Assembly (NCBI RefSeq): GCF_003367195.1
Contig: NZ_QRGO01000002.1
Coordinates: forward strand, 558,001-622,000
From: Undibacter mobilis
Lineage (GTDB): Bacteria; Pseudomonadota; Alphaproteobacteria; Rhizobiales; Xanthobacteraceae
Direction: 5' to 3'
DNA: 64,000 bases
Shown here: piece after piece, positions 1 through 64,000 of the stretch
How positions within the stretch are numbered: the first letter of the stretch is position 1
How the letters are laid out: every line of letters starts with the position of its first letter
The notes under the pieces: generated by a model
Databases searched by the model: none
What the model was told of the DNA's origin: nothing
Seen by the model: only the letters and a program-made list of their open reading frames with translations
Position numbers and translations under genes: made by a program

Positions 1-1158
1 GGCCATAACCTCGATCATCTGCTGCCGATCCTGCGCAATGTGCGCGACGCCGAAATCGGCCCGATCCTCGTTCATGTCGTGACGCAGAAGGGCAAGGGTT
101 ACGGCCCGGCGGAAACCTCCGCCGACAAATATCACGGCGTGGTCAAGTTCGATGTCGCCACCGGCGCGCAGGCCAAATCCAAGGGCGGCGCGCCGCAATA
201 TACGCGGGTGTTCGCCGACGCGCTGATCAAGGAAGCCCGCAAGGACGACAAGATCGTCGCCATCACGGCGGCCATGCCGTCCGGCACCGGGCTCGATCTG
301 TTCCAGCAGGAATTTCCGGCGCGCACTTTCGATGTCGGCATTGCCGAGCAGCATGCGGTCACCTTCGCGGCGGGTCTGGCCACCGAAGGCTTCAAGCCGT
401 TCTGCGCGATCTACTCGACCTTCCTGCAGCGCGCCTATGATCAGGTGGTGCATGACGTCGCCATCCAGAAGCTGCCGGTGCGTTTCGCCATCGACCGCGC
501 CGGCCTCGTCGGCGCCGACGGCCCGACCCATGCCGGCGCCTTCGACACCGCCTTCCTCGGCTGCCTGCCGAATTTCGTGTTGATGGCGGCCGCCGACGAA
601 GCCGAACTGACCAACATGGTGGCGACCTGCGCGGCCATCGACGACCGCCCTTCCGCCGTGCGCTATCCGCGCGGCGAAGGCACCGGCGCGATCATTCCGG
701 CTGCGGCGATGCCGCTCGAAATCGGCAAGGGCCGCGTGCTGCGCGAGGGCCACAAGGTGGCGCTGCTGTCTTACGGCACGCGGCTCGGCGAAGCGCTGAA
801 GGCCGCCGACGAACTCGCCGCGCACGGCTTGTCCACCACGGTCGCCGATGCGCGCTTTGCCAAGCCGCTCGATCTCGACCTCGTGCTGCGGCTTGCGCGC
901 GAGCATGAGGTGCTGGTGACGGTCGAGGAAGGCTCGGTCGGCGGCTTCGGCTCCTTCGTCATGCAGGCGCTCGCCGAGCACGGCGCCTTTGACGCCGGTC
1001 TCAAATTCCGCGCCATGGTGCTGCCTGACGTCTTCATCGACCAGGACACGCCGGCGGCGATGTATGCGCTGGCCGGCCTCGACGCCAAAGGCATTGTCAC
1101 CAAGGTGTTCGAAGCGCTCGGCAAGGACGCGACCGCCGAGACGGTGAAGCTGGCGTAA
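1..1158 (+). CDS. dxs: 1-deoxy-D-xylulose-5-phosphate synthase, C-terminal part (5' end outside window)
   Basis: This enzyme condenses pyruvate and glyceraldehyde 3-phosphate with thiamine diphosphate, the first step of the MEP isoprenoid pathway in the cytosol. The reading frame is open from base 1, so the gene enters from the left and roughly the last 385 residues are present; the GTG at base 40 is internal. The fragment holds the end of the ThDP-binding domain (KGKGYGPAE), the transketolase pyrimidine domain with the catalytic Glu of [16 protein letters not shown], the [15 protein letters not shown] block and the C-terminal transketolase domain. The tlyA gene follows after 9 bases, suggesting one transcript. 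Identity is near certain; only the missing N-terminus limits it. Confidence 0.96.
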
Positions 1159-1167
1159 GCCGGCATC

Positions 1168-1899
1168 ATGCCTGGCAAAGCCCGCATCGACCGTCTGCTC
1201 GTGACGCGCGGGTTGTTCGACAGCCGCGCCAAGGCGCAGGACGCCATTGCGGCGGGACTGGTGCGCGCCAACGGCAAGGTGATCGCCAAAGCGGCCGAAG
1301 AAGTGGCCACCGACGCGCAGATCGAAGCCAGCCCCGCCCATCCCTATGTTTCGCGCGGCGCGCTCAAGCTCGTCGCCGCGCTCGATCATTTCAAGTTCGA
1401 CCCGAAGGACCGCGTCTGTCTCGACGTCGGTGCCTCGACCGGCGGCTTCAGTGAGGTGCTGCTCGAGCGCGACGCGCGGCGCGTTTACGCCGTCGATGTC
1501 GGCACCGCGCAGCTGCACAACAGCCTGCGCGGCAACCCGCGCATCGTCTCGCTCGAGCAGACCGATATCCGCACGCTCGATGCGGCAACGCTCGATCCCG
1601 CACCGGACTTCGTCGTCTGCGACGTCAGTTTCATCTCGCTCAAGCTGGTGCTGCCCGCCGCGCTAGAGCGCGCCGCCCGGCCCATGCAAATGATCGCACT
1701 GATCAAGCCGCAGTTCGAGGCCGGCCGCGCTCATATCAAGAAAGGCATCGTTCGCGACGAGGCCGTGCGCCAGGGCATCTGCGCCGAGATCGCCGCGCTG
1801 GTCGCCGCGCTGGGCGGCCGCGTCCTCGGCGTCGTCCCCTCCCCGATCGAAGGCGGCGACGGCAATGTCGAATATCTCATCGGCGCGACGTTTTCATAA
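1168..1899 (+). CDS. tlyA: TlyA family rRNA 2'-O-methyltransferase / hemolysin A family protein
   Basis: The 243-residue protein has an N-terminal S4 RNA-binding domain (about residues 5-65, RIDRLLVTRGLFDSRAKAQD) followed by an FtsJ-like Rossmann methyltransferase with a SAM-binding loop at residues 84-93 (CLDVGASTGG) and the KPQFEAGR block near residue 180. TlyA proteins methylate cytidine ribose in ribosomal RNA; the hemolysin name is historical. It starts 9 bases after dxs, an arrangement I recall as common in alphaproteobacteria, so it is probably co-transcribed. The family assignment is firm; the exact target nucleotide in this organism is not visible from sequence. Confidence 0.92.
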   Translation: MPGKARIDRLLVTRGLFDSRAKAQDAIAAGLVRANGKVIAKAAEEVATDAQIEASPAHPYVSRGALKLVAALDHFKFDPKDRVCLDVGASTGGFSEVLLERDARRVYAVDVGTAQLHNSLRGNPRIVSLEQTDIRTLDAATLDPAPDFVVCDVSFISLKLVLPAALERAARPMQMIALIKPQFEAGRAHIKKGIVRDEAVRQGICAEIAALVAALGGRVLGVVPSPIEGGDGNVEYLIGATFS

Positions 1900-2027
1900 A
1901 CATCGGCGATAACTGTCATCGCTTTGCGTCATCGACCTGTGACCTTGACGCCACGCAACATGACCAAACTCGGCCTGCGGCCAAACGCAGCCTTTATTGC
2001 GCCACATCAAAGTTTACGGTCCCCGCC

Positions 2028-3455
2028 ATGACGACAGGACAACCAGACTACGCCACCGGCGTTGAAGCGCCGGCGGGGGCCCTGCCGTGGCGGATCGAAT
2101 TGCGCGCCACGGTGAAGCTCGCGCTGCCGATCGCGCTAACGCAGCTCGGCCAGGTGGCGATGATGACCAGCGACCTGATGCTGATCGGCCGCCTCGGCGA
2201 TGTGGCGATCGCCGGCGCCGCGCTGGCGCATTTGATTCTGTTCGTCGGCTTCGTGTTCGGCATGGGCGTGATGTCGGCCGTGTCGCCGCTGGCGGCGCAG
2301 GCCTATGGCGCGCGCGAGCCGCGCATGGTGCGCCGCGCATTGCGCGTCGGCCTGTGGACCGCGTTGATGATCGGCGCGCCGATGACGGTGGCAATGCTCT
2401 TCGGCGAAGATTTTCTGCTGGCACTCGGTCAGGACCCGCAGGCCGCGCGGCTCGCCGGCCAATATCTGACCGGCCTGTGCTGGTGCCTGGTCCCCGGCTG
2501 GTGGTTCATCGCGCTGCGCGGCTTCATGGGCGCGGTCAACCGGCCGGAGCCGGCGCTGTGGATCACGATGGCCGCGGTCCCGGCCAATCTGTTGTTCGCT
2601 TATGCGCTGATCTATGGCGAGTTCGGTATGCCGCGCTTCGAGATGCTCGGCGCCGGCATCGCCACGACCATCGTCAATATCGGCATGTGCGCTGCGGCGC
2701 TGTGGGTCGCCTACACGCAGCGGCCCTTCCGCAAGTATCAGGTGCTCGGTCGCTTCTGGCGCATGGATTGGCCGCTCACCGGCAAGCTGCTCACGATCGG
2801 CGGGCCGATCGCCGGCGCGTTCCTGCTCGAATACGGATTGTTCGCCGCCGCTGCGATCCTGATGGGCTGGATCGGAACGATTGCACTCGCCGCGCATCAG
2901 ATCGCGCTGCAAGTTGCTTCAATCATGTTCATGGCGCCGTTCGGCATCTCGATGGCGGCCACCGTGCGCGTCGGCCATGCGGTCGGCCGCCGCGATTCTG
3001 TGGAAACGCGGCGTGCCGGTTTTGCCGCCATCGCACTCGGCGCCGCCTTCATGGCGGCGATGGTGGTGCTCATCCTCGCGACGCGCCACGTCCTGCCGCT
3101 GGCCTTCCTCGACGGCGGCCATGCCGAGGCCGATGCCACTTTGGCCCTGGCCGCAACCTTGCTCGCCGCCGGTTCGACCTTCTTCATCGCCGACGGCGTG
3201 CAGACAATTGCTGCCGGCGCGCTGCGTGGGCTCAACGACACCCGCGTACCGCTGCTTTTCGCAACGTTGAGCTTCTGGATCATCGGCTTCGGCACGTCCT
3301 ACACGCTGGCCTTTCCGGCCGGCCTCGGAGCGATCGGCATCTGGGTCGGCTTTACCGTAGGCCTCGCTTTCTATGCCGTGCTTCTGGTCTGGCGCTTCAA
3401 CGCCCTGACCGCGCGCGGCTACATGCCGGACGCGCCGGGCCACGCCCACGGCTGA
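2028..3455 (+). CDS. MATE family multidrug efflux transporter (NorM-like)
   Basis: A 475-residue polytopic membrane protein of about twelve hydrophobic helices arranged as two MatE repeats (about residues 25-190 and 250-420). The first repeat carries the typical opening [25 protein letters not shown] and an [13 protein letters not shown] segment; the second has the matching [19 protein letters not shown] block. MATE proteins export cationic drugs and metabolites in exchange for Na+ or H+; the substrate cannot be told. It lies 128 bases after tlyA and 43 bases before an RNA methyltransferase on the same strand, so it may be transcribed with either neighbour. Confidence 0.92.
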
Positions 3456-3498
3456 TCGCCCCTTTCAGGGACGGGATAAGCAAGCTAAGTCCCATCCC

Positions 3499-4737
3499 AT
3501 GACCGAGCAGCTCACCATCACCCGCCTGGGCCATCGCGGCGACGGCCTGGCCGACACCGCGGCGGGCGCGGTCTATGTGCCGTATACGCTGCCGGGCGAA
3601 ACGGTGACGGTCGAACCGGTCGCCGGCCATCCCGACCGGCGCCGCCTGCTGCGCGTGGACAAGGCCAGCCACGAACGCGCCCAGCCGATCTGCAAGCATT
3701 TTGGCGTCTGCGGCGGCTGCGCCATGCAGCACTGGTCGCATGCCGAATACCTCCTCTGGAAACGCGGCCTCGTCGCCGAGGCGCTGGCGCACGCCGGCAT
3801 CATCGCTCCGGTCGATCCGATCGTCGACGCCCATGGCGACGGCCGCCGCCGCGCCGTGCTGCATGCGCGCCGCGGCGACGGCAACGTGCTCGAGGTCGGC
3901 TTTGCCGCGCCGCGCGCTCACCACATCGTCGCCATCGACGAATGCCCTGTTCTCGCGCCCGGACTGGCCGGCATCGTGCCGATCTCGTGGGCCATCGCCG
4001 ACATCCTGAAGCCTGTCAACAAACCGATCGATATCCATGCCACGGCAAGCGACCGCGGCCTCGATATCGACGTGCGCGGGTCCGGCCCGCTGCCGTCGGC
4101 GCGATTGTCCGAACTGGCGAAACTCGCCGACAAATACTCACTCGCCCGCATCACCCGCCACGGCGAACTGGTGCTGCAGCGCATTGAACCGACGCTGAAG
4201 ATCGGCCGCGCCAACGTGCCGCTGCCGCCCGGCGCCTTTCTGCAAGCAACCGCCGCGGGCGAAGCGGCGCTCGCCGCACTCGTCGTCAAACACGCCGGCA
4301 AGGCGAAGCGGATCGCCGATCTGTTCAGTGGCATCGGCACTTTCGCGCTACGCCTCGGCGAGACGGCGCGCGTCCTGGCGGTGGACAGTGAGGCGGCCGC
4401 GATCAAGTCGCTGGAACGCGGCATCAACAGCGCGCCGGGCTTGAAGCCGGTCGAAGCACGCGCGCGCGATCTGTTCCGCAATCCGATGGTAGCGATGGAG
4501 TTCAAGGGCTTCGACGCCGTCGTATTCGACCCACCGCGCCAGGGCGCGGAGCGCCAGGCCCACGAAATCGCATCAAGCAAAGTGCCGCTGGTCATCGCGG
4601 TGTCGTGCGACGCCACGACCTTCGCCCGCGACGCGCGCATTCTCATCGACGGCGGCTACAAGCTCGCCAGCGTCACGCCGGTCGACCAGTTCCGCCACTC
4701 GCATCATGCCGAGATGGTGGGACGGTTCGAGAAATAA
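3499..4737 (+). CDS. Class I SAM-dependent RNA methyltransferase, TrmA/RlmC/RlmD type
   Basis: The 412-residue protein opens with a short TRAM-like domain (about 1-55). Cys65, Cys71 and Cys74 ([15 protein letters not shown]) form the [4Fe-4S] signature of RumA/RlmD enzymes, with a likely fourth ligand in the later DECPVL segment. The SAM site is [15 protein letters not shown] (about residue 275), followed by FDPPRQGA and the catalytic nucleophile Cys370 in [12 protein letters not shown]. These enzymes make 5-methyluridine in 23S rRNA or tRNA; which uridine is modified cannot be decided. The pairing with the upstream tlyA rRNA methyltransferase fits an rRNA-modification neighbourhood. Confidence 0.9.
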
Positions 4738-4777
4738 ATGTCATGGCCGGGCCTTCGGCGCGGCTCGGTGATGACAA

Positions 4778-5638
4778 CTACCTGAAATCCATTCCTTCAC
4801 CCCAGCGCTCGCGCCAGATTTTCTCGCCGATGGTGCAGGAAACGCGCGGCTTGTCGGCGCTCGCAGGAATGACCTTCGCCTCCGGCTGACGGCCGGCAAT
4901 CTCGAGTATCAATTTCTGGCGCGTCGCTTCGATGAACTTGTCGCGCTCGCGGATCGGAATGACGAAGGCGCCGGGGCCGCCGATAACACAGTCCTCGTAG
5001 TAGATGTCGAGATCCTCGATATCCATGGTCGCGTAGTTGAGCCGCTTGAGCAGGATCGGCAGGCCGTTGATGGTGATGCCCTCGGCGACGATCGCGTCGC
5101 GGGTCGGCACCACCAAGGGCCCGGAATTGTTGGCGCCATCGCCGGATACGTCGATGACCCGGCGTGCGCCGCGATAGCCGCTGGTATCGAACAAAGTGCG
5201 CGCGAACTTCAGCGCCCCGGAAATCGAGGTGCGCGATGCCCGGCGGGTCGGCTGGCGGGCAATCTCGGCGGCGACCGCATCGGCCGCTTCCGGTCCGTCG
5301 ATCAGCCGCCACGGCATGACGACATGCTGGGTCGACGGCCCGGCCCATTCGACATACGTGACGGCAATCTTGCCGTGGCCGCCCTCGCGGATGGCGGTGA
5401 GGAATTCGCGCGAGGTCAATGCTTGGATGTAACCCTCGCGCTGCAGCGCCTGCTCGTCCGGGTCCATCGAATATGAAATATCGACGGCGAGCACGAGCTC
5501 GACATCAACCGGTATGGCGGAGGGGCTGAGATCGGCGAAGCGCGGATGCGGCGCGGCATAAGCGACCAGCGCATAGGCGGCGCACAGGGCGGCGCAAAGT
5601 CCGCCTCCGACAGCGCCGTAAAGACGAGACCGCCTCAT
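4778..5638 (-). CDS. DUF1194 protein, exported von Willebrand factor A-like domain
   Basis: A 286-residue protein starting MRRSRLYGAVGG with a hydrophobic signal peptide ending near AYAAPHP. The mature part begins with a vWA-like fold: VELVLAVDISYSMDPDEQ gives a DxSxS metal-ion-dependent adhesion motif, and VIDVSGDGANN follows later. This matches DUF1194, a family widespread in Rhizobiales with no assigned role. An in-frame ATG 14 codons upstream exists, but the chosen start places the positively charged n-region directly before the signal peptide. It is convergent with the methyltransferase gene and lies 39 bases from it. An envelope or periplasmic role is inferred from the signal peptide only. 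Confidence 0.85.
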   Translation of the reverse strand: MRRSRLYGAVGGGLCAALCAAYALVAYAAPHPRFADLSPSAIPVDVELVLAVDISYSMDPDEQALQREGYIQALTSREFLTAIREGGHGKIAVTYVEWAGPSTQHVVMPWRLIDGPEAADAVAAEIARQPTRRASRTSISGALKFARTLFDTSGYRGARRVIDVSGDGANNSGPLVVPTRDAIVAEGITINGLPILLKRLNYATMDIEDLDIYYEDCVIGGPGAFVIPIRERDKFIEATRQKLILEIAGRQPEAKVIPASADKPRVSCTIGEKIWRERWGEGMDFR

Positions 5639-5719
5639 GCCGCCCTCCTGCGTCGATGCACAGGACAGCCATGCTGACACGCCGCCGGGGCGGAAGAAAG
5701 ACCGACTTGGACGGAAGTC

Positions 5720-6811
5720 TCAGCTTTCCAGCACGTCCGTTCCGGCGATCTCAATGCCGAAACCGCCCAAACCGACATAGGTGCGCTGGCTGGAGGTCAT
5801 CAGCCGGATCGAGGAGATGCCGAGGTCTTTGAGGATCTGGGCGCCGACGCCGACATCGCGCCACTGCTGCGAGCGGGCGGTTTCGGTGCCAGTGGCCTCA
5901 CCTTTCGGTATCGCCGCAACCGGCACACCGGCGGTGCCGTCGCGCAGATAAACGATGACGCCACGGCCGGCCGCCTTGAAGCGCTTGAGCGAGGCGCGGA
6001 TCGATTTGCCGCCGCCGAACACGTCGCCGATCACGTCGGCGCGGTGCAATCGCGCCGGCACTTCCTTGCCATTGCCGATATCGCCGTAGACGAAGGCCAT
6101 GTGATGCACTTCATCAAACGGCGTAACGAAGGCATAGCCTTTAAGCGGGCCGATCTCTGATTCGAGCGAGAACTCGCCGACCCGCGTCACCAGTTTCTCG
6201 CGCGCCTGGCGATAGGCAATGAGATCGGCGACGGAGATCTGGATCAGCTTGTGCTTCTCGGCAAAGGCCGTGACTTGCGGCCCGCGCATCACGGTGCCGT
6301 CGTCATTCATCAATTCGGACAGCACGCCGACCGGCGGCAGGCCGGCGAGCTTGCACAGATCGGTGCAGGCTTCGGTATGGCCGGTGCGCATCAGCACGCC
6401 ACCCTCGCGCGCAACCAGCGGAAACACATGGCCGGGGCGGACGAAATCGGCGGCGCCGATATTGTCGTTGGCGAGCGCTCGCACGGTGTTGGTGCGTTCC
6501 TCCGCCGAGATGCCGGTGGTCATGCCGTGCTTGAGATCGACCGTAACGGTGAAGGCGGTGCCGAGCGGCGCGTCGTTCTTGGCGACCATCGGATCGAGAT
6601 GCAGGCGCTGCGCGTCGGCCGCGGTGATGGTGGCGCAGACGATGCCGGACGTGTGGCGGATGATGAAGGCCATCTTCTCCGGCGTGCAGAGCGAGGCGGC
6701 AACGAACAGGTCGCCCTCGTTCTCGCGATCGTCGTCGTCGGTGACGACGACGAGCTCGCCCTTGGCGAAGGCCTTGATCGCCGCTTCAACTTTGCTGTGG
6801 GTGTTTAACAT
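5720..6811 (-). CDS. ribB: 3,4-dihydroxy-2-butanone-4-phosphate synthase with degenerate GTP cyclohydrolase II domain
   Basis: RibB converts ribulose 5-phosphate to the four-carbon precursor of riboflavin. The N-terminal domain is intact: DDDDRENEGD (residues 25-34), the GHVFPLVAREGGVLMRTGHTE block and TDLCKLAGL. From about residue 205 the protein resembles GTP cyclohydrolase II, but the catalytic stretch is eroded: where RibA has a His-Ser-x-Cys and a Cys-Asp-Cys zinc motif, this one reads RLHRADVIGDVFGGGKSIRA with no cysteine. It is thus likely RibB-only (the RibBX arrangement described for proteobacteria), with RibA encoded elsewhere. ATG at 6811 is preferred over one five codons upstream because homologues I recall start MLxTHSKVE and a GGAG lies just before it. 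It follows a small ORF by 26 bases. Confidence 0.93.
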   Translation of the reverse strand: MLNTHSKVEAAIKAFAKGELVVVTDDDDRENEGDLFVAASLCTPEKMAFIIRHTSGIVCATITAADAQRLHLDPMVAKNDAPLGTAFTVTVDLKHGMTTGISAEERTNTVRALANDNIGAADFVRPGHVFPLVAREGGVLMRTGHTEACTDLCKLAGLPPVGVLSELMNDDGTVMRGPQVTAFAEKHKLIQISVADLIAYRQAREKLVTRVGEFSLESEIGPLKGYAFVTPFDEVHHMAFVYGDIGNGKEVPARLHRADVIGDVFGGGKSIRASLKRFKAAGRGVIVYLRDGTAGVPVAAIPKGEATGTETARSQQWRDVGVGAQILKDLGISSIRLMTSSQRTYVGLGGFGIEIAGTDVLES

Positions 6812-6837
6812 AAGACTCCAAGCCACCTCAGATAGAA

Positions 6838-7086
6838 CTAAAGCTCGGGCTTCAAATTTCTATAGAGATCGTCGATTTCAGGGAAACGGATATCTTCATT
6901 GCCGATACGAATAAACGCACCATATTTTTCGTCGCCCGTAAGATTTTCCACCGCATGTCGGACAGCTAACTCAAGCCGCTCAAAGTGGATTGAATCACGA
7001 CGAATTGAAAAATTTTCCATATCCGGACCTTTGAACAGGACTCCGGGCTCAGACATCGAGAATTTTCGCATATCTGCTTTCGTCAT
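6838..7086 (-). CDS. Small hypothetical protein (82 aa) coupled to aroC
   Basis: I do not recognise this protein. It begins [14 protein letters not shown] and is hydrophilic and charged, with no signal peptide, membrane helix or cysteine, ending YRNLKPEL. Its ATG overlaps the aroC stop codon in an ATGA arrangement (ATG 7086-7084, TGA 7085-7083), which argues for translation by coupling, and ribB starts 26 bases further on. The stretch is visibly richer in A and T than the flanking genes, so it may be a recent insertion into an aroC-ribB operon. The longer frame that runs upstream through aroC is a shadow. Confidence 0.6.
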
Positions 7087-8201
7087 CTCTTTTCGAACGG
7101 CCACGGCAGGCTTTCGCCGACCTGGCCGCGATGCATCAGATAGTGATCGGCGATGACACATGCCACCATGGCCTCGCCGATCGGCACGGCTCGAATACCG
7201 ACGCAAGGGTCATGACGGCCCTTGGTAAACAGTTCGGTGTTGGTGCCGTAGCGATCCACGGTCTTGCGCGGCGTCAGGATCGACGAGGTCGGCTTGACGG
7301 CGAAACGGGCAACGATCGCCTGCCCGGTCGATATGCCGCCGAGCACGCCGCCGGCATGGTTCGACAGGAACAGCGGCTTGCCGTCGTTCCCCATCCGCAT
7401 CTCGTCCGCATTGTCCTCGCCCGACAATTCCGCCACGGCAAAGCCGTCACCGATCTCGACGCCCTTGACGGCATTGATGCCCATCAGCGCGCCGGCAATA
7501 TCGCCATCGAGCTTGGCGTAGATCGGCGCGCCCAGCCCCGAAGGCACGCCTTCGGCGACAATCTCGATCACCGCGCCGATCGACGAACCCGACTTGCGCA
7601 CGCCATCGAGGTACTCTTCGTAGAATTTCGCCTGCACCGGGTCAGGGCAGAAGAACGGATTTTTGTCGACCTCGGCCCAGTCCCAGCGCGAGCGATCGAT
7701 CTTGTGCGGGCCCATTTGCACCAGCGCGCCGCGCACCACGAGGCCCGGCACGATCTTGCGGGCGATGGCGCCGGCGGCGACACGCGCCGCGGTCTCGCGC
7801 GCCGACGAGCGACCGCCGCCGCGATAATCGTTAATGCCGTACTTTACGTCATAGGCGAAGCCGGCATGGCCCGGCCGGTACTTGTCCTTGATCTCGGAAT
7901 AGTCCTTGGAGCGCTGGTCGACGTTCTCGATCAACAGCATGATCGGCGTGCCGGTCGTGACCTGCTGGCCGGTCGCCTCGTCGGTGAAGACGCCGGACAG
8001 AATCTTCACCGCATCCGGCTCCTGCCGCTGCGTCGTGAAGCGCGACTGGCCCGGCCGGCGCTTGTCGAGGAAAACCTGGATCTCCTCCGCGGTCACCGGA
8101 ATACGCGGCGGGCAGCCGTCGACCACGCAGCCGATCGCCGCCCCGTGGCTTTCGCCGAAGCTGGTGAACCGGAACAGGTGGCCGAAAGTGTTGAAGGACA
8201 T
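7083..8201 (-). CDS. aroC: Chorismate synthase
   Basis: AroC carries out the last shikimate-pathway step, turning 5-enolpyruvylshikimate 3-phosphate into chorismate with reduced FMN as cofactor. The 372-residue protein has the family landmarks in order: [17 protein letters not shown] near the N-terminus, [29 protein letters not shown] around residues 108-135, and [10 protein letters not shown] and [12 protein letters not shown] in the C-terminal half. Its length is usual for the bacterial enzyme. It appears to head an operon with the 82-residue ORF and ribB, linking aromatic amino acid and riboflavin synthesis genes. Confidence 0.97.
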
Positions 8202-8263
8202 GGGAGTTCCGCCGTTACCGCGGTTAGGTAGCTTGCGCCCGGGCGGGGGTCAAATTCGCCCGT

Positions 8264-8857
8264 TCAGGCATACTGGGTCAGTTCGGAGCCCCGGAACACG
8301 TAGACCACCCCCTGGACGATATCGACAAGCGGCGCGGCGGCCGGATGGACGATCCCGAGGCTGGCCATCAGACCGCGGCAAGTGCCGCCATGCGCCGCCG
8401 CCACGACGTCGCCCGCCAGAGTGTCGTACCAGCGCTTCATCCGCATCTCCACCATCCGGTAGCTTTCGCCATTCGGCGGCACGAAATGGTACTTGTCCTG
8501 CTCGCGCTGGGCGATGCGCACCGGGTCCTTGTGATGCAGCAGCGCGAGGGTCGCGCCTTCCCAGTCGCCGAAGGACAATTCGATCAGCTGCGGTTCGCGG
8601 CGGAAACCGTCGCGCGGCAGCTTGAGTCCTTCACGCACCCATTCCATCGTCTCGGTGGCGCGCAGCAGCGGGCTCGATACATAGTCGAGCGAGGCGGGAT
8701 CGCGGCCTTCCTTGGCGAAGAGATCGCGCAGCACATTGCCGCAATGCCGCGCCTGACCCCGGCCCTTGTCATTGAGCGGAATGTCACGATGGCCCTGCAG
8801 ACGCCCGGCCGCGTTCCAGTCGGTTTCGCCGTGCCGGATGTAATAAACAGTTCGCAT
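8264..8857 (-). CDS. Histidine phosphatase family protein (phosphoglycerate mutase-like)
   Basis: The 197-residue protein starts with the family signature: residues 8-11 RHGE, with His9 as the expected phospho-acceptor, continuing ETDWNAAGRLQGHRDIPLN. The second arginine/acid region (YVSSPLLRATETMEW; Glu93 in LIELSFGDWEG) and the second catalytic His156 in AAAHGGTCRGL are present. Members dephosphorylate sugar phosphates, nucleotides or cofactors; the substrate cannot be assigned, and true mutase activity is unlikely given the small size. It sits 58 bases downstream of fabI on the same strand, with a palindromic repeat between them. Confidence 0.9.
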   Translation of the reverse strand: MRTVYYIRHGETDWNAAGRLQGHRDIPLNDKGRGQARHCGNVLRDLFAKEGRDPASLDYVSSPLLRATETMEWVREGLKLPRDGFRREPQLIELSFGDWEGATLALLHHKDPVRIAQREQDKYHFVPPNGESYRMVEMRMKRWYDTLAGDVVAAAHGGTCRGLMASLGIVHPAAAPLVDIVQGVVYVFRGSELTQYA

Positions 8858-8865
8858 TACAGATT

Positions 8866-8914
8866 GCGCATGATCTGATCCGAAAACCAGCTTCCAATTT
8901 TCGGGATCATGCGC
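8866..8914. repeat. 49-bp extragenic palindrome, copy 1
   Basis: Two nested perfect inverted repeats: outer arms GCGCATGATC (8866-8875) and GATCATGCGC (8905-8914), inner arms CCGAAAA (8880-8886) and TTTTCGG (8898-8904), with an 11-base loop. It fills the gap between fabI and the phosphatase gene. A copy with the same spacing of every arm lies at 31964-32012. It resembles short palindromes I recall as abundant in Bradyrhizobium-group genomes. It could form a hairpin in the fabI transcript or end it, but it has no T-run. Confidence 0.8.
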
Positions 8915-8915
8915 G

Positions 8916-9728
8916 TTATTTTACGGGAAAGTCCGGCGCGTCCGGATGCTTGATGCCGACGACGTGATAGCCGGCATCGACGTGCTGGATTTCGCCGGTG
9001 ACGCCGCTCGACAGGTCGGACAGGAAGAACACGCCGGCCTTGCCGACATCCTCCAGCGTCACGTTACGCCGCATCGGCGTATTGTATTCGTTCCATTTCA
9101 GGATGTAGCGGAAGTCGCCGATGCCCGACGCCGCCAGCGTCTTGATCGGACCGGCCGAGATGGCGTTGACGCGGATGTTCTTCACGCCGAGATCGGCCGC
9201 CATGTAGCGCACCGAACTCTCCAGCGCCGCCTTCGCCAGCCCCATCACGTTGTAATGCGGCATCCACTTTTCGGCGCCGTAGTAGGTCAGCGTCAGCATC
9301 GAGCCGCCATTCTTCATCAGCTTCTCGGCGCGCTGCGCGATCGCCGTGAACGAATAGCAGCTGATGAGCATGGTCTTGGTGAAGTTGTCTTCCGTGGTGT
9401 CGACATAGCGGCCGTCGAGCTGGTCCTTGTCGGAATAGGCAATGGCGTGCAGCACGAAATCCAGCGATCCCCAGGCCTGCTCGACCTGGGCGAAAACGGC
9501 GTCGATGGAGGCCGGATCGGTGACGTCGCAATGCCCGACCACCAGCCCGTCAACCTCCTCGGCCAAGGGTTCCACGCGCTTTTTCAGCGCATCGCCCTGA
9601 TAGGTAAAAGCGAGGTCGGCGCCGTGGTCGCGGCAAGCCCGCGCAATGCCCCAGGCGATCGAGCGGTTGTTGGCCACTCCCATGATCAGCCCGCGTTTGC
9701 CGCGCATCAATTCCGAAACTTCAGCCAT
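8916..9728 (-). CDS. fabI: Enoyl-[acyl-carrier-protein] reductase (NADH) FabI
   Basis: FabI reduces the trans-2-enoyl-ACP double bond in the last step of each type II fatty acid elongation cycle. The 270-residue protein opens with the cofactor-binding GLIMGVANNRSIAWGIA, which matches the FabI-type spacing rather than a general SDR. The catalytic pair is Tyr159 and Lys166 (YNVMGLAK), equivalent to Tyr156/Lys163 of E. coli. The ATG at 9728 (MAEVSELMRGKRG) is preferred over one 18 codons upstream, whose extra residues look random. It reads away from the sigma factor gene; the 242-base gap between them would hold both promoters. Confidence 0.95.
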   Translation of the reverse strand: MAEVSELMRGKRGLIMGVANNRSIAWGIARACRDHGADLAFTYQGDALKKRVEPLAEEVDGLVVGHCDVTDPASIDAVFAQVEQAWGSLDFVLHAIAYSDKDQLDGRYVDTTEDNFTKTMLISCYSFTAIAQRAEKLMKNGGSMLTLTYYGAEKWMPHYNVMGLAKAALESSVRYMAADLGVKNIRVNAISAGPIKTLAASGIGDFRYILKWNEYNTPMRRNVTLEDVGKAGVFFLSDLSSGVTGEIQHVDAGYHVVGIKHPDAPDFPVK

Positions 9729-9879
9729 TTCCGTCCTCGCTTGGGCCGCCCGGCGGCCGCCTCCGTATGGCATAGGGTCCAAGGGCCATCAAGCAAACCG
9801 CCCCCGCCCCCACGGCCGATGTGAATTCGCGCCGCACCGCGGAATAGGACTGATGCGGCGGGGTTTTTCCTTCCAAGAC

Positions 9880-9917
9880 CCCGGACCGGACCCTCACCCC
9901 GAGGCCCCCGGTCCGGG
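9880..9917. repeat. 10-bp perfect inverted repeat in fabI / sigma-factor intergenic region
   Basis: CCCGGACCGG (9880-9889) and CCGGTCCGGG (9908-9917) are exact reverse complements separated by 18 bases. The element lies between the divergent fabI and ECF sigma genes, about 55 bases before the sigma start codon. It could be a regulator site or a leader hairpin of the sigma transcript. Nothing beyond symmetry and position supports a function. Confidence 0.5.
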
Positions 9918-9970
9918 CAACCGGTTGACGGTCGCCCGGCAATCGGGTCGGCTTTCTCAGGAGCAAACGA

Positions 9971-10459
9971 TTGGCCACGTTCCGCCATGAAATCGAGGCG
10001 ACCATCCCGGCGTTGCGGCGCTACGCCCGGGCCCTGACGCGCGATGCCGATCTGGCCGACGATCTGGTGCAGGACACGCTGGTGCGGGCGCTGCGCTCGG
10101 AGCACTTGTTCCACGGCGGGGACATCCGCGTTTGGATGTACACCATCCTCGCCAACCTGAATCGCAACCGCCTGCGCGCGCTGTCGCGGCGGCCGACGAT
10201 GACGCCCATCGACGATGGCGACGCCGCCGAGGCCGCGCCCGAAGCCGGCGGCCGCGACATCGAGCGCGCGCTGGCAACACTCGTCGACGAGCAGCGCCAT
10301 GTTCTGCTTCTCGTCGTGCTCGAAGGCCTGAGTTATCGCGAAGTCGCCGAAATCCAGGGCGTGCCGATCGGCACCGTTATGTCGCGTCTCGCGCGTGCGC
10401 GCAGCCAAATCAAAACTTTCCTCGAGGGCGGGCGCCCGGCGCTCCGCCGCGTGAAATAG
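9971..10459 (+). CDS. ECF-type RNA polymerase sigma factor
   Basis: A 162-residue sigma-70 family protein with only the two domains typical of ECF factors: region 2 (about residues 12-75, ALRRYARALTRDADLADDLVQDTLVRAL, then RVWMYTILANLNRNRLR) and region 4 (about 105-155, LLLVVLEGLSYREVAEIQGVPIGTVMSRLARAR) with its helix-turn-helix. The TTG start at 9971 is chosen because AGGAG lies 7 bases upstream and the protein begins exactly where the family begins. The following gene encodes a membrane protein of anti-sigma type 13 bases later, so the pair very likely forms a stimulus-controlled switch, often self-regulating in this family. The stimulus is unknown. Confidence 0.92.
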   Translation: MATFRHEIEATIPALRRYARALTRDADLADDLVQDTLVRALRSEHLFHGGDIRVWMYTILANLNRNRLRALSRRPTMTPIDDGDAAEAAPEAGGRDIERALATLVDEQRHVLLLVVLEGLSYREVAEIQGVPIGTVMSRLARARSQIKTFLEGGRPALRRVK

Positions 10460-10472
10460 GACGGCCAAAATC

Positions 10473-11282
10473 ATGACCGAACATGACAAGCCGGTGACAG
10501 AAGACGAACTGCATTCCTATGTGGACGGCCTTCTCCCCGATGACCGGCAGGAAGCGGTGGCGACCTGGCTCGCGGCCAATCCGGAAGCAGCAGCCCTCAT
10601 CGCCGCTTGGCGCGCGCAAGCCGACGCCATACGCGCGCGCTACGGCGCCATCGCGAACGAGCCCATTCCCGAACGCCTGCAGCTCGACCGTATCATTGCC
10701 GGCGACATCGTGGCCGCGCGCCGCGGCAACCGGCCATTTCGCATGATGGCTGCGGCGGCGGTGCTGCTGGCCTTTATCGGCGGCGCCGCCGCCGGCTGGG
10801 CCGCACGTGGCGCACCCGATGCCGCGCCCTCGAACTTCGACCAAATGACCGCGCAGGCGCTCGACGCCTACAAACTCTATGTCGTGGAAGTGCGCCATCC
10901 GGTTGAAGTGCCGGGCGCAGAGGCCGCGCATTTGCGGCAATGGCTGTCGAAGCGTGTCGGCTACGAGCTCAGCATTCCCGATCTGTCGTCGCTCGGCCTG
11001 AAGCTGGTCGGCGGACGGCTGCTCCCCGGCCCGACCGGCAGCGCAGCGGCATTCTACATGTATGAGAACGCTGCCGGCGACCGCTACACGATCTATTGCG
11101 CCAAGGCGACGCAGGGCGAAACCGCGCTGCACTTCAAGACCGGCGAGAAGTATTCAGCGGTCACCTGGGTCGACGACAACATCGGCTATGTGGTGAGCGG
11201 GCCGTCCGACCGCGACAAGCTCGAGACGGTCGCCAAGAATATCTACGGCCAGATGGATAAAGGGCCGGAGAAGAAGGGGTGA
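10473..11282 (+). CDS. Membrane-anchored anti-sigma factor family protein
   Basis: The 269-residue protein has a cytoplasmic N-terminal domain (about 1-90) with the DELHSYVDGLLPDDRQEAV pattern seen in alphaproteobacterial anti-sigma factors, then one membrane helix at residues 91-111 and a soluble, presumably periplasmic C-terminal domain of about 155 residues. The zinc-binding HxxxCxxC of the ZAS class is missing, so it belongs to the non-zinc group. It follows the ECF sigma gene by 13 bases. By family knowledge it would hold the sigma factor inactive at the membrane until an envelope signal is sensed. The C-terminal domain holds little that I recognise. Confidence 0.85.
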   Translation: MTEHDKPVTEDELHSYVDGLLPDDRQEAVATWLAANPEAAALIAAWRAQADAIRARYGAIANEPIPERLQLDRIIAGDIVAARRGNRPFRMMAAAAVLLAFIGGAAAGWAARGAPDAAPSNFDQMTAQALDAYKLYVVEVRHPVEVPGAEAAHLRQWLSKRVGYELSIPDLSSLGLKLVGGRLLPGPTGSAAAFYMYENAAGDRYTIYCAKATQGETALHFKTGEKYSAVTWVDDNIGYVVSGPSDRDKLETVAKNIYGQMDKGPEKKG

Positions 11283-11285
11283 CTT

Positions 11286-11394
11286 GCCCCGGACGCGTTG
11301 CAGCACGAAGTGATGCGACGCAGAGCCGGGGCCGCCGCAGACACAGAATTTGGGAAGGTCCGGTTCTGCAATGCATCACGGCGTGACGCATTGC
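11286..11394. repeat. Composite palindromic element between convergent genes
   Basis: Two hairpins lie in the gap between the anti-sigma gene and the convergent dnaJ-like gene. The first has arms GCCCCGG (11286-11292) and CCGGGGC (11326-11332). The second has 13-base arms (11368-11380 and 11382-11394), GCAATGCATCACG against CGTGACGCATTGC, matching at 12 of 13 positions around a single central base. No T-tract follows. The region resembles GC-rich repeats I recall between genes in Bradyrhizobium relatives, and it could act as a two-way terminator. Confidence 0.6.
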
Positions 11395-11407
11395 GCCCGG
11401 GACAGGT

Positions 11408-12418
11408 TCAACCCAGATCCTTCCTTGGATCGTAAGGCCTGTCGTCGCGCAGTTTCTCGATTTCGCGCTTCAACTCTTCATCGACGCTGTCGGGCAGCAT
11501 CACCCGCACAGTGGCGAACAGGTCGCCGTGGCTCTTGCCGCCCTTGGCTTTCAGGCCTTTGCCTTTGAGACGGAACGTACGACCGGCATTCGTGCCGGCC
11601 GGAATCGCCAGTTCAACCGCGCCATCGAGCGTCGGCACGCGAACTTTGCCGCCCAGCACCGCCTCATAAAGCGTGATCGGCAGGTCGATGCGCAAGTCGT
11701 CGCCGTCGGCCTTGAACACCGGATGCGGCGCGATGTTGATCGTAATGATGGCGTCACCGTTACGGCCGAGCGGCCCAGGATAGCCCTGCCCCTTCAGCCT
11801 GATCTGCTGACCGCTGGCGATGCCGGCCGGAATCTTGACCTCGACATCCTTGCCGGTCGGCAGGCTGACGCGCGTGCTCGCGCCTTTGGCGGCATCGGTC
11901 AGCGAAATGGTGAGCGAAGCGGCAAGATCCTGCCCGGTCGCCTGCGAGCCGAAGTCTTCCGGCTCGAACTCGGCGGCATGGCCGCGCGGGCCGGCGCCGG
12001 CGCGGCCGCCGAACATGCCGCGCAGCAGATCCTCGAAGCCCGAGCCGCCGGCACCGCCCGCGCGGCGCTGGAAGCCATCGGGTCCGAAGGAGAAACTCTC
12101 GAAGCCACCGCCGCCTTGGCCGAAACCCTGCCCAAAACCGCCGGCGCCAGGATGGAAACCGCCGCCCGGCTGGCCAGCAAAGCCCTGAAAGCGCGGCTTG
12201 CCCTCGGCGTCGATCTCACCGCGATCGAACGCCTTGCGCTTCTCGTCGTCGCCGACGATCTCGTAGGCGGCGTTCAGCTCGGCAAAGCGCGAGGCCGCCT
12301 TGGCATCGTCCTTGTTGGCGTCGGGATGGTGCTTTTTGGCAAGTTTGCGGAATGCGGATTTGATCTCCGCCTCGCTCGCGGTCTTGGACACCCCCAAAAC
12401 GGTGTAGGGGTCACGCAT
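11408..12418 (-). CDS. DnaJ C-terminal domain protein, CbpA-like (type II J-protein)
   Basis: The 336-residue protein begins with a J domain carrying the HPD motif at residues 31-33 (KKHHPDANKD), which stimulates the ATPase of DnaK. A glycine/phenylalanine-rich stretch follows (about 75-135, rich in GGFHPGAGG-type segments), then the beta-rich substrate-binding domains (about 155-325) with GQQIRLKGQGYPG. The four CxxCxGxG zinc repeats of true DnaJ are absent, so this is a CbpA/DjlA-type co-chaperone and not DnaJ itself. The ATG at 12418 was chosen over a TTG three codons upstream; a GGGAG lies 9 bases ahead. It converges on the sigma/anti-sigma operon. Confidence 0.9.
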   Translation of the reverse strand: MRDPYTVLGVSKTASEAEIKSAFRKLAKKHHPDANKDDAKAASRFAELNAAYEIVGDDEKRKAFDRGEIDAEGKPRFQGFAGQPGGGFHPGAGGFGQGFGQGGGGFESFSFGPDGFQRRAGGAGGSGFEDLLRGMFGGRAGAGPRGHAAEFEPEDFGSQATGQDLAASLTISLTDAAKGASTRVSLPTGKDVEVKIPAGIASGQQIRLKGQGYPGPLGRNGDAIITINIAPHPVFKADGDDLRIDLPITLYEAVLGGKVRVPTLDGAVELAIPAGTNAGRTFRLKGKGLKAKGGKSHGDLFATVRVMLPDSVDEELKREIEKLRDDRPYDPRKDLG

Positions 12419-12561
12419 CCCTGACAACTCCCGTCAAACCCGGTGAAACAGCCCCGTCCGGCAGCTTAATGCCACCGAATCGAGACTTAATGTGGGGTTC
12501 CTGTTGCCGCGATGCAACGGAGCACAGGCGCGTTCCCGCGCATCTTCAACGCGTGGGCGGC

Positions 12562-13047
12562 CTACGACCGCTTCCAGGGCTTCATCGAGCGGACTTCCCA
12601 GGCCCCCTTATGCGGCCGGCAGGCCTCGCCCTTCAACCAGGCCTCCTTGGGGCCGTTGACGTAGCTCGCCAAGAAGTCGTGGCAGGTCTGCGCGCCATTG
12701 GCATAGGCCTGCGCGATCGGCGTTACGGTACCGCGCGCGCCGGTCGCCGGATTTTCCCAGGGCTGGCTCGAATCCTTACCGCCGCGCGCCAGTACTTCCT
12801 TCACGGCGGCGCGGGCGAAGGCGAGGTCGGCAGCGGGCGGCAATTCGTCGGCGTCCTTGGAACCCGGTGGCGGGGTGATGGAGCCGGTAACGTCGGAATT
12901 GGATCCGAACACCGAATCGAACTGGCCCGACAAACTGCAACCGCCTGCAGCGAGTGCGACAAGCATTGCCGACACGCCGGCCATCCCGCGCCATAGGCGT
13001 GGCCCGACGGTTCCTCTATATAAGGCCCGACGGTACCTAGGGGCCAT
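12562..13047 (-). CDS. RT0821/Lpp0805 family lipoprotein-like surface protein
   Basis: About 161 residues if translation starts at MAPRYRRAL; an ATG 21 codons later (MAGVSAML) is equally possible. A hydrophobic segment ends at LAAGGCSLSG, a lipobox-like site that would anchor the mature protein in a membrane. The mature part contains ARAAVKEVLARGGKDSSQPWENPATGARGTVTPI, with a conserved-looking TCHDFLASY, matching the RT0821/Lpp0805 surface-protein family of alphaproteobacteria. Function is unknown. It is divergent from pdxH, 67 bases away. A longer open frame runs into pdxH but is only a shadow of it. Confidence 0.75.
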   Translation of the reverse strand: MAPRYRRALYRGTVGPRLWRGMAGVSAMLVALAAGGCSLSGQFDSVFGSNSDVTGSITPPPGSKDADELPPAADLAFARAAVKEVLARGGKDSSQPWENPATGARGTVTPIAQAYANGAQTCHDFLASYVNGPKEAWLKGEACRPHKGAWEVRSMKPWKRS

Positions 13048-13114
13048 TTCACAGGCCGGCTGACGGGTCGGAAGACCGGTCACGCGAGACACTCCCGAAA
13101 GACTGGACTTGCAG

Positions 13115-13756
13115 ATGTCCGAAACGACACCGATTGAGCACACAGTAAAGTTAACGACTGGTGATTTTACCGAGGCCGACGAGCCGATGCGGCTGTTCGC
13201 CGCCTGGCTGGGCGACGCCACACAATCTGAGCCGCGAGACCCGACCGCGATGACGCTCGCCACGGTCGACAGCGACGGCCTGCCGAACGCGCGCATGGTG
13301 CTGCTCAAGGGCGCCGACGAACATGGCTTCGTCTTCTATACGAATACCGAAAGCCAGAAGGGCAATGAACTCGCCGCCCAGGCCAAAGCCGCCTTGGTGT
13401 TCCACTGGAAGTCGCTCAACCGGCAGATCCGCGTGCGCGGTGTCGTTGAACGCGTGACGCCGGAAGAAGCGGACGCCTATTTCGCGACGCGCCCCAAGCA
13501 GGCGCAGATCGGCGCCTGGGCCTCGCAACAGTCGCGGCCGCTGGAAAGCCGCCTCGCCTTCGAGAAGGCCATCGCCATCAATGCCGCCAAATACGCCCTC
13601 GGCACGGTGCCGCGGCCGCCGCACTGGTCGGGGTTCCGCATCGTCCCCTCGTCCATTGAGTTCTGGCACGACCGTCCGTTCCGCCTGCACGACCGTATTG
13701 TGTTCAAGCGCGAAAAACCGGGCGCGCCGTGGAGCAAAACGCGGCTCTATCCGTGA
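13115..13756 (+). CDS. pdxH: Pyridoxamine 5'-phosphate oxidase
   Basis: PdxH oxidises pyridoxine or pyridoxamine 5'-phosphate to pyridoxal 5'-phosphate, using FMN and oxygen in the cytosol. The 213-residue protein has the FMN-binding [28 protein letters not shown] block (about 50-78), the [14 protein letters not shown] strand and the C-terminal substrate segment [14 protein letters not shown] with the typical end WSKTRLYP. The ATG at 13115 is used; a TTG two codons upstream is also in frame. An SDR gene begins just after the stop codon. Confidence 0.96.
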
Positions 13757-13781
13757 TATGACGGTTCCGGAGACACAACGA

Positions 13782-14534
13782 ATGCCCACCAGCCCATCCA
13801 ACCAGCCACGCCGCACCTTGCTCCTGACCGGGGCCAGCCGCGGCATCGGGCATGCGACGGTGAAACGTTTTTCCGCCGCCGGCTGGCGCGTCATCACCTG
13901 CTCGCGTCATCCGTTTCCGGAAAACTGCCCGTGGGACGCCGGGCCCGAGGATCACATCCAGGTTGACCTTTCCGACGAAGCCAACACCGTCGAGGCGATC
14001 GCGGAAATCAAACGCCGCCTCGAGCGCGGCGAACTGCATGCGCTGGTCAACAACGCGGCGATCTCGCCGAAGGCCGACGGCGGCAAACGACTCGGCTCGC
14101 TCGACACCAATATCGGCACTTGGCAGCGCGTGTTTGCGGTGAACTTTTTCGCGCCGATCATGCTGGCACGGGGGCTGGTCGATCAGCTCAAGGCCGCCAA
14201 CGGCGCCGTGGTCAACGTCACCTCGATCGCCGGTTCGCGCGTACATCCCTTCGCCGGCGCGGCCTATGCCACCTCCAAAGCGGCGCTGGCGTCGCTGACG
14301 CGCGAAATGGCCAGCGACTTCGGCCGTCTCGGCATCCGCGTTAACGCTATCGCGCCGGGCGAGATCGACACCTCGATCCTGTCGCCGGGCACCGAAAAGA
14401 TCGTCGAGCAGATCCCGATGCAGCGGCTCGGCACGCCGGACGAAGTCGCCAAGATCATTTACGTGCTCTGCACCGAGACCAGTTCGTATGTGAACGGCGC
14501 GGAAATCCACATCAATGGCGGCCAGCACGTCTGA
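13782..14534 (+). CDS. Short-chain dehydrogenase/reductase (SDR) family oxidoreductase
   Basis: A classical SDR of 250 residues with the cofactor-binding GASRGIGH near the N-terminus, the NNAAI motif, a catalytic Ser in NVTSIAGSR and YATSK providing Tyr and Lys. The C-terminal RVNAIAPGEIDTSIL and YVNGAEIHINGGQHV are typical. The substrate cannot be predicted. I place the start at the ATG at 13782, which has GGAG 9 bases upstream; an ATG at 13758, one base after the pdxH stop, has no such site but would suggest tighter coupling. Co-transcription with pdxH is likely in either case. Confidence 0.88.
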   Translation: MPTSPSNQPRRTLLLTGASRGIGHATVKRFSAAGWRVITCSRHPFPENCPWDAGPEDHIQVDLSDEANTVEAIAEIKRRLERGELHALVNNAAISPKADGGKRLGSLDTNIGTWQRVFAVNFFAPIMLARGLVDQLKAANGAVVNVTSIAGSRVHPFAGAAYATSKAALASLTREMASDFGRLGIRVNAIAPGEIDTSILSPGTEKIVEQIPMQRLGTPDEVAKIIYVLCTETSSYVNGAEIHINGGQHV

Positions 14535-14557
14535 CCGCTGCAATTCGACTCAAATAA

Positions 14558-14758
14558 TCACAGCGCCTGTGGCGTCGGCCTTGTCGCAGGCTCGCGGCGG
14601 CGCTGCAAGCCGGCGAATTTCAGCCTGTGCGTCTCACCGCACGGGCACTTGAAATCCATCGGTGCCTTGAGCGGGTTGATCATATCCTCGTAGGCAATGC
14701 GGCTGATGACCGCGATGCCGGTCTCCGGACAGGTGATGATGATGCGCGGTCGGCCCAT
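14558..14758 (-). CDS. Small conserved-looking zinc-ribbon-like protein (66 aa)
   Basis: The protein starts MGRPRIIITCPETG and contains three cysteines, one in TCPETG and two in FKCPCGETHRLKF, a spacing that suggests a rubredoxin-like or zinc-ribbon knuckle, possibly with a histidine as fourth ligand. A strong ribosome-binding site (GGAGGG, 5 bases ahead) supports the start; the 12 extra codons upstream are not needed. I do not recognise a named family. The gene lies between a convergent SDR gene and corA. No function is proposed. Confidence 0.65.
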   Translation of the reverse strand: MGRPRIIITCPETGIAVISRIAYEDMINPLKAPMDFKCPCGETHRLKFAGLQRRREPATRPTPQAL

Positions 14759-14847
14759 GGTTTCCCTCCAGCGGCTACGCCTGCTTTCAGTCAATGAACG
14801 CAGGGGGATGCGGGGAGTTCCACGGTTTCGAGCGTGTCAACAGGCGG

Positions 14848-15819
14848 CTACAGCCACTTCTTCCATTTGAAGAAGAGAATCGGCCCGATGGCGGCGCACA
14901 GCATGATGACCAGCGCCAGCGGATAGCCGGCGAGCCATTCCAGCTCCGGCATGTGCTTGAAGTTCATGCCATAGATCGAGGCGACCAAAGTCGGCGGCAT
15001 GAAGATCACGGCTGCGATCGAGAAGATCTTGATGATGTCGTTCTGCTGGATCGAGACGATGCCGAGCAGCGCATCGAGCAGGAAGGTGATCTTGCCGGCA
15101 AGATAAGTGGCGTGGTCGGACAGCGAGATCACGTCGCGCTGCATCGAGGTCAGCTGAAGTTTGTAATCCTTCGGCCACTTCATCGCCTCCGCTTCGTTGG
15201 CGAGGAACGACAACAGGCGGCCGACCGAGACCTGACATTCGCGCACTTTCGAGGTGAGGTCGCCCTTGCGGCCGAGCGTCTTGAGCACGTCGTTATAGGA
15301 CGGCGGCCCGGCGCCCTCCTCCGGCTCGAAGATCGTATGCGACACTTTATCAACCTCGGCGGCGACACGCTCAAGAATGTCGGCGGAGCGATCGACGATG
15401 GCGTCGAGCAGGTCCATAAACACGCTGTCGCCAGTCACCTTCGGCCCGCAGAAACGGCCGAGCTTGTGCTCGATCAGCGCGAAAGGCCGCGGCGTGTCGT
15501 AGCGCACGGTGCAGAGGCAGTGCTTGGTGAGAATGAAGGTGACGGCGGTGGTTTTTGGCGTCGCCGAGTCGGACTGGCACATCAGGGTGGCCGTCATGAA
15601 GCGCGCGCCGTTTTCGACATAGAGACGGCTGGAGACTTCGATCTCCTGCATTTCTTCGGCCGTCGGCACCGCGATGCCGAGGATCTGCTCGACCAGTTTG
15701 TCTTCCTGGACGGTCGGGTTGAGAAGATCGATCCAGACCGGCGAGTCCGGCGGCTCATCGCCGGGCTCCACCGGAACGCGTTCAAGAAGGGTGCCGCGCT
15801 GGACATAGATCGAAAGCAT
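14848..15819 (-). CDS. corA: CorA family magnesium/divalent cation transporter
   Basis: A 323-residue CorA-type channel: a large cytoplasmic N-terminal domain (about 1-255) with long helices, then two C-terminal membrane helices separated by the signature YGMNF at residues 283-287, with the second helix ending in the basic tail WKKWL. CorA pentamers carry Mg2+ (sometimes Co2+ or Ni2+) into the cell. The acidic loop after the signature is HMPELEW. A GTG one codon upstream of the chosen ATG is also possible. The upstream 220 bases before the next gene show no clear structure, so an Mg2+-responsive leader is not evident. Confidence 0.93.
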   Translation of the reverse strand: MLSIYVQRGTLLERVPVEPGDEPPDSPVWIDLLNPTVQEDKLVEQILGIAVPTAEEMQEIEVSSRLYVENGARFMTATLMCQSDSATPKTTAVTFILTKHCLCTVRYDTPRPFALIEHKLGRFCGPKVTGDSVFMDLLDAIVDRSADILERVAAEVDKVSHTIFEPEEGAGPPSYNDVLKTLGRKGDLTSKVRECQVSVGRLLSFLANEAEAMKWPKDYKLQLTSMQRDVISLSDHATYLAGKITFLLDALLGIVSIQQNDIIKIFSIAAVIFMPPTLVASIYGMNFKHMPELEWLAGYPLALVIMLCAAIGPILFFKWKKWL

Positions 15820-16040
15820 CACTCACCCTGGGCCATCACCGCCGAAGCCGGTGAGCTTTCATGGCAAGAACGCATCATCCGGCGCAAGCCGGAAAATGCG
15901 CGCGCCGTCCTTCAAGGCGTCACAAAGCCGGCCGCGCACATGTCGAGCGCGGCGTGGTGAACGTCACCCAGTTCTGAGAAACGTGGTGCGGCCGGGCTCT
16001 CAGATGGCGCGGGCCGCGCGCTGTACCGTGAGCGGTTGGC

Positions 16041-16226
16041 TTAGTCGCAGTCGTTCGGCAGGAAGCGCTTGGCTTCGACCGGCTTGCGCTCCGGCTTGTG
16101 GCGTACGGCGCCGGCGACGGCGGAGATGCCGATCTTGCCGTAACGCTCGTTGAGCTGGCTCGACGAGCCCTGTTGCTGCTGTTGCTGCGGACGCTCAGTA
16201 CGCTCCGTACCCTTGGGCGCGGTCAT
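16041..16226 (-). CDS. Small basic protein with glutamine run (61 aa), hypothetical
   Basis: Starts MTAPKGTERTERP, then has six consecutive glutamines, SSSQLNERYGKIGISAVAGAVRH and a basic C-terminus ending RFLPNDCD. The ERYGKIGISAVA segment looks like small conserved proteins I recall from Rhizobiales, none with a known role. No signal peptide or membrane helix is present. A GGAG 10 bases ahead of the ATG gives moderate support. The frame extending 68 codons further upstream does not look coding. Confidence 0.55.
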   Translation of the reverse strand: MTAPKGTERTERPQQQQQQGSSSQLNERYGKIGISAVAGAVRHKPERKPVEAKRFLPNDCD

Positions 16227-16607
16227 TTCAGTGTTGCTCCATAGTCCTTGAGGTTTCCTCGAGGGTGTTTGTTGTCGCCAACTGGGGCGGAATTGCGCAA
16301 CCAAACGCGATTTGACTGTGACTCTGGCGCAAAACCGGGCCGTTGAGACTATCGGGTCCAGTATACCCTTTGTTATGGTAAACCCCCTGTTAACACGTTG
16401 TAGGCAAGGTCTTTTTTCGGACGAGCGCAAGAGTTCCGCGTTGCGCGTGTTAAAAAGCCGGAAAAACTGCGGCTTTCCTGCAACAGCCGCACAGGAACAG
16501 CCGTCGCGAAGTTAACAAGCGTGGCAAAATCACGTCGTCTTCGCTTAATTGCATTGCGGCAGTGGACAGGTCGGGCGCTGAACGAGCGACCGGGAAAGAG
16601 GACGAAA
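16227..16607. other. Divergent intergenic region, 381 bp
   Basis: This gap separates the 61-residue ORF and the L,D-transpeptidase gene, so it should hold both promoters. It is less GC-rich than its neighbours. I see no hairpin, repeat or convincing -35/-10 pair, and the open frames crossing it do not look coding. Confidence 0.5.
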
Positions 16608-17285
16608 ATGCGGGCTAAGGGACTGATTTTGGCTGTGTTTGGCGTCGGGCTGATGCTCGGTGGTTGTATGCAGACCACGGTCGAGCCGGCCTCAGAAGCC
16701 AGCATGACTCCTCGCGACAAGAAGCTGCTGGCCGCGGCGCCCTACGAAAAGGCGACAATTCCTGAGCCGTATCAACGCCATATCGTCGGCTATCACCGCA
16801 AGGAAGTGCCCGGCACGATCGTCGTCGATTCGGACGCGCGCTATCTCTACTACGTGCTCGATGGCGGCAAGGCGATCCGCTACGGCGTGACCGTCGGTGA
16901 AGAAGCGCTGGCCTGGTCGGGCGTCGCCAAGGTTGGCCGCAAGGCCGAATGGCCGACCTGGACCCCCACCGCGGACATCAAGAAGCGCATGGATGTGCCG
17001 AACTTCGTTGGCTCCGGCCCGCAGAACCCGATGGGTGCGCGCGCGCTGTACCTCTACGAGGGCAACAAGGACACGCTCTACCGCATCCATGGCACCAACC
17101 AGCCGGAATATATCGGCCAGGCGATTTCCTCGGGCTGCATCCGCATGACCAACGAGGACATCATCGACCTCTACAACCGCGTGAAGCCGAACAGCGTCGT
17201 GGTGGTGCTGGCTCCGGGCCAGGGCGACTCGCCCTTCAGCCCGACGGCGAAGCCGCGCATGGCGTCGGTCAGCCTGTTCGACTGA
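16608..17285 (+). CDS. L,D-transpeptidase (YkuD domain) lipoprotein
   Basis: A 225-residue protein with a lipoprotein signal (MRAKGLILAVFGVGLMLGGC; modified Cys20) and a YkuD catalytic domain over about residues 60-200. The active-site signature runs from His161 (HGT) to Cys177 in SSGCIRM, spaced as in ErfK/YbiS enzymes. L,D-transpeptidases form 3-3 cross-links in peptidoglycan or attach proteins to it, here at the membrane in the periplasm. The long open frame upstream adds 29 unlikely residues, and the ATG at 16608 places the basic n-region correctly. A strong intrinsic terminator follows, so it is probably transcribed alone. Confidence 0.93.
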   Translation: MRAKGLILAVFGVGLMLGGCMQTTVEPASEASMTPRDKKLLAAAPYEKATIPEPYQRHIVGYHRKEVPGTIVVDSDARYLYYVLDGGKAIRYGVTVGEEALAWSGVAKVGRKAEWPTWTPTADIKKRMDVPNFVGSGPQNPMGARALYLYEGNKDTLYRIHGTNQPEYIGQAISSGCIRMTNEDIIDLYNRVKPNSVVVVLAPGQGDSPFSPTAKPRMASVSLFD

Positions 17286-17324
17286 TCAGCGCTGAAATTC
17301 AAAGTTACGGGGACTGAGACGGAA

Positions 17325-17350
17325 ACGGCGCCTTTGGGCGCCGTTTTTGT
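17325..17350 (+). terminator. Intrinsic terminator after the L,D-transpeptidase gene
   Basis: An 8-base perfect stem, ACGGCGCC (17325-17332) with GGCGCCGT (17337-17344), closes a 4-base loop and is followed directly by a run of five T. It lies 40 bases after the stop codon and touches the end of the convergent phosphoesterase gene. This is the clearest terminator in the window. Confidence 0.9.
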
Positions 17351-18274
17351 TTAGCCCAGCGTCACGCGCACGATTTCCGGCGGCATGCCGAGCCGCATCG
17401 GCACAATGCTGGTGCCGAGGCCGCCCGAGACAATCATCGTCCGATTCTGCTCGATGATCCGGCCGTAGGCGAAGCGCGCGCCATAGGCCGACGGCGCCCA
17501 GAATGGCGCAACGAAAGGCGGCCGGATCTGGCCGCCATGGGTGTGGCCAGCGAGCGTGAGCGATACCCGCTCCGGGACCTGGACGAAAATGTCGGGCTCA
17601 TGGACCAGCAGAATCACCGGATCGGCGGTGTCGCAACGCTTGAGCGTGCCGGGCAGATCGTCGACGCCGCGAAAGCGGCCATGGCCGAGCCGGTGGGCAA
17701 TCTGATCGCCAAGACCCGCCAGCCAGAATCGCGCGCCCGGCTCGCCGAGCAGCACCGCATCGTTCTCCATCAAGGGGATGCGCACATTGCGCAACGCCGC
17801 GCGGGTCGGTTCAAGACCATGCCACCAGTCGTGATTGCCGAGGATCGCATAAACGCCAAGACGCGCCTTGAGCCGCGCGAGTTCGAATGACCAGCCTTCC
17901 GGCGGCACGACCTCGGTAACAAAGCGATGCGTGGCGAAATAATCGCCGAGCAGCACCGTCAAATCGCTGCCAAGCGCGTTGGCGGCATCGACCACCTGGC
18001 GCACGCGCTCGATGCCCATATTGGGGCCACCGGCGTGGATATCGGCGATGACGGTGATGGTCAGGCGCTGCCCGGCCCGCCACCCCGGCGGGCTGAGGTG
18101 GTAGTCGGTGATCGACAGGCCGTTGGCAGCTTCCAGCGCTGCATAAGCGGCCGTGCCCGGCACCACCACGCCGGCAAGGCCGGTGAGACCGAGGCCGGCC
18201 TTGATGAGCCCGCGGCGGCTGATGCCGGATGCGGCCGGCGGTGGCGGCGCCGATCGGCGCACATCGAAGGTCAT
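17351..18274 (-). CDS. Tat-exported metallophosphoesterase
   Basis: The 307-residue protein has a twin-arginine signal near its start (SRRGLIK at residues 19-25, then a hydrophobic stretch to about 45) and a calcineurin-like phosphoesterase domain. The metal-binding motifs appear in order: DIHAGGPN, LLGDY, LGNHDWW and AGHTHGGQIRPP. It resembles the YkuE/LpxH-like membrane-associated phosphoesterases. The substrate is not predictable. The gene is 9 bases downstream of the extensin-like gene, so both are probably in one transcript for exported proteins. The final residues run up to the terminator of the convergent gene. Confidence 0.9.
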   Translation of the reverse strand: MTFDVRRSAPPPPAASGISRRGLIKAGLGLTGLAGVVVPGTAAYAALEAANGLSITDYHLSPPGWRAGQRLTITVIADIHAGGPNMGIERVRQVVDAANALGSDLTVLLGDYFATHRFVTEVVPPEGWSFELARLKARLGVYAILGNHDWWHGLEPTRAALRNVRIPLMENDAVLLGEPGARFWLAGLGDQIAHRLGHGRFRGVDDLPGTLKRCDTADPVILLVHEPDIFVQVPERVSLTLAGHTHGGQIRPPFVAPFWAPSAYGARFAYGRIIEQNRTMIVSGGLGTSIVPMRLGMPPEIVRVTLG

Positions 18275-18283
18275 GCCCCGGAA

Positions 18284-19309
18284 CTAGCGCAAAAGGTTGA
18301 AAGGAAAGTAGACGCCGCCCCGCGATTTCTTGCGCTTCATCGCCGGCCGCGGCCGCGGCAATGGCACGTCGGCAATCGCGATCGGCGCCGTTTTGGCCGG
18401 TTCGGCGGCAGCATCGTCGGCGTCGTCGGCGTGTTCCTCCGGGGCGGGCTCGTCCGGCTTTTTCTCGGACTTGGCTTCTGATTTGGCATCGCCCTTGGGG
18501 TCAGCTTTAGCGACCTCGGCCGGTTTCGGTGGTGGCGGCGGCGGCGGTGGCGGCTCGAGCACATTCCATTGGCACATGCGGAAGCCGCCGCGGCGCTGCG
18601 CCAGATCCACATGAATATGCTCTTCGTGATAGCCGTCCGAACCGGGGCCAAGCACGGTAGTGAAGCGCGCGCAGGCCGAAGCCCGCAAATCGGTCCGTAC
18701 GTCCTTGGCGAAAGTCTTGTCGGTGAGCAGCACGCTCTTCTTGTCGGTGAAGGTGATGCTGCGGACGTCGACCGCATTGCCCTTGCCATGCTCACTGAGC
18801 TTGGCGCCGAAGATGCGGTTACGGCCACGGCAGCTGTAGTCGTCGTAGGTCTCGACGCTGGCAAGCGTCTGGCCGTTCTTGGTGACCCGCGCTGCAACGT
18901 CGTCGCGCACCCACAGCGTGAACTGTTCCGCCATCTCACAACGCAGGAACGGGGCCGGCCTGATGTCGATGCGTCTGTCTTTGTTGATGAGGACGGCCTC
19001 GAGCTCGACCATGTCTTCGCCGCCGCAGGCGCCCGGCCCAATCAGGCGCGGGATCGGTCTGAGCTTGGCCGTTTTTTCCAGCCGCTGCCGGCACTCCGAG
19101 GGCGCCGACGTGACCGCAGCACCCTGGAAATCGGCGCCAGCGGCCTCGCGGAACGACAGAGGCTCACGCCATGGCGCAGGGGTCGCAGGCGTTGCCGGTA
19201 TCGCAGGCCGGGAGCGCGGCAGTGGCACATCATCGGCGAACGCGGGCAGGACGGCCGACAACAGCCCGCCCCCCACTGCGATGCAAAATGCTGCCGCCAA
19301 TCGCCTCAT
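18284..19309 (-). CDS. Extensin-like family exported protein with proline-rich tail
   Basis: A 341-residue protein with a signal peptide (MRRLAAAFCIAVGGG, cleaved near AFADD). The extensin-like C-terminal domain (about residues 70-255) contains GNAVDVRSITF and EEHIHVDLAQRRGG, a His/Asp pattern like that of D,D- or L,D-carboxypeptidase-type zinc enzymes, which suggests peptidoglycan cleavage. After the domain comes a run of prolines and then an Asp/Glu/Lys/Ala-rich, probably disordered tail. The tail may span the periplasm or bind the wall. The start is set by the signal peptide; the upstream extension does not look coding. Confidence 0.85.
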   Translation of the reverse strand: MRRLAAAFCIAVGGGLLSAVLPAFADDVPLPRSRPAIPATPATPAPWREPLSFREAAGADFQGAAVTSAPSECRQRLEKTAKLRPIPRLIGPGACGGEDMVELEAVLINKDRRIDIRPAPFLRCEMAEQFTLWVRDDVAARVTKNGQTLASVETYDDYSCRGRNRIFGAKLSEHGKGNAVDVRSITFTDKKSVLLTDKTFAKDVRTDLRASACARFTTVLGPGSDGYHEEHIHVDLAQRRGGFRMCQWNVLEPPPPPPPPPKPAEVAKADPKGDAKSEAKSEKKPDEPAPEEHADDADDAAAEPAKTAPIAIADVPLPRPRPAMKRKKSRGGVYFPFNLLR

Positions 19310-19494
19310 TGTTCGCGATCTCTGACACGAATGCGGCGTTTGTGCGAGGCACAAATCGAACCGGCCCACAACGCCGACGCTTTCACTTTCGTCCACGACC
19401 GCTAATCTATCCGTGACCGGCGAGGGGCCGGTCCAAAAAGCCGACAGGCTGCGGCGGCGATACAAGCCGCCCAACAACACGGAGAGGGAATTCC

Positions 19495-21135
19495 ATGCTT
19501 GGACTGATGCAGGGCTGGCCGCTGTTATGCCAGCGCATCGTCGATCACGCCGCCACATTCCATGGCGAGCGCAAGGTCATCACCCGCTCGGTCGAAGGAC
19601 CGATCGTCGAGACCAATTACGCCGAGATCCGCAGGCGCGCGCTCAAGGTGGCGCAGCGGCTGGATAAGGACGGCATCAGGCTCGGCGACCGGGTGGCGAC
19701 TTTGGCGTGGAACACCTGGCGGCACCTGGAATGCTGGTACGGTATCATGGGCATCGGCGCCATTTATCATACCGTGAACCCGCGTCTGTTCCCCGAGCAG
19801 ATCGTCTGGATCGTCAATCATGCCGAAGACCGCATGATGTTCGTCGATCTCACCTTCGTGCCGCTCATCGAGAAGATTGCCGACAAGCTGCCGACCATCG
19901 AGCGCTATGTCATCCTCACCGACGCCGCGCACATGCCGCAGACGACGCTCAAGAACGCGGTCGCCTATGAGGACTGGATTGCGCAAGTCGATGGCGACTT
20001 CGCCTGGAAAGAGTTCGACGAGAACACCGCCGCCGGCATGTGCTACACCTCCGGCACCACCGGCCACCCGAAGGGCGTGCTCTACTCGCATCGCTCCAAC
20101 GTGCTGCATTCGATGATTGCGGCGATGCCCGACGCCATGGCGGCGTCGAGCCGCGACACGATCCTGCCCGTGGTGCCGATGTTCCATGCCAATTGCTGGG
20201 GCCTGGCGCTGACCGCGCCGATGGTCGGCGCGACGCTGGTGATGCCCGGGCCGAAGATGGACGGCGCCTCGATCTACGAACTGCTCACCAAATACAAGGT
20301 CAGCTTCACCGCCGCGGTGCCGACCGTATGGCTGATGCTGCTGCAGGATCTCGAAAAGACCGGCGGCAAGCTGCCCGACCTCAAGCGCGTCGTCATCGGC
20401 GGCTCGGCCTGCCCGCGCGCCATGACCAAGACCTTCCAGGACGTCTACGACGTCGAGGTCATCCATGCCTGGGGCATGACCGAGATGAGCCCGCTCGGCT
20501 CGCTCTGCACCATGAAGCCGGAATACGTACACCTCACCGGCGACGCCAAGCTCGACATCGAGATGAAACAAGGCCACCCGCCGTTCGGCGTCGAGATGAA
20601 GATCACCGACGACAACAACAAGCCTCTGCCCTGGGACGGTAAGGTGTTCGGCCGGCTCAAGGTGCGCGGGCCGGCGGTGGCCAAGAGCTACTACAAGGGC
20701 GAAGGCAACGAGGCCTTCGACAAGGACGGCTGGTTCGACACCGGCGACGTCGCCACCATGGACCCTTACGGCTATATGCAGATCACCGATCGCTCCAAGG
20801 ACGTGATCAAGTCCGGCGGCGAATGGATCTCGTCGATCGATCTGGAAAATCTCGCCGTCGGCTATCCCAAGGTGGCGGAAGCCGCCGTAATCGGCGTTGC
20901 GCATCCCAAATGGGACGAGCGGCCGCTCCTCGTCATCGTGCTCAAGAAGGGCGAGACAGCCACAAAGGATGAAATCCTCGGATTCATGCAGGGCAAATGC
21001 GCCAAGTGGTGGATGCCGGACGATGTCGCCTTCGTCGACGAAATTCCCCACACTGCGACGGGGAAGATTCAGAAGATTACGCTCAGGAAGCAGTTCGCGG
21101 ATTATCGGCTTCCGGCGGGAGAGGCGGCGGAGTGA
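19495..21135 (+). CDS. Acyl-CoA synthetase, AMP-forming (AlkK/DmdB-like)
   Basis: A 546-residue member of the ANL superfamily that activates a fatty or short carboxylic acid to its CoA thioester through an acyl-AMP. It has the P-loop-like YTSGTTGHPKGV (about residue 183), HAWGMTEMSPLG, the GWFDTGDVA hinge region and the C-terminal catalytic lysine in TATGKIQKITLR. The opening MLGLMQGWPLLCQRIVDHAA resembles medium-chain or 3-methylthiopropionate CoA ligases. Exact chain length is unknown. A GGAGAGGG ribosome-binding site lies 6 bases before the ATG. Its last 53 bases overlap the convergent membrane-hydrolase gene. Confidence 0.92.
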   Translation: MLGLMQGWPLLCQRIVDHAATFHGERKVITRSVEGPIVETNYAEIRRRALKVAQRLDKDGIRLGDRVATLAWNTWRHLECWYGIMGIGAIYHTVNPRLFPEQIVWIVNHAEDRMMFVDLTFVPLIEKIADKLPTIERYVILTDAAHMPQTTLKNAVAYEDWIAQVDGDFAWKEFDENTAAGMCYTSGTTGHPKGVLYSHRSNVLHSMIAAMPDAMAASSRDTILPVVPMFHANCWGLALTAPMVGATLVMPGPKMDGASIYELLTKYKVSFTAAVPTVWLMLLQDLEKTGGKLPDLKRVVIGGSACPRAMTKTFQDVYDVEVIHAWGMTEMSPLGSLCTMKPEYVHLTGDAKLDIEMKQGHPPFGVEMKITDDNNKPLPWDGKVFGRLKVRGPAVAKSYYKGEGNEAFDKDGWFDTGDVATMDPYGYMQITDRSKDVIKSGGEWISSIDLENLAVGYPKVAEAAVIGVAHPKWDERPLLVIVLKKGETATKDEILGFMQGKCAKWWMPDDVAFVDEIPHTATGKIQKITLRKQFADYRLPAGEAAE

Positions 21136-22798
21136 GATGACCGGGCCCAACCCTTGCGTCATGGCGCAGTCTGCGCCGAACGAGGTAGGCGCAGACGCGG
21201 GCTATTTGCTCCGCCCGAAAATGAATCAATCCGTGAACGCCGTATCGAAATGGCATAAATATCTGGACCGAAGATGCTTTTACAAACCGTCCGTCCAACA
21301 ATGTCGACCGCCGGACGGACGCAGCACGCCCACCACCGCCGGACATGTCCACGGGAAAGGCGACTCGGTCTCCGCGCCCGGCAATCAATATGACCGGACA
21401 ATCGACATCTCCCCATGCGGGGTCGATCTTCGAAAGCTCACCGATCCGCCACAAGAGTGATTTGACATAGCCAATTCGCAGCCTTCGCACATCCGATGCC
21501 ACATGAGCGACGACGTCCAACGCCGCGCCAGACGCCCGCACCGCCAGATCACCCACGACTTGAAAGTTCCGCAAGATCAGAATGAGCGTCCCGAAAGTCG
21601 CATCGCGCAAGAAACGAGAAATCAGAGCCGACGGCGCATGCTCGAACAGACCGACGGGAGAAATCAAAATAACCGCGTTAATCTTTGTCTTCGGCGATCT
21701 CTCCTTAAGACAACGAATCGCATGCGACACTTTGATCGCGCCCTCCGAATGGCCAATCAATGTCACGACGCATGGCTTAACGCCGCCGATATAATTCACC
21801 GCGGCCATCGACTCGATCAAGATAGAGTTCTTTTCTCCGGCCACCGGCTTGGTTTCCAGACTGACGACCCGTGTGTCCGCAGCACTCGCCAGGTGACCGC
21901 AGAACCTGACAAGCGAATGGGCGCCGCCAGCGGACCAGCCCGGCAAAAAAAATATCGCACCGCCTTCAAGAGAGTCACGACCGTAGCTCCTCGAGACGAC
22001 CTCGACGCTCTTGCCATCGACGTCGACCGTCTGGAGAACGGCGCCGCCTCCATCGTCGTCGTCATCGATACAAGATAGAAACGATTCAATATCGTTGATC
22101 TTTAGTTCGACGATCGAACACAGATACACGACAACGATAAAGATCGTATCGATGTAATGCCTGTGAACCGACTGCAAAATACCGATTGGAAGCGACACAA
22201 GCACCGCTATGAACATGTACTTGGCGTACCGCCACAGTATCGAGATCGACGCGCTGCAGTATTCAATAACGGCCTCATATACACGGACGGCATCGCTTTC
22301 AAAATGATCTTCAAAGACCTGTAGTGCACGCTGATTCTGCGTTTGGAATTTCATATTCCATATCGCGACCATGCCAAGAATCATCGTCATCATGAGCCAG
22401 AACGAAGTCCACGCCATTCGCTCCGATGGAATCGTGAGAACGACGCATGTTTCGAACAATCCAAATAAAAAAGGAATCGCTGTGTCGAGAAATTTCTGCC
22501 TATAGGCATGAAACTGGTCGTTCGTCGCATAGGCATGCCAGATCGTCATAATCCCGAGGATTGAGATGACTATCTTCACAAGAGAATTGACGGGAACGAT
22601 TGACCAATCGAGCGTCGAAAGCGCCTTGCTGAACGTTTCGACTAGGCTATCCCCGCCGCGGGAGTTGTCCACCATGACCCAGAGGAAAGCCGCGAGGGGC
22701 ACAGCTTGGACGACGGTGATCAGAGAATTGTAAGTGCCTGCTCCATAGGGAGACAGCGGCTCCCTGATGCTATGCATGACACGCTTTCGCCGCCCCAT
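21083..22798 (-). CDS. Six-helix membrane protein fused to an alpha/beta hydrolase
   Basis: About 571 residues from MGRRKRVMHS. The N-terminal 240 residues hold six hydrophobic segments (about 24-43, 68-90, 103-123, 131-148, 191-210, 215-232). An acidic linker (CIDDDDDGGG, 243-252) leads to an alpha/beta hydrolase domain (about 262-545) with an oxyanion-loop-like FLPGWSAGG, the nucleophile elbow GHSEGA (Ser351), an acid in AGRGDRVAF (Asp477) and a candidate His at 522 or 526. The triad looks complete, so an esterase or lipase at the inner membrane is likely. I know no named family with this architecture. Base use is AT-richer than neighbours, especially in the membrane part, and its 3' end lies inside the acyl-CoA ligase gene, which suggests acquisition by transfer. 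Confidence 0.75.
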   Translation of the reverse strand: MGRRKRVMHSIREPLSPYGAGTYNSLITVVQAVPLAAFLWVMVDNSRGGDSLVETFSKALSTLDWSIVPVNSLVKIVISILGIMTIWHAYATNDQFHAYRQKFLDTAIPFLFGLFETCVVLTIPSERMAWTSFWLMMTMILGMVAIWNMKFQTQNQRALQVFEDHFESDAVRVYEAVIEYCSASISILWRYAKYMFIAVLVSLPIGILQSVHRHYIDTIFIVVVYLCSIVELKINDIESFLSCIDDDDDGGGAVLQTVDVDGKSVEVVSRSYGRDSLEGGAIFFLPGWSAGGAHSLVRFCGHLASAADTRVVSLETKPVAGEKNSILIESMAAVNYIGGVKPCVVTLIGHSEGAIKVSHAIRCLKERSPKTKINAVILISPVGLFEHAPSALISRFLRDATFGTLILILRNFQVVGDLAVRASGAALDVVAHVASDVRRLRIGYVKSLLWRIGELSKIDPAWGDVDCPVILIAGRGDRVAFPVDMSGGGGRAASVRRSTLLDGRFVKASSVQIFMPFRYGVHGLIHFRAEQIARVCAYLVRRRLRHDARVGPGHLTPPPLPPEADNPRTAS

Positions 22799-22932
22799 TT
22801 GCGCCCCCCATATTGTGACAATTATATGTCGCCTGGGTTGTGCACCGCCAGATCTTTTACACGTAAAAATTGCGATTATTGAAGCGCTTTGACCGCCAGA
22901 GGGACCGGTCAAAGCACTCGGCAATGGCCGAC

Positions 22933-23361
22933 TCAGGAGGACGGCTCAATTCTAACTTTGGTTGCCTCGTCCGCCTTACCGCCGCAATATTTCTCGATCG
23001 CCTCCCCGAACACACCCTCCCCTTGCGCCTTCGCGAACAGCGTCATCGACGATCTGAATTTCATATCGTCGGGCGATCCGAAAATTTCTGCGACCGAACG
23101 CCCCGACACACCAACCAACTGCGTACACTCAACAAGACGCGGGCCCAAGACCGGATGCGCGAGATAAGCCCGCGCCTCGTCGAGGCCGGAGATCGCATAT
23201 TTCTGCGACATCATGCTGAGCCCAAGCCCCGCAATCTGCGGGAAGATGAACCATATCCAGTGCGTCCGCTTCCTTCCGCGGCGCAATTCATCGCAGGCGG
23301 TCGCGTAGACCGCCGCCTGCGCGGTAACGAACCGATCGAGATTAAAAACATCCTGCGTCAT
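22933..23361 (-). CDS. DUF1810 family protein
   Basis: A 142-residue protein starting MTQDVFNLDRFVTAQAAVY, with the family landmarks GRKRTHWIWFIFPQIAGLG, YAISGLDEARAYLAHPVLG and FGSPDDMKFRSSMTLFA. DUF1810 proteins are small, soluble and widespread, with no established biochemical role. It is on the same strand as, and 134 bases upstream of, the membrane-hydrolase gene, and the two could form one transferred unit. An in-frame GTG four codons upstream is an alternative start; neither has a clear ribosome-binding site. Confidence 0.85.
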   Translation of the reverse strand: MTQDVFNLDRFVTAQAAVYATACDELRRGRKRTHWIWFIFPQIAGLGLSMMSQKYAISGLDEARAYLAHPVLGPRLVECTQLVGVSGRSVAEIFGSPDDMKFRSSMTLFAKAQGEGVFGEAIEKYCGGKADEATKVRIEPSS

Positions 23362-23821
23362 ACCCGTCACCACGCTTCGTAACTAAGATACCGAGTTCTT
23401 TTATCGACAATTAATGTCCGCACCTTGGGCACGCTCGTTAACGTGTTCGCAGCGACCAGGGTCCAGAGGAAACGGCGCTGAAGCGTCAAGCCGGCGAAAT
23501 GATTCCGGCGGATCGCGGATAGCGTTTATTGTCGATGCTGTCGGCGTGGGCCGCAATGCCCGACGCATATTTATGCCATGTTGTGGCCACGCCCCGGCCG
23601 GTTTGCGACAGCACCTGTTCCCACGCGCAATATCACCAATTCATGCAGCGGTAACGGAACGTGACGGCACCATTGTTCCCTGGTGACGTTATCTTGGCAC
23701 CTGCTAGGGCGAACCGCCCGGACTAACCCCGAAGAACGATGATCACATCACGCCTCGCGCAGTCGAGCGTGCGAGCGATGTTTCGCGCCTTAAAGGGTGC
23801 AATCAACCAACGGAGGGACCG
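23362..23821. other. Intergenic region of 460 bp at the edge of the islet
   Basis: No gene is supported here. An open frame of 90 codons on the plus strand (from 23414) has no ribosome-binding site and a composition like non-coding shadow. Part of the DNA near 23385-23415 is AT-rich. I see no integrase remnant, tRNA or direct repeat marking a junction. Confidence 0.5.
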
Positions 23822-24049
23822 ATGATCAATATCGACCTGCCGCCCCTCTGCCCCGTCTGTGGTGGCAAGACCCGATTGAGAGAGATGCATCGCACGCCGC
23901 GCGGTGACGGATACAGTTGTTTTTTCCGCTGCGTCGACTGTCGCACCGATTACCCGCGCAAGCTGACGGCCGATGATGCGAAATCCGCTGGCTTCCTGTC
24001 GGCGCCGTCGACCGGGGACGGGAATCGGGATCCCGCGGCACAGGGCTGA
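23822..24049 (+). CDS. Small zinc-ribbon protein (75 aa)
   Basis: Starts [19 protein letters not shown] and contains CPVCGG and, about 26 residues later, CVDC, the spacing of a four-cysteine zinc ribbon (about residues 10-42), ending in a flexible tail. The start is well supported: GGAGGG lies 4 bases ahead of the ATG. Such mini-proteins often bind nucleic acid or partners, but I recognise no family. An FKBP gene follows 100 bases downstream on the same strand. Confidence 0.7.
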
Positions 24050-24149
24050 AGCCGACTTGGAACACGACTTGGGAAATCGCAAGTCCTCGGGTAAAAGGCC
24101 GCGACGGCGGCGCCGGCATCCGGCGCTGCGTTTTTCAAGGAGCGCCGGA

Positions 24150-24584
24150 ATGCCGATTACCCGCCGGGCCGCCTTGCTCGCGGCCATTGCCGCGAGCCTC
24201 GCGCCCTTCCCCGCCACCGCACAGACCGGAAAGACTATGACCACTGCTTCAGGCCTTCAGATCCAGGACACCCAAGCCGGCACCGGCGCCACGCCCAAGC
24301 GCGGCCAGACCTGCGTGATGCACTACACCGGCTGGCTCTATGAGAACGGCCAGAAGGGCAAGAAATTCGATTCGTCCGTCGATCGCGGCGAACCCTTCGA
24401 ATTCCCGATCGGTACCGGCCGCGTCATCAAGGGCTGGGACGAAGGCGTCGCCACCATGAAAGTCGGCGGCAAGCGCACACTCATCATCCCGCCGGAGCTC
24501 GGCTACGGCGCGCGCGGCGCCGGCGGCGTCATTCCGCCGAACGCGACGTTGATCTTCGACGTCGAATTGCTCGGCGTGAAGTAA
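24150..24584 (+). CDS. Exported FKBP-type peptidyl-prolyl cis-trans isomerase
   Basis: A 144-residue protein with a signal peptide ([25 protein letters not shown], perhaps Tat-like because of the RR) and one FKBP domain: [39 protein letters not shown] and [29 protein letters not shown], with most FK506-pocket residues visible. It would speed proline isomerisation during folding in the periplasm. AAGGAG 7 bases ahead supports the start. A hairpin lies 22 bases after the stop. Confidence 0.93.
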
Positions 24585-24606
24585 GCGCGGCGCTTGAAAA
24601 AATGAA

Positions 24607-24639
24607 ACGGCCTCCGGTGCCAAACGCGCCGGAGGCCGT
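24607..24639 (+). terminator. Terminator-like hairpin after the FKBP gene
   Basis: Perfect 11-base arms ACGGCCTCCGG (24607-24617) and CCGGAGGCCGT (24629-24639) around an 11-base loop, placed just after the FKBP stop. Only scattered T bases follow, so intrinsic termination would be imperfect; it may instead protect the 3' end of the transcript. Confidence 0.55.
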
Positions 24640-24708
24640 GTTGCATTAAGAGCCGGTTAACCATGATTTCTTAATGTCCGTTAACGGTTCAACCGGGAAT
24701 GGACGCGC

Positions 24709-25845
24709 GTGACGACAGCGATCGGCTCAAATCCTTACGGCGCCGCGGGCGCCGCCTATGGCTCGCAAACCGCCAGCACCGCGGCAACGACAACCAAGAC
24801 GACGGACAAGACCGGCGACAACACGGGCTCAGCGACAAGCAGCACCGACACGGTCGATTTGTCCGACGCCGCCAAGGCCTACCTCTCGAACCAAACGACC
24901 AACGCGGCAAGTCTGGCCGCGACGGCGCGAAAATGGTTCGACGCGCAGTACAAGACGACCGGCCGCTCGTCGCCAATGCTCGACGGTAGTGTGGCGCTCG
25001 ACATGACCTCGATCAGCCGCGAAACGCTGTCAGCCATTGCCGCCAATACCGACAACCTGTTCAGCCAGGACGAAGTGCTTGCCGCCGGCGCGACGCTGCA
25101 GAAGCGCTTCGACGATGCATTGGCGCCGCATGTCGTCGTCGCCCGCCACACCGGCGATTATGCCGGCCTTTACAAGGCCGCCGCCGACTATCTCGACAAG
25201 GCCGGCGCCGATGAACGCGCGACGCCATTGTGGATCAGCACCCGGAAAGCCGTCGATGAGGGACTGGCGCTGGCGCGGCAATCGCCGATGAAGGCGCCGC
25301 AAACCACGAACGGCAATGACCCCATTGCGGCGCTGCTGCAAAAGACATCGCAGGTCGCCAATGCCAGCAATGCGACCTCCGACGCCGCGATTGTCACCGA
25401 TGCGCGGGCGCGGCTCGATGCGCTGGCCAACAAGGCGCGCGACGCCGGCACCGAGCTGGTGTTCGATTCAACACGCAAGACCGGCCAGTTCGTCGACTTC
25501 ACGAGTTTCAGCAACCAGTCGCTGGCTCTGGTCACGCTCAATCAGGATGGAAAGTTCTCCGCGGAAGAAGCGCGCGCGGCCAAGGCAGAACTGTCCCAGC
25601 GTCACCGCGCCAGTCTCATGACAGTCTTCAGCGGGTCCAGCGGCTCGACCGATGCCGGCAGTCAGAGCCTGGCTCTGATCAGCCACTACAACAAGATGAG
25701 CGCCGCCGAGAAGGCGGCCTCGGGCTACAACAGCGATCTGCAAAACCGGCTGGTCCAGAATTACCGGCTGGCGTCGATGTTCAATGGCGGCTCGAGCGGC
25801 AGTTCCGGCAGCAAGGCCACCAGTCTGGTCAGCTACCTGAAGTAA
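24709..25845 (+). CDS. Hypothetical protein (378 aa) with one EF-hand-like loop
   Basis: I do not recognise this protein. It starts at a GTG, and its first 50 residues are Ala/Thr/Ser/Gly-rich and probably disordered. A helical, alanine-rich middle follows. Near residue 280 the segment LNQDGKFSAEEARAAK resembles half an EF-hand calcium loop. The C-terminus is rich in Gly and Ser (GGSSGSSGSK) before SLVSYLK. There is no signal peptide. The low-complexity ends suggest a secreted or surface protein exported by a non-Sec route, but nothing in the context (FKBP upstream, metallopeptidase downstream) proves this. Confidence 0.65.
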   Translation: MTTAIGSNPYGAAGAAYGSQTASTAATTTKTTDKTGDNTGSATSSTDTVDLSDAAKAYLSNQTTNAASLAATARKWFDAQYKTTGRSSPMLDGSVALDMTSISRETLSAIAANTDNLFSQDEVLAAGATLQKRFDDALAPHVVVARHTGDYAGLYKAAADYLDKAGADERATPLWISTRKAVDEGLALARQSPMKAPQTTNGNDPIAALLQKTSQVANASNATSDAAIVTDARARLDALANKARDAGTELVFDSTRKTGQFVDFTSFSNQSLALVTLNQDGKFSAEEARAAKAELSQRHRASLMTVFSGSSGSTDAGSQSLALISHYNKMSAAEKAASGYNSDLQNRLVQNYRLASMFNGGSSGSSGSKATSLVSYLK

Positions 25846-25861
25846 CGCGCGAACTGGCCTC

Positions 25862-27001
25862 TTAGCCGGCCTTGCGTGTCCACGGCAGCAAACCGCCGAT
25901 CAGCGCGTCGGCCAGCGACGTCGATGGCTCTCGGCCGGCGCGAGCGCGATCATGGACCAGCCCGTGGATGAAGCCGAGTTTGCGGATCACCCCCGGCGAC
26001 AGCACGAAGGGATAAAGATCGCGTGCGCCCATCGAGCGGTTGACGTTGTTCATGGCGAACACATAAGGCAACCAGGCGTCGACGATCTGCTCGATGCTGT
26101 CCGCACGATAGGGGTCGAACGTGACCCTGGCCGCAAACTCGCCGGTGTTGTCCACCTTCGGCTTCACCGACATGCCCGAGGCCACGACCATCTCCAGCGT
26201 ATCGACGATGTGGATGTAGTGCGCCCAGGTTTCGGCGAAATCCTCCCAAGGATGCGCGCTGGCGTATTGCGACACGAAATTGTCTTGCCAATCGGTCGGC
26301 GTGCCATCCTTGTAGTACCGCTGCAGCGCTGCGCCGTAATCCTCGCTATCGTCGCCGAACATGGCGCGGCAAGCGTCGAGCTTGCCGCCGTCGCGCACCA
26401 GGACATCCCAATAGTAGTGGCCGATCTCGTGCCGGAAATGGCCGAGCAGCGTCCGGTACGGCTCGCCCATCGCAACACGGCGTCTTTCGCGCTCGGCGTC
26501 GTTGGCCTCGGCGAGCGCAATGGTGATCTTGCCGCTGTCATGGCCGGTCATGACCTTGGGGCCGCCAATCTGGGGGGCGTCCGCCAGGAATTCAAACGAC
26601 AGGCCCCGCACCGGGTCGTCGATGATCGTGGTCAGCGGCAGGTTGAGGCGGATCAGCGAATAAAACAGCCGGTGTTTGGCCATTTCCAGCGCCTGCCAGG
26701 CCGGCAGGTTGGCCGGCACCGACAGATCGGGGATGGTCTGATTATGCCGACAGGCCAGGCAATAGGCGTCGGTCGTTTCGTCCGGGACGAACCAGTTGCA
26801 AACGCCGTGCTCCGCATTGGCACACAAAAGCCGGCGCTGTTCCGGCGCATTGAGCGGCTTCCACCAGTTATCGCCAAGCGGTTCGATCGCGGTCATTTCG
26901 GTCTGCGCCGGCCGATAGGCAAGCCTATGACCACAGACTTCGCAGGAGACGTTGTCGAAATAAACAATGTTGCCGCAGGACTGGCACTTGAACAGTTTCA
27001 T
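25862..27001 (-). CDS. Zinc-ribbon plus putative zinc metallopeptidase (Peptidase_Mx-like)
   Basis: A 379-residue cytosolic protein. The N-terminus is a zinc ribbon with Cys6, Cys9, Cys20 and Cys23, followed by a second cysteine set at 60, 68, 81 and 84. The main domain carries HEIGH at 191-195 (GHFRHEIGHYYWDVLV), a gluzincin-type HExxH, and a later EDFAETWAHYIHI segment that may supply the third ligand. The layout matches the DUF2248 / putative zinc-binding metallopeptidase family found in proteobacteria. The substrate is unknown. It converges on the EF-hand-like gene, 16 bases apart. Confidence 0.88.
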   Translation of the reverse strand: MKLFKCQSCGNIVYFDNVSCEVCGHRLAYRPAQTEMTAIEPLGDNWWKPLNAPEQRRLLCANAEHGVCNWFVPDETTDAYCLACRHNQTIPDLSVPANLPAWQALEMAKHRLFYSLIRLNLPLTTIIDDPVRGLSFEFLADAPQIGGPKVMTGHDSGKITIALAEANDAERERRRVAMGEPYRTLLGHFRHEIGHYYWDVLVRDGGKLDACRAMFGDDSEDYGAALQRYYKDGTPTDWQDNFVSQYASAHPWEDFAETWAHYIHIVDTLEMVVASGMSVKPKVDNTGEFAARVTFDPYRADSIEQIVDAWLPYVFAMNNVNRSMGARDLYPFVLSPGVIRKLGFIHGLVHDRARAGREPSTSLADALIGGLLPWTRKAG

Positions 27002-27098
27002 AACATTTCAAAATGTGCGGGCAGAGCCGGGTTGAGCGAACCCACAGCAACGCCAAGGCTTCTGCCGGGTTCCGGCCAACCGGCAACCGACCGCTTTT

Positions 27099-28076
27099 TT
27101 ACTCAGCGGCCTGCAACTGCTTCGGCAACCGGTTCTGCGCAGCGACCAGCCGCTGCATCAGCCTGAGGTCTCGATCGCTGAGCTTGAGGGCGCAATCGGC
27201 CCAAATTCTCACAATGTCGTCGAGTTCGTCGAGCGGCATCGGATTGACACGCCGGCCAACATCATAAACGGCGCGGATGCCGGCATGGCGGCTCTGGCTG
27301 CGCAGCATGTACTCCTTCGCCGCATCGATCCCCTGCCCGGGCTCAACCACAATATGAACCAGCCCCGCCTGTTTCATCTCGTCGGCCGTATAGGTGCGGC
27401 CGCTCAGCATCATCTCTTCGGCGAATGCGGCATTGGTCCGCCGTGACACAATGCTGTAGGCGCCCATGCCGGGAAACAGACCGAACAAGGTTTCGGGGAA
27501 TCCGAACTTCGCGTTCCGCTCGGCTATGACGACATTGAACGACAGCAGCGATTCCAGACCCCCACCGAGAGCGTCGCCCTGCGCCAGACCGATGGTGATG
27601 ATCGGCAGGTCGAGCGCGCTATGAAACCGGTGCAGCACCCGCACGCAGGATTTGCCGTAGTCGATCAAGGCCTGTCGATCCTTGTTACGGATGCAGGTCG
27701 CAAACAGGTCGAGATCACCACCGAGGCTGAAGACGCCGGGCGAACGCGAGCCTGCCACCAGATACCGCAGCTCGGTCGGTTGGCCACCGAACCGTGCGAC
27801 GATGCCGTCCTGCATGGCGTGAATGTCATCAAGCAAAGCCAAGCTGTAGCTCGGACGCCCTTTCGAGCGCATGAAGCTCCACAACGCGCCACTTTTGTCG
27901 TCGAACGAGACTTCGAGGTGTTCGAGGCAGAACAGCCGGGCGGCGTCAGCGGCTCTTTGCAGTTCGAGCGATCGAGCCTCGATGCGGGACACACTGTCCG
28001 CCTGCAGCGCGGGCGGCAGCGCGAACGGTAAAAAGCGGCCCTTCGCAACGGAGTCGCGCGACGCAATACTCGTCAT
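27099..28076 (-). CDS. RpfF-like diffusible signal factor (DSF) synthase, crotonase superfamily
   Basis: A 325-residue crotonase-fold protein that matches the Xanthomonas DSF synthase RpfF as I know it: SLGGDLDLF (117-125), GDALGGGLESLLSF with Glu165, and FGFPETLFGLFPGMGAYS with Glu185. The two glutamates are 20 residues apart, as are the catalytic pair Glu141/Glu161 of RpfF, which dehydrates 3-hydroxyacyl-ACP and releases a cis-2-unsaturated fatty acid signal. The N-terminal extension before the crotonase core is also RpfF-like. It may alternatively be an ordinary enoyl-CoA hydratase. No rpfC/rpfG pair is nearby, but a membrane GGDEF-EAL gene is divergently placed. Confidence 0.8.
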   Translation of the reverse strand: MTSIASRDSVAKGRFLPFALPPALQADSVSRIEARSLELQRAADAARLFCLEHLEVSFDDKSGALWSFMRSKGRPSYSLALLDDIHAMQDGIVARFGGQPTELRYLVAGSRSPGVFSLGGDLDLFATCIRNKDRQALIDYGKSCVRVLHRFHSALDLPIITIGLAQGDALGGGLESLLSFNVVIAERNAKFGFPETLFGLFPGMGAYSIVSRRTNAAFAEEMMLSGRTYTADEMKQAGLVHIVVEPGQGIDAAKEYMLRSQSRHAGIRAVYDVGRRVNPMPLDELDDIVRIWADCALKLSDRDLRLMQRLVAAQNRLPKQLQAAE

Positions 28077-28669
28077 TTGACCACCACGCTCACAACGCAA
28101 CAGACACTGACGGGCGGCCCGAACTCAGCCCGTTAAAGATTATTTTACCTTAACACTTTCTTAAGATTGCGCCAGAGCCTTCATGCATCCTGTCGGAGGC
28201 AACGCGGCGGCGCCGGCGTTACGGGCGGCCGAACCCTCGAAAATACCGGAAGATATTGTGCATTAACCACGACGATGAAATGGCGTTCGTGGCCCTTCAG
28301 ACCCCCGACCGCAACGGCTGCAGCGAAACCGCAAAATTGCCGCGAAAATGTCCGATCGCCTTACCCATTCGCGGCGAGGATTGCGGCTGTGCCCGATTAC
28401 CAATTCGACCCTTGTGGGTTCCAAAGGCGGGCAGAACACGCCTTAGCAACCCGACGTGACAAAGCGGATGCTGTAAAAAACGATGACTGGACAGCGTTAA
28501 ACGCAGTTCCAGGCCATCCACCGGTCGCCGAATCGGAATAAATTGAGCATGATTTGAGCTGGCTCAGTTGACGTTTCTTAAGCACGTCCAACGGCAGTTG
28601 AATACGTTTGCTCGGTGTTGATTTTCAGCAGCTAACCTTTCCACATCCGAGGAAGCCGCGCCCAGCACC
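28077..28669. other. 593-bp divergent intergenic region between rpfF-like and GGDEF-EAL genes
   Basis: The region must hold promoters for both divergent genes. An AT-rich block at about 28135-28166 is a plausible promoter area for the rpfF-like gene. The short open frames here lack ribosome-binding sites and family resemblance. Its length is unusual for this compact window, leaving room for regulator sites or a small RNA, but I see no hairpin or repeat to support either. Confidence 0.5.
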
Positions 28670-30997
28670 ATGCTCTTCAAGCAGTTGATGCAAATTCGCC
28701 GCGCCGATGCCGAGCTGCCGAACGAAGTTCGCGCGGCATTGGTCGAGTCTTTGTTTGCACCGATTGCTTCACTCGCTATCGGTGCGATCAATTGCTCGAT
28801 CATCGGCATGCTGGTCGCGTGGAACCTGAACAACCAGCAAATCATGCTGACCTCGGCCGCTATTCTGGCCGTAGGCGCGTTGAGGGTGGTGTCGGCGCTG
28901 TACTATCGGCGATCCAAGAAACTGGCCGTCCGTCATGTCAGATTCTGGGAAGCCGCCTATGAATACGGCGCTTGGGGCTTTTCCGCCCTGCTCGGCCTGC
29001 TGTGCTGGCTGACCCTGACGCAAACCGATAATTCCGCGCTGCAGATGGCAGTGGTTACGACCGCAACCGGTTACGCCGCGGCCATCGCCGGCCGCAACGC
29101 CGGCCGGCCCTTTATCGCCGGTGGCCAATTCACGCTGGTAATGCTGCCGATCGTGGTTGGGCTGCTGATCTATCCCGACTGGACCCACAAGGTCCTCGGC
29201 TTTGTCGGCCTGCTGTTTATCTACGGCATGATGGACATCACGCTCGGCATCCGCGACGTCATCTTTCAGGCACTGATCATGACCCGCAAGGAAGCGGCGC
29301 TCGCCGCCCGCTTCGAGGAGCAGGCCAACCGCTTCGACGCCGCACTCAACAACATGTCGCACGGCCTGTGTATGCTCGACGCGCGGGATCGCCTTCAGGT
29401 CTGGAACGAGCGCTTCCTCGAGCTCCTGCATCTGCAGAACGCGTCCGTTCGGGTCGGTATGCGCATTTCCCAGATCGTTCGGCACAGCCTGCGCGCCCGC
29501 AATCATAATTCCGACAGCGTCAAGCTGGTGGTCCACGACCTGGTCAACGGCCTGCGCCAGGACAACTTCGACCAGTTCCAGGTGTCGCTCGATGGTTCAC
29601 GCACCCTCGCCATCTCCCGTCGCATGATGCCGGACGGCGGCTCGGTCGTGATTTTCGAAGACGTGACCGAGCGCAACAATGCGCAGGAGAAAATCGCGCG
29701 GCTCGCGCGCTTCGACGAACTGACAGGATTGGCCAATCGCACCCAGTTCCGCGAGCGCATCGGCGACATGCTGGCTGCGGTGAAGGATCGCGCCAATCAC
29801 CTCGCCATCCATCTTATCGATCTCGACCGCTTCAAGACCGTCAATGATACGCTCGGTCACCCGATCGGCGACCTGCTGCTCAAGGAAGTCGCGGCGCGTC
29901 TGACCGCCCTTGTCCGACCCGGCGATATGATCACGCGGTTCGGCGGCGATGAATTCGTCATTCTTCAGACCAACACGCCGCGCCAGCGCGCCGCACACGC
30001 GCTCGCCTCACGCATCGCCAAGGCCTTGAAAGAGCCGTTCCACATCGCCGGCCATCGCATCGATGTCGGCGCCTCGATCGGTATTGCCATGGCGCCGCAC
30101 GATGGCGTCGATGCCGACGAACTGATCAAGAAGGCCGACATGGCGCTCTATGCAGCCAAGAGCAATGGCGGCGGCAACCATCGGTTCTTTGCCATCGAGA
30201 TGGAAGACGCCGCGCAGGAGCGGCGCTCACTCGAACTCGACTTGCGCGAAGCCATCGCGCTCGATCAATTCCAGCTGCACTATCAGCCGCTCGTCGATCT
30301 GCACACCGGCCGCGTCACGACCTGCGAAGCGCTGTTGCGTTGGACTCATCCGGTGCGCGGCAACATTCCGCCGGCGGTGTTCATACCCGTGGCGGAAGAA
30401 ACGGGACTGATCATCGCGCTGGGCGAATGGGCGCTGAACCGCGCCTGCGCCGACGCATCGAGCTGGCCACGCGAAGTCCGCGTCGCGGTGAACCTGTCAC
30501 CGGTGCAATTCCGCGACGAGGGCCTCGGCCTCCAGGTGGTCGCGGCGCTGGCAAAGTCCGGGCTGTCGGCCCAGCGTCTGGAACTGGAAGTAACCGAACG
30601 GCTGCTGCTGGAAGACAACGACAACACGCTCGATACCATGCATCAGTTACACGCTCTCGGCGTCAGCCTGTCGCTGGACGATTTCGGCACCGGTTATTCG
30701 TCGCTGAATTACCTGCGCAAATTCCCGTTCCAGAAGATCAAGATCGACCGCTCATTCATCACCGATCTCGGCGACGGCCGCGACGCGCGCGCGATCATCG
30801 GCGCGGTGGCAAGCTTGGGGGCCGGCCTCGACAAGACCGTGGTTGCCGAAGGCATCGAGACCGAAGAGCAGATGAATCTGGTACGCTCGCAGGGCTGCCA
30901 TGAAGGCCAGGGCTATCTGTTCGGCAAGCCGATGCCGGCGGACGACATCCGGTCCCGGCTGGACAAGCCGATCATCGCCATCCGCCGGGTCGCCTGA
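28670..30997 (+). CDS. Membrane-bound PAS-GGDEF-EAL cyclic-di-GMP enzyme
   Basis: A 775-residue signalling protein. Six membrane helices occupy about residues 28-194, a PAS domain about 215-330, a GGDEF domain about 340-505 and an EAL domain about 520-765. The cyclase motif is intact (RFGGDEF, 423-429), with an inhibitory RxxD site (RPGD, 416-419) five residues before it. The phosphodiesterase motif is also intact (EALLRW, 553-558), as are NLSPVQF, DDFGTGYSSL and VAEGIETEEQ. Both activities may therefore be possible and could switch with the sensed signal. The membrane region could sense a lipid-like molecule such as the product of the divergent RpfF-like enzyme; that link is inference. Confidence 0.93.
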   Translation: MLFKQLMQIRRADAELPNEVRAALVESLFAPIASLAIGAINCSIIGMLVAWNLNNQQIMLTSAAILAVGALRVVSALYYRRSKKLAVRHVRFWEAAYEYGAWGFSALLGLLCWLTLTQTDNSALQMAVVTTATGYAAAIAGRNAGRPFIAGGQFTLVMLPIVVGLLIYPDWTHKVLGFVGLLFIYGMMDITLGIRDVIFQALIMTRKEAALAARFEEQANRFDAALNNMSHGLCMLDARDRLQVWNERFLELLHLQNASVRVGMRISQIVRHSLRARNHNSDSVKLVVHDLVNGLRQDNFDQFQVSLDGSRTLAISRRMMPDGGSVVIFEDVTERNNAQEKIARLARFDELTGLANRTQFRERIGDMLAAVKDRANHLAIHLIDLDRFKTVNDTLGHPIGDLLLKEVAARLTALVRPGDMITRFGGDEFVILQTNTPRQRAAHALASRIAKALKEPFHIAGHRIDVGASIGIAMAPHDGVDADELIKKADMALYAAKSNGGGNHRFFAIEMEDAAQERRSLELDLREAIALDQFQLHYQPLVDLHTGRVTTCEALLRWTHPVRGNIPPAVFIPVAEETGLIIALGEWALNRACADASSWPREVRVAVNLSPVQFRDEGLGLQVVAALAKSGLSAQRLELEVTERLLLEDNDNTLDTMHQLHALGVSLSLDDFGTGYSSLNYLRKFPFQKIKIDRSFITDLGDGRDARAIIGAVASLGAGLDKTVVAEGIETEEQMNLVRSQGCHEGQGYLFGKPMPADDIRSRLDKPIIAIRRVA

Positions 30998-31115
30998 CAC
31001 GGCGGCGCCCGCGGATCCCGGCGACATTGCGCGGCGGCGCCGTTCGCTTTATCCCTTCTGCATTATCGGATTGCATGAAGGCCGCGTCCAGGCGCCGGCC
31101 GGACGGGAAGCTGCC

Positions 31116-31955
31116 GTGGCGCGCCGCCTCTATATCGAAGAAGACCTGTCGCCTTGGGCCGTTTGGTCGTCGCGGCTGTCGCTTTTCGCCTTGGCCGTCG
31201 CCGGGCTCTCGGCGCTGATCCTGACAACGGGGGCGTTTGAATTCGGGCCGGCACTGGCAACCTTCGGCGCGGCGCTGGCATTTGCCGGCGTCTCTATCCT
31301 GTTTGCCCTGATCGCCTTTATCGCGATCTGGCGAACGGGGGGCGCAGGCCTCGGCCGGGCCCTGCGCGGACTGTTTCTGAGCCTGTTGTTGCTGGCTTAT
31401 CCGGCCTATCTGGCCCAGCGCGCCTTCAAGCTGCCCCCGATCAACGACATATCGACCGATACCGTGAACCCGCCACGCTTTGTCGCGCTGGCGCCGCAGC
31501 GGCCGCCGGGTCATGTGGCCTATCCCGGCGGGCAGACCGCTCAGCTCCAGCGAGCCGCCTATGGCGACATTGTCCCTCTGCAGGTCGATCTGCCGCCGCG
31601 CAACACCTATGACGTGGTGCTGACCCTCATCAACAAACACAAATGGCCGATTGCCGCCGCGCAAGCACCGACCGGCCCGCGACGCGAGGGGACCATCGAG
31701 ACCACGGCGCGGTCGCTGGTCATGGGCTTCCGCGAAGACGTTACCATTCGCATCTCGCCGGCGGGCAACGGCTCACGCATCGATCTGCGCTCGGCCTCGC
31801 GCGTCTCAATTCCCGATCTCGGCACCAATGCGGCGCGGCTGCGCTCGCTTCTGGAAGAAATCGACGAGGCGGTGAGCAATGCACCGGAACCGCGCCCCGA
31901 GCCCCGGCCGGAAGACCAGAAGCCGGCGCCACGACGGACACCGAAGCGCTCTTAG
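31116..31955 (+). CDS. DUF1499 domain membrane protein
   Basis: About 279 residues from a GTG at 31116 (ARRLYIEEDLSPWAVW). Three hydrophobic segments lie in the first 110 residues, followed by a soluble DUF1499 domain (about 120-255) containing NDISTDTVNPPRFVAL and YDVVLTLINKHKWPI, and a proline/charged tail (PEPRPEPRPEDQKP). DUF1499 has no known function. The start is uncertain: a TTG at 31071 is in frame, and the frame continues into the GGDEF-EAL gene. It follows that gene by 118 bases and may be transcribed with it. Confidence 0.8.
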   Translation: MARRLYIEEDLSPWAVWSSRLSLFALAVAGLSALILTTGAFEFGPALATFGAALAFAGVSILFALIAFIAIWRTGGAGLGRALRGLFLSLLLLAYPAYLAQRAFKLPPINDISTDTVNPPRFVALAPQRPPGHVAYPGGQTAQLQRAAYGDIVPLQVDLPPRNTYDVVLTLINKHKWPIAAAQAPTGPRREGTIETTARSLVMGFREDVTIRISPAGNGSRIDLRSASRVSIPDLGTNAARLRSLLEEIDEAVSNAPEPRPEPRPEDQKPAPRRTPKRS

Positions 31956-31963
31956 AAGTTCTT

Positions 31964-32012
31964 GCGCCTGATCTTGTTCGAAACCCGGTTCCCGCTTGTT
32001 GGGATCATGGGC
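31964..32012. repeat. 49-bp extragenic palindrome, copy 2 (degenerate)
   Basis: Same architecture as the element at 8866-8914: outer arms GCGCCTGATC (31964-31973) and GATCATGGGC (32003-32012), a 4-base spacer, inner 7-base arms TCGAAAC (31978-31984) and TTGTTGG (31996-32002), and an 11-base loop. The right outer arm and most of the left arm agree with copy 1, while the inner stem is eroded. It sits between two convergent genes and its last base is part of the metallo-hydrolase stop codon. Confidence 0.7.
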
Positions 32013-32926
32013 TAGCCAACGAGCCTGAACACGCCATCAATGGCGGGCAAGCCATCGGTTTCGACGGCGTTGCGCGCCACCAGATCTTCCATATGCGCCA
32101 GCACCGACAGGCCAGCGGCGCCCGTGAGCCGCGGGTCAAGCCCGATATAGATCGCACGCACGATGGTCGGAATATCGGCAGCACCCTTGGAGAGCCGATG
32201 CAGGATCGACTGTTCGCGGGCAAGGCGATGCAGGATGTAGTAATTCACGAAGCGCACGGCCTCGGGGATCGCCGGACCATGCCCCGGAAAATAAAGCTGC
32301 TCGGGGCGGGCGGCCAGTTTACGCAGCGACATCATGTAGTCGCTCATGGCACCATCCGGTGGCGCGACGATCGATGTCGCCCAGGCCATGACATGATCGC
32401 CGACGAACAGCGAATTCTCGCCTTTGAGCGCGAAAGCCATATGATTGGCGCAGTGTCCCGGCGTCGTCACGGCTTCGACGGCCCAGCCATCGCCTTCGAC
32501 AACTTCGCCGTCCTTCAAACAAATGTCCGGCACGAAATCGCGATCGCCCGATGAATCGAGCGGGTTGAGTTCGCCGATATGCAGCGGCCGCGCGGCGCGA
32601 TGGATGCCTTCGGCGTAAACGGTCGCGCCGGTGGCATGCTTGATCGCCGGCACAGCCGGCGAATGATCGCGATGGGTGTGGGTCACGAAGATATGCGTCA
32701 CGGTCTCGCCCCGCACCGCATCGAGCAGCGCGGCGACATGGGCCGGATCGTCCGGGCCGGGATCGATGATAGCGACTTTGCCCTTGCCGATGATGTAGCT
32801 GACGGTGCCCTTGAAGGTGAACGGCCCGGGATTGTTGGCCATAACCCGGCGCACGCCGGGCGCCACCTCGTCCACCGTATCGGGAGCCAGATCGAGGGTC
32901 TTATTGAAGGGGATATCGTCGGCCAA
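32012..32926 (-). CDS. MBL-fold metallo-hydrolase (LACTB2-like)
   Basis: A 304-residue protein with the metallo-beta-lactamase signature HTHRDH at residues 83-88, plus further metal ligands in TTPGHCANHM, VGDHVMAW and YFPGHGPAI. The C-terminal winged-helix-like part (ILHRLSKGAADIPTIVRAIY) is typical of the LACTB2 branch, some of which cleave RNA. The TTG at 32926 (ADDIPFNKTLDLAPDTV) is chosen because homologues I recall begin with xxDDIPF; a GTG at 32950 is the alternative. It ends at the convergent palindrome. The substrate is unknown. Confidence 0.85.
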   Translation of the reverse strand: MADDIPFNKTLDLAPDTVDEVAPGVRRVMANNPGPFTFKGTVSYIIGKGKVAIIDPGPDDPAHVAALLDAVRGETVTHIFVTHTHRDHSPAVPAIKHATGATVYAEGIHRAARPLHIGELNPLDSSGDRDFVPDICLKDGEVVEGDGWAVEAVTTPGHCANHMAFALKGENSLFVGDHVMAWATSIVAPPDGAMSDYMMSLRKLAARPEQLYFPGHGPAIPEAVRFVNYYILHRLAREQSILHRLSKGAADIPTIVRAIYIGLDPRLTGAAGLSVLAHMEDLVARNAVETDGLPAIDGVFRLVG

Positions 32927-33022
32927 AGAGCACCTGTCGCGTTGCCGCACGATGCCTAGCGAAGCGGAATGGCCGGCACAAGGCCGGCCATTGCACAGGT
33001 GGCACCGCCGTAGCGCGACCGC

Positions 33023-34750
33023 CTAATGAATTTCCGGCTCCGGCACCTGCCCCGGACGGCTGAGGAAATCGAAATCGCAGCCGTCGTCGGCCTGGCCGAT
33101 ATGGTCGGAAAACAGCGCGCCGTAGCCGCGTGGATATTTCGGCGCCGGCTTTTTCCAGGCCGCCTTGCGGCGCGCCAGTTCCTCGTCCGACACATGCAGG
33201 TGAATCTTCCGCGCCGGGATGTCGATCTCGATCTCGTCGCCGGTCTGCACAAAGGCGAGCGGCCCTCCGACGAAACTCTCCGGCGCGACGTGCAGGATGC
33301 AGGCACCGTAGGAGGTTCCGCTCATGCGCGCGTCCGAAATGCGCACCATGTCGCGCACGCCTTGCTTCACCAGCTTCTTCGGGATCGGCAGCATGCCCCA
33401 TTCCGGCATGCCGGGGCCACCCTGCGGGCCGGAGTTCTTCAAGACGAGGATGTGGTCAGCAGTGACGTCGAGATCGTCGCGCTCCACTTCACGGGCCATG
33501 TGGTTGTAATCCTCGAAGGCGATGACCTTGCCGCGGTGCTTGTGCAGCCGCTTTTCGGCCGCTGACGGCTTCATCACGCAGCCGCGCGGTGCAAGATTGC
33601 CGGTGAGCACCGCGGTGGCGCCGTCGCGCGACACAGGATCGTTCAGGGATTTGATGACGTCCGGTTTGTAAACCTCGGCGCCCTCGATATTGGCACCGAC
33701 CGACTTGCCGGTGACCGTCATCGCCGACAGATCGAGCACGCTGCGCAGCTGGCTCATCAGGCCGCGCAGGCCCCCTGCATAGAAGAAGTCTTCCATCAGA
33801 TAAGCACCGGACGGCCGCACATTGACGATGACCGGTACTTCGCGCGACAACTCGTCGAAGCGGCTCATCTCCAGCGGAATGCCGGCGCGGCGGGCAATGG
33901 CGATGAGATGGATGATGCAGTTGGTCGAACCGGCCATCGCCATGTGAACCTTGATGGCATTGTCGACCGCTTCCTTGCTCATGATGTCGGAAGGCTTGAG
34001 ATCTTCCCACACCATCTCGACAATGCGGCGGCCACTTTCCTTGGCGGCCCGCGGATGGTTCGAATCCGGCGCCGGAATTGACGACACGCCGGGCAGCGTG
34101 AAGCCGAGCGCCTCGGCGACCGCCATCATGGTCGCGGCGGTGCCCATGGTCATGCAGGTGCCGAAGGAGCGCGCAATGCCACCTTCGATCTCTTCCCACT
34201 GCGCTTCGGTGATCTTGCCGGCACGCTTCTCGTCCCAGTATTTCCAGGTGTCCGAACCCGAACCCAACACCTCGCCGTGCCAGTTGCCGCGCAGCATCGG
34301 CCCGGCCGGCATGAAGATCGCCGGCACATTCATGCTGATCGCGCCCATCAGCAAGCCGGGCGTGGTCTTGTCGCAGCCTCCCAGCAGCACGGCGCCGTCG
34401 ATTGGATGGCTGCGCAATAATTCCTCGACTTCCATCGCCAGCAGGTTGCGGTAGAGCATCGTCGTCGGCTTAACGAAGGATTCCGACAGCGACAGCGCCG
34501 GCAGTTCGATCGGGAAGCCGCCGGCCTGCAGCACACCGCGCTTCACTTCCTCGGCGCGGGTGCGCAGATGGACGTGGCACGGATTGATATCGCTCCAAGT
34601 ATTGATGATGCCGATGACCGGCTTGCCCGCCCAGTCGCCGGTGTCGTAGCCGACCTGGCGCAACCGCGAGCGGTGGCCAAACGAACGCAGATCGGTAACG
34701 CCCAGCCAGCGATGGCTGCGCAGATCTTCAGGACGCTTCTTGGAAGGCAT
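33023..34750 (-). CDS. IlvD/Edd family sugar-acid or dihydroxy-acid dehydratase
   Basis: A 575-residue Fe-S dehydratase. The three cysteines expected to hold the cluster are present: Cys58 (INPCHVH), Cys126 (GGCDKTTP) and Cys199 (GTCMTMGTA). Members remove water from dihydroxy acids or sugar acids to give 2-keto-3-deoxy products. The sequence is closer to the arabinonate/xylonate-type dehydratases I recall than to biosynthetic IlvD, and the position downstream of a TAXI-TRAP transporter also points to catabolism. The substrate is not determined. The gene lies 22 bases after the transporter permease gene, so it is in the same operon. Confidence 0.87.
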
Positions 34751-34772
34751 GTCTGTTACTTCTTGAACGATC

Positions 34773-36686
34773 TCATGTGGATTTTGCTGGCGCCGGTTGC
34801 GGGGCGTTGCGGCGCGCGACGATCTGAGTGGCGATAACCACCGCCGCGATCAGGCCGCCGACGAGGTCGGTCTCCAGACCGGGTTTGATCAATAGCAGCC
34901 CGCCAACAATGAGCAAGGCCCGCTGCCATGTCGTTGTCGCGGTGACGAAATAGCCGTGCAGACCGCCGGCAAACATCAGGATGCCGAAGGACGAGGTCAG
35001 GAAAGCCCCGAAAATCGTCGGCCAGTCGCCGATCATTAGCAAGGCCGGCTCGTAGACCAGCATAAAAGGAACGACGAAACCGGCGGCGCCGATCTTCACC
35101 GCGGCCCAGCCGGACTGCCAGAGATCCGCCTTGGCGATGCCCGCCGCGGCGAACACCGCCAGCGCCACCGGCGGCGTGATTGCGGACAGCACGGCGAAGT
35201 ACAGCGCGAACATATGCGCCGCCGGCGGAATGACGCCGAGCTTGATGATCGCCGGCACCAGCAGCGCGGTCATGATGATATAGGCCGGCGTCGTCGGCAT
35301 GCCCATGCCAAGGATGATGCCCGCGCACATGGTCATGATGAGCGCCAGCAACAGCGTATGCTCGGACAGATGGGTGACGAACTGCGTGAAGACAATGCCG
35401 GCGCCCGACAGTGTCACCACGCCGATGACGATGCCGGCGCAAGCGCAGGCGGTGGCGACACCGAGCGCGTTGCGCGCGCCATCGACAAACGCGTCGAGCA
35501 CATTCTTCACGTTGACATAGCCGCGGGTCGTCTTGCGCAACGCCGCGACCGGAAAGCAGGCGAGCGTGCCGACCAGCGCGGCGAGCGGCGCGCTGTATCC
35601 CGAATACATGACGACGAGAATGAGGATCACTGGGATGAACAGGTGGCCACGAACACGCAATGTCTCGCCAAGCCGCGGCAGTTCGGAGCGCGGCAGCCCA
35701 AGGAGACCGCGGCGCTTGGCCTCGAAATGCACGGCCGCGAAACACGCGACGTAGTAGAGGATCGCCGGAATGATGGCCCAGATCACCACCTGGCCATAGG
35801 ATACGGCGAGAAACTCGGCCATGACGAAAGCGGCCGCGCCCATGATCGGCGGCATGATCTGCCCGCCGGTGGAAGCGGTCGCCTCGACGCCGGCGGCGAA
35901 GTGCGCCGGGAAGCCGGAACGCTTCATGAGCGGAATCGAGATCGGCCCGTCAACCATCACGTTGGCGACGGCGCTGCCGGAAATGGTGCCGAACAGGCTG
36001 GACGACACCACTGACACCTTGCCCGGACCGCCGGCCTGTCTTCCGGTGAGGGCCATGGCGAAATCCATGAACAATTGCCCGGTACCGGTGCGCTCCATGA
36101 ACGAGCCGAACAGCACGAAAATCAGGACGTAGCCCGCCGACACCGACAGCGGAATGCCGAAGATGCCTTCGGTGGTCATGTAAAGCTGATCGAGCAGGCG
36201 CATCGGCTCGAGCCGGGCGATGAACAGCCCATAGACAAGAAACACGATCGCCGTCACCGGCAACGCCCAGCCGATGACGCGCCGGGTCGCCTCAAGCACG
36301 ACCAGCGTCATGATGACGCCCATGATCATGTCCATAGGCGACAGGTCGTCGATGTAGAAGATGCGATTGACGATGTAATCGTAGTTGAGGAACAGATAGA
36401 GGATCGGCGCGGCGGAGACCGCGATCAGCACGTAGTCGAACAGCGCCGGCAGCGACAGCCTAGCCTCGACCTGCGCGCCCTGCGCGAGCTCCATATCCTC
36501 GGTCTTGGATCCGAAACGAAACAGCAGGAACACCAGCACCAGCGCGAACAGCAAGTGCGTCGCGCGGAACAGCACCGCTTCCGGCGAGCCGAAGGCGATG
36601 GCCCAGATGTGGTAAAACGCCATCGCGATGGCGATGGCATAGAGGACAATCCGCAGAAGCCCGCGATAGCTGGTGTCGATCTGCAT
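34773..36686 (-). CDS. TRAP transporter fused permease (TAXI type, 4TM/12TM)
   Basis: A 637-residue integral membrane protein that fuses the small DctQ-like and large DctM-like subunits, as is usual for TAXI-type TRAP systems. The first about 170 residues supply the small subunit (TYRGLL-type start [20 protein letters not shown]), and the remainder the many-helix DctM part with [19 protein letters not shown] and [19 protein letters not shown]. It imports an organic acid in symport with Na+ or H+. The start is at MQIDTSY, with GAGGGGG ahead. The solute-binding gene is directly upstream, 65 bases away. The upstream extension to 36944 is a shadow of that gene. Confidence 0.93.
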
Positions 36687-36751
36687 ACCGCCCCCTCTCG
36701 GCCCGGAAATAAGAACGCCGGCCGCTCGACGAGCGGCCGGCGCCCTCGCTC

Positions 36752-37702
36752 TTAGTTGGTGGCAACCGTGATGCCGGCTTCCTTGTAGTACTTGGCGGCG
36801 CCGGGATGGAACGGTACGCCGATATCCTCGGCCATCGCCTTCGGCGTCAGGCCCGACATCGACTTGTTGACCGAGGCCATGGACACGATGTTGTCGGCCA
36901 TCGCCTTGGTCATGGCATAGACCATGTCGGCGGGCAGCTTGCACGACGCTACGATGTGCGTCGCATAGCCGATCACCTTCACCTCATTGTCCTGCTTCGG
37001 ATAGGTGCCCTTCGGAATGCTGACCAGCGTATAGCCGGGATTGAGCTTGCGCATCTCGGCGAGTTGGTCGGAGAGGTCGAGGATCGTAACCGGACGCGCG
37101 GCAGCGAGATCCATCACGGCGCCCGACGGGATCGTGGTGCCGAGACCGAAGGCGACGGCGTGGCCATCCTGCATCTGCGTCACCGAGTCGGTGTACGACA
37201 CGAAACTCATCTTGACGTCGTTGTACGAGAGGCCGTTGACCTTCAGAAGCTGGCCGGTGATGAGCTCGCCGGTGTTACCGCGCTGCTGCGTGGTCACGCC
37301 CTTGCCCTTGAGGTCCTTGACCGATTTCACGCCGGAGTCGGCGGAGACGACGAGCTGGTAATACTGCGGATAGAGCGTCGCGACGTTGCAGACATTGGTC
37401 GTCGGCTTGGGGAACGGCGCGGTGCCCTTGAGACCGTCGACGGTCGAGATCGAGTTGCCGAAGCCGACATCGGCCTTGCCTTCATCGACGCCGCGGACAT
37501 TGGCGATGCCGGCACCCGGCAGCGACTGCACATTGAGGCCCGGCACGGCCTTTTCCCACATGTCCTTGAGCTGGCCGCCGAGCGGCACCCAGACGCCGCC
37601 CTGCGGGCCGGTCATCAGCTTGAGGTCAACGGCGGCAGCCGGAACGGCGAGACTGAGAGACACGCCGACCACGGTCGCAAGAATAGAGAAAGAGTTCTTC
37701 AT
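36752..37702 (-). CDS. TAXI family TRAP transporter solute-binding protein
   Basis: A 316-residue periplasmic receptor with a signal peptide (MKNSFSILATVVGVSLSLAVPAAA). The mature protein opens LKLMTGPQGGVWVPLGGQLKDMWEKAVPG and continues with VQSLPGAGIANVRGVDEGKADVGFG, the hallmark of TAXI proteins, then KGVTTQQRGNTGEL. It would capture the substrate and hand it to the fused permease encoded next. GGAGGAG ahead of the ATG supports the start over one five codons upstream. It is the first gene of the minus-strand operon and divergent from the RraA-like gene. Confidence 0.93.
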   Translation of the reverse strand: MKNSFSILATVVGVSLSLAVPAAAVDLKLMTGPQGGVWVPLGGQLKDMWEKAVPGLNVQSLPGAGIANVRGVDEGKADVGFGNSISTVDGLKGTAPFPKPTTNVCNVATLYPQYYQLVVSADSGVKSVKDLKGKGVTTQQRGNTGELITGQLLKVNGLSYNDVKMSFVSYTDSVTQMQDGHAVAFGLGTTIPSGAVMDLAAARPVTILDLSDQLAEMRKLNPGYTLVSIPKGTYPKQDNEVKVIGYATHIVASCKLPADMVYAMTKAMADNIVSMASVNKSMSGLTPKAMAEDIGVPFHPGAAKYYKEAGITVATN

Positions 37703-37830
37703 TGTTGTCTCCTCCACGCCCGCGCTTGTGCGCGCCGGCTTTTGCGAGCCGCCTTTATGGCGGCTTCATTATCCCTGAGCCGCGACCTTACTGGGCGGGC
37801 GGGTCATCGCACAAGAGGATTTTACAACTC

Positions 37831-37857
37831 TTGACAACATTGGGTCTACCGGACCAA
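37831..37857 (+). promoter_or_regulatory. Candidate promoter element and FadR-type operator
   Basis: Between the divergent transporter and aldolase genes lies TTGACA (37831-37836), a consensus -35 hexamer for the plus-strand operon, though no good -10 is visible. Seven bases on is GGTCTACC (37843-37850), which fits the GGTnnACC core bound by FadR-subfamily GntR regulators, inside the imperfect palindrome TTGGGTCTACCGGACCAA. The regulator gene is two genes downstream. Motif and position are seen; binding is inferred. Confidence 0.4.
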
Positions 37858-37896
37858 GTGTGAGATCAAACGAGGAAACAAACGCCGGGGGATGCC

Positions 37897-38607
37897 ATGC
37901 GGGAAACAACGAAAAACAAGCTGATGGCGGTTTCGACCGCCACGCTAACGACGGTGCTGTTCAAGCGCGGTTTCCGCAACACCTTCATCGGCGGCATTTG
38001 TCGCATCAACGCCGGCGACAAGCCAAACATGGTCGGGCCCGCCTACACACTGCGCTACATTCCGGCGCGCGAGGATCTTGACCATCTCGGCGTATTCGAA
38101 GACCGCAGCCATCCGCAACGCAAGGGCGTCGAGGAATGTCCGGCCGGCGCCGTCTTCATGATCGACAGCCGACGCAATCCGTCCGCCGCCTCGGCTGGCA
38201 ACATCCTGCTCACGCGACTGTGGAAGCGCGGCTGTGCCGGCATCGTCAGCGACGGCGGCTTTCGCGACACGCCGGAAATCGCCGCCATGCCGTTCCCCGC
38301 TTATCATGCCCAACCGGCGGCACCGACTAACCTCATCAAACACCACGCCGTCGACCTCAATGTACCGATTGCCTGCGGCGAAGTTGCAGTCTATCCCGGC
38401 GACATCGTTGTCGGCGACGCCGAAGGTGTCGTTGTGATCCCCGCCAACATTGCCGACGACGTGGCCGACGAGGCTTTCGAACAGACTGTTTTCGAAGACT
38501 ACGTTCAGGAGCAGGTAATGGCCGGCAAGAGCATCTTCGGCATCTATCCGCCATCGCCGGAAGCGAAAGAGGATTTCGCACGCTGGCGTGCGACCAAGAA
38601 GCGATAG
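37897..38607 (+). CDS. RraA-like / HMG-CHA aldolase family protein
   Basis: A 236-residue protein of the RraA fold. It retains residues expected for the aldolase branch (4-hydroxy-4-methyl-2-oxoglutarate type): GNILLTRL at 101-108 and SDGGFRDTPE with Asp119, Arg123 and Asp124, which would bind metal and substrate. RNase E inhibitor RraA has no such catalytic role. In the setting of a dehydratase and a TRAP importer, it probably cleaves a 2-keto acid to pyruvate or oxaloacetate. The ATG has GGGGG 6 bases ahead. The regulator gene follows after 10 bases. Confidence 0.85.
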   Translation: MRETTKNKLMAVSTATLTTVLFKRGFRNTFIGGICRINAGDKPNMVGPAYTLRYIPAREDLDHLGVFEDRSHPQRKGVEECPAGAVFMIDSRRNPSAASAGNILLTRLWKRGCAGIVSDGGFRDTPEIAAMPFPAYHAQPAAPTNLIKHHAVDLNVPIACGEVAVYPGDIVVGDAEGVVVIPANIADDVADEAFEQTVFEDYVQEQVMAGKSIFGIYPPSPEAKEDFARWRATKKR

Positions 38608-38617
38608 GGAGCATGAG

Positions 38618-39355
38618 GTGGCGCTGAACCGCTCCCCATCGGCGATCGCGGCATCCGGCTCCGGCTGGAGCGAGGCGAAACGCAGCGCCCTCATCTATCA
38701 GCGCATCTTCGAACTCATTGTCAGCGGCGATTTTCCGGTGAATGCGCGGCTGCCTTCCGAAACCGATCTGGCGACGCGCTTCGGCGCCTCTCGTCCGGTG
38801 GTGCGCGAGGCGCTGGCGCGGCTGCGCGACGATGGCGTTATCGTTTCAAGGCAAGGCTCCGGCAGCTATGTGAAGCGCCGGCCTGACGTCGCCGTATTGA
38901 AACTCTCCCCGGGCGGCTCGATCGACGACATCCAGCGCTGTTTCGAATTCCGCCATGGGCTGGAAGGCTCCGCCGCGGCGCTCGCCGCCGAACGCTGGGA
39001 AGACGCCGATCTCAAAGAAATCCGCGCCGCCTTCGCTGCGCTGGAACAGGCGATCAAGAACGTGGAACTCGGCGCCGAAGCCGACGAACGCTTTCACACC
39101 GCAGTCGCGCGTGCAACGCACAACCCTTATTACGTTTCGATGCAGACCTCTATGCAACCGCATATCCGGTATGGCATGAACGTAAATCGAAATCTGTCGA
39201 TGCTGCGCCCCGCCGAGCGGGTGCGACTGGTCCAGGATGAACATCGCGCCATTCTCAAAGCTATTGAGGCTCGCGACCCGGAAGCGGCTAGCGACGCCAT
39301 GCAGCATCACATCGCCAATGCGCGCCGGCGCATGTTCGAGGGCGTGACGGAGTGA
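38618..39355 (+). CDS. GntR/FadR family transcriptional regulator
   Basis: A 245-residue repressor-type protein: an N-terminal winged helix-turn-helix (about 15-85, LPSETDLATRFGASRPVVREALARLRDDGVI, then RQGSGSYV) and a C-terminal all-helical FCD ligand-binding domain (about 95-235) with a likely metal-binding set including DERFHTAVARA and HRAILKAIEARD. The GTG at 38618 is preferred over an upstream GTG overlapping the aldolase gene because GGGAG lies 6 bases ahead. It most likely controls the divergent transporter/dehydratase and aldolase operons in response to a pathway intermediate. Confidence 0.92.
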   Translation: MALNRSPSAIAASGSGWSEAKRSALIYQRIFELIVSGDFPVNARLPSETDLATRFGASRPVVREALARLRDDGVIVSRQGSGSYVKRRPDVAVLKLSPGGSIDDIQRCFEFRHGLEGSAAALAAERWEDADLKEIRAAFAALEQAIKNVELGAEADERFHTAVARATHNPYYVSMQTSMQPHIRYGMNVNRNLSMLRPAERVRLVQDEHRAILKAIEARDPEAASDAMQHHIANARRRMFEGVTE

Positions 39356-40299
39356 CCACCCAATCGCCGCCTTCGGCGTCGCCGACCGAACGCGCGCTCC
39401 GGCTTGCCAACAACCCGTACCTCCTGCTCGCGCTCACCTCGCTGTTCTGGTCCGGCAATCACGTCATTGGCCGGGCCGCGAGCGGCGAAGTGCCGCCGCT
39501 CACCATCGCCGTCGTACGCTGGTTTGTACCGACGGTCCTGTTGTGGCCGTTTGTGCGGGAACGTTTCAGGCTGGATTGGCCGGTGATTGCCGCGCATTGG
39601 AAAATCGTGTTCTGGCTGGCGTTCAGCGGCGGCGCGCTATTCACCGGCCTCCAGTATATCGGGCTGCAGCACACCAACGCGCTCAACGTGTCCGTGCTCA
39701 ATTCCCTGGTGCCGGTGCTTATCGTCATCGTCAGCGCGGTGGCGTTTCGCGACCACGTGACGCGCGTGCAGCTCGCCGGCATTGTGGTGTCTTCGCTAGG
39801 TGTGATCGCGATCGTCACCCATGGTGAACTGACAAACCTGCGCGCCTTGTCGTTCAATACCGGCGACCTGATCACACTCTTTACGATGCTGGTGTTCGCG
39901 CTGTATTCGACGTCTCTACGGTTGTCGCCGAAGATTCAGCCGCTGAATATGCTGTTCATGCTCGCTGCCCTGTCGACGATTGTCACGCTGCCCTTTGCGG
40001 TGTGGGAGTGGGCGGCCGGCTTCGAGCTCAAGGCGAACTGGCTCACCTTCGGCACCTTGGCTTATGTCTCGTTTTTCCCAGGCTTTGCCGCCTACGCCCT
40101 GTGGAACCGCGGCATCGAGCTGATCGGCGCCAATCGCGCCGGTCCTTTCCTGCATCTCATCCCGGTGTTCACCGCGATCATCGCCACCAGCGTGCTCGGC
40201 GAACACCTGTACCCGTTCCATATCGTCGGCTTCGCCCTGATCATCGGCGGCGTCTGGCTGGCATCGCGCAAGGGCAAGACGCCGGCGAAGACGGCGTAA
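39352..40299 (+). CDS. DMT superfamily (EamA) transporter
   Basis: A 315-residue membrane protein of ten hydrophobic helices in two EamA repeats, with NPYLLLALTSLFWSGNHVIGRAASGEVPP at the N-terminus and a second repeat starting near SFNTGDLITLFTM. DMT proteins export or take up amino acids, nucleotides or other metabolites; the substrate is unknown. The GTG start overlaps the regulator's stop codon (GTGA), so translation is coupled. It may export a by-product of the neighbouring catabolic pathway. Confidence 0.9.
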   Translation: MTTQSPPSASPTERALRLANNPYLLLALTSLFWSGNHVIGRAASGEVPPLTIAVVRWFVPTVLLWPFVRERFRLDWPVIAAHWKIVFWLAFSGGALFTGLQYIGLQHTNALNVSVLNSLVPVLIVIVSAVAFRDHVTRVQLAGIVVSSLGVIAIVTHGELTNLRALSFNTGDLITLFTMLVFALYSTSLRLSPKIQPLNMLFMLAALSTIVTLPFAVWEWAAGFELKANWLTFGTLAYVSFFPGFAAYALWNRGIELIGANRAGPFLHLIPVFTAIIATSVLGEHLYPFHIVGFALIIGGVWLASRKGKTPAKTA

Positions 40300-40343
40300 A
40301 GTGCGGCGAACGGCCGTTTTCGGTCAGGTTTTGAGGGAAAAAC

Positions 40344-40420
40344 TGGTCGGAGTGGCAGGATTTGAACCTGCGACCCCCTCGTCCCGAACGAGGTGCGCTA
40401 CCAGACTGCGCTACACTCCG
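40344..40420 (-). tRNA. tRNA-Pro (anticodon CGG)
   Basis: On the minus strand a complete 77-base cloverleaf can be folded: acceptor arms CGGAGTG and CACTCCG, a D-arm with AGCGCAGTCTGGTAGCGC, anticodon stem CCTCG/CGAGG with loop TTCGGGA giving anticodon CGG, and a T-arm around GGTTCAAATCC. The CCA end is encoded. It decodes CCG proline codons, the favoured proline codon in GC-rich genomes. Confidence 0.95.
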
Positions 40421-40432
40421 ACTGTGGCGGGC

Positions 40433-40460
40433 CTTATAACCCCCCCGGCTAAAACCGCAA
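40433..40460 (-). promoter_or_regulatory. Sigma-70-like promoter of tRNA-Pro
   Basis: Reading the minus strand, TTGCGG (40460-40455) and TATAAG (40438-40433) are separated by 16 bases, and the tRNA begins 12 bases after the -10 hexamer. Both hexamers are close to consensus (TTGACA, TATAAT). The distance places the start of transcription a few bases before the mature tRNA end. Confidence 0.6.
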
Positions 40461-40461
40461 G

Positions 40462-40521
40462 CATGACCCTCGGTCATGAATCGGGGAAACCCACGACGGG
40501 AAAATCGGGGAAACCCACGAC
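40462..40521. repeat. Short hairpin and 17-bp tandem direct repeat before the Sua5 gene
   Basis: CATGACC (40462-40468) and GGTCATG (40472-40478) form a 7-base hairpin. Directly after it TCGGGGAAACCCACGAC occurs twice, at 40481-40497 and 40505-40521, 24 bases apart, and the second copy touches the ATG at 40522. The repeat lies between the divergent tRNA promoter and the start codon and would include the ribosome-binding site. Confidence 0.75.
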
Positions 40522-41496
40522 ATGAATGCCGAACCGCAAACGCGGGTCCTGCCGGCCGATCCGGCAACCATCGAGACCGCCAGCGCCTGCCTCACGGCCG
40601 GCGGGCTGGTCGCGTTCCCGACCGAGACGGTTTACGGCCTCGGCGCCGACGCCACCCAGGGCGAGGCCGTGGCACGGCTCTATGCGGCCAAGGGCCGGCC
40701 GGCCTTCAACCCGCTGATTTCCCACGTCACCGGCCTCGACGCCGCCCGCCGGCTGGCCTGCTTCAACCCGGACGCCGAGCGGCTGGCCACGGCCTTCTGG
40801 CCCGGCCCCCTGACTTTGGTGCTGCCCAAACAGCCGAACTGCCCGGTGTCGGATTTGGCGACGGCCGGGCTGGACAGTATTGCGCTGCGGGTGCCGGCGC
40901 AGCGCACTGCCCGGGCGCTGCTGGAGGCCTTCGGCAAGCCGGTGGTGGCGCCGTCGGCCAATCGCTCCGGCCATGTCTCGCCGACCGACGCCAAACACGT
41001 CCTCGCCGATCTGCGCGGCCGTATTGACCTCATCCTCGACGACGGCCCCTGCCCGGTCGGCGTCGAGTCGACCATTGTCGCCCTGCTCGGGGAGCCGACC
41101 TTGCTGCGGCCCGGCGGCCTGCCGCGCGCCGATATCGAGCGCGTGCTCGGCCGTCCGCTCAAGGCGCCCGACCGCGCCGTCGATGAGGAGGCGCCACTGG
41201 CGCCGGGGATGCTGGCCTCGCATTACGCCCCCAAGGCCGCGGTGCGGCTCAATGTGCGCGAACCGCGCGCGGACGAAGCTCTGCTCGCCTTCGGGCCGGC
41301 GCCGCCCTTCTCCGGCGTGACGCTCAATCTGTCGCCGACCGGCGACCTGGTCGAAGCGGCAGCCAAGCTGTTTTCGCATCTGCGCCGGCTCGATACTGCC
41401 GGCGTTGCCGCCATCGCGGTGATGCCGGTGCCGAACGAGGGCCTCGGCGAGGCAATCAACGACCGGCTTGCGCGGGCAGCGGCGCCCAAAGCATAA
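40522..41496 (+). CDS. L-threonylcarbamoyladenylate synthase (Sua5/YrdC family)
   Basis: A 324-residue enzyme that makes threonylcarbamoyl-AMP from threonine, bicarbonate and ATP, the first step of the t6A37 modification of ANN-decoding tRNAs. The YrdC domain (about 12-200) has AFPTETVYGLGADA, KGRPAFNPLISHV and SANRSGHVSPT. The C-terminal Sua5 domain (about 230-324) with LAPGMLASHYAPKAAV marks it as the long Sua5 form and not TsaC/YrdC. The start lies at the end of a tandem repeat. A dehydrogenase gene follows on the same strand. Confidence 0.93.
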   Translation: MNAEPQTRVLPADPATIETASACLTAGGLVAFPTETVYGLGADATQGEAVARLYAAKGRPAFNPLISHVTGLDAARRLACFNPDAERLATAFWPGPLTLVLPKQPNCPVSDLATAGLDSIALRVPAQRTARALLEAFGKPVVAPSANRSGHVSPTDAKHVLADLRGRIDLILDDGPCPVGVESTIVALLGEPTLLRPGGLPRADIERVLGRPLKAPDRAVDEEAPLAPGMLASHYAPKAAVRLNVREPRADEALLAFGPAPPFSGVTLNLSPTGDLVEAAAKLFSHLRRLDTAGVAAIAVMPVPNEGLGEAINDRLARAAAPKA

Positions 41497-41515
41497 GAAG
41501 AAAACCGACGAGGAC

Positions 41516-42961
41516 ATGCCGCCAATGAATGCGCCGACCGAACACCCGATGCGTCTTGCACCAGCGCCCGAGCTGATGGCGCGCTTTAAGGCGATCGTCG
41601 GCGACAAATACGCAATCACCGACCCCGACGTGCTGGCGCCGCATCTGATCGAAGGCCGCGGCCTCTATCACGGCCACACCGCGATGATGCTGAAACCCGC
41701 CAACACGGCGGAAGTCGCGGCGATCCTCAAGCTTGCCAACGAGACGCGCACCGCGATCGTGCCGCAGGGTGGCAACACCGGCCTCGTCGGCGGCCAGATT
41801 CCGTTCGACGGCGAGATCATCCTATCGCTGTCGCGGCTCGACAAGATTCGCGAAATCGATTCCGAGTCGAACACCATGACCCTCGAGGCCGGCGTCGTGC
41901 TGCAAAAGGCGCAGGAGGCCGCGCACGCCGCAGGCCGCCTGTTTCCGCTGTCGCTCGGCTCGGAGGGAAGCTGCACCATCGGCGGCAACCTGTCGTCCAA
42001 TGCCGGCGGCACCGGCGCGCTGGCTTATGGCATTGCGCGTGAACTGATGGTTGGCGTCGAGGTCGTGCTCGCCGATGGCCGCGTCATGAACCTGCTGCGC
42101 AAACTCAAGAAGGACAACACCGGTTACGACCTGCGCCACATCTTCGTCGGGGCCGAAGGCACGCTCGGCATCATCACCACGGCGGTGGTGAAGCTGTTTC
42201 CGCAGCCGCGCGCCATCGAAACGGCCTTCATCGGCTTGCCGTCGCCGGACGCCGCGGTGAAGCTGCTCAACCTTGCGCAGTCGCGCATTGGCGGCACGGT
42301 CACCGGTTTCGAACTGATGATCCGCGGCATCCTCGAATTCGCGTTGAAGCACGGCCACAATGTGCGCGACCCGCTGGCCGGGCCGCATCCATGGTATGTG
42401 CTGATGGAAGTGTCGTCGCAGCAGGCCGAAGGGCTGCGCGACAATGTCGAGGAATTCCTGGCGGAAGCCATCGAGCAAGGCATCGTCGGCGACGCGACGC
42501 TTGCGGCAAATATGGACCAGGCCAAGGCGTTCTGGCACATGCGCCACACGCTTACCGAAGTGCAAAAGCCCGAAGGCGGTTCGATCAAGCACGACATTTC
42601 CGTACCGGTCGCCGCCGTGCCGCAATTTATCGCCGAGGCGTCCGAAGCCGTCGTCAAGCTCATCCCCGGCTCACGGCCGGTGCCGTTCGGCCATGTCGGC
42701 GACGGCAACATGCATTTCAATGTCAGCCAGCCGGTCGGCGCCGACAAGGCGGAGTTTCTCGCACGGTGGAAGGACGTCAACGCCGTGGTCGACAAGATCG
42801 TGCTCAAGCTCAACGGCTCGTTCTCGGCCGAGCATGGCATCGGCAAGCTCAAACGCGACACTTTGGCGAAGGTAAAGGACCCGGTGGCGCTGGCCTTGAT
42901 GCGCGACCTGAAGAAGTCGTTCGATCCGAACGGCATCCTCAATCCCGGCAAGGTTCTGTGA
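41516..42961 (+). CDS. FAD-binding oxidase, GlcD / D-2-hydroxyglutarate dehydrogenase-like
   Basis: About 481 residues. The N-terminal FAD-binding (PCMH) domain has PQGGNTGLVGGQIPF, LGSEGSCTIGGNLSSNAGG and VGAEGTLGIITTAVVKLFP; the C-terminal FAD-oxidase domain ends FSAEHGIGKLKRD and FDPNGILNPGKVL. These are features of D-2-hydroxyacid dehydrogenases such as D-lactate, glycolate (GlcD) and D-2-hydroxyglutarate dehydrogenases. Single-gene context without glcE/glcF favours a D-2-hydroxyglutarate or D-lactate substrate. Start is either 41516 (MPPMNAP) or 41525. The next gene starts within 10 bases. Confidence 0.9.
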   Translation: MPPMNAPTEHPMRLAPAPELMARFKAIVGDKYAITDPDVLAPHLIEGRGLYHGHTAMMLKPANTAEVAAILKLANETRTAIVPQGGNTGLVGGQIPFDGEIILSLSRLDKIREIDSESNTMTLEAGVVLQKAQEAAHAAGRLFPLSLGSEGSCTIGGNLSSNAGGTGALAYGIARELMVGVEVVLADGRVMNLLRKLKKDNTGYDLRHIFVGAEGTLGIITTAVVKLFPQPRAIETAFIGLPSPDAAVKLLNLAQSRIGGTVTGFELMIRGILEFALKHGHNVRDPLAGPHPWYVLMEVSSQQAEGLRDNVEEFLAEAIEQGIVGDATLAANMDQAKAFWHMRHTLTEVQKPEGGSIKHDISVPVAAVPQFIAEASEAVVKLIPGSRPVPFGHVGDGNMHFNVSQPVGADKAEFLARWKDVNAVVDKIVLKLNGSFSAEHGIGKLKRDTLAKVKDPVALALMRDLKKSFDPNGILNPGKVL

Positions 42962-42969
42962 TAAGCGAC

Positions 42970-43398
42970 ATGATCATCGACGAAGCAACCGACGCCGATA
43001 TCGACGCCGTGGTCGCGCTGTGGCTCGCCTGCGGCCTGACGCGGCCGTGGAACGATCCACGCACCGACATCGACTTTGCCCGCAAGGGACCGAACTCAGC
43101 CATTCTGGTCGGCCGCAACGACGGCAAAGTCGTCGCCTCGGTGATGGTCGGCCACGACGGCCACCGCGGCTGGTTCTATTATCTGTCGGTGGCGCCGGAG
43201 ATGCAGAAGCACGGCTATGGCCGCAACATCGTCGAAGCCGCCGAGCGGTGGCTTGTCGAGCGCGGCATCGTCAAGGCGATGCTGATGGTGCGGCGGGACA
43301 ATACCGGCGTGCAGAAATTCTACGAAACGCTCGGCTACTTCGACCAGCCCCGCACCGTGATGGCGCGCTGGCTCGATGGCCGTGAGCCGACGCCTTAA
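42970..43398 (+). CDS. GNAT family acetyltransferase (YpeA-like)
   Basis: A 142-residue single-domain acetyltransferase. GLTRPWNDPRTDIDFARK, GHDGHRGWFYYLSVAPEMQKHGYGRNIVEAAE (acetyl-CoA pyrophosphate loop around QKHGYGR) and VQKFYETLGY are visible and align well with the E. coli YpeA pattern I know. The substrate, probably a protein N-terminus or small amine, is unknown. ATG at 42970 fits that alignment; a GTG at 42958 overlapping the previous stop is an alternative. Its stop codon overlaps by four bases the end of the convergent SRAP gene. Confidence 0.88.
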   Translation: MIIDEATDADIDAVVALWLACGLTRPWNDPRTDIDFARKGPNSAILVGRNDGKVVASVMVGHDGHRGWFYYLSVAPEMQKHGYGRNIVEAAERWLVERGIVKAMLMVRRDNTGVQKFYETLGYFDQPRTVMARWLDGREPTP

Positions 43399-44153
43399 AA
43401 CAACACGCCCTGCCCGTCGTCCTTCGGTTTGGTGGCCTTCGACTTCTTCGCTGCCGCAACCTTTGGCGATGGCGCCGGCTCCGTGCTTTCGGCAACTCGT
43501 TCGATCAGTTGCGCATTGTCGTTGGCAACGCGATTGACGTCGGTCGAAACCGGCCACACCTCGAGCAGATCGTCGGGCGCCGGCATGATCAGCGACGATG
43601 CAGTTGCCGCATCGACATTGTCGGTGTCGAGCCACAGGCCGAAAGCCTCGGGCGGCACGATCACCGGCATGCGGTCATGCAACGGGCGCACGGTGCTGTT
43701 GGCCTCGGTGGTGACGATCGTCACCGTATCCAGTTCCTCGCCATTGGGACCGGTCCAGGTTTCCCACAATCCGGCGAAGGCCAGCGGCGCGCCGGATCTG
43801 GCGTGGATAAAATAAGGCTGCTTGCGGGGGCCGCCAGCCCTCCATTCGTAGAAACCGTCCGCTGGTATCAGGCAACGGCGTCGTTTCATCGCAGCGCGGA
43901 ACGAAGGTTTGTCGATAACGCTTTCGCCGCGCGCGTTGACGATCAGCGAGAAGGCCTTGGGATCCTTCACCCAGGACGGCAGCAAGCCCCAGCGCATCAA
44001 GACGAATTGCCGTTGCCTATTCACGAGGCAGACGACTGCAATCGGTTGCGTCGGCGCGATGTTATAGCGCGGCGGGAAGTTCGGCTGTTCCGCATACCGA
44101 AAAAGATCGCGTATGGCCTGCGGCGAGGCCGTGAGCGTGTAGCGCCCGCACAT
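43395..44153 (-). CDS. SOS response-associated peptidase (SRAP, YedK/HMCES family)
   Basis: A 252-residue protein starting MCGRYTL, where Cys2, after removal of Met, forms a thiazolidine crosslink with abasic sites in single-stranded DNA, protecting them from cleavage. Other conserved parts are PRYNIAPTQPIAVV, RWGLLPSW, NARGESV, RCLIPADGFYEW and the His in HDRMPVIVP. The C-terminal tail is rich in Lys and Ala (VAAAKKSKATKPKDDG) and may bind DNA. The start is fixed by the required Cys2; the longer upstream frame is a shadow. Confidence 0.95.
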   Translation of the reverse strand: MCGRYTLTASPQAIRDLFRYAEQPNFPPRYNIAPTQPIAVVCLVNRQRQFVLMRWGLLPSWVKDPKAFSLIVNARGESVIDKPSFRAAMKRRRCLIPADGFYEWRAGGPRKQPYFIHARSGAPLAFAGLWETWTGPNGEELDTVTIVTTEANSTVRPLHDRMPVIVPPEAFGLWLDTDNVDAATASSLIMPAPDDLLEVWPVSTDVNRVANDNAQLIERVAESTEPAPSPKVAAAKKSKATKPKDDGQGVLF

Positions 44154-44243
44154 CGTCTGAACCTGTAAAAGCAACACGCTTAAGCGCGTCTTAACTTGGG
44201 ATAATATAACAAACTTGAATCGGAGAATGGTCGGGGAAATTCC

Positions 44244-44759
44244 TTGTTTCGGGCCCAGTTCAGCGCCACTTTGGACGAGCAAGACGCGCCTGCGCCGCGC
44301 GCCGCCGAACCAGCGACAATTGCCCATATTAATCCTGTCACCGGCCTGGCCACCGATTACCTCAACCACTTCAATGAAGCGATCATGCTTCTCGAAATGC
44401 TCCCGGCCTGTCCCGAGTGCCGCGACGACCTGCGCGCCTGGACACCGATGAGCTATTGCGACCATTTTCGCCAATCGGGTTTTGCCGGCCGCGACCGCGC
44501 TATCACCGCTTATGAGAACGCCGATCCGGCGGCGCGCGACATGCTCGATGCTGTCACCGAGACCATGACCACACTGGTCGAGCACGCCCGCAAGGCCATC
44601 GATAACGAACCGAATGCGCGGCTGTCCGCCAACATTGCCGAGCGAACGGCCGCCTGGCTCAAGCTGCTGGCCGCGCAGGCCGGCGCCGTCATCAACGGCC
44701 AGCGTACGATCGGCGCCGACGGCACGCCGCAATCCGCCGTCGACCGGATGATCGGTTAG
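44244..44759 (+). CDS. Hypothetical protein (171 aa)
   Basis: No named family is recognised, though the sequence reads as coding and resembles uncharacterised Rhizobiales proteins. It is mainly helical and soluble. A central segment holds three cysteines (EMLPACPECRDDLRAW and MSYCDHFR), which could bind a metal. TTG at 44244 is the start, with GGGGA 7 bases ahead. It is divergent from the SRAP gene and 10 bases upstream of a NUDIX gene, so these two may share a transcript. Confidence 0.65.
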   Translation: MFRAQFSATLDEQDAPAPRAAEPATIAHINPVTGLATDYLNHFNEAIMLLEMLPACPECRDDLRAWTPMSYCDHFRQSGFAGRDRAITAYENADPAARDMLDAVTETMTTLVEHARKAIDNEPNARLSANIAERTAAWLKLLAAQAGAVINGQRTIGADGTPQSAVDRMIG

Positions 44760-44769
44760 GACAGCGGGT

Positions 44770-45237
44770 GTGCCGAACGATGGGCCGATGATCGATCCCC
44801 GCGCCTACCCGCAACGTCCCTTCCTCGCCGTCTCCGCGGCGATCGTCCACGACGGCAAGGTGCTCGCGGTGCGCCGCGCCCGCAAACCGGCGATCGAGCT
44901 CTACACCATGCCGGGCGGCGTGGTCGAAGCGGGCGAAACGCTGTTCGAGGCAACGATCCGCGAAATCCGTGAGGAGACAGCCCTTGCGATCGAGCCGGTG
45001 GCGCTGGCCGGCCATCGCGAAGCCATCATGCGGGACAAGGAAGGCCGCGTCGAACGGCACTTCGTCATCCTGTGCTTTGCCGCGCGGCTGCTGGATGGCG
45101 AGATCCGGCTCAACGACGAACTCGACGATGCGCGCTGGCTGGCACCGCATGAATTCGCCGGGCTGAAGACCACCGACCGCCTCATCGAGATCGTGACCGC
45201 CGCCGTCGGCCTGATCGACGGCGCGCATCAGGATTAA
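44770..45237 (+). CDS. NUDIX hydrolase
   Basis: A 155-residue protein with a full Nudix box (GGVVEAGETLFEATIREIREET; the REIREE core supplies the metal-binding glutamates). Nudix enzymes hydrolyse nucleoside diphosphates linked to another group, such as ADP-ribose, NADH or oxidised nucleotides. The short size and the YTMPGG lead-in suggest an ADP-ribose or nucleotide substrate, but it is not decided. GTG at 44770 is used; the ATG at 44788 is possible. Confidence 0.9.
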   Translation: MPNDGPMIDPRAYPQRPFLAVSAAIVHDGKVLAVRRARKPAIELYTMPGGVVEAGETLFEATIREIREETALAIEPVALAGHREAIMRDKEGRVERHFVILCFAARLLDGEIRLNDELDDARWLAPHEFAGLKTTDRLIEIVTAAVGLIDGAHQD

Positions 45238-45321
45238 TAGCCGCCGGCGGGCGGAACGGCCGCCTTGCGGATGCCGCCGCGCCGGCGCATATGACGAACG
45301 CAACGCCACCGAGATCCGCTC

Positions 45322-45729
45322 TTGTTTCGACGAATTGCCGCAGCCTTTGTCCTGACCGCTTTCGCCGCCCTGCCGGCGCAGGCGCAATCGGCGCCGCCCG
45401 CGGCGGCGCCCGTGCAGGATTCCGTGCCCGCGCCTTACGACGCCGATCTGCAGCGCCTCGCCGAAATCCTGGGCTCGCTGCAGTATCTGCGTACGATCTG
45501 CGGCTCGAAAGAAGGCCAGAAATGGCGCAATGAAATGCAGGCCCTGATCGACAGCGAAGCGCCCGGAGGCGAGCGCCGCCGCCAGATCGTGGCGCGCTTC
45601 AATCGCGGCTATCGCGGCTTCGAGCAGACCTACCGCACCTGCACGCCGGCCGCCGATCTGGCGATCCGCCGCTATCTCGATGAAGGCGCCAAAATCGCCC
45701 GCGAGATCACCGCGCGTTACGCCAACTAG
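45322..45729 (+). CDS. TIGR02301 family exported protein
   Basis: A 135-residue protein with a signal peptide (FRRIAAAFVLTAFAALPAQAQ) and a mature helical part including LQRLAEILGSLQYLRTICGS and RFNRGYRGFEQTYRTCTPAA, with two cysteines likely forming a disulfide. This matches the TIGR02301 family, known almost only from Rhizobiales and without assigned role. The start is TTG at 45322, which places the basic residues right before the hydrophobic core. Confidence 0.85.
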   Translation: MFRRIAAAFVLTAFAALPAQAQSAPPAAAPVQDSVPAPYDADLQRLAEILGSLQYLRTICGSKEGQKWRNEMQALIDSEAPGGERRRQIVARFNRGYRGFEQTYRTCTPAADLAIRRYLDEGAKIAREITARYAN

Positions 45730-45896
45730 AAGCGTCCGGCACCGCAGTTTCGGCCGGAACCGGCACTATTCACATTTGCGCACAGCCATTAACCTTTCCT
45801 TTAGGTGTGGGCTATGGCCGCGACAGGCCCGTGGTAGGGTCCCGGCGAGTTTTGGGACTGTCGCCCGTATCCGGGCGACTGGGGACGAAGGTAAGT

Positions 45897-46163
45897 ATGA
45901 CCACTCCAGAGCGTTCAACGCACATGCGCGAGCCGGTGCCGGATCACGAGCAGAAGCGCGTGGCGCTGAGCTATTTGAACGAGGCCTGGGCGGAAGCGCG
46001 CCTGGACGGCGTCGATGGCGACTGCCTGGCGCAGGCCTGCCTGTTCACCGCGCTGGCCGAATTCGTCTCGACCTATGGCGAGGAAGCGGCGGCCACCTTC
46101 ACCGAAGGTCTTGCCTCCCGCATCCGCAACGGCGAATTTTCCGTCGATCTGCCGCGCCAGTAA
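45897..46163 (+). CDS. Small conserved hypothetical protein (88 aa)
   Basis: Starts MTTPERSTHMREPVPDHEQ and is a compact, mostly helical acidic protein (ALSYLNEAWAEARLDGVDGDCLAQACLFTALAEFVSTYGEE). No signal peptide, membrane helix or known motif is visible. It looks like small uncharacterised proteins of Bradyrhizobium-type genomes. A GGTAAG just ahead of the ATG gives weak support for the start. Its neighbours give no clue to function. Confidence 0.65.
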   Translation: MTTPERSTHMREPVPDHEQKRVALSYLNEAWAEARLDGVDGDCLAQACLFTALAEFVSTYGEEAAATFTEGLASRIRNGEFSVDLPRQ

Positions 46164-46207
46164 CCGGCGCCTGCCCCCATCGCACCTGACCGCTCGCTTG
46201 CCGTCTC

Positions 46208-46945
46208 TCAGACGGCGAAGCCGTAAAAGCGGTCGAGCAAGCGATCGATATCGGCGGGATAGAACGGCTTGCGCAGGAAACCCAGCGCCCCGAGCGCCGC
46301 GGCGCGATCGGCCACTTCGGTGTCAACCGTCGCTGTCATCATCACGACGGCAACCTGCGGCACCTCTCGTTTGATCTCCGACAGAATCTCGCAGCCGTCG
46401 AAGCCCGGCATGTTGTAGTCGAGGAACACCAGATCGAACGGCTCCCGGCGCAGGCGTTCGAGCGCCGCCAACCCCTCCTCCGATTCGTGCAGTTCGAGCT
46501 GGAAGCGGCAGGCCGATAAAATCTTGCGGACAATGCCGCGCATTGTGCTGGAATCGTCGACGACGAGCGCGCGGGTCGGCAGCTTGGTGCGGACGCACAA
46601 TTCAACCAGGCGATGGGCGTCGGCCACATCGACGGGCTTTGTCAGCATGCCGGTCATGCCGGCCGGCATCGCGGCGCCGCGCGCGGCACGGACAAACAGA
46701 TAGGGCCTCGAGCGCAACGCCTTGGTCGAGGCCAGCGCCGCCTGCTTCACCGCGTCCGGCAAGCCGCCGTCCAGCACGCAGATATCAACGCCGCCCTGCG
46801 CCAGGGCCGCGATACCGGGGGCGGTGTCATAAACCGACAAATCGACCGGGATGCTGGCCAAAGCGACGCCCTGCCGCCAGAGTTCCAATTCGGAACCGGC
46901 GAACCCGATCAACATCATGTTGAGCGAAACGAACTCATGATTCAT
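46208..46945 (-). CDS. Response regulator with degenerate plus canonical receiver domains
   Basis: A 245-residue protein of two receiver-like domains and no output domain. The C-terminal one (about 124-245) is complete: Asp130 and Asp131 (VVDDSS), phospho-acceptor Asp176 (FLDYNMPG), Thr204 (MMTATV) and Lys226 (FLRKPF). The N-terminal one (about 8-120) keeps an aspartate at 59 (CVLDGG) and KP at 103-104 but lacks the acidic pair, so it is probably a non-phosphorylated pseudo-receiver. This is a CheY-like architecture. No histidine kinase is adjacent. The start is supported by GGGGG ahead of the ATG. Confidence 0.88.
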   Translation of the reverse strand: MNHEFVSLNMMLIGFAGSELELWRQGVALASIPVDLSVYDTAPGIAALAQGGVDICVLDGGLPDAVKQAALASTKALRSRPYLFVRAARGAAMPAGMTGMLTKPVDVADAHRLVELCVRTKLPTRALVVDDSSTMRGIVRKILSACRFQLELHESEEGLAALERLRREPFDLVFLDYNMPGFDGCEILSEIKREVPQVAVVMMTATVDTEVADRAAALGALGFLRKPFYPADIDRLLDRFYGFAV

Positions 46946-47090
46946 GGGTGCCCCCGCGCCCATTGATGCCGAACGCGCCGCACTCCCCAAAGCACGACAC
47001 GCGCATACCGTTAATCAGGGTCGCATCGCGTTGGCAACCCGATACCAGCTTATTTCTTCGAAAAGCGATGTTTAAAAAATTATAATTCCG

Positions 47091-48428
47091 TCAGGCTGGC
47101 GCCAGCGTCTCAAGAAAGCGGACGGACTCACCGCTGGAGGCTGTCACAATCGTGCCGTCCCACATCACCTGCCGGCCGCGCACGAAGGTGCCGATCGGCC
47201 AGCCCTTGACACTCACACCGGTGTAAGGCGACCAGCCGGCGCGCGAGGCGATCCAGCTCTCCGTGATGGTTTCGCGCCGTTTCATGTCGACGACTGTAAC
47301 ATCCGCGTCATAACCAACGGCAATGCGACCTTTGCCGGCAATACCGAAAATACGGGCAGGACCGGCGCTGGTGAGATCGACGAACCGCTGCAGGGTAAGA
47401 CGGCCGGCATTGACGTGATCGAGCATCAGCGGCACCAAAGTCTGCACGCCCGGCATACCGGAATGCGCCTTCGGATAAGGATGCGCCTTTTCCTCGCGCG
47501 TATGCGGGGAGTGATCGGAACCGCAGGTGTCAATGATCCCCTGCTGCAGAGCATGCCACAGCCCCGCCTTGTGCATAGCGTCGCGCACCGGCGGATTGAG
47601 CTGCGCCAAGGTGCCGAGCCGCTCGTAACAATCCGGCGCGGTGAGCGTGACATGCGCCGGCGTTACTTCGGCGGAGGCGACGTCTTTGTGGCCGGCGAGG
47701 AATTCCGCTTCGTCTTTCGTCGTGACGTGCAGGACGTGAATGCGCTTGCCGGTCTCGCGCGCCAGCCGCACCAGACGCTGCGTACACATCAGCGCCGCCT
47801 GCGCGTCGCGCCACACCGGGTGCGAGCGCGGATCGTTGTCGATGCGGAAACTCATGCGCTCGCGCAGGCGATATTCGTCCTCGGAATGAAACGCCACGCG
47901 GCGATTGACGTTCTTGAGCACCGCGCGGATGCCGTCGTCATCCTCGATCAGCAGCGATCCGGTGGACGAGCCGGCGAACACCTTGATGGCGCAGGCGCCG
48001 GGCAGCCGCTCCAGCTCGGCGAGATCTTTCGTATTCTCGCGCGTGGCGCCGACATAGAAGCCGAAGTCGCAATGCATGCGATGATGAGCCCGGCTGACCT
48101 TGTCGGCGAGCGCCGCGGCATCGGTCGTGGTCGGGATGGTGTTCGGCATCTCGAAGGTCAGCGTCACGCCGCCGAGCACGGCACCGCGCGAGCCGGTTTC
48201 GAGGTCTTCCTTCTGCGTCAGCCCCGGCTCGCGGAAATGGACGTGGGTGTCCATCACCCCGGGCAGGACGTGCAGGCCGCGGCAGTCGATGACCTCTCCG
48301 GCCGCGGCAAAGCCGAGATCGCCGATGGCGGCGAAGCGGCCGTCACGGATGCCGACATCGCGCACGCCCTCGCCGTCCTGGTTGACGACGGTGCCGCCCT
48401 TGAGGATGAGGTCGAAGGTTTCAGCCAT
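47091..48428 (-). CDS. pyrC: Dihydroorotase (class I, PyrC-type amidohydrolase)
   Basis: A 445-residue cyclic amidohydrolase that closes carbamoyl-aspartate to dihydroorotate in pyrimidine synthesis. The zinc motif DTHVHFREPG, the carbamylatable lysine in CAIKVFAGSSTG, histidines in AFHSEDEY and HVLHVTTKDE and the catalytic aspartate in GSDHSPHT are all present. The FREPG signature fits class I dihydroorotase; an allantoinase-like function is the main alternative. It is divergent from the YgfZ gene, with 134 bases between the start codons. Confidence 0.9.
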   Translation of the reverse strand: MAETFDLILKGGTVVNQDGEGVRDVGIRDGRFAAIGDLGFAAAGEVIDCRGLHVLPGVMDTHVHFREPGLTQKEDLETGSRGAVLGGVTLTFEMPNTIPTTTDAAALADKVSRAHHRMHCDFGFYVGATRENTKDLAELERLPGACAIKVFAGSSTGSLLIEDDDGIRAVLKNVNRRVAFHSEDEYRLRERMSFRIDNDPRSHPVWRDAQAALMCTQRLVRLARETGKRIHVLHVTTKDEAEFLAGHKDVASAEVTPAHVTLTAPDCYERLGTLAQLNPPVRDAMHKAGLWHALQQGIIDTCGSDHSPHTREEKAHPYPKAHSGMPGVQTLVPLMLDHVNAGRLTLQRFVDLTSAGPARIFGIAGKGRIAVGYDADVTVVDMKRRETITESWIASRAGWSPYTGVSVKGWPIGTFVRGRQVMWDGTIVTASSGESVRFLETLAPA

Positions 48429-48562
48429 GAGGGGGCGCGGCCTTTCCGCCGGGCTTGAGGATTGCCGGTCAGCGCTTACGTTTACCGAACGTTTCTGGCA
48501 AGACCGTTTCTGATATGACGGACCTCGCGTTTCCAGAGGCGATTCCGGGGATTTTCCGCACC

Positions 48563-49453
48563 ATGCAGGCAGCTTTGCTACCCGATCGGGGCGTCATCAA
48601 GGTTTCCGGCGAGGCCGCCCGCGGCTTCCTCAACGGCATCGTCACCAGCGATGTCGGCAAAGTCGGCCCGGGCGCCGCGCGCTTTGCCGCCCTGCTGACG
48701 CCGCAAGGCAAGATCATCGCCGATTTTCTCGTCACGGAGGCGGCGGCCGAGGATGGCGGCGGCTTCTACCTCGACGCGCCGAAGGCGCTCGCCCCGGCAC
48801 TCGCCCAGAAGCTCAATTTCTACAAATTGCGCGCCAAGGTGACCATCGAGGACCTGTCCGACCGGCTCGGCGTCATGGCGGTCTGGAGCGGCACCGGAAC
48901 GAGCGACTACGGCCTCACTTATCCCGACCCGCGCCTGCCGGCGCTTGGCTGTCGCGTGATCCTGCCGCCGGACGTCGCGGCCGAAGCCGCTGCCGATCTC
49001 GGCGCAAGCCTCGCCGATGCAGAGGCTTATGAGACGCACCGCATCGCGCTCGGCGTGCCGCGCGGCGGCCACGACTTCACCTATGGCGACACGTTCCCGC
49101 ACGAAGCCGACATGGACCAGCTCGACGGTGTCGATTTCGACAAAGGCTGTTACATCGGCCAGGAAGTCGTCTCGCGCGTCGAACACCGCGCGACAGCCCG
49201 CAGCCGCGTCGTGCCCGTCGCCTATGAGGACAATGCGCCGATGCAGGGCCTCGAAGTGATGGCCGGCGACAAACAGGTCGGCATGATGGGCTCGGCCCTC
49301 GATGGCCGCGGCCTGGCGCTGCTGCGGCTCGACCGTGTCGGCGACGCAATGGCCGCCGGCACGCCGCTGGTGTCGGGCGGCGTCGCCTTGCGTGTGGTCA
49401 AGCCGGACTGGGCGCGCTTCGCATTTCCCGGCGAGGCCAAAGCGGCGGAGTGA
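48563..49453 (+). CDS. ygfZ: Folate-binding protein YgfZ (COG0354/CAF17 family)
   Basis: A 296-residue relative of the glycine-cleavage T-protein, used in the assembly or repair of certain Fe-S enzymes together with tetrahydrofolate. The diagnostic motif KGCYIGQEVVSRVEHR (around residue 193-208) is intact, and the N-terminal half has GFLNGIVTSDVGKVGPG. I prefer the ATG at 48563 (MQAALLPDRG); an ATG at 48515 would add 16 residues that homologues I recall lack. The following tag gene starts 43 bases later. Confidence 0.9.
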   Translation: MQAALLPDRGVIKVSGEAARGFLNGIVTSDVGKVGPGAARFAALLTPQGKIIADFLVTEAAAEDGGGFYLDAPKALAPALAQKLNFYKLRAKVTIEDLSDRLGVMAVWSGTGTSDYGLTYPDPRLPALGCRVILPPDVAAEAAADLGASLADAEAYETHRIALGVPRGGHDFTYGDTFPHEADMDQLDGVDFDKGCYIGQEVVSRVEHRATARSRVVPVAYEDNAPMQGLEVMAGDKQVGMMGSALDGRGLALLRLDRVGDAMAAGTPLVSGGVALRVVKPDWARFAFPGEAKAAE

Positions 49454-49496
49454 ACCGCGACGCGACAGTCCACGCGCGAGGCGCTATATCTTCCCC

Positions 49497-50132
49497 ATGC
49501 CGATCCCGAAGACGATTCTGCATGCCGACGGCTTGAAGCGCTGCGGCTGGCCCAAGGAAGACCCGCTCTACGTCGCCTATCACGACGAGGAATGGGGCGT
49601 GCCCGAATGGGACGACCGCGCGCTGTTCGAGAAGCTGATCCTCGACGGTTTCCAGGCCGGGCTGGCGTGGATCACGATCTTGCGCAAGCGCGACAATTTC
49701 CGCAAAGCCTTCGACGACTTCGAGCCTGAGAAGATCGCGCGCTACACGCCGAAAAAAGTCGAACGCCTGATGCAGGATGCCGGCATTGTGCGCAACCGCG
49801 CCAAGATCGAGGGCGCGATCCTGTCGGCGCGCGGCTACCTCAAGATCATGGAGAGCGGCCCCGGTTTCTCCGCGATGCTGTGGGACCATGTCGGCGGCAA
49901 GCCGCTCGACAACAAAATGCGCGCCGGCCAATCCGCCCCCGCCGAAACGCCGACATCGAAGGCGATGTCGAAGCAGCTCATCGGCCACGGCTTCAAATTC
50001 GTCGGCCCGACCATCGTCTATGCCTTCATGCAGGCGGTCGGCATGGTCAACGATCACGAAGTCACGTGCTGGTGCCACGCCGAGTGCAACAAGCTCGCGG
50101 CCAAGCACGCCAAGAAGAAAAAGAAGAAATGA
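49497..50132 (+). CDS. tag: DNA-3-methyladenine glycosylase I
   Basis: A 211-residue base-excision enzyme that removes 3-methyladenine from alkylated DNA. It has the family's CGWPKEDPLYVAYHDEEWG start, FQAGLAWITILRKRDNFR, and zinc-binding Cys/His residues near both ends (Cys and the C-terminal HEVTCWCHAEC). A short Lys-rich tail (KHAKKKKKK) follows. It overlaps the next gene by an ATGA junction, so the two are translationally coupled. Confidence 0.94.
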   Translation: MPIPKTILHADGLKRCGWPKEDPLYVAYHDEEWGVPEWDDRALFEKLILDGFQAGLAWITILRKRDNFRKAFDDFEPEKIARYTPKKVERLMQDAGIVRNRAKIEGAILSARGYLKIMESGPGFSAMLWDHVGGKPLDNKMRAGQSAPAETPTSKAMSKQLIGHGFKFVGPTIVYAFMQAVGMVNDHEVTCWCHAECNKLAAKHAKKKKKK

Positions 50133-50776
50133 GCAAGGCGCCTGCCGCAGCCGGTAAAGCGCCGCGCGCCTGGCAGCGCATGCTGTCGGGCCGCCGGCTC
50201 GACCTGCTCGACCCCTCTCCATTCGATGTCGAACTCGAAGACATCGCGCACGGGCTGGCGCGCGTCGCACGCTGGAACGGCCAGACCAAAGGCGCGCATA
50301 TCTTCTCCGTGGCGCAGCATGTGCTGCTGGTCGAGGCGCTGGCGCGTGCCAAGTCGCCGAGTCTCGACGACAAGCTCCGCCTCGCCATCCTGCTGCACGA
50401 CGCCGCCGAATACGTCATCGGTGACATGATCTCGCCGTTCAAGGCGGTGATCGGCGACAGCTACAAGAAAGTCGAGAACCGGCTGCTCGCTGCCATCCAT
50501 CTGCATTTCGGCCTGCCGGCCGAATTGCCCAACGCCTGGGTCAAGACCATCAAGGCCGCCGACCGGCACGCCGCCTTTCTCGAAGCCACGAGGCTTGCCG
50601 GCTTTGCGGACACTGAGGCGCGCAAGTTCTTCGGCCCGCCGCCGACTTTTTCCGCTGCCATCGAACGCGACTACCTCACGCCCTGGCCGGCGTCGACCGC
50701 CGCCAAGCGCTTTGCCGAGCGGGTGGGAAAACTGCTCGGCCCCGGCTTTTCAGCGCCGCCGCGCCAGCCTAAATAG
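50129..50776 (+). CDS. HD-domain phosphohydrolase (YfbR-like)
   Basis: A 215-residue metal-dependent hydrolase. The N-terminal HIFSVAQHVLLV supplies the first His, LLHDAAEYVIGDM the HD pair and IKAADRHAAFLEA the last Asp, as in YfbR 5'-deoxynucleotidases and related HD proteins. It probably acts on nucleotides. Its ATG overlaps the tag stop codon (ATGA), and a phosphatase gene starts 6 bases after it; this gives a compact run that may link alkylation repair with nucleotide clearance. Confidence 0.85.
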   Translation: MSKAPAAAGKAPRAWQRMLSGRRLDLLDPSPFDVELEDIAHGLARVARWNGQTKGAHIFSVAQHVLLVEALARAKSPSLDDKLRLAILLHDAAEYVIGDMISPFKAVIGDSYKKVENRLLAAIHLHFGLPAELPNAWVKTIKAADRHAAFLEATRLAGFADTEARKFFGPPPTFSAAIERDYLTPWPASTAAKRFAERVGKLLGPGFSAPPRQPK

Positions 50777-50782
50777 CCTGTC

Positions 50783-51289
50783 ATGATCCATGTCTGCTCC
50801 CTTGCGCTGCTGTACCAGACGGTCGAAGAGACCAAGGCCCAGCACATCGTCACCCTGCTCCGCCTCACCGACCGGGTGACGCGGCCGGCGCATATTGCCG
50901 CCGGCAATCATCTCATTCTTGCCGTCGACGACATCTGCGATCCGGAGGAAGGCTGCACCGTTCCGGCTGCGGATCATGTAGTGCGTCTTGTCGACTTCGC
51001 GCGGCGCTGGGATCGTTCGGCGCCGATGGTGGTGCATTGCTTTGCCGGCATCAGCCGCTCGACGGCGGCGGCCTTCACCGCCGCCTGCGCGATCAATCCG
51101 CAGCGCGACGAGGCCGACATCGCGCGCACCATCCGTGCGTCTTCGCCGACCGCCATGCCCAACAAGCGCATTGTCGCCATCGCCGACGAGGTGCTCAAGC
51201 GCGACGGCCGCATGGTGCGCGCCGTCGAAGCGCTCGGCCGCGGCACCGAGGCGATGCAAGGCCATCCGTTCCGCCTCGATATCGGCTAG
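50783..51289 (+). CDS. Cys-based tyrosine / dual-specificity protein phosphatase
   Basis: A 168-residue protein with the HCxxxxxR active-site loop at residues 85-92 (HCFAGISR), followed by STAAAFTA, as in DSP-type phosphatases. A likely general-acid aspartate lies in ILAVDDICDP. The substrate could be a phosphoprotein, an inositol phosphate or a nucleotide. It is 6 bases from the HD gene and is followed by a thioesterase gene, so it belongs to the tag operon. Confidence 0.87.
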   Translation: MIHVCSLALLYQTVEETKAQHIVTLLRLTDRVTRPAHIAAGNHLILAVDDICDPEEGCTVPAADHVVRLVDFARRWDRSAPMVVHCFAGISRSTAAAFTAACAINPQRDEADIARTIRASSPTAMPNKRIVAIADEVLKRDGRMVRAVEALGRGTEAMQGHPFRLDIG

Positions 51290-51308
51290 CACCACCGGGG
51301 ACTTCACC

Positions 51309-51782
51309 ATGTCATTGCACTACGGACTGGTCAGCCCGGAGACACTTGCCGCTCACGACGGCCTGAGCTTTCTCAAGGGCATCATCTCCGGACAGTTTCC
51401 GCAGCCGCCGATCGCCGGGACGCTCGGCTTTCATCTGATCGAGGCCGAACCCAATCGCGTGGTGTTCGAGGGCCTGCCCGAACAGCGGCACTACAATCCG
51501 ATCCACACCGTGCATGGCGGCTTCGCCGCGACCTTGCTCGATTCAGCGCTCGCCTGCGCGATCTTCACGACCATGCTCAAAGGCGATGCCTGGACCACGC
51601 TGGAGCTGAAGCTGAATTATGTGCGGGCGATGACCAAAGACACCGGCCCGGTGCGTGCCGAAGGCCGCGTCATCCACCGCGGACGCACCATTGCAACGTC
51701 AGAGGGCGACCTCAAGGACGCAAGCGGCAAGCTTTACGCTCACGCCACGACGACCTGCATGATCATGCCGGCGAAGCCGTAG
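51309..51782 (+). CDS. PaaI family hotdog-fold thioesterase
   Basis: A 157-residue acyl-CoA thioesterase of the hotdog fold with the family HTVHGGFAATLLDSALACAI helix, and AWTTLELKLNYVRAMTKDTGPV in the sheet. PaaI-type enzymes release CoA from aryl or medium-chain acyl-CoA esters. The substrate is unknown. The gene follows the phosphatase by 19 bases and ends the plus-strand run; the next gene converges 11 bases away. Confidence 0.9.
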   Translation: MSLHYGLVSPETLAAHDGLSFLKGIISGQFPQPPIAGTLGFHLIEAEPNRVVFEGLPEQRHYNPIHTVHGGFAATLLDSALACAIFTTMLKGDAWTTLELKLNYVRAMTKDTGPVRAEGRVIHRGRTIATSEGDLKDASGKLYAHATTTCMIMPAKP

Positions 51783-51793
51783 AAGCGGTCGCT

Positions 51794-52117
51794 TCAGCCC
51801 TGCGTCGGCGGCACCCGCACCACCATGCCGTCAAGCTGCGGCGTCAGCATGATGCGGCAAGCCATGCGACTCGACCTCTTCACTTCCGCGGCGACTTCAT
51901 CGAGCTTGTCGTCTTCCTCGCGGCTGCGTTTCGGCAGGCGCGACAACCACGGCTCGTCGATATAGACGTGACAGGTACCGCAGGAACAGCTGCCGGCGCA
52001 GGCGCCGATGATGCCGTCAATCTCGCAATCGACCGCTGCATCCATCAGCGTCATGCCGGGCGGCGCGTCGACGGGCTGGGATCGGCCGTTCGGCTCGATA
52101 AAGACGATGGTCGGCAT
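51794..52117 (-). CDS. [2Fe-2S] ferredoxin (adrenodoxin type)
   Basis: A 107-residue electron carrier. The cluster ligands are Cys40, Cys46, Cys49 and Cys87 (GACAGSCSCGTCH and MACRI), in the C-x5-C-x2-C spacing of adrenodoxin-like ferredoxins. Such proteins feed P450s, Rieske oxygenases or Fe-S assembly. No partner reductase is adjacent. The ATG at 52117 has GGAGG 8 bases ahead, so the 20-codon upstream extension is not used. Confidence 0.93.
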   Translation of the reverse strand: MPTIVFIEPNGRSQPVDAPPGMTLMDAAVDCEIDGIIGACAGSCSCGTCHVYIDEPWLSRLPKRSREEDDKLDEVAAEVKRSSRMACRIMLTPQLDGMVVRVPPTQG

Positions 52118-52196
52118 GGTGTCAGCCTCCGGCGCGCGCATGGCGGCGCCTGGTGGCGGCCCGCCGCCATCCATCATCGGTCTACATCGTATATTT

Positions 52197-52655
52197 TCAG
52201 TTGTTGCCGGCGGCGAACGACGAGCGCAGCTTCAGCGGGCCATCTTCGTTCTCGACACTGGCCGAACGCGTCGGCCGGCGCGTGAACTCGCAATAGGCAA
52301 AGCCGAGACCGGAGACTGAACCACGGAACGTGTATTCGTCGACCTTGGTAACGCGGAAGCACGGGTCGATCGGCAGGCCCTTCATACTGGCGCAGACCGA
52401 GCCTTCGCGCACATGCAGCGTATTGGCCGGCAGCGCGGCGTAGCGCACCTTGCCGGCGCCCTGGAATTGGATCGAACCGACAACCGAGCCGTCATGCAGC
52501 ACGCGGCCGCGGCCGCGGGTGCCTTCGAAGCAGGTGTAATTGAAGGTCTTGCCGACGACGAAAGCGCGCGCCTGTTCAGCCGTCAGCTCTTCGGCCGTTG
52601 CCACTGACGGCAGGACGGCCAACAGGCCGATCACGCACGCACTTACACGCAACAT
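52197..52655 (-). CDS. Exported hypothetical protein (152 aa)
   Basis: A signal peptide (MLRVSACVIGLLAVLPSVATA) is followed by a mature domain of about 125 residues that looks beta-rich, with KTFNYTCFEGTRGRGRVLHDGSVVG and four cysteines that could pair in the periplasm. I do not recognise the family with certainty. GGAG 8 bases ahead of the ATG supports the start. It lies upstream of the ferredoxin gene on the same strand but 79 bases apart, so joint function is not implied. Confidence 0.7.
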   Translation of the reverse strand: MLRVSACVIGLLAVLPSVATAEELTAEQARAFVVGKTFNYTCFEGTRGRGRVLHDGSVVGSIQFQGAGKVRYAALPANTLHVREGSVCASMKGLPIDPCFRVTKVDEYTFRGSVSGLGFAYCEFTRRPTRSASVENEDGPLKLRSSFAAGNN

Positions 52656-52762
52656 CACGGGAACTCCAACTGACGCCACAAGACAAGATTAGCGGGCTTG
52701 CGCCCGCCAGAAAACATCTTGCGGAGTATGCCTAACGATCGTTGGCAAATCCTGAATGGAAT

Positions 52763-53749
52763 TTACCCGATCTTGACCACGACGCGACCCCGAACCTGCC
52801 CGGCGACGATGGCGGCTGCCACCTCCGGCAGTTCGGAGAGGCCGATTTCCCGGGTCATCGCGGCTAATTTCTGGCGATCGAGGTCCGTTTCCAGCCTTTT
52901 CCACGCCTCTTCGCGCTTCGGCAGCGGGCACATCACCGAGTCGATGCCCAAAAGACACACCCCGCGCAAAATAAACGGCGCGACGGACGCCGGCAGATCC
53001 ATACCGCCGGCAAGCCCGCAGGCAGCAACCGCGCCGCCATAGCGGATCATGGACAGGAGGTTGGCCAGGGTCGTGGAACCGACGCTGTCGATGCCGCCGG
53101 CCCAGCGCTCCTTGGCCAGTGGCTTGGGCGTGCCGGCAAGCGCGGCGCGTTCGACGATTTCGCTGGCGCCGAGGCTCTTGAGATAGTCGGCCTGCTCGGG
53201 GCGGCCGGTGGTGGCGCTGACCGAAAAGCCGAGCTTGGACAGGATCGCCACCGCAACCGAGCCGACGCCACCAGCAGCGCCGGTGACGGCAATGGGGCCG
53301 CTGGCCGGCGTCAGGCCGTGCTTTTCCAGCGCCATGACGCAAAGCATCGCCGTGTAGCCCGCGGTGCCGATCGCCATCGCGTCACGGGTCGAGATGCCGG
53401 CCGGCAGGCGCACCAGCCAGTCGCCCTTCACCCGCGCCTTTTCGGCATAGGCACCGAGATGGGTTTCGCCGAGACCCCAGCCATTGAGAATGACCTTGTC
53501 GCCGGCCTTCCACTTGGGATGGCTCGACGCCTCGACGGTGCCGGCGAAGTCGACGCCGGCGATCATCGGGAACCGGCGCACCACCGGCGCCTTGCCGGTG
53601 ATGGCGAGGCCATCCTTGTAATTGACCGTGGAATATTCGACGCGGACGGTGACGTCGCCGTCCATCAGGTTTGCTTCATCGAAATCGGCGAGCGCGGCCT
53701 TGGTGCCGCTCTCGGTTTTCTCGATCACCATCGCCTTGAAAGTCGTCAC
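52763..53749 (-). CDS. YhdH/AcuI family NADPH-dependent quinone or acryloyl-CoA reductase
   Basis: A 328-residue zinc-free medium-chain dehydrogenase. STVNYKDGLAITGKAPVVRRFPMIAGVDFAGTV is typical of YhdH/AcuI, and the Rossmann loop is TGAAGGVGSVAVAILSKLG. AcuI reduces acryloyl-CoA to propionyl-CoA, which removes a toxic intermediate of 3-hydroxypropionate or DMSP breakdown; related proteins reduce other enones. The GTG start has GAGG 5 bases upstream. No other acrylate genes are adjacent. Confidence 0.88.
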   Translation of the reverse strand: MTTFKAMVIEKTESGTKAALADFDEANLMDGDVTVRVEYSTVNYKDGLAITGKAPVVRRFPMIAGVDFAGTVEASSHPKWKAGDKVILNGWGLGETHLGAYAEKARVKGDWLVRLPAGISTRDAMAIGTAGYTAMLCVMALEKHGLTPASGPIAVTGAAGGVGSVAVAILSKLGFSVSATTGRPEQADYLKSLGASEIVERAALAGTPKPLAKERWAGGIDSVGSTTLANLLSMIRYGGAVAACGLAGGMDLPASVAPFILRGVCLLGIDSVMCPLPKREEAWKRLETDLDRQKLAAMTREIGLSELPEVAAAIVAGQVRGRVVVKIG

Positions 53750-53832
53750 CCGGGCCTCGCTTCGTATCCAGAGGATTTGCGAGGGTTTTCGCGCGCGGAG
53801 GCCCCGCGCGCAACTGTTTTAGGGGGACGATT

Positions 53833-55077
53833 TCAGGCCGCAGCCGGGACCAGCGGGCGCGCTACCGGCTTTTCCACGATCGGCAGGTTGATGATCGCCG
53901 ACAGGACGCCAAAGAAAACGCTCAGCCACCACACCGGGTTGTAGCTCTGGAAATGCTCGTAGGCGAGACCGCCGAGCAGCACCCCGAGGAAGCCGCCGAC
54001 CTGATGGCTGAAGAAGGCGATGCCGAACAACATGGCCAGCCAGCGCGTGCCGAACATCACCGCCACCAGCGACGACGTGGGCGGCACCGTCGACAGCCAC
54101 AACAGACCGGTCACCGCGCCGAAGATCAACGTCGTCACTGGCGTCACCGGCAGCAGCACGAAGGCGGCGATGGAGATCGCGCGCCCGAAATAGATCGCCG
54201 ACAAGATGTAACGCTTCGGCATGCGTGAGCCCAGATAGCCCGAGGTGATCGAGCCGACGATATTGAACAGGCCGATCGCCGCCACCGTCCAGCCGCCGAT
54301 TTCCGCCGACAGTCCGCGGTCGGCAAGATAGGCCGGCAAATGCACGGTGGTGAAGGCAAGCTGGAAACCGCAGGTGAAGAAGCCGATCACCAGCAGCACG
54401 TAACTGCGATGACCGAAGGCTTCGGTCAAAGCCTGTTTATAGGATTGCGGGAGCTGCGCGACGGTACCGGCCGCCGGCTTGCGCGGCGCCGCCAGCACCA
54501 GCGACAGCGGCAGAATGATCAGCATCAGCGCGGCAAAGACGAACAGCGCGCTGGTCCAACCGGCCGAGCCGATCAGGCCCACGGCGAGTGGCGAAAACAG
54601 GAACTGACCGAACGAGCCCGCCGCGGTGCCAAAACCGAAGGCGGTCGAGCGCCATTCATCCGGCAAAAGCTTGCCGAAGGCGCCGACGACGATGGTGAAA
54701 GAGCAGCCCGACAAACCGAACCCGATCAGCACGCCAGCCGACAAAGTGAGCGTCGCCGGGGTCGTCGAATAGGCCATCAGAAACAGCCCGGCGGCATAGA
54801 GCACGGTGCCGGCCATCAACACCCGCGGCGCGCCGTAGCGATCGGCGATCGCGCCGGCGAAAGGCTGGCCGATGCCCCACAACAGATTCTGCACCGCCAG
54901 CGCGAAGGCGAAGACGTCGCGGCCCCAATTGTGAAGCTGCGACATCGGGGTGAGAAAGAAACCGAGCGCCGAACGCGGGCCAAAGCCCAAAAGCGCGATG
55001 ATACAGCCGCACACGATAATCACGGCAGGCGCGCGCCAGCCAAGGGACGGAGGTGCGCTGGCGGTCTGGGAGGACAT
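53833..55077 (-). CDS. MFS transporter (monocarboxylate / oxalate-formate type)
   Basis: A 414-residue carrier with about twelve hydrophobic helices. The first half has a GRDVFAFALAVQNLLWGIGQPFAGAIADRYGAPRVLMAG stretch, including the MFS loop 2-3 motif (ADRYGAPR). The second half begins near YVLLVIGFFTCGFQLAFTTVHLPAYL. The sequence best fits the monocarboxylate/oxalate-formate branch of MFS, but the substrate is not known. GGAG 8 bases ahead of the ATG at 55077 supports the start; the upstream 21 codons do not look coding. Confidence 0.9.
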   Translation of the reverse strand: MSSQTASAPPSLGWRAPAVIIVCGCIIALLGFGPRSALGFFLTPMSQLHNWGRDVFAFALAVQNLLWGIGQPFAGAIADRYGAPRVLMAGTVLYAAGLFLMAYSTTPATLTLSAGVLIGFGLSGCSFTIVVGAFGKLLPDEWRSTAFGFGTAAGSFGQFLFSPLAVGLIGSAGWTSALFVFAALMLIILPLSLVLAAPRKPAAGTVAQLPQSYKQALTEAFGHRSYVLLVIGFFTCGFQLAFTTVHLPAYLADRGLSAEIGGWTVAAIGLFNIVGSITSGYLGSRMPKRYILSAIYFGRAISIAAFVLLPVTPVTTLIFGAVTGLLWLSTVPPTSSLVAVMFGTRWLAMLFGIAFFSHQVGGFLGVLLGGLAYEHFQSYNPVWWLSVFFGVLSAIINLPIVEKPVARPLVPAAA

Positions 55078-55243
55078 TCGGGTTGCTCCGGCGAAGTTCA
55101 ATGCCAGCGGCAGTTTGCCACCGGCCAAGAGCCGAAACATAGTAACAAGCCTGCGCCGCCCCTAGCGAAAAGTACTGATCAAAGCCATTTGCGGCACGCA
55201 TGGCTCGCGCGGAAATCGTTGGGGATTTCGCCCTCGCCCGCCG

Positions 55244-56491
55244 CTATCGACCGGCGTTGCCGTAGATCCGGGTCAGGTTGCGAGCCTCCTGCAGCGTGAA
55301 TTTGGGATCCCCCCAACTCGGCTCCGCAGCGCCGTCGCCCCAGTTGCGCGGGCGGTAGAAGATGAGGCCGCCAAGCTTGTCCATCTTCTTCATCTCGGGC
55401 ACCCAGTTCGGCCGCGCCCAGTCGTCGTGATAATGCGTCGACTTGGCGACCTCCGGCATCCACAGCTTGCCGTCGAGCGAATCGCGGGCGATGCGCATCG
55501 AACGGTCGTAGGCCTCCGGCTCCTTGATCGCTTCCGATTTGCCGTCGCAGGCGAAGGTGAACTGGCAGGCCAGATGCCGGTGCTTGTTCTGATAGACCAC
55601 GCCGCAGACATCGTTCGGGTAATAAGGCGAGAACACGCGGTTGAGCACGACCTGCGCCACCGCGATCTGCGCCGTGACCGGTTCGTCGCGGGCCTCGAAA
55701 TAGATGGCATGGGCGAGACACTTTTCGGCCTGGGTGCGCTTGACGCCGGACAACGACAAACGTTCGGACGGCGAGCGCGGCCGCTGATCGGGACCGGTGA
55801 CGACACCTTTGGAGGCGACGCTGTGGCCCTCGTCGATCTTGATGTCGCCGTTCGGCGGCGCCAGCGCCGACATCTTCACATCGGGATCGCCCGACGCAAC
55901 CACGACCGGCGCGTCGCCCGGCGCCCAGGGCAACAGACGTTCGCGTTCGCCGGCCAGCGGCTGGCGGCCGAAGAACACCTCGTCGGTGGAATAAAGCTCA
56001 AGCTTCGGGCCGTCATCCTTGCGCCTCAGATCGAGCGATGGCCCCGCAGGTTCGATCGCGGTCAGCGCCGGCATCGGCGGCATCGGTGTGCGCGCCCGAG
56101 AGATCAGCGAGTCCCGCTTGTTCTTGCGGTTCACGGTCGGGAACCTGAAAGGCGCGTTCGGATCGGTCCAGGGCTGCGCCGCGATTGAACGCGACACATC
56201 GTTCGGATCGAGGCTGGCCAGCGTGTAGGCAACCGGCTGCGGAATCGTGGTGCCGACCGGCCGCGGCATCGAGAACATCGCGGCGTGAATGGTGCCGAAG
56301 GGCGACGCGATCAGATGTTCCCGCGCGCGCTCGGCGACGCCGGGCTGCCGCGCCAGCAATGAAGCCAGGTCCTGATAACCGGTGGATGTGGGCAGAACGG
56401 CAAAGACCGACAGGGCACAGCCAAACAGCTTGCCCCTCGTCCTGGCGCCATAACGCCGACGCGTTCTGAAATCGACCTTACGCGACGCCAC
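55244..56491 (-). CDS. SleB-type cell wall hydrolase
   Basis: A 415-residue protein with a basic N-terminus and a membrane or signal segment (RGKLFGCALSVFAVLPTSTG, residues 19-38), a long low-complexity middle, and a C-terminal Hydrolase_2/SleB domain (about 275-400): CLAHAIYFEARDEPVTAQIAVAQVVLNRV contains the catalytic Glu. The usual SleB cuts peptidoglycan as a lytic transglycosylase or amidase; in this non-spore-former it would remodel the periplasmic wall. The GTG start at 56491 fits the basic n-region. Confidence 0.88.
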   Translation of the reverse strand: MASRKVDFRTRRRYGARTRGKLFGCALSVFAVLPTSTGYQDLASLLARQPGVAERAREHLIASPFGTIHAAMFSMPRPVGTTIPQPVAYTLASLDPNDVSRSIAAQPWTDPNAPFRFPTVNRKNKRDSLISRARTPMPPMPALTAIEPAGPSLDLRRKDDGPKLELYSTDEVFFGRQPLAGERERLLPWAPGDAPVVVASGDPDVKMSALAPPNGDIKIDEGHSVASKGVVTGPDQRPRSPSERLSLSGVKRTQAEKCLAHAIYFEARDEPVTAQIAVAQVVLNRVFSPYYPNDVCGVVYQNKHRHLACQFTFACDGKSEAIKEPEAYDRSMRIARDSLDGKLWMPEVAKSTHYHDDWARPNWVPEMKKMDKLGGLIFYRPRNWGDGAAEPSWGDPKFTLQEARNLTRIYGNAGR

Positions 56492-56675
56492 GCAACGTCC
56501 TCGACCACAAATGCCACCCGCGATCAGGACAATGCGACAGGTTTCGTTATTGGCCGGTTAACCTTGCCCGCGCGTTAACGCCGCACCGCCGCGGCGTTTC
56601 GCAAGAGTCTATTAACCCTCTGGCAATCGGTATCGCTCACAATCGGATACCATTTCTGGTGATCGCGGGGCCATC

Positions 56676-58025
56676 ATGGACCTGTTACCGCTGTTGGCGA
56701 CTCTCGGCGGCCAGGCCGCGCTGGGCAAGATCAGCGTTGTGTTGCTGATCGCCGCTGCAGTCGTCTATCGCCGGCAACGCTCGCAGTATCGACACCTGTC
56801 GCTGGGCCTCGACAACATGTCGCAAGGCTTGTGCATGTTCGACAACCGCGGCCGCGTCGTTTTCAGCAATCGCCGCTATCTCGAAATGTACCGGCTGTCG
56901 ACGGAAACAGTGACGCCCGGCCTGCCGCTGCGCGACCTGATGGTGCAAAGGCAGGCGACCGGCCTGTTCAAGGGCGACATCGATGCCTATTGCGCCGATA
57001 TCCTGAGGCGAGTGCGCGGCGGCAGCGACATGGGCGCCTATGTGCCGGCCAGCGACGGGCGCATTGTCCTCGCCAGAAACGAAGCGCTGTCCGACGGCGG
57101 CTGGGTCTCGACGCATGAGGACGTCACCCAGCAGCGCAACGCCGAACTCGAGCGCGCCGCCAACCGCGACACCGAGAAGCGCCGCGCCGCGGTCGACGGC
57201 GCGATCGTCGCCTTCCGCCCGGTTGCCGAAGATCTGCTGTTGCGCGTCAGCGAGGGCGCATCAACCATGCGCACCACCGCCAGTGCGTTGTTCGATGCCT
57301 CGGACAAGACCTCGCAATGCGCCGACAGCGCCGCACAGGCTTTCACCGAAGCCAGCGCCAATGTCGAAACCGCGGCGATCGCCGCCGAACAGCTGTCGCA
57401 ATCGATCGGCGAGATCAGCCGCCAGCTCAGCCACACCAGCGATATCGTGAAGCAGGCGACCGACGAAGCTCGCGCGACCGACAGCGAAATCGGTCAACTG
57501 GCCGATGGCGCGCAAAAGATCGGCGACGTGGTCAAGCTGATCGGCAACATTGCGGGGCAGACCAACCTGCTGGCGCTTAACGCCACCATCGAAGCCGCGC
57601 GCGCCGGCGAGGCCGGCCGCGGCTTTGCCGTAGTCGCCTCCGAAGTCAAATCGCTGGCGGTGCAAACGGCGAAAGCGACCGAGGAAATCGCCGGCCATAT
57701 TCTCGCCGTGCAGAATTCGACCGGCGGCGCCATTGAAGCGATCCGCAAGATCGCCGAGCGCATGGGCGAGATCAATCGCTACACCGCGACGGTCGCCGCC
57801 TCGATCGAGGAGCAAAGCGCGGCCACCGATGAAATTTCGCAGAACGTTGCTGGCGCGGCCCAAGGCGCAAGCCATGTCGTGCAGGTAACCGGCGAAGTGG
57901 TGGCGGCTGCGGACGAAACGCGCGCGTCGGCCGAGGTCGTGCGCGCGACGTCGCAGACCGTCGAAGCCGCAGTCGGCAATCTGCGGCTTGAGGTCGAGGA
58001 CTTCCTGAAGAAAGTGGCTGTCTAG
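56676..58025 (+). CDS. Methyl-accepting chemotaxis-like protein with PAS domain
   Basis: A 449-residue receptor-like protein with one N-terminal membrane helix (about residues 17-31), a PAS domain (about 45-150, [23 protein letters not shown]) and a long helical MCP signalling domain (about 230-440) containing the hairpin tip [34 protein letters not shown]. The PAS domain would sense a cytosolic cue and pass it to CheW/CheA. No che genes are adjacent. The same PAS opening occurs in the GGDEF-EAL protein of this window (FDAALNNMSHGLCMLDARD). Confidence 0.92.
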
Positions 58026-58027
58026 CG

Positions 58028-58294
58028 CTACTGCAGCCCGGCGCTGGTGCGCAGGATCAGGAACAGGCCGACCGCGAGCGCAAAGCCGGCGATGCGATGC
58101 GTCATGCTCAGCGGCGGACCGAATTGAAAACCGCGGAGATACATCACCACGGTTTCGAACAACGCGATCGCGACCAGAATCCAGAAATAAGGCGACACCG
58201 CAAAGCTGCGGCTCGCCGGCACATAGATGTACAGTCCCGCGGCGGCAAGGCCGATGAGGAGCGAGAAGCCGTAGAAAATCCAGTCGATCCTCAT
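58028..58294 (-). CDS. Small membrane protein (88 aa), hypothetical
   Basis: Starts MRIDWIFYGF and contains about three hydrophobic helices: residues 4-25, 36-54 and 66-82. No known motif is visible, and it has no obvious family beyond small inner-membrane proteins of Rhizobiales. A GGGGG stretch lies ahead of the ATG. It follows the PPDK gene by 35 bases on the same strand and may be co-transcribed with it. Confidence 0.65.
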   Translation of the reverse strand: MRIDWIFYGFSLLIGLAAAGLYIYVPASRSFAVSPYFWILVAIALFETVVMYLRGFQFGPPLSMTHRIAGFALAVGLFLILRTSAGLQ

Positions 58295-58329
58295 GGCTTG
58301 TCGCCCCCCTTTATTGTTGATCGGCTGTC

Positions 58330-61131
58330 TTAGGCCTGACTTGCCGCCGCCTTGCCGAGCGCCGCTTGCGCCGCCGCGAGACGCGCAATCGGCACGCGGA
58401 ACGGCGAGCACGACACATAGTCGAGCTTGGCCTCATGGCAGAACGCGACCGACGACGGATCGCCGCCGTGTTCGCCGCAGATACCGACCTTGAGCTTCGG
58501 GCGCACCTTGCGGCCGCGCTCGACGCCGATCTTCACGAGTTCGCCGACGCCCTGCTGATCGATCGAGACGAAGGGATCGGCCGGCAGAATGCCGCGCGCG
58601 GTGTAGATGCCGAGGAAGCTCGCGGCATCGTCGCGCGAAATGCCGAACGTGGTCTGCGTCAGATCGTTGGTGCCGAAGGAGAAGAATTCGGCCGACTCGG
58701 CGATTTCGCCGGCCATCAGTGCGGCGCGCGGCAGTTCGATCATGGTGCCGACGTCGTAAGTGAGCTTGGCGCCGGTTTCTTTCTTGACCGCTTCGGCCAT
58801 CGCGTCGATGCGCGCCTTGACGAGGTCGAGTTCGGCCTTGGTCGCGATCAGCGGCACCATCACTTCCGGCACGACCTTCTTGCCGGTACGCTTGGTGACA
58901 TCGGCGGCGGCCTCGAAAATGGCGCGCGCCTGCATCTCGGCGATTTCCGGATAGGCAATCGCGATACGGCAGCCGCGGAAGCCGAGCATCGGGTTGAACT
59001 CGGCGAGCTCCTTGGCGCGGTCGGCGATCTTCTTGGCATCAACGCCCATCGCGGCTGCGACTTCGGCGATTTCCTCGTCGCCATGCGGCAGGAACTCATG
59101 TAGCGGCGGATCGAGCAGACGGATGGTGACCGGACGGCCGTCCATGATCTCGAACAGCTCGACAAAGTCGCCGCGCTGCATCGGCAGCAATTTGGCGAGC
59201 GCGGCGCGGCGCGCTTTTTCCTCGTCGGCGAGAATCATCTCGCGCACCGCCTGGATGCGCTCGTCGTCGAAGAACATATGCTCGGTGCGGCACAGGCCGA
59301 TGCCTTCGGCGCCGAAGCGGATCGCCGCCTTGGCGTCGTTCGGCGTGTCGGCATTGGCGCGAACGCCAAGCTTGCGCACCTTGTCGGCCCAGCCGATCAG
59401 CGTCGAGAACTCGCCGGACAACTGCGGCTCGATCATCGACACCTTGCCTTCCAGCACCTGGCCGGTCGAGCCGTCGATGGTGATGTGGTCGCCCTTCTTG
59501 AAGGTCTTGCCGCCGGCGCTCATGGTGCCGGCCGCATAGTCGACGCGGATCTGGCCGGCGCCGGAGACGCAGGGCTTGCCCATGCCGCGCGCCACCACGG
59601 CGGCGTGCGAGGTCATGCCGCCGCGCGTCGTCAGAATGCCTTCGGCGGCGTGCATGCCATGAATGTCTTCCGGCGAGGTCTCGACGCGCACCAGCACGAC
59701 CTTGTGGCCGTCGGCCTTGAGCTGCGCCGCTTCATCCGACGAGAACACGATTTCGCCCGAGGCCGCGCCCGGCGACGCCGGCAGGCCGGTCGCCAGCACA
59801 TGACGGTGCGCCTTCGGATCGAGCGTCGGATGCAGCAATTGATCGAGCGACAGCGGATCGACGCGCAACACTGCTTCGTTCTTCGAGATCAGGCCTTCAT
59901 TGGCCAGTTCAACGGCGATGCGCAGCGACGCCTTCGCCGTGCGCTTGCCGCTGCGGGTCTGCAGCATCCACAGCTTGCCCTGCTCGACCGTGAACTCGAG
60001 GTCCTGCATATCGCGGTAATGCTTCTCGAGCTTGTTGTAGATGCGCGTCAGCTCCTTGTAGGCGTCGGGCAGCGCCGACTCCATCGAGGGCTTGTCGGAG
60101 CCGGCTTCCTTGCGCGCGTCCTCGGAAATTTCCTGCGGCGTGCGGATGCCGGCGACAACGTCTTCGCCTTGCGCGTTGATGAGGAATTCGCCGTAGAGCT
60201 TCTTCTCGCCGGTCGAAGGATTGCGCGTGAAGGCAACGCCGGTCGCCGAGGTGTCGCCCATATTGCCGAACACCATGGCCTGCACGTTGACCGCGGTGCC
60301 CCAGCTTTCGGGAATCGAATGCAGTCGGCGATAGGTCTTGGCGCGCTGGTTCATCCAGGAACCGAACACGGCGCCGATGGCGCCCCAGAGCTGTTCGTGC
60401 GGATCCTGCGGGAAGTCGCGGCCCAGCTCCTGTTTGACGCGCGCCTTGTAACGCTCGACGAGCTGCGCCCAGTCGTCGGCGGTCAGATCGGTGTCGAGCG
60501 AGTAGCCCTGCTTCTCCTTGTGCATGTCGAGGATTTCCTCGAAATGCTCGTGACCGACGCCAAGCACCACATCCGAATACATGGTGATGAAGCGGCGATA
60601 GCTGTCATACGCAAAGCGACGGTCGCCGGACTTCGCCGCCAGCGCCTCGACGGTCTGGTCGTTGAGACCGAGATTGAGCACGGTATCCATCATGCCCGGC
60701 ATCGAGGCGCGGGCACCGGAGCGCACCGACACCAGCAGCGGGTTGACGCGGTCGCCGAACACCTTGCCGGTGATCTTGCCGACCTGGGTCAGCGCCTTTT
60801 CAACCTGGCCCTTCAATGCCGCCGGATATTTTTCACCGTTGGCATAGTAATAAACGCAAACCTCGGTGGTGATGGTGAAACCGGGGGGCACCGGCAGGCC
60901 GAGATTGGCCATTTCGGCGAGGTTGGCGCCCTTGCCGCCCAGGAGATTTTTCATCTCCGACTTGCCCTCGGCCTTGCCGCCGCCGAAAGCATAGACCCAC
61001 TTGCCCTTCGCCGCTGGCGCGGCTTTGGCTTTTGCCTTGGCCGGCATCTTCCGGGCCGCGGTCTTTTTGACCGCAGCCTTCTTGGCTGCGGCCTTTTTCG
61101 GGGCGGATTTCTTGGATTTGCGTTTAGCCAT
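58330..61131 (-). CDS. ppdK: Pyruvate, phosphate dikinase with Lys/Ala-rich N-terminal extension
   Basis: PPDK interconverts pyruvate, ATP and phosphate with phosphoenolpyruvate, AMP and pyrophosphate, at the PEP-pyruvate branch point. The 933-residue protein has the nucleotide-binding domain ([24 protein letters not shown]), the phospho-carrier His509 in [13 protein letters not shown], and the C-terminal PEP domain ending [16 protein letters not shown]. Residues 1-44 hold 16 lysines and many alanines, a tail like that of histone H1-type proteins, before the conserved domain starts at [12 protein letters not shown]. The rest is the usual length. Confidence 0.95.
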
Positions 61132-61242
61132 CTCGGAGATCTGGTCCTGGATCGGGGGAGGATATGGAACCCGGGGCCGTCAAATCACGCCGAATGCTGC
61201 AGCGCAAGCCCGGAAAGGCCCGGTACGGACAGGTCTTTAGAC

Positions 61243-61386
61243 CTAGCGGAAGATACCGAGACCGATCAGGCCGATGACGATCAGATAGGCCGCGACGATG
61301 TAGTTCAGCAGCCGCGGCATGATGAGGATGAGAACGCCGGCCAGAATGGCGACGATCGGCTGCAAATTGGCGATGCTGATGGTCAT
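61243..61386 (-). CDS. DUF3096 small membrane protein (47 aa)
   Basis: A 47-residue protein of one or two hydrophobic helices: MTISIANLQPIVAILAGVLILIMPRLLNYIVAAYLIVIGLIGLGIFR in outline, with the IMPRLLNYIVAAYLI core typical of DUF3096. Such peptides are widespread in alphaproteobacteria and of unknown role. AAGGA 10 bases ahead of the ATG gives the start. It lies 111 bases upstream of ppdK on the same strand; a separate transcript is possible. Confidence 0.8.
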   Translation of the reverse strand: MTISIANLQPIVAILAGVLILIMPRLLNYIVAAYLIVIGLIGLGIFR

Positions 61387-61564
61387 GGGAGAGAATCCTT
61401 TTGGGGTGCAGGAGGGACGGAACCTAGAACAGATGAAGCAGGCGCGAGTTCCCGCGCCCGCTGCAGGATGGCCTTGCCAGAATCGCAAGGCGTGCGCCAT
61501 CGCCCCTGTTCTTTAAAGGCCCGGGGCGGCCTGCCTTTCTCCTTCCGTCCGCGAAGCACCGGAT

Positions 61565-61634
61565 CCGGAATCCAGACCCACCCTCAAACTCCGCTGGATT
61601 CCGGGGTTCGCTCGCTGCGCTCGCGCCCCGGAAT
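61565..61634. repeat. Three-arm palindromic repeat between DUF3096 and glyS genes
   Basis: CCGGAATCCAG (61565-61575) is the exact reverse complement of CTGGATTCCGG (61594-61604). The latter continues to CCGGGG, and ATTCCGGGG (61598-61606) is the reverse complement of CCCCGGAAT (61626-61634). The middle arm can therefore pair with either side, giving two exclusive hairpins. The sequence resembles an intergenic repeat I recall as common in Bradyrhizobium relatives. It follows the glyS stop codon. Confidence 0.7.
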
Positions 61635-61645
61635 GACGAAGGAAC

Positions 61646-63892
61646 TTACCCCTCGATCCGCGCGAAATCCGCCACCGTGCGGGTGGCTTCACGGATCTCG
61701 TTGAGCAACGTCAGGCGGTTGGCGCGGACGGCCTTGTCGTCGGCATTGACGGTGACCTTGTCGAAGAAGGCATCGACGGTGGGGCGGAGCTTGGCCAGCG
61801 CGCTCATCGCGACGGCGAAGTCTTCCTTGGCAACGGCGGCCGCCGTCTCCTGCTTGGCGGCAGCGGTGGCTAAGGCCAGCGCCTTCTCTTCCGCTTCCTT
61901 GAGCAGCGACGCATCGACGGCACCGGCATAAGCCTTGCCGTCCTTCTTCTCTTCGATGCGCAGGATATTCGAGGCGCGCTTGACGCCGGCCAACAGGTTC
62001 TTGCCGTCGTCGGTTTCGAGGAACGCACCGAGCGCCTCGACGCGGCGCACGACCATCAGCAGGTCGTCCTGACCCTCGATCGCGAACACGGCATCGACGA
62101 GATCGTGCCGGGCGCCCTGCTCGCGCAGCTGCACCTTGAGACGGTCGGCGAAGAAGGCAATGAGATCGCGCGTCGGCACGACGAAGGAATGCGCCTCGAT
62201 CAGCTTCGGCCCGGCGACGCTGCGCTCCTTGGTCGACACCAGCACTTCGAGCTTCATCGCCAGTTCGATGTCGGTGGCGCCGATATTGGCGATCTCGTCG
62301 TGGATCGGATGCAGCGCCGCGAAGGCCGAAGCCAAAGCCTCGTCGCGCGCCACGGCGCCGAAGTGACGCCACAGCAGGCGGCGCAGCGGCAGGCGCAACT
62401 GGTTGTCGATGATGATGCGGATGATACCGAGCGCCGCACGGCGCAGCGCATAGGGGTCCTTCGATCCGGTCGGCTTCTCATCAATGGACCAGAAACCGAC
62501 AAGCGTATCGATCTTGTCGGCAAGCGCCACGGCGATCGACACCGGATCGGCCGGCACGAGATCGTCCGGGCCCTTCGGCCGGTAATGATCCTCGATCGCA
62601 TGCGCGACCGCCTCGTCCTCGCCCTGCGCTTCGGCGTAATAGCGGCCCATCAGGCCTTGCAGTTCAGGGAATTCGCCGACCACTTCGGTGAGCAGATCGG
62701 CCTTGCAGAGCTGCGCCGCGCGTTCGGCCTTGGCCCGGTCGGCGTCGACGGCCCGCGCCAGATCGCCGGCGAGCGAGACGATGCGCGCGATGCGTTCAGC
62801 CTGCGAGCCCAGCTTCTCGTGGAACACGATCTGCTCGAACTTCGGCAGACGATCCTCGAGCTTCTTCTTCAGGTCGGTCTCGTAGAAGAACTTGGCATCC
62901 GACAGGCGCGCGCGAATGACGCGCTCGTTGCCGGCGACGATGGCCTTGCCGCCGTCGGTCGCCTCGATATTCGCGACGAGGATGAACTTGTTGACCAGCT
63001 TGCTCGTCGAGGGATCGCGCAGCACGAAACATTTCTGGTTGGCGCGGATGGTCGAGCGGATGACTTCGCCCGGAATATCCAGGAAGGCCTTGTCGAAGGC
63101 GCCCATCAGCGGCACCGGCCATTCGACGAGACCGGCGACTTCCGCCGTCAGCCCTTCGTCCTCGACCAGTTCATGCCCTTGCGCGAACGCAAGGTTGCGC
63201 GCATCGGTGCGGATGATGTCCATGCGCCGCGCCGGATCGAGCACGACCTTGGCCTTCTCGAGCGACGCCACGTAATCGTCGAAGCGCCGCACCTTGAAGG
63301 CGGCCGGCGCCATGAAGCGATGGCCGCGGGTTTCGTTGCCGGCTGTGATGCCGCCAATCGCGAACGGCAGCACCACCGGCTCCTCGGTCTCGGGTCCGAA
63401 GGTGGCGATGATGGAATGCAGCGGACGCACCCAGGTGAGCGCGCCTGGCTTTGCCGAGTCCGCGCCCCAGCGCATCGATTTCGGCCACGGGAAAGCGCGC
63501 ACGATCTCCGGGATCAGCTCCGCGATCACCTCAACGGCGTCACGGCCCTTTTTCTCGGTGATGGCGACATAGAAGTCGCCCTTCTTGTCGGCCTGCACCT
63601 TCGCCTGATCGATCGAGGTCAAACCGGCCGCTTTCATGAAACCGGCGATGGCCTGCTCGGGCGCGCCCACTTTCGGGCCCTTGCGCTCTTCCTTGAGGTC
63701 GGGCTGCCGCGCCGGCACGCCCTGTACCGTCAGCGCCAGCCGCCGCGGCGTGGCGAAAGCCTTGGCGCCTTCATAGACGAGCCCGGCCGCAACCAGCCGG
63801 TCGGTGACCATCTTCCTGAGGTCATCGGCGGCGCGCGCCTGCATGCGCGCGGGAATTTCTTCGGAGAACAATTCGAGCAGAAGATCGGGCAT
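61646..63892 (-). CDS. glyS: Glycine-tRNA ligase beta subunit
   Basis: The 748-residue beta subunit of the alpha2-beta2 bacterial glycyl-tRNA synthetase, which charges tRNA-Gly together with the alpha chain. It begins [18 protein letters not shown], carries [24 protein letters not shown] and the NQKCFVLRD block, an HD-type core ([36 protein letters not shown]) and an anticodon-binding C-terminal part. Length and order are normal. The alpha gene ends 13 bases upstream, giving the usual glyQS operon. Confidence 0.96.
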
Positions 63893-63905
63893 CGTCGATC
63901 CTGAC

Positions 63906-64000
63906 TTAAACGGAAACGCCGCCGGCTTCGGTCGCCAGCCAGGCTTCGCCGCAGGCTTTCGCCAATTCGCGCACGCGCAGAATGTAGCTCTGCCGCTCGG
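63906..64000 (-). CDS. glyQ: Glycine-tRNA ligase alpha subunit, C-terminal end (5' part outside window)
   Basis: On the minus strand an open frame runs in from the right edge and ends at a TAA at 63908-63906. The visible residues, [20 protein letters not shown] then [10 protein letters not shown], match the C-terminus of GlyQ. It lies directly before glyS, as expected for the alpha-beta operon. Only about 31 residues are present, but context makes the call secure. Confidence 0.9.

Follow-up and report, generated by a model that had tools for sequence, protein, structure and literature searches.

The window, a stretch of 64,000 nucleotides from Undibacter mobilis, contains two divergently oriented genes that are separated by an intergenic region of 593 bp (28077..28669). 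The minus strand encodes a crotonase of 325 aa (27099..28076), which NCBIfam, PDB comparison, a phylogenetic tree and the predicted fold mark as a member of the RpfF family and a putative synthase of a DSF-type signal. The plus strand encodes a membrane PAS-GGDEF-EAL protein of 775 aa (28670..30997); Pfam domains, co-occurrence and adjacency make it the putative receptor and c-di-GMP enzyme. Both open reading frames lie where an earlier note on this DNA had placed them. For the crotonase, the ATG at 28076 was preferred over a TTG at 28100, because the alignment with orthologues of equal length begins at the first residue.

The crotonase belongs to the RpfF family

Pfam labels the crotonase only as ECH_1/ECH_2. 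The NCBIfam model PRK08788 (NF006452) scored 356.8 bits and thus passed its cut-off of 177. The RpfF equivalog NF053515 yielded 219.3 bits, which is below the curated cut-off of 550, and the protein therefore does not receive the RpfF name from NCBI. Four further members from the order also remained below this cut-off (173-222 bits). The PDB chains nearest in sequence are of the RpfF type. When the crotonase model (pLDDT 88.3) was used for a fold search, RpfF-type chains were the first 12 of the 50 matches listed, with rmsd values of 1.5-1.8 (about 1.6 A to solved RpfF structures); the hydratases below them had values of 2.9 or worse. In a quick tree with long outgroup branches, 77 rows, among them the crotonase and three RpfF references from the PDB, were split from three hydratases of the same genome (branch 96*). 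The three references were placed among kinase-linked rows and not beside the crotonase of the window. In the comparison with ordinary hydratases that had been suggested earlier, the protein groups with the hydratases tested neither by tree nor by fold. The 325-aa crotonase is a member of the RpfF family.

The three RpfF blocks described before were all located, namely SLGGDLDLF at residue 117, GGGLES at 171 and FPETLFGLFPGMGAYS at 193. Residues G86, G138, E141 and E161 of Xanthomonas RpfF have been reported to be critical (PMC9040811). According to the alignment, all four are kept, as G120 (27717..27719), G172 (27561..27563) and the catalytic glutamates E175 (27552..27554) and E195 (27492..27494), with all codons on the minus strand and each residue invariant in sets of 24 and 37 rows. 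The earlier note had listed two glutamates, 165 and 185, at a distance of 20 residues as in RpfF. The distance is correct; with the 325-aa start the numbers become 175 and 195. The spacing is not specific for RpfF, because an ordinary hydratase chain aligns with the same pair, which was consequently rejected as proof of an RpfF.

Architecture of the membrane partner

Pfam assigned to the partner a PAS_7 domain (residues 226-340; 29345..29689), a GGDEF domain (347-501; 29708..30172) and an EAL domain (524-754; 30239..30931), all on the plus strand. Residues 1-222 (28670..29335, plus strand) are predicted to form six membrane-length helices, and the model is confident (pLDDT 94.3), in agreement with the six-helix PAS-GGDEF-EAL protein noticed before. 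This six-TM domain has no Pfam family and is conserved in RpfF-linked proteins. Between the predicted helices 4 and 5 it contains an RNAxRP motif (residues 142-147; 29093..29110, plus strand); R142, A144 and R146 are invariant in 43 rows, and the full pattern occurs in 42 of 56 partners.

The catalytic motifs and the inhibition site had also been read correctly: the GGDEF motif (29942-29956), the EAL motif (30326-30334) and the other signature motifs of the EAL domain are present, as is the I-site RPGD (29915-29926) five residues ahead of the GGDEF motif. Altered motifs occur among the 56 partners, of which 2 lack GG[DE]EF, 12 the strict EAL pattern and 18 the strict K-x-D pattern. Only 13 of the 56 possess an I-site; the RxxD site was hence rejected as a conserved component of the system.

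The two genes are linked in several groups of Alphaproteobacteria

Among 36 genomes of the same genus, 22 contain both genes and 14 neither (Fisher 2.6e-10, uncorrected for kinship), and in all 22 carriers the genes are adjacent. Adjacency is likewise kept in other families, and is thus not a feature of one genome, which was the point of the neighbourhood check proposed in the earlier note. In the order, RpfF was found in 53 of 397 genomes. A six-frame domain scan assigned this pair to 15 of the 53 and an RpfC-like kinase plus REC-GGDEF-EAL to 29; the rest comprises 2 genomes with kinases only, 5 without a visible partner and 2 cut by contig ends. A GGDEF-EAL gene lies near RpfF in 44 of the 53 loci, in one of which the EAL frame is broken, and a further one is truncated at a contig end. 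With 11 EAL genes, the probability that one lies within 5 kb by chance is about 2.7%. Neither a GGDEF-EAL nor an RpfC-like partner was seen within about 6 kb in 5 of the 53 order genomes and in 20 of 80 named loci, 5 of these 20 having less than 4 kb on one side, and the genes around partnerless RpfF loci did not suggest a receptor.

The pair exists in four orientations. Of 55 further loci, some of which represent one genome fetched twice, 42 are convergent, 10 divergent and 3 tandem in two orders. A mirror-tree analysis of 56 pairs yielded a rho of 0.87 for enzyme and partner distances (Mantel p 0.001, uncorrected for kinship). The pair also extends beyond Hyphomicrobiales into Sphingomonadales. 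DSF signalling to c-di-GMP is predicted for large alphaproteobacterial groups, namely Pseudolabrys, Chelatococcus, Sphingomonas, Sphingobium and Parasphingopyxis, and, in a kinase-based form, for Pseudovibrio, Stappia and Gluconacetobacter.

Comparison with known DSF systems

In the RpfF/RpfR system of Burkholderia cenocepacia and Cronobacter turicensis, as at the locus described here, an RpfF-family synthase adjoins a GGDEF-EAL protein, and, as in the circuit proposed below, a one-component link leads from a fatty-acid signal to c-di-GMP. The domain order PAS-GGDEF-EAL of the partner is that of RpfR. The rpfF and rpfR genes are described as neighbouring and convergent, and RpfR as binding RpfF by an N-terminal FI domain and BDSF by its PAS domain (PMC6361424). 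RpfR is soluble (PMC4504480) and has the FI domain before PAS, whereas the partner in the window has the predicted six-TM domain in its place. The PAS type is PAS_7 in the window and, according to a review, PAS9 in RpfR; in contrast to RpfR, the partners from Sphingomonadales have no PAS domain. The bacteria with the pair described here also belong to a different class.

With RpfF/RpfC/RpfG of Xanthomonas, the locus shares the synthase family, a putative membrane sensor and a predicted output to c-di-GMP turnover. RpfC, however, is a hybrid kinase, and RpfG is a response regulator of the HD-GYP type; in the window's genome, no RpfC-type sensor was found, and the HD-GYP family PF13487 gave 0 matches. 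An RpfC-like query matched 12 kinases, none of them before query residue 115, which leaves most of the sensor unmatched, and an RpfC-like sensor profile matched with only its last 28-54 positions (3 of the 12 kinase loci examined). The claim that an rpfC/rpfG pair is missing thus holds as far as tested. Relatives from the same order possess an RpfC-like kinase, with REC-PAS-GGDEF-EAL in RpfG's place. As a six-TM comparison, ImcA of Pseudomonas aeruginosa (8wcn) was counted among the closest known systems.

The sections of reviews consulted (including PMC4504480 and PMC9040811) connect DSF to c-di-GMP by RpfC/RpfG or soluble RpfR, mainly in gamma- and betaproteobacteria; RpfC/RpfG is described for Leptospirillum as well. 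Among the matches listed in the open-licence literature, no title or abstract opening describes an RpfF from Alphaproteobacteria whose partner is a membrane GGDEF-EAL protein. The main text of PMC9756655, which deals with alphaproteobacterial c-di-GMP genes, has 0 occurrences of Rpf, DSF, crotonase, quorum and enoyl.

Relatives of the six-TM domain and its putative role as a sensor

The six-TM domain of the window protein had no Pfam match at E<=10. In a Pfam search with four TM-domain sequences, three had no match at this threshold and the fourth gave two weak ones (E 0.072 and 0.11). A Foldseek structure search yielded none at E<=0.001, and hhalign detected no homology (probability 0.4%, E 0.16) to the RpfC-like sensors of the order, which served as the target instead of Xanthomonas RpfC itself. 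A profile of the domain matched in 115 of the 397 order genomes (E<=1e-8), 99 of which have only matches that are not linked to RpfF; 16 matches are tied to RpfF. The 14 best unlinked matches have the architecture TM-PAS-GGDEF-EAL and lack an RpfF in their 1.5-kb flanks, and these rule out that the domain or the architecture is exclusive to RpfF. Linked domains scored at least 230 bits and all others at most 172, a gap that is partly built in because the profile was constructed from linked rows. In a tree, a branch (93/86) separates 26 RpfF-linked domains from 14 unlinked ones. What remains is that the RpfF-linked domains appear to be a subgroup of a wider set.

By Pfam, the RpfF-linked partners from Sphingomonas and Parasphingopyxis lack PAS (3 of 3), so that the input part common to all of them is the six-TM domain. 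Given that both the I-site and PAS are dispensable, sequence comparison suggests that the six-TM domain, rather than PAS, is the likelier sensor. The same circuit could also operate with the fatty acid bound by the cytoplasmic PAS_7 domain and the six-TM part as a mere anchor. The mode of BDSF binding by RpfR (PMC6361424) would be a precedent, and Pfam finds PAS_7 here and in the five further TM partners examined from the order. It is, however, the TM domain that is common to the linked partners, also where PAS is absent, and we consider binding by PAS_7 unlikely.

A putative one-component circuit

What the sequences show is the family and predicted fold of the enzyme, its conserved catalytic residues, how the partner is built, that the two genes co-occur in the genus and stay adjacent when their orientation changes, and that PAS is missing from one branch. 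The two genes probably constitute a compact one-component circuit of the DSF type, a variant of RpfF/RpfR with a membrane c-di-GMP enzyme as putative receptor. The fatty acid would enter the membrane of the same and of neighbouring cells, where the six-TM domain of the partner, whose gene is divergent, would sense it. Sensing would shift the balance of the partner between synthesis by GGDEF and breakdown by EAL, most likely toward breakdown as in RpfR, and c-di-GMP would fall at high density. The earlier note had envisaged an alphaproteobacterial circuit from a fatty acid to c-di-GMP with a membrane sensor. This interpretation is supported by the sequences; a restriction to Hyphomicrobiales is not, since Sphingomonadales have the pair too.

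Alternatively, an RpfF-like dehydratase/thioesterase might tune the fatty acids of the membrane, with the partner sensing the membrane state or another cue and common regulation as the link. RpfF acts on acyl-ACP (PMC6361424), the product of the crotonase is a prediction, and the partner architecture also occurs without RpfF nearby; yet the same enzyme family adjoins different partner types, including RpfC-like kinases, and the frequency of close GGDEF-EAL genes in the order also speaks against this explanation, to which we assign a low probability. Although the ECH_1/ECH_2 label and the common glutamate pair would suit an ordinary hydratase of beta-oxidation or a side pathway that is adjacent by chance, fold, tree, residues and conserved linkage make this extremely improbable.

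Beyond the probable DSF-type circuit at this locus, Alphaproteobacteria may possess a distinct one-component DSF class, in which a previously undescribed six-TM domain of the RNAxRP type binds the RpfF product in the membrane and directly drives the fused GGDEF-EAL part, while relatives use an RpfC-like kinase and REC-GGDEF-EAL. We advance this generalization tentatively, as a serious possibility that falls somewhat short of being probable. If it is true, one synthase has several receptor designs, two of them ending in c-di-GMP. A ligand dissolved in the membrane would then be read by a membrane domain that is wired directly to a c-di-GMP enzyme. Moreover, an input domain without a Pfam match would gain a candidate ligand, and its function could be tested directly.

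The intergenic region

No RNA was matched by Rfam at E<=1 between 26900 and 31100. Between 26950 and 28750, a sigma-70 scan gave 0 promoter-like sites, and 2 terminator-like sites were found versus 2.5 expected. A TTAA-N7-TTAA palindrome (28150..28164), which corresponds to the CtrA-box consensus, is a putative operator. The window contains 3 exact sites, this one included, versus 0.04 expected. Genome-wide, there are 29 distinct sites, compared to 20 for the reversed control pattern. The palindrome is present in 9 of the 21 intergenic regions examined from the same genus.

Identity of the two proteins

Both open reading frames are present as the earlier note had described them. The enzyme, an RpfF-family crotonase of 325 aa and putative DSF-type signal synthase, is encoded on the minus strand from an ATG at 28076 to 27099; this start was chosen because alignments with orthologues of equal length begin at residue 1. 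Its three RpfF motif blocks are located at residues 117, 171 and 193. The two glutamates are indeed 20 residues apart, but they are E175 and E195 and not, as originally numbered, 165 and 185. The divergently encoded partner (28670–30997, plus strand) carries a six-TM domain followed by the Pfam domains PAS_7, GGDEF and EAL. Its GGDEF motif and, by motif check, the usual EAL motifs are intact as had been read, and the RxxD site is an RPGD located five residues ahead of the GGDEF motif.

In Pfam, the enzyme matches broad hydratase families only. It passes the NCBIfam model PRK08788 (356.8 bits, cut-off 177) and fails the RpfF equivalog (219.3 bits, cut-off 550), as do four further members of the order. 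The closest solved structures by sequence are 7zq7, 3m6m (RpfF), 5fus and 6dgn (RpfF); mitochondrial and bacterial hydratases follow far behind, after a large gap. A fold search with the AlphaFold model (pLDDT 88.3) placed RpfF-type chains in rows 1–12 of the best 50 (rmsd 1.5–1.8). Hydratases rank below them among these rows, with an rmsd of 2.9 and worse, and P. aeruginosa DspI has rank 37. In an 80-row tree, calculated by a quick method and having long outgroup branches, 77 RpfF-family rows are split, with a support of 96, from three hydratases that the window's genome encodes. The 77 rows include three RpfF PDB references, which sit amid kinase-linked rows and away from the window's enzyme.

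In RpfF, G86 and G138 are assigned to thioesterase activity and E141 and E161 to catalysis, according to PMC9040811. These residues align with G120, G172, E175 and E195 of the enzyme, if 16 is subtracted from the structure-chain numbers, an offset inferred from the glutamates. All four are invariant in a 24-row and in a 37-row alignment. Likewise invariant are M204, W292 and L310, which align with residues of the RpfF pocket. The crotonase is thus RpfF-like, as had been proposed from its motifs, by PRK08788 score, nearest structures, fold, tree and conserved key residues. The glutamate pair alone was rejected as proof of RpfF, since the chain of an ordinary hydratase has it at the aligned positions too. 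Many homologues already bear the label "DSF synthase" in the JGI annotation, so that the enzyme half of the system was foreseen there.

Conservation of the gene pair

The enzyme (E<=1e-20) and the partner's TM region (E<=1e-10) were each found in 24 of 60 related genomes. Within the genus set of 36 genomes, the window's included, the same 22 possess both genes and the same 14 neither; completeness of the latter is below 90% in five, 90–94% in four and 95–100% in five. Outside the genus, both genes were found in genome G048. In G045 there is just the enzyme, and in G054 nothing but a remote TM match at 28% identity. Several named records among the near relatives are Pseudolabrys.

In the order, an RpfF-family gene occurs in 53 of 397 sampled genomes (E<=1e-40); at this threshold it is absent from all 18 genomes of other genera of the same family. 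The neighbourhoods of the 52 loci besides the window's were scanned in all six reading frames, using profiles for the TM domain and the RpfC-like sensor together with single-sequence GGDEF, EAL, PAS, HK and REC queries. The pair, whose adjacency might have been peculiar to one genome, is adjacent and divergent in 22/22 genus carriers (loci covering the first part of the partner only; partner broken across two frames in G018), and a TM-PAS-GGDEF-EAL gene adjoins the enzyme at 15/53 order loci, counting the window's and L099, where the PAS query stayed below threshold. Pfam confirmed PAS_7-GGDEF-EAL behind the TM region in 5/5 representatives. For comparison, the window's genome encodes 11 EAL proteins, so that a given gene would have one of their genes within 5 kb by chance in about 2.7% of cases. 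At L071 a GGDEF-EAL gene is cut by the contig end; at L072 the contig stops next to the enzyme, and a different contig carries the TM gene (1/53 each).

An RpfC-like hybrid kinase with REC-GGDEF-EAL is found at 29/53 loci (L076-L082, L085-L088, L090-L098, L220, L224, L228-L234; EAL frame broken in L085). This is a second alphaproteobacterial design, in which a 5TM-HK-REC-Hpt kinase is combined with REC-PAS-GGDEF-EAL replacing the HD-GYP protein RpfG; Pfam on one locus gave REC-PAS_4-GGDEF-EAL with HisKA-HATPase-REC-Hpt. A third design, RpfC-like kinase plus separate REC-HK and no GGDEF-EAL within 6 kb, is seen at 2/53 loci (L102, L103) and also at L203 and L207. No partner was seen within about 6 kb of RpfF at 5/53 (L084, L101, L221, L225, L226), nor at L218 (Methylopila), a tree neighbour of L084; at L101 a GGDEF-EAL gene lies just beyond 6 kb. 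Secondary loss or an unlinked receptor is possible for the other five. In L099 and L100 the TM-GGDEF-EAL gene is followed, on the side away from the enzyme, by a second crotonase-like ORF (233–234 aa); that of L100 falls just below the Pfam ECH_1 cut-off.

A scan of named genomes yielded 524 confirmed relatives (593 stretches), of which the best 80 were taken; this sample leans to close relatives and overlaps in part with the order and genus sets. Among these 80 loci, 10 have TM-PAS-GGDEF-EAL, 32 TM-GGDEF-EAL without PAS, 12 an RpfC-like kinase with REC-GGDEF-EAL and 6 a kinase with other partners; no partner was seen at 20, five of which have less than 4 kb on one side. The PAS-less form occurs in Sphingomonas, Sphingobium, Parasphingopyxis, one Altericroceibacterium and some Novosphingobium. 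In 3/3 such partners Pfam found GGDEF and EAL alone, and the TM profile stops at the GGDEF start in 6/9 inspected proteins, all from Sphingomonadales. Besides the window's, 55 TM-partner loci are oriented convergently (42), divergently (10) or in tandem (two enzyme-first, one partner-first). Adjacency was kept through these changes, which argues for selection on the pair. The enzyme–partner system is real and widely conserved.

RpfF loci of Novosphingobium/Erythrobacteraceae and relatives (L165, L174, L182, L188, L191, L193, L196, L197) have no GGDEF-EAL within 6 kb; their shared upstream gene looks exosortase-like on visual inspection of a single translation. At L195, in a MAG that bears the label Terriglobia (Acidobacteriota), there is an RpfF-family gene with 48% identity to that of the window, by either transfer or contamination.

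Proposed mechanism

As the earlier note had stated, no rpfC/rpfG pair was seen: neither a PF13487 (RpfG-type) domain nor an RpfC-type sensor was found in the window's genome. The best explanation is a plausible one-component circuit, in which the enzyme's product would be sensed by the partner. PAS is missing from the Sphingomonadales partners, which makes the TM domain more likely to be the sensor. RpfC is described as membrane-located, with a short N-terminal sensor that binds DSF (PMC5391125). Of 56 partners, 54 keep the GGDEF motif and 44 a strict EAL pattern; the remaining strict patterns of the EAL domain are kept in 38 to 54. Since both are mostly kept, the partner is possibly a bifunctional switch responding with either sign; for RpfR, the signal is described as increasing c-di-GMP breakdown. 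Alternatively, the enzyme might adjust membrane fatty acids and the partner sense membrane state or another cue. The same TM domain is also present in TM-PAS-GGDEF-EAL relatives that have no RpfF in their 1.5-kb flanks (L126-L139, 14/14) and whose ligand may be another lipid; this shifts the balance from the signalling circuit towards the membrane alternative by a barely perceptible amount.

Of two reviews, one gives RpfC/RpfG and RpfR as the two core perception pathways (2015; PMC4504480); the other lists RpfR among the DSF receptors of c-di-GMP networks and describes the system as widespread in Beta- and Gammaproteobacteria (2022; PMC8846402). The system proposed here from its genes would work in the manner of RpfF/RpfR. 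By domain content, however, the partner is no RpfR, which has an FI domain where the partner has its membrane domain. Among the matches listed, no description of this enzyme–partner system was found in the open-licence literature.

The divergent intergenic region

The intergenic region contains a TTAA-N7-TTAA palindrome (28150–28164), the CtrA-box consensus. The window has three such sites versus 0.04 expected; genome-wide there are 29 distinct sites versus 20 for the reversed control pattern. The palindrome is a lead as a candidate regulatory element: at least one copy is present in 9/21 genus intergenic regions examined, with 11 sites in 10.4 kb versus 0.025 per kb over all loci, whose sequence is in good part coding.
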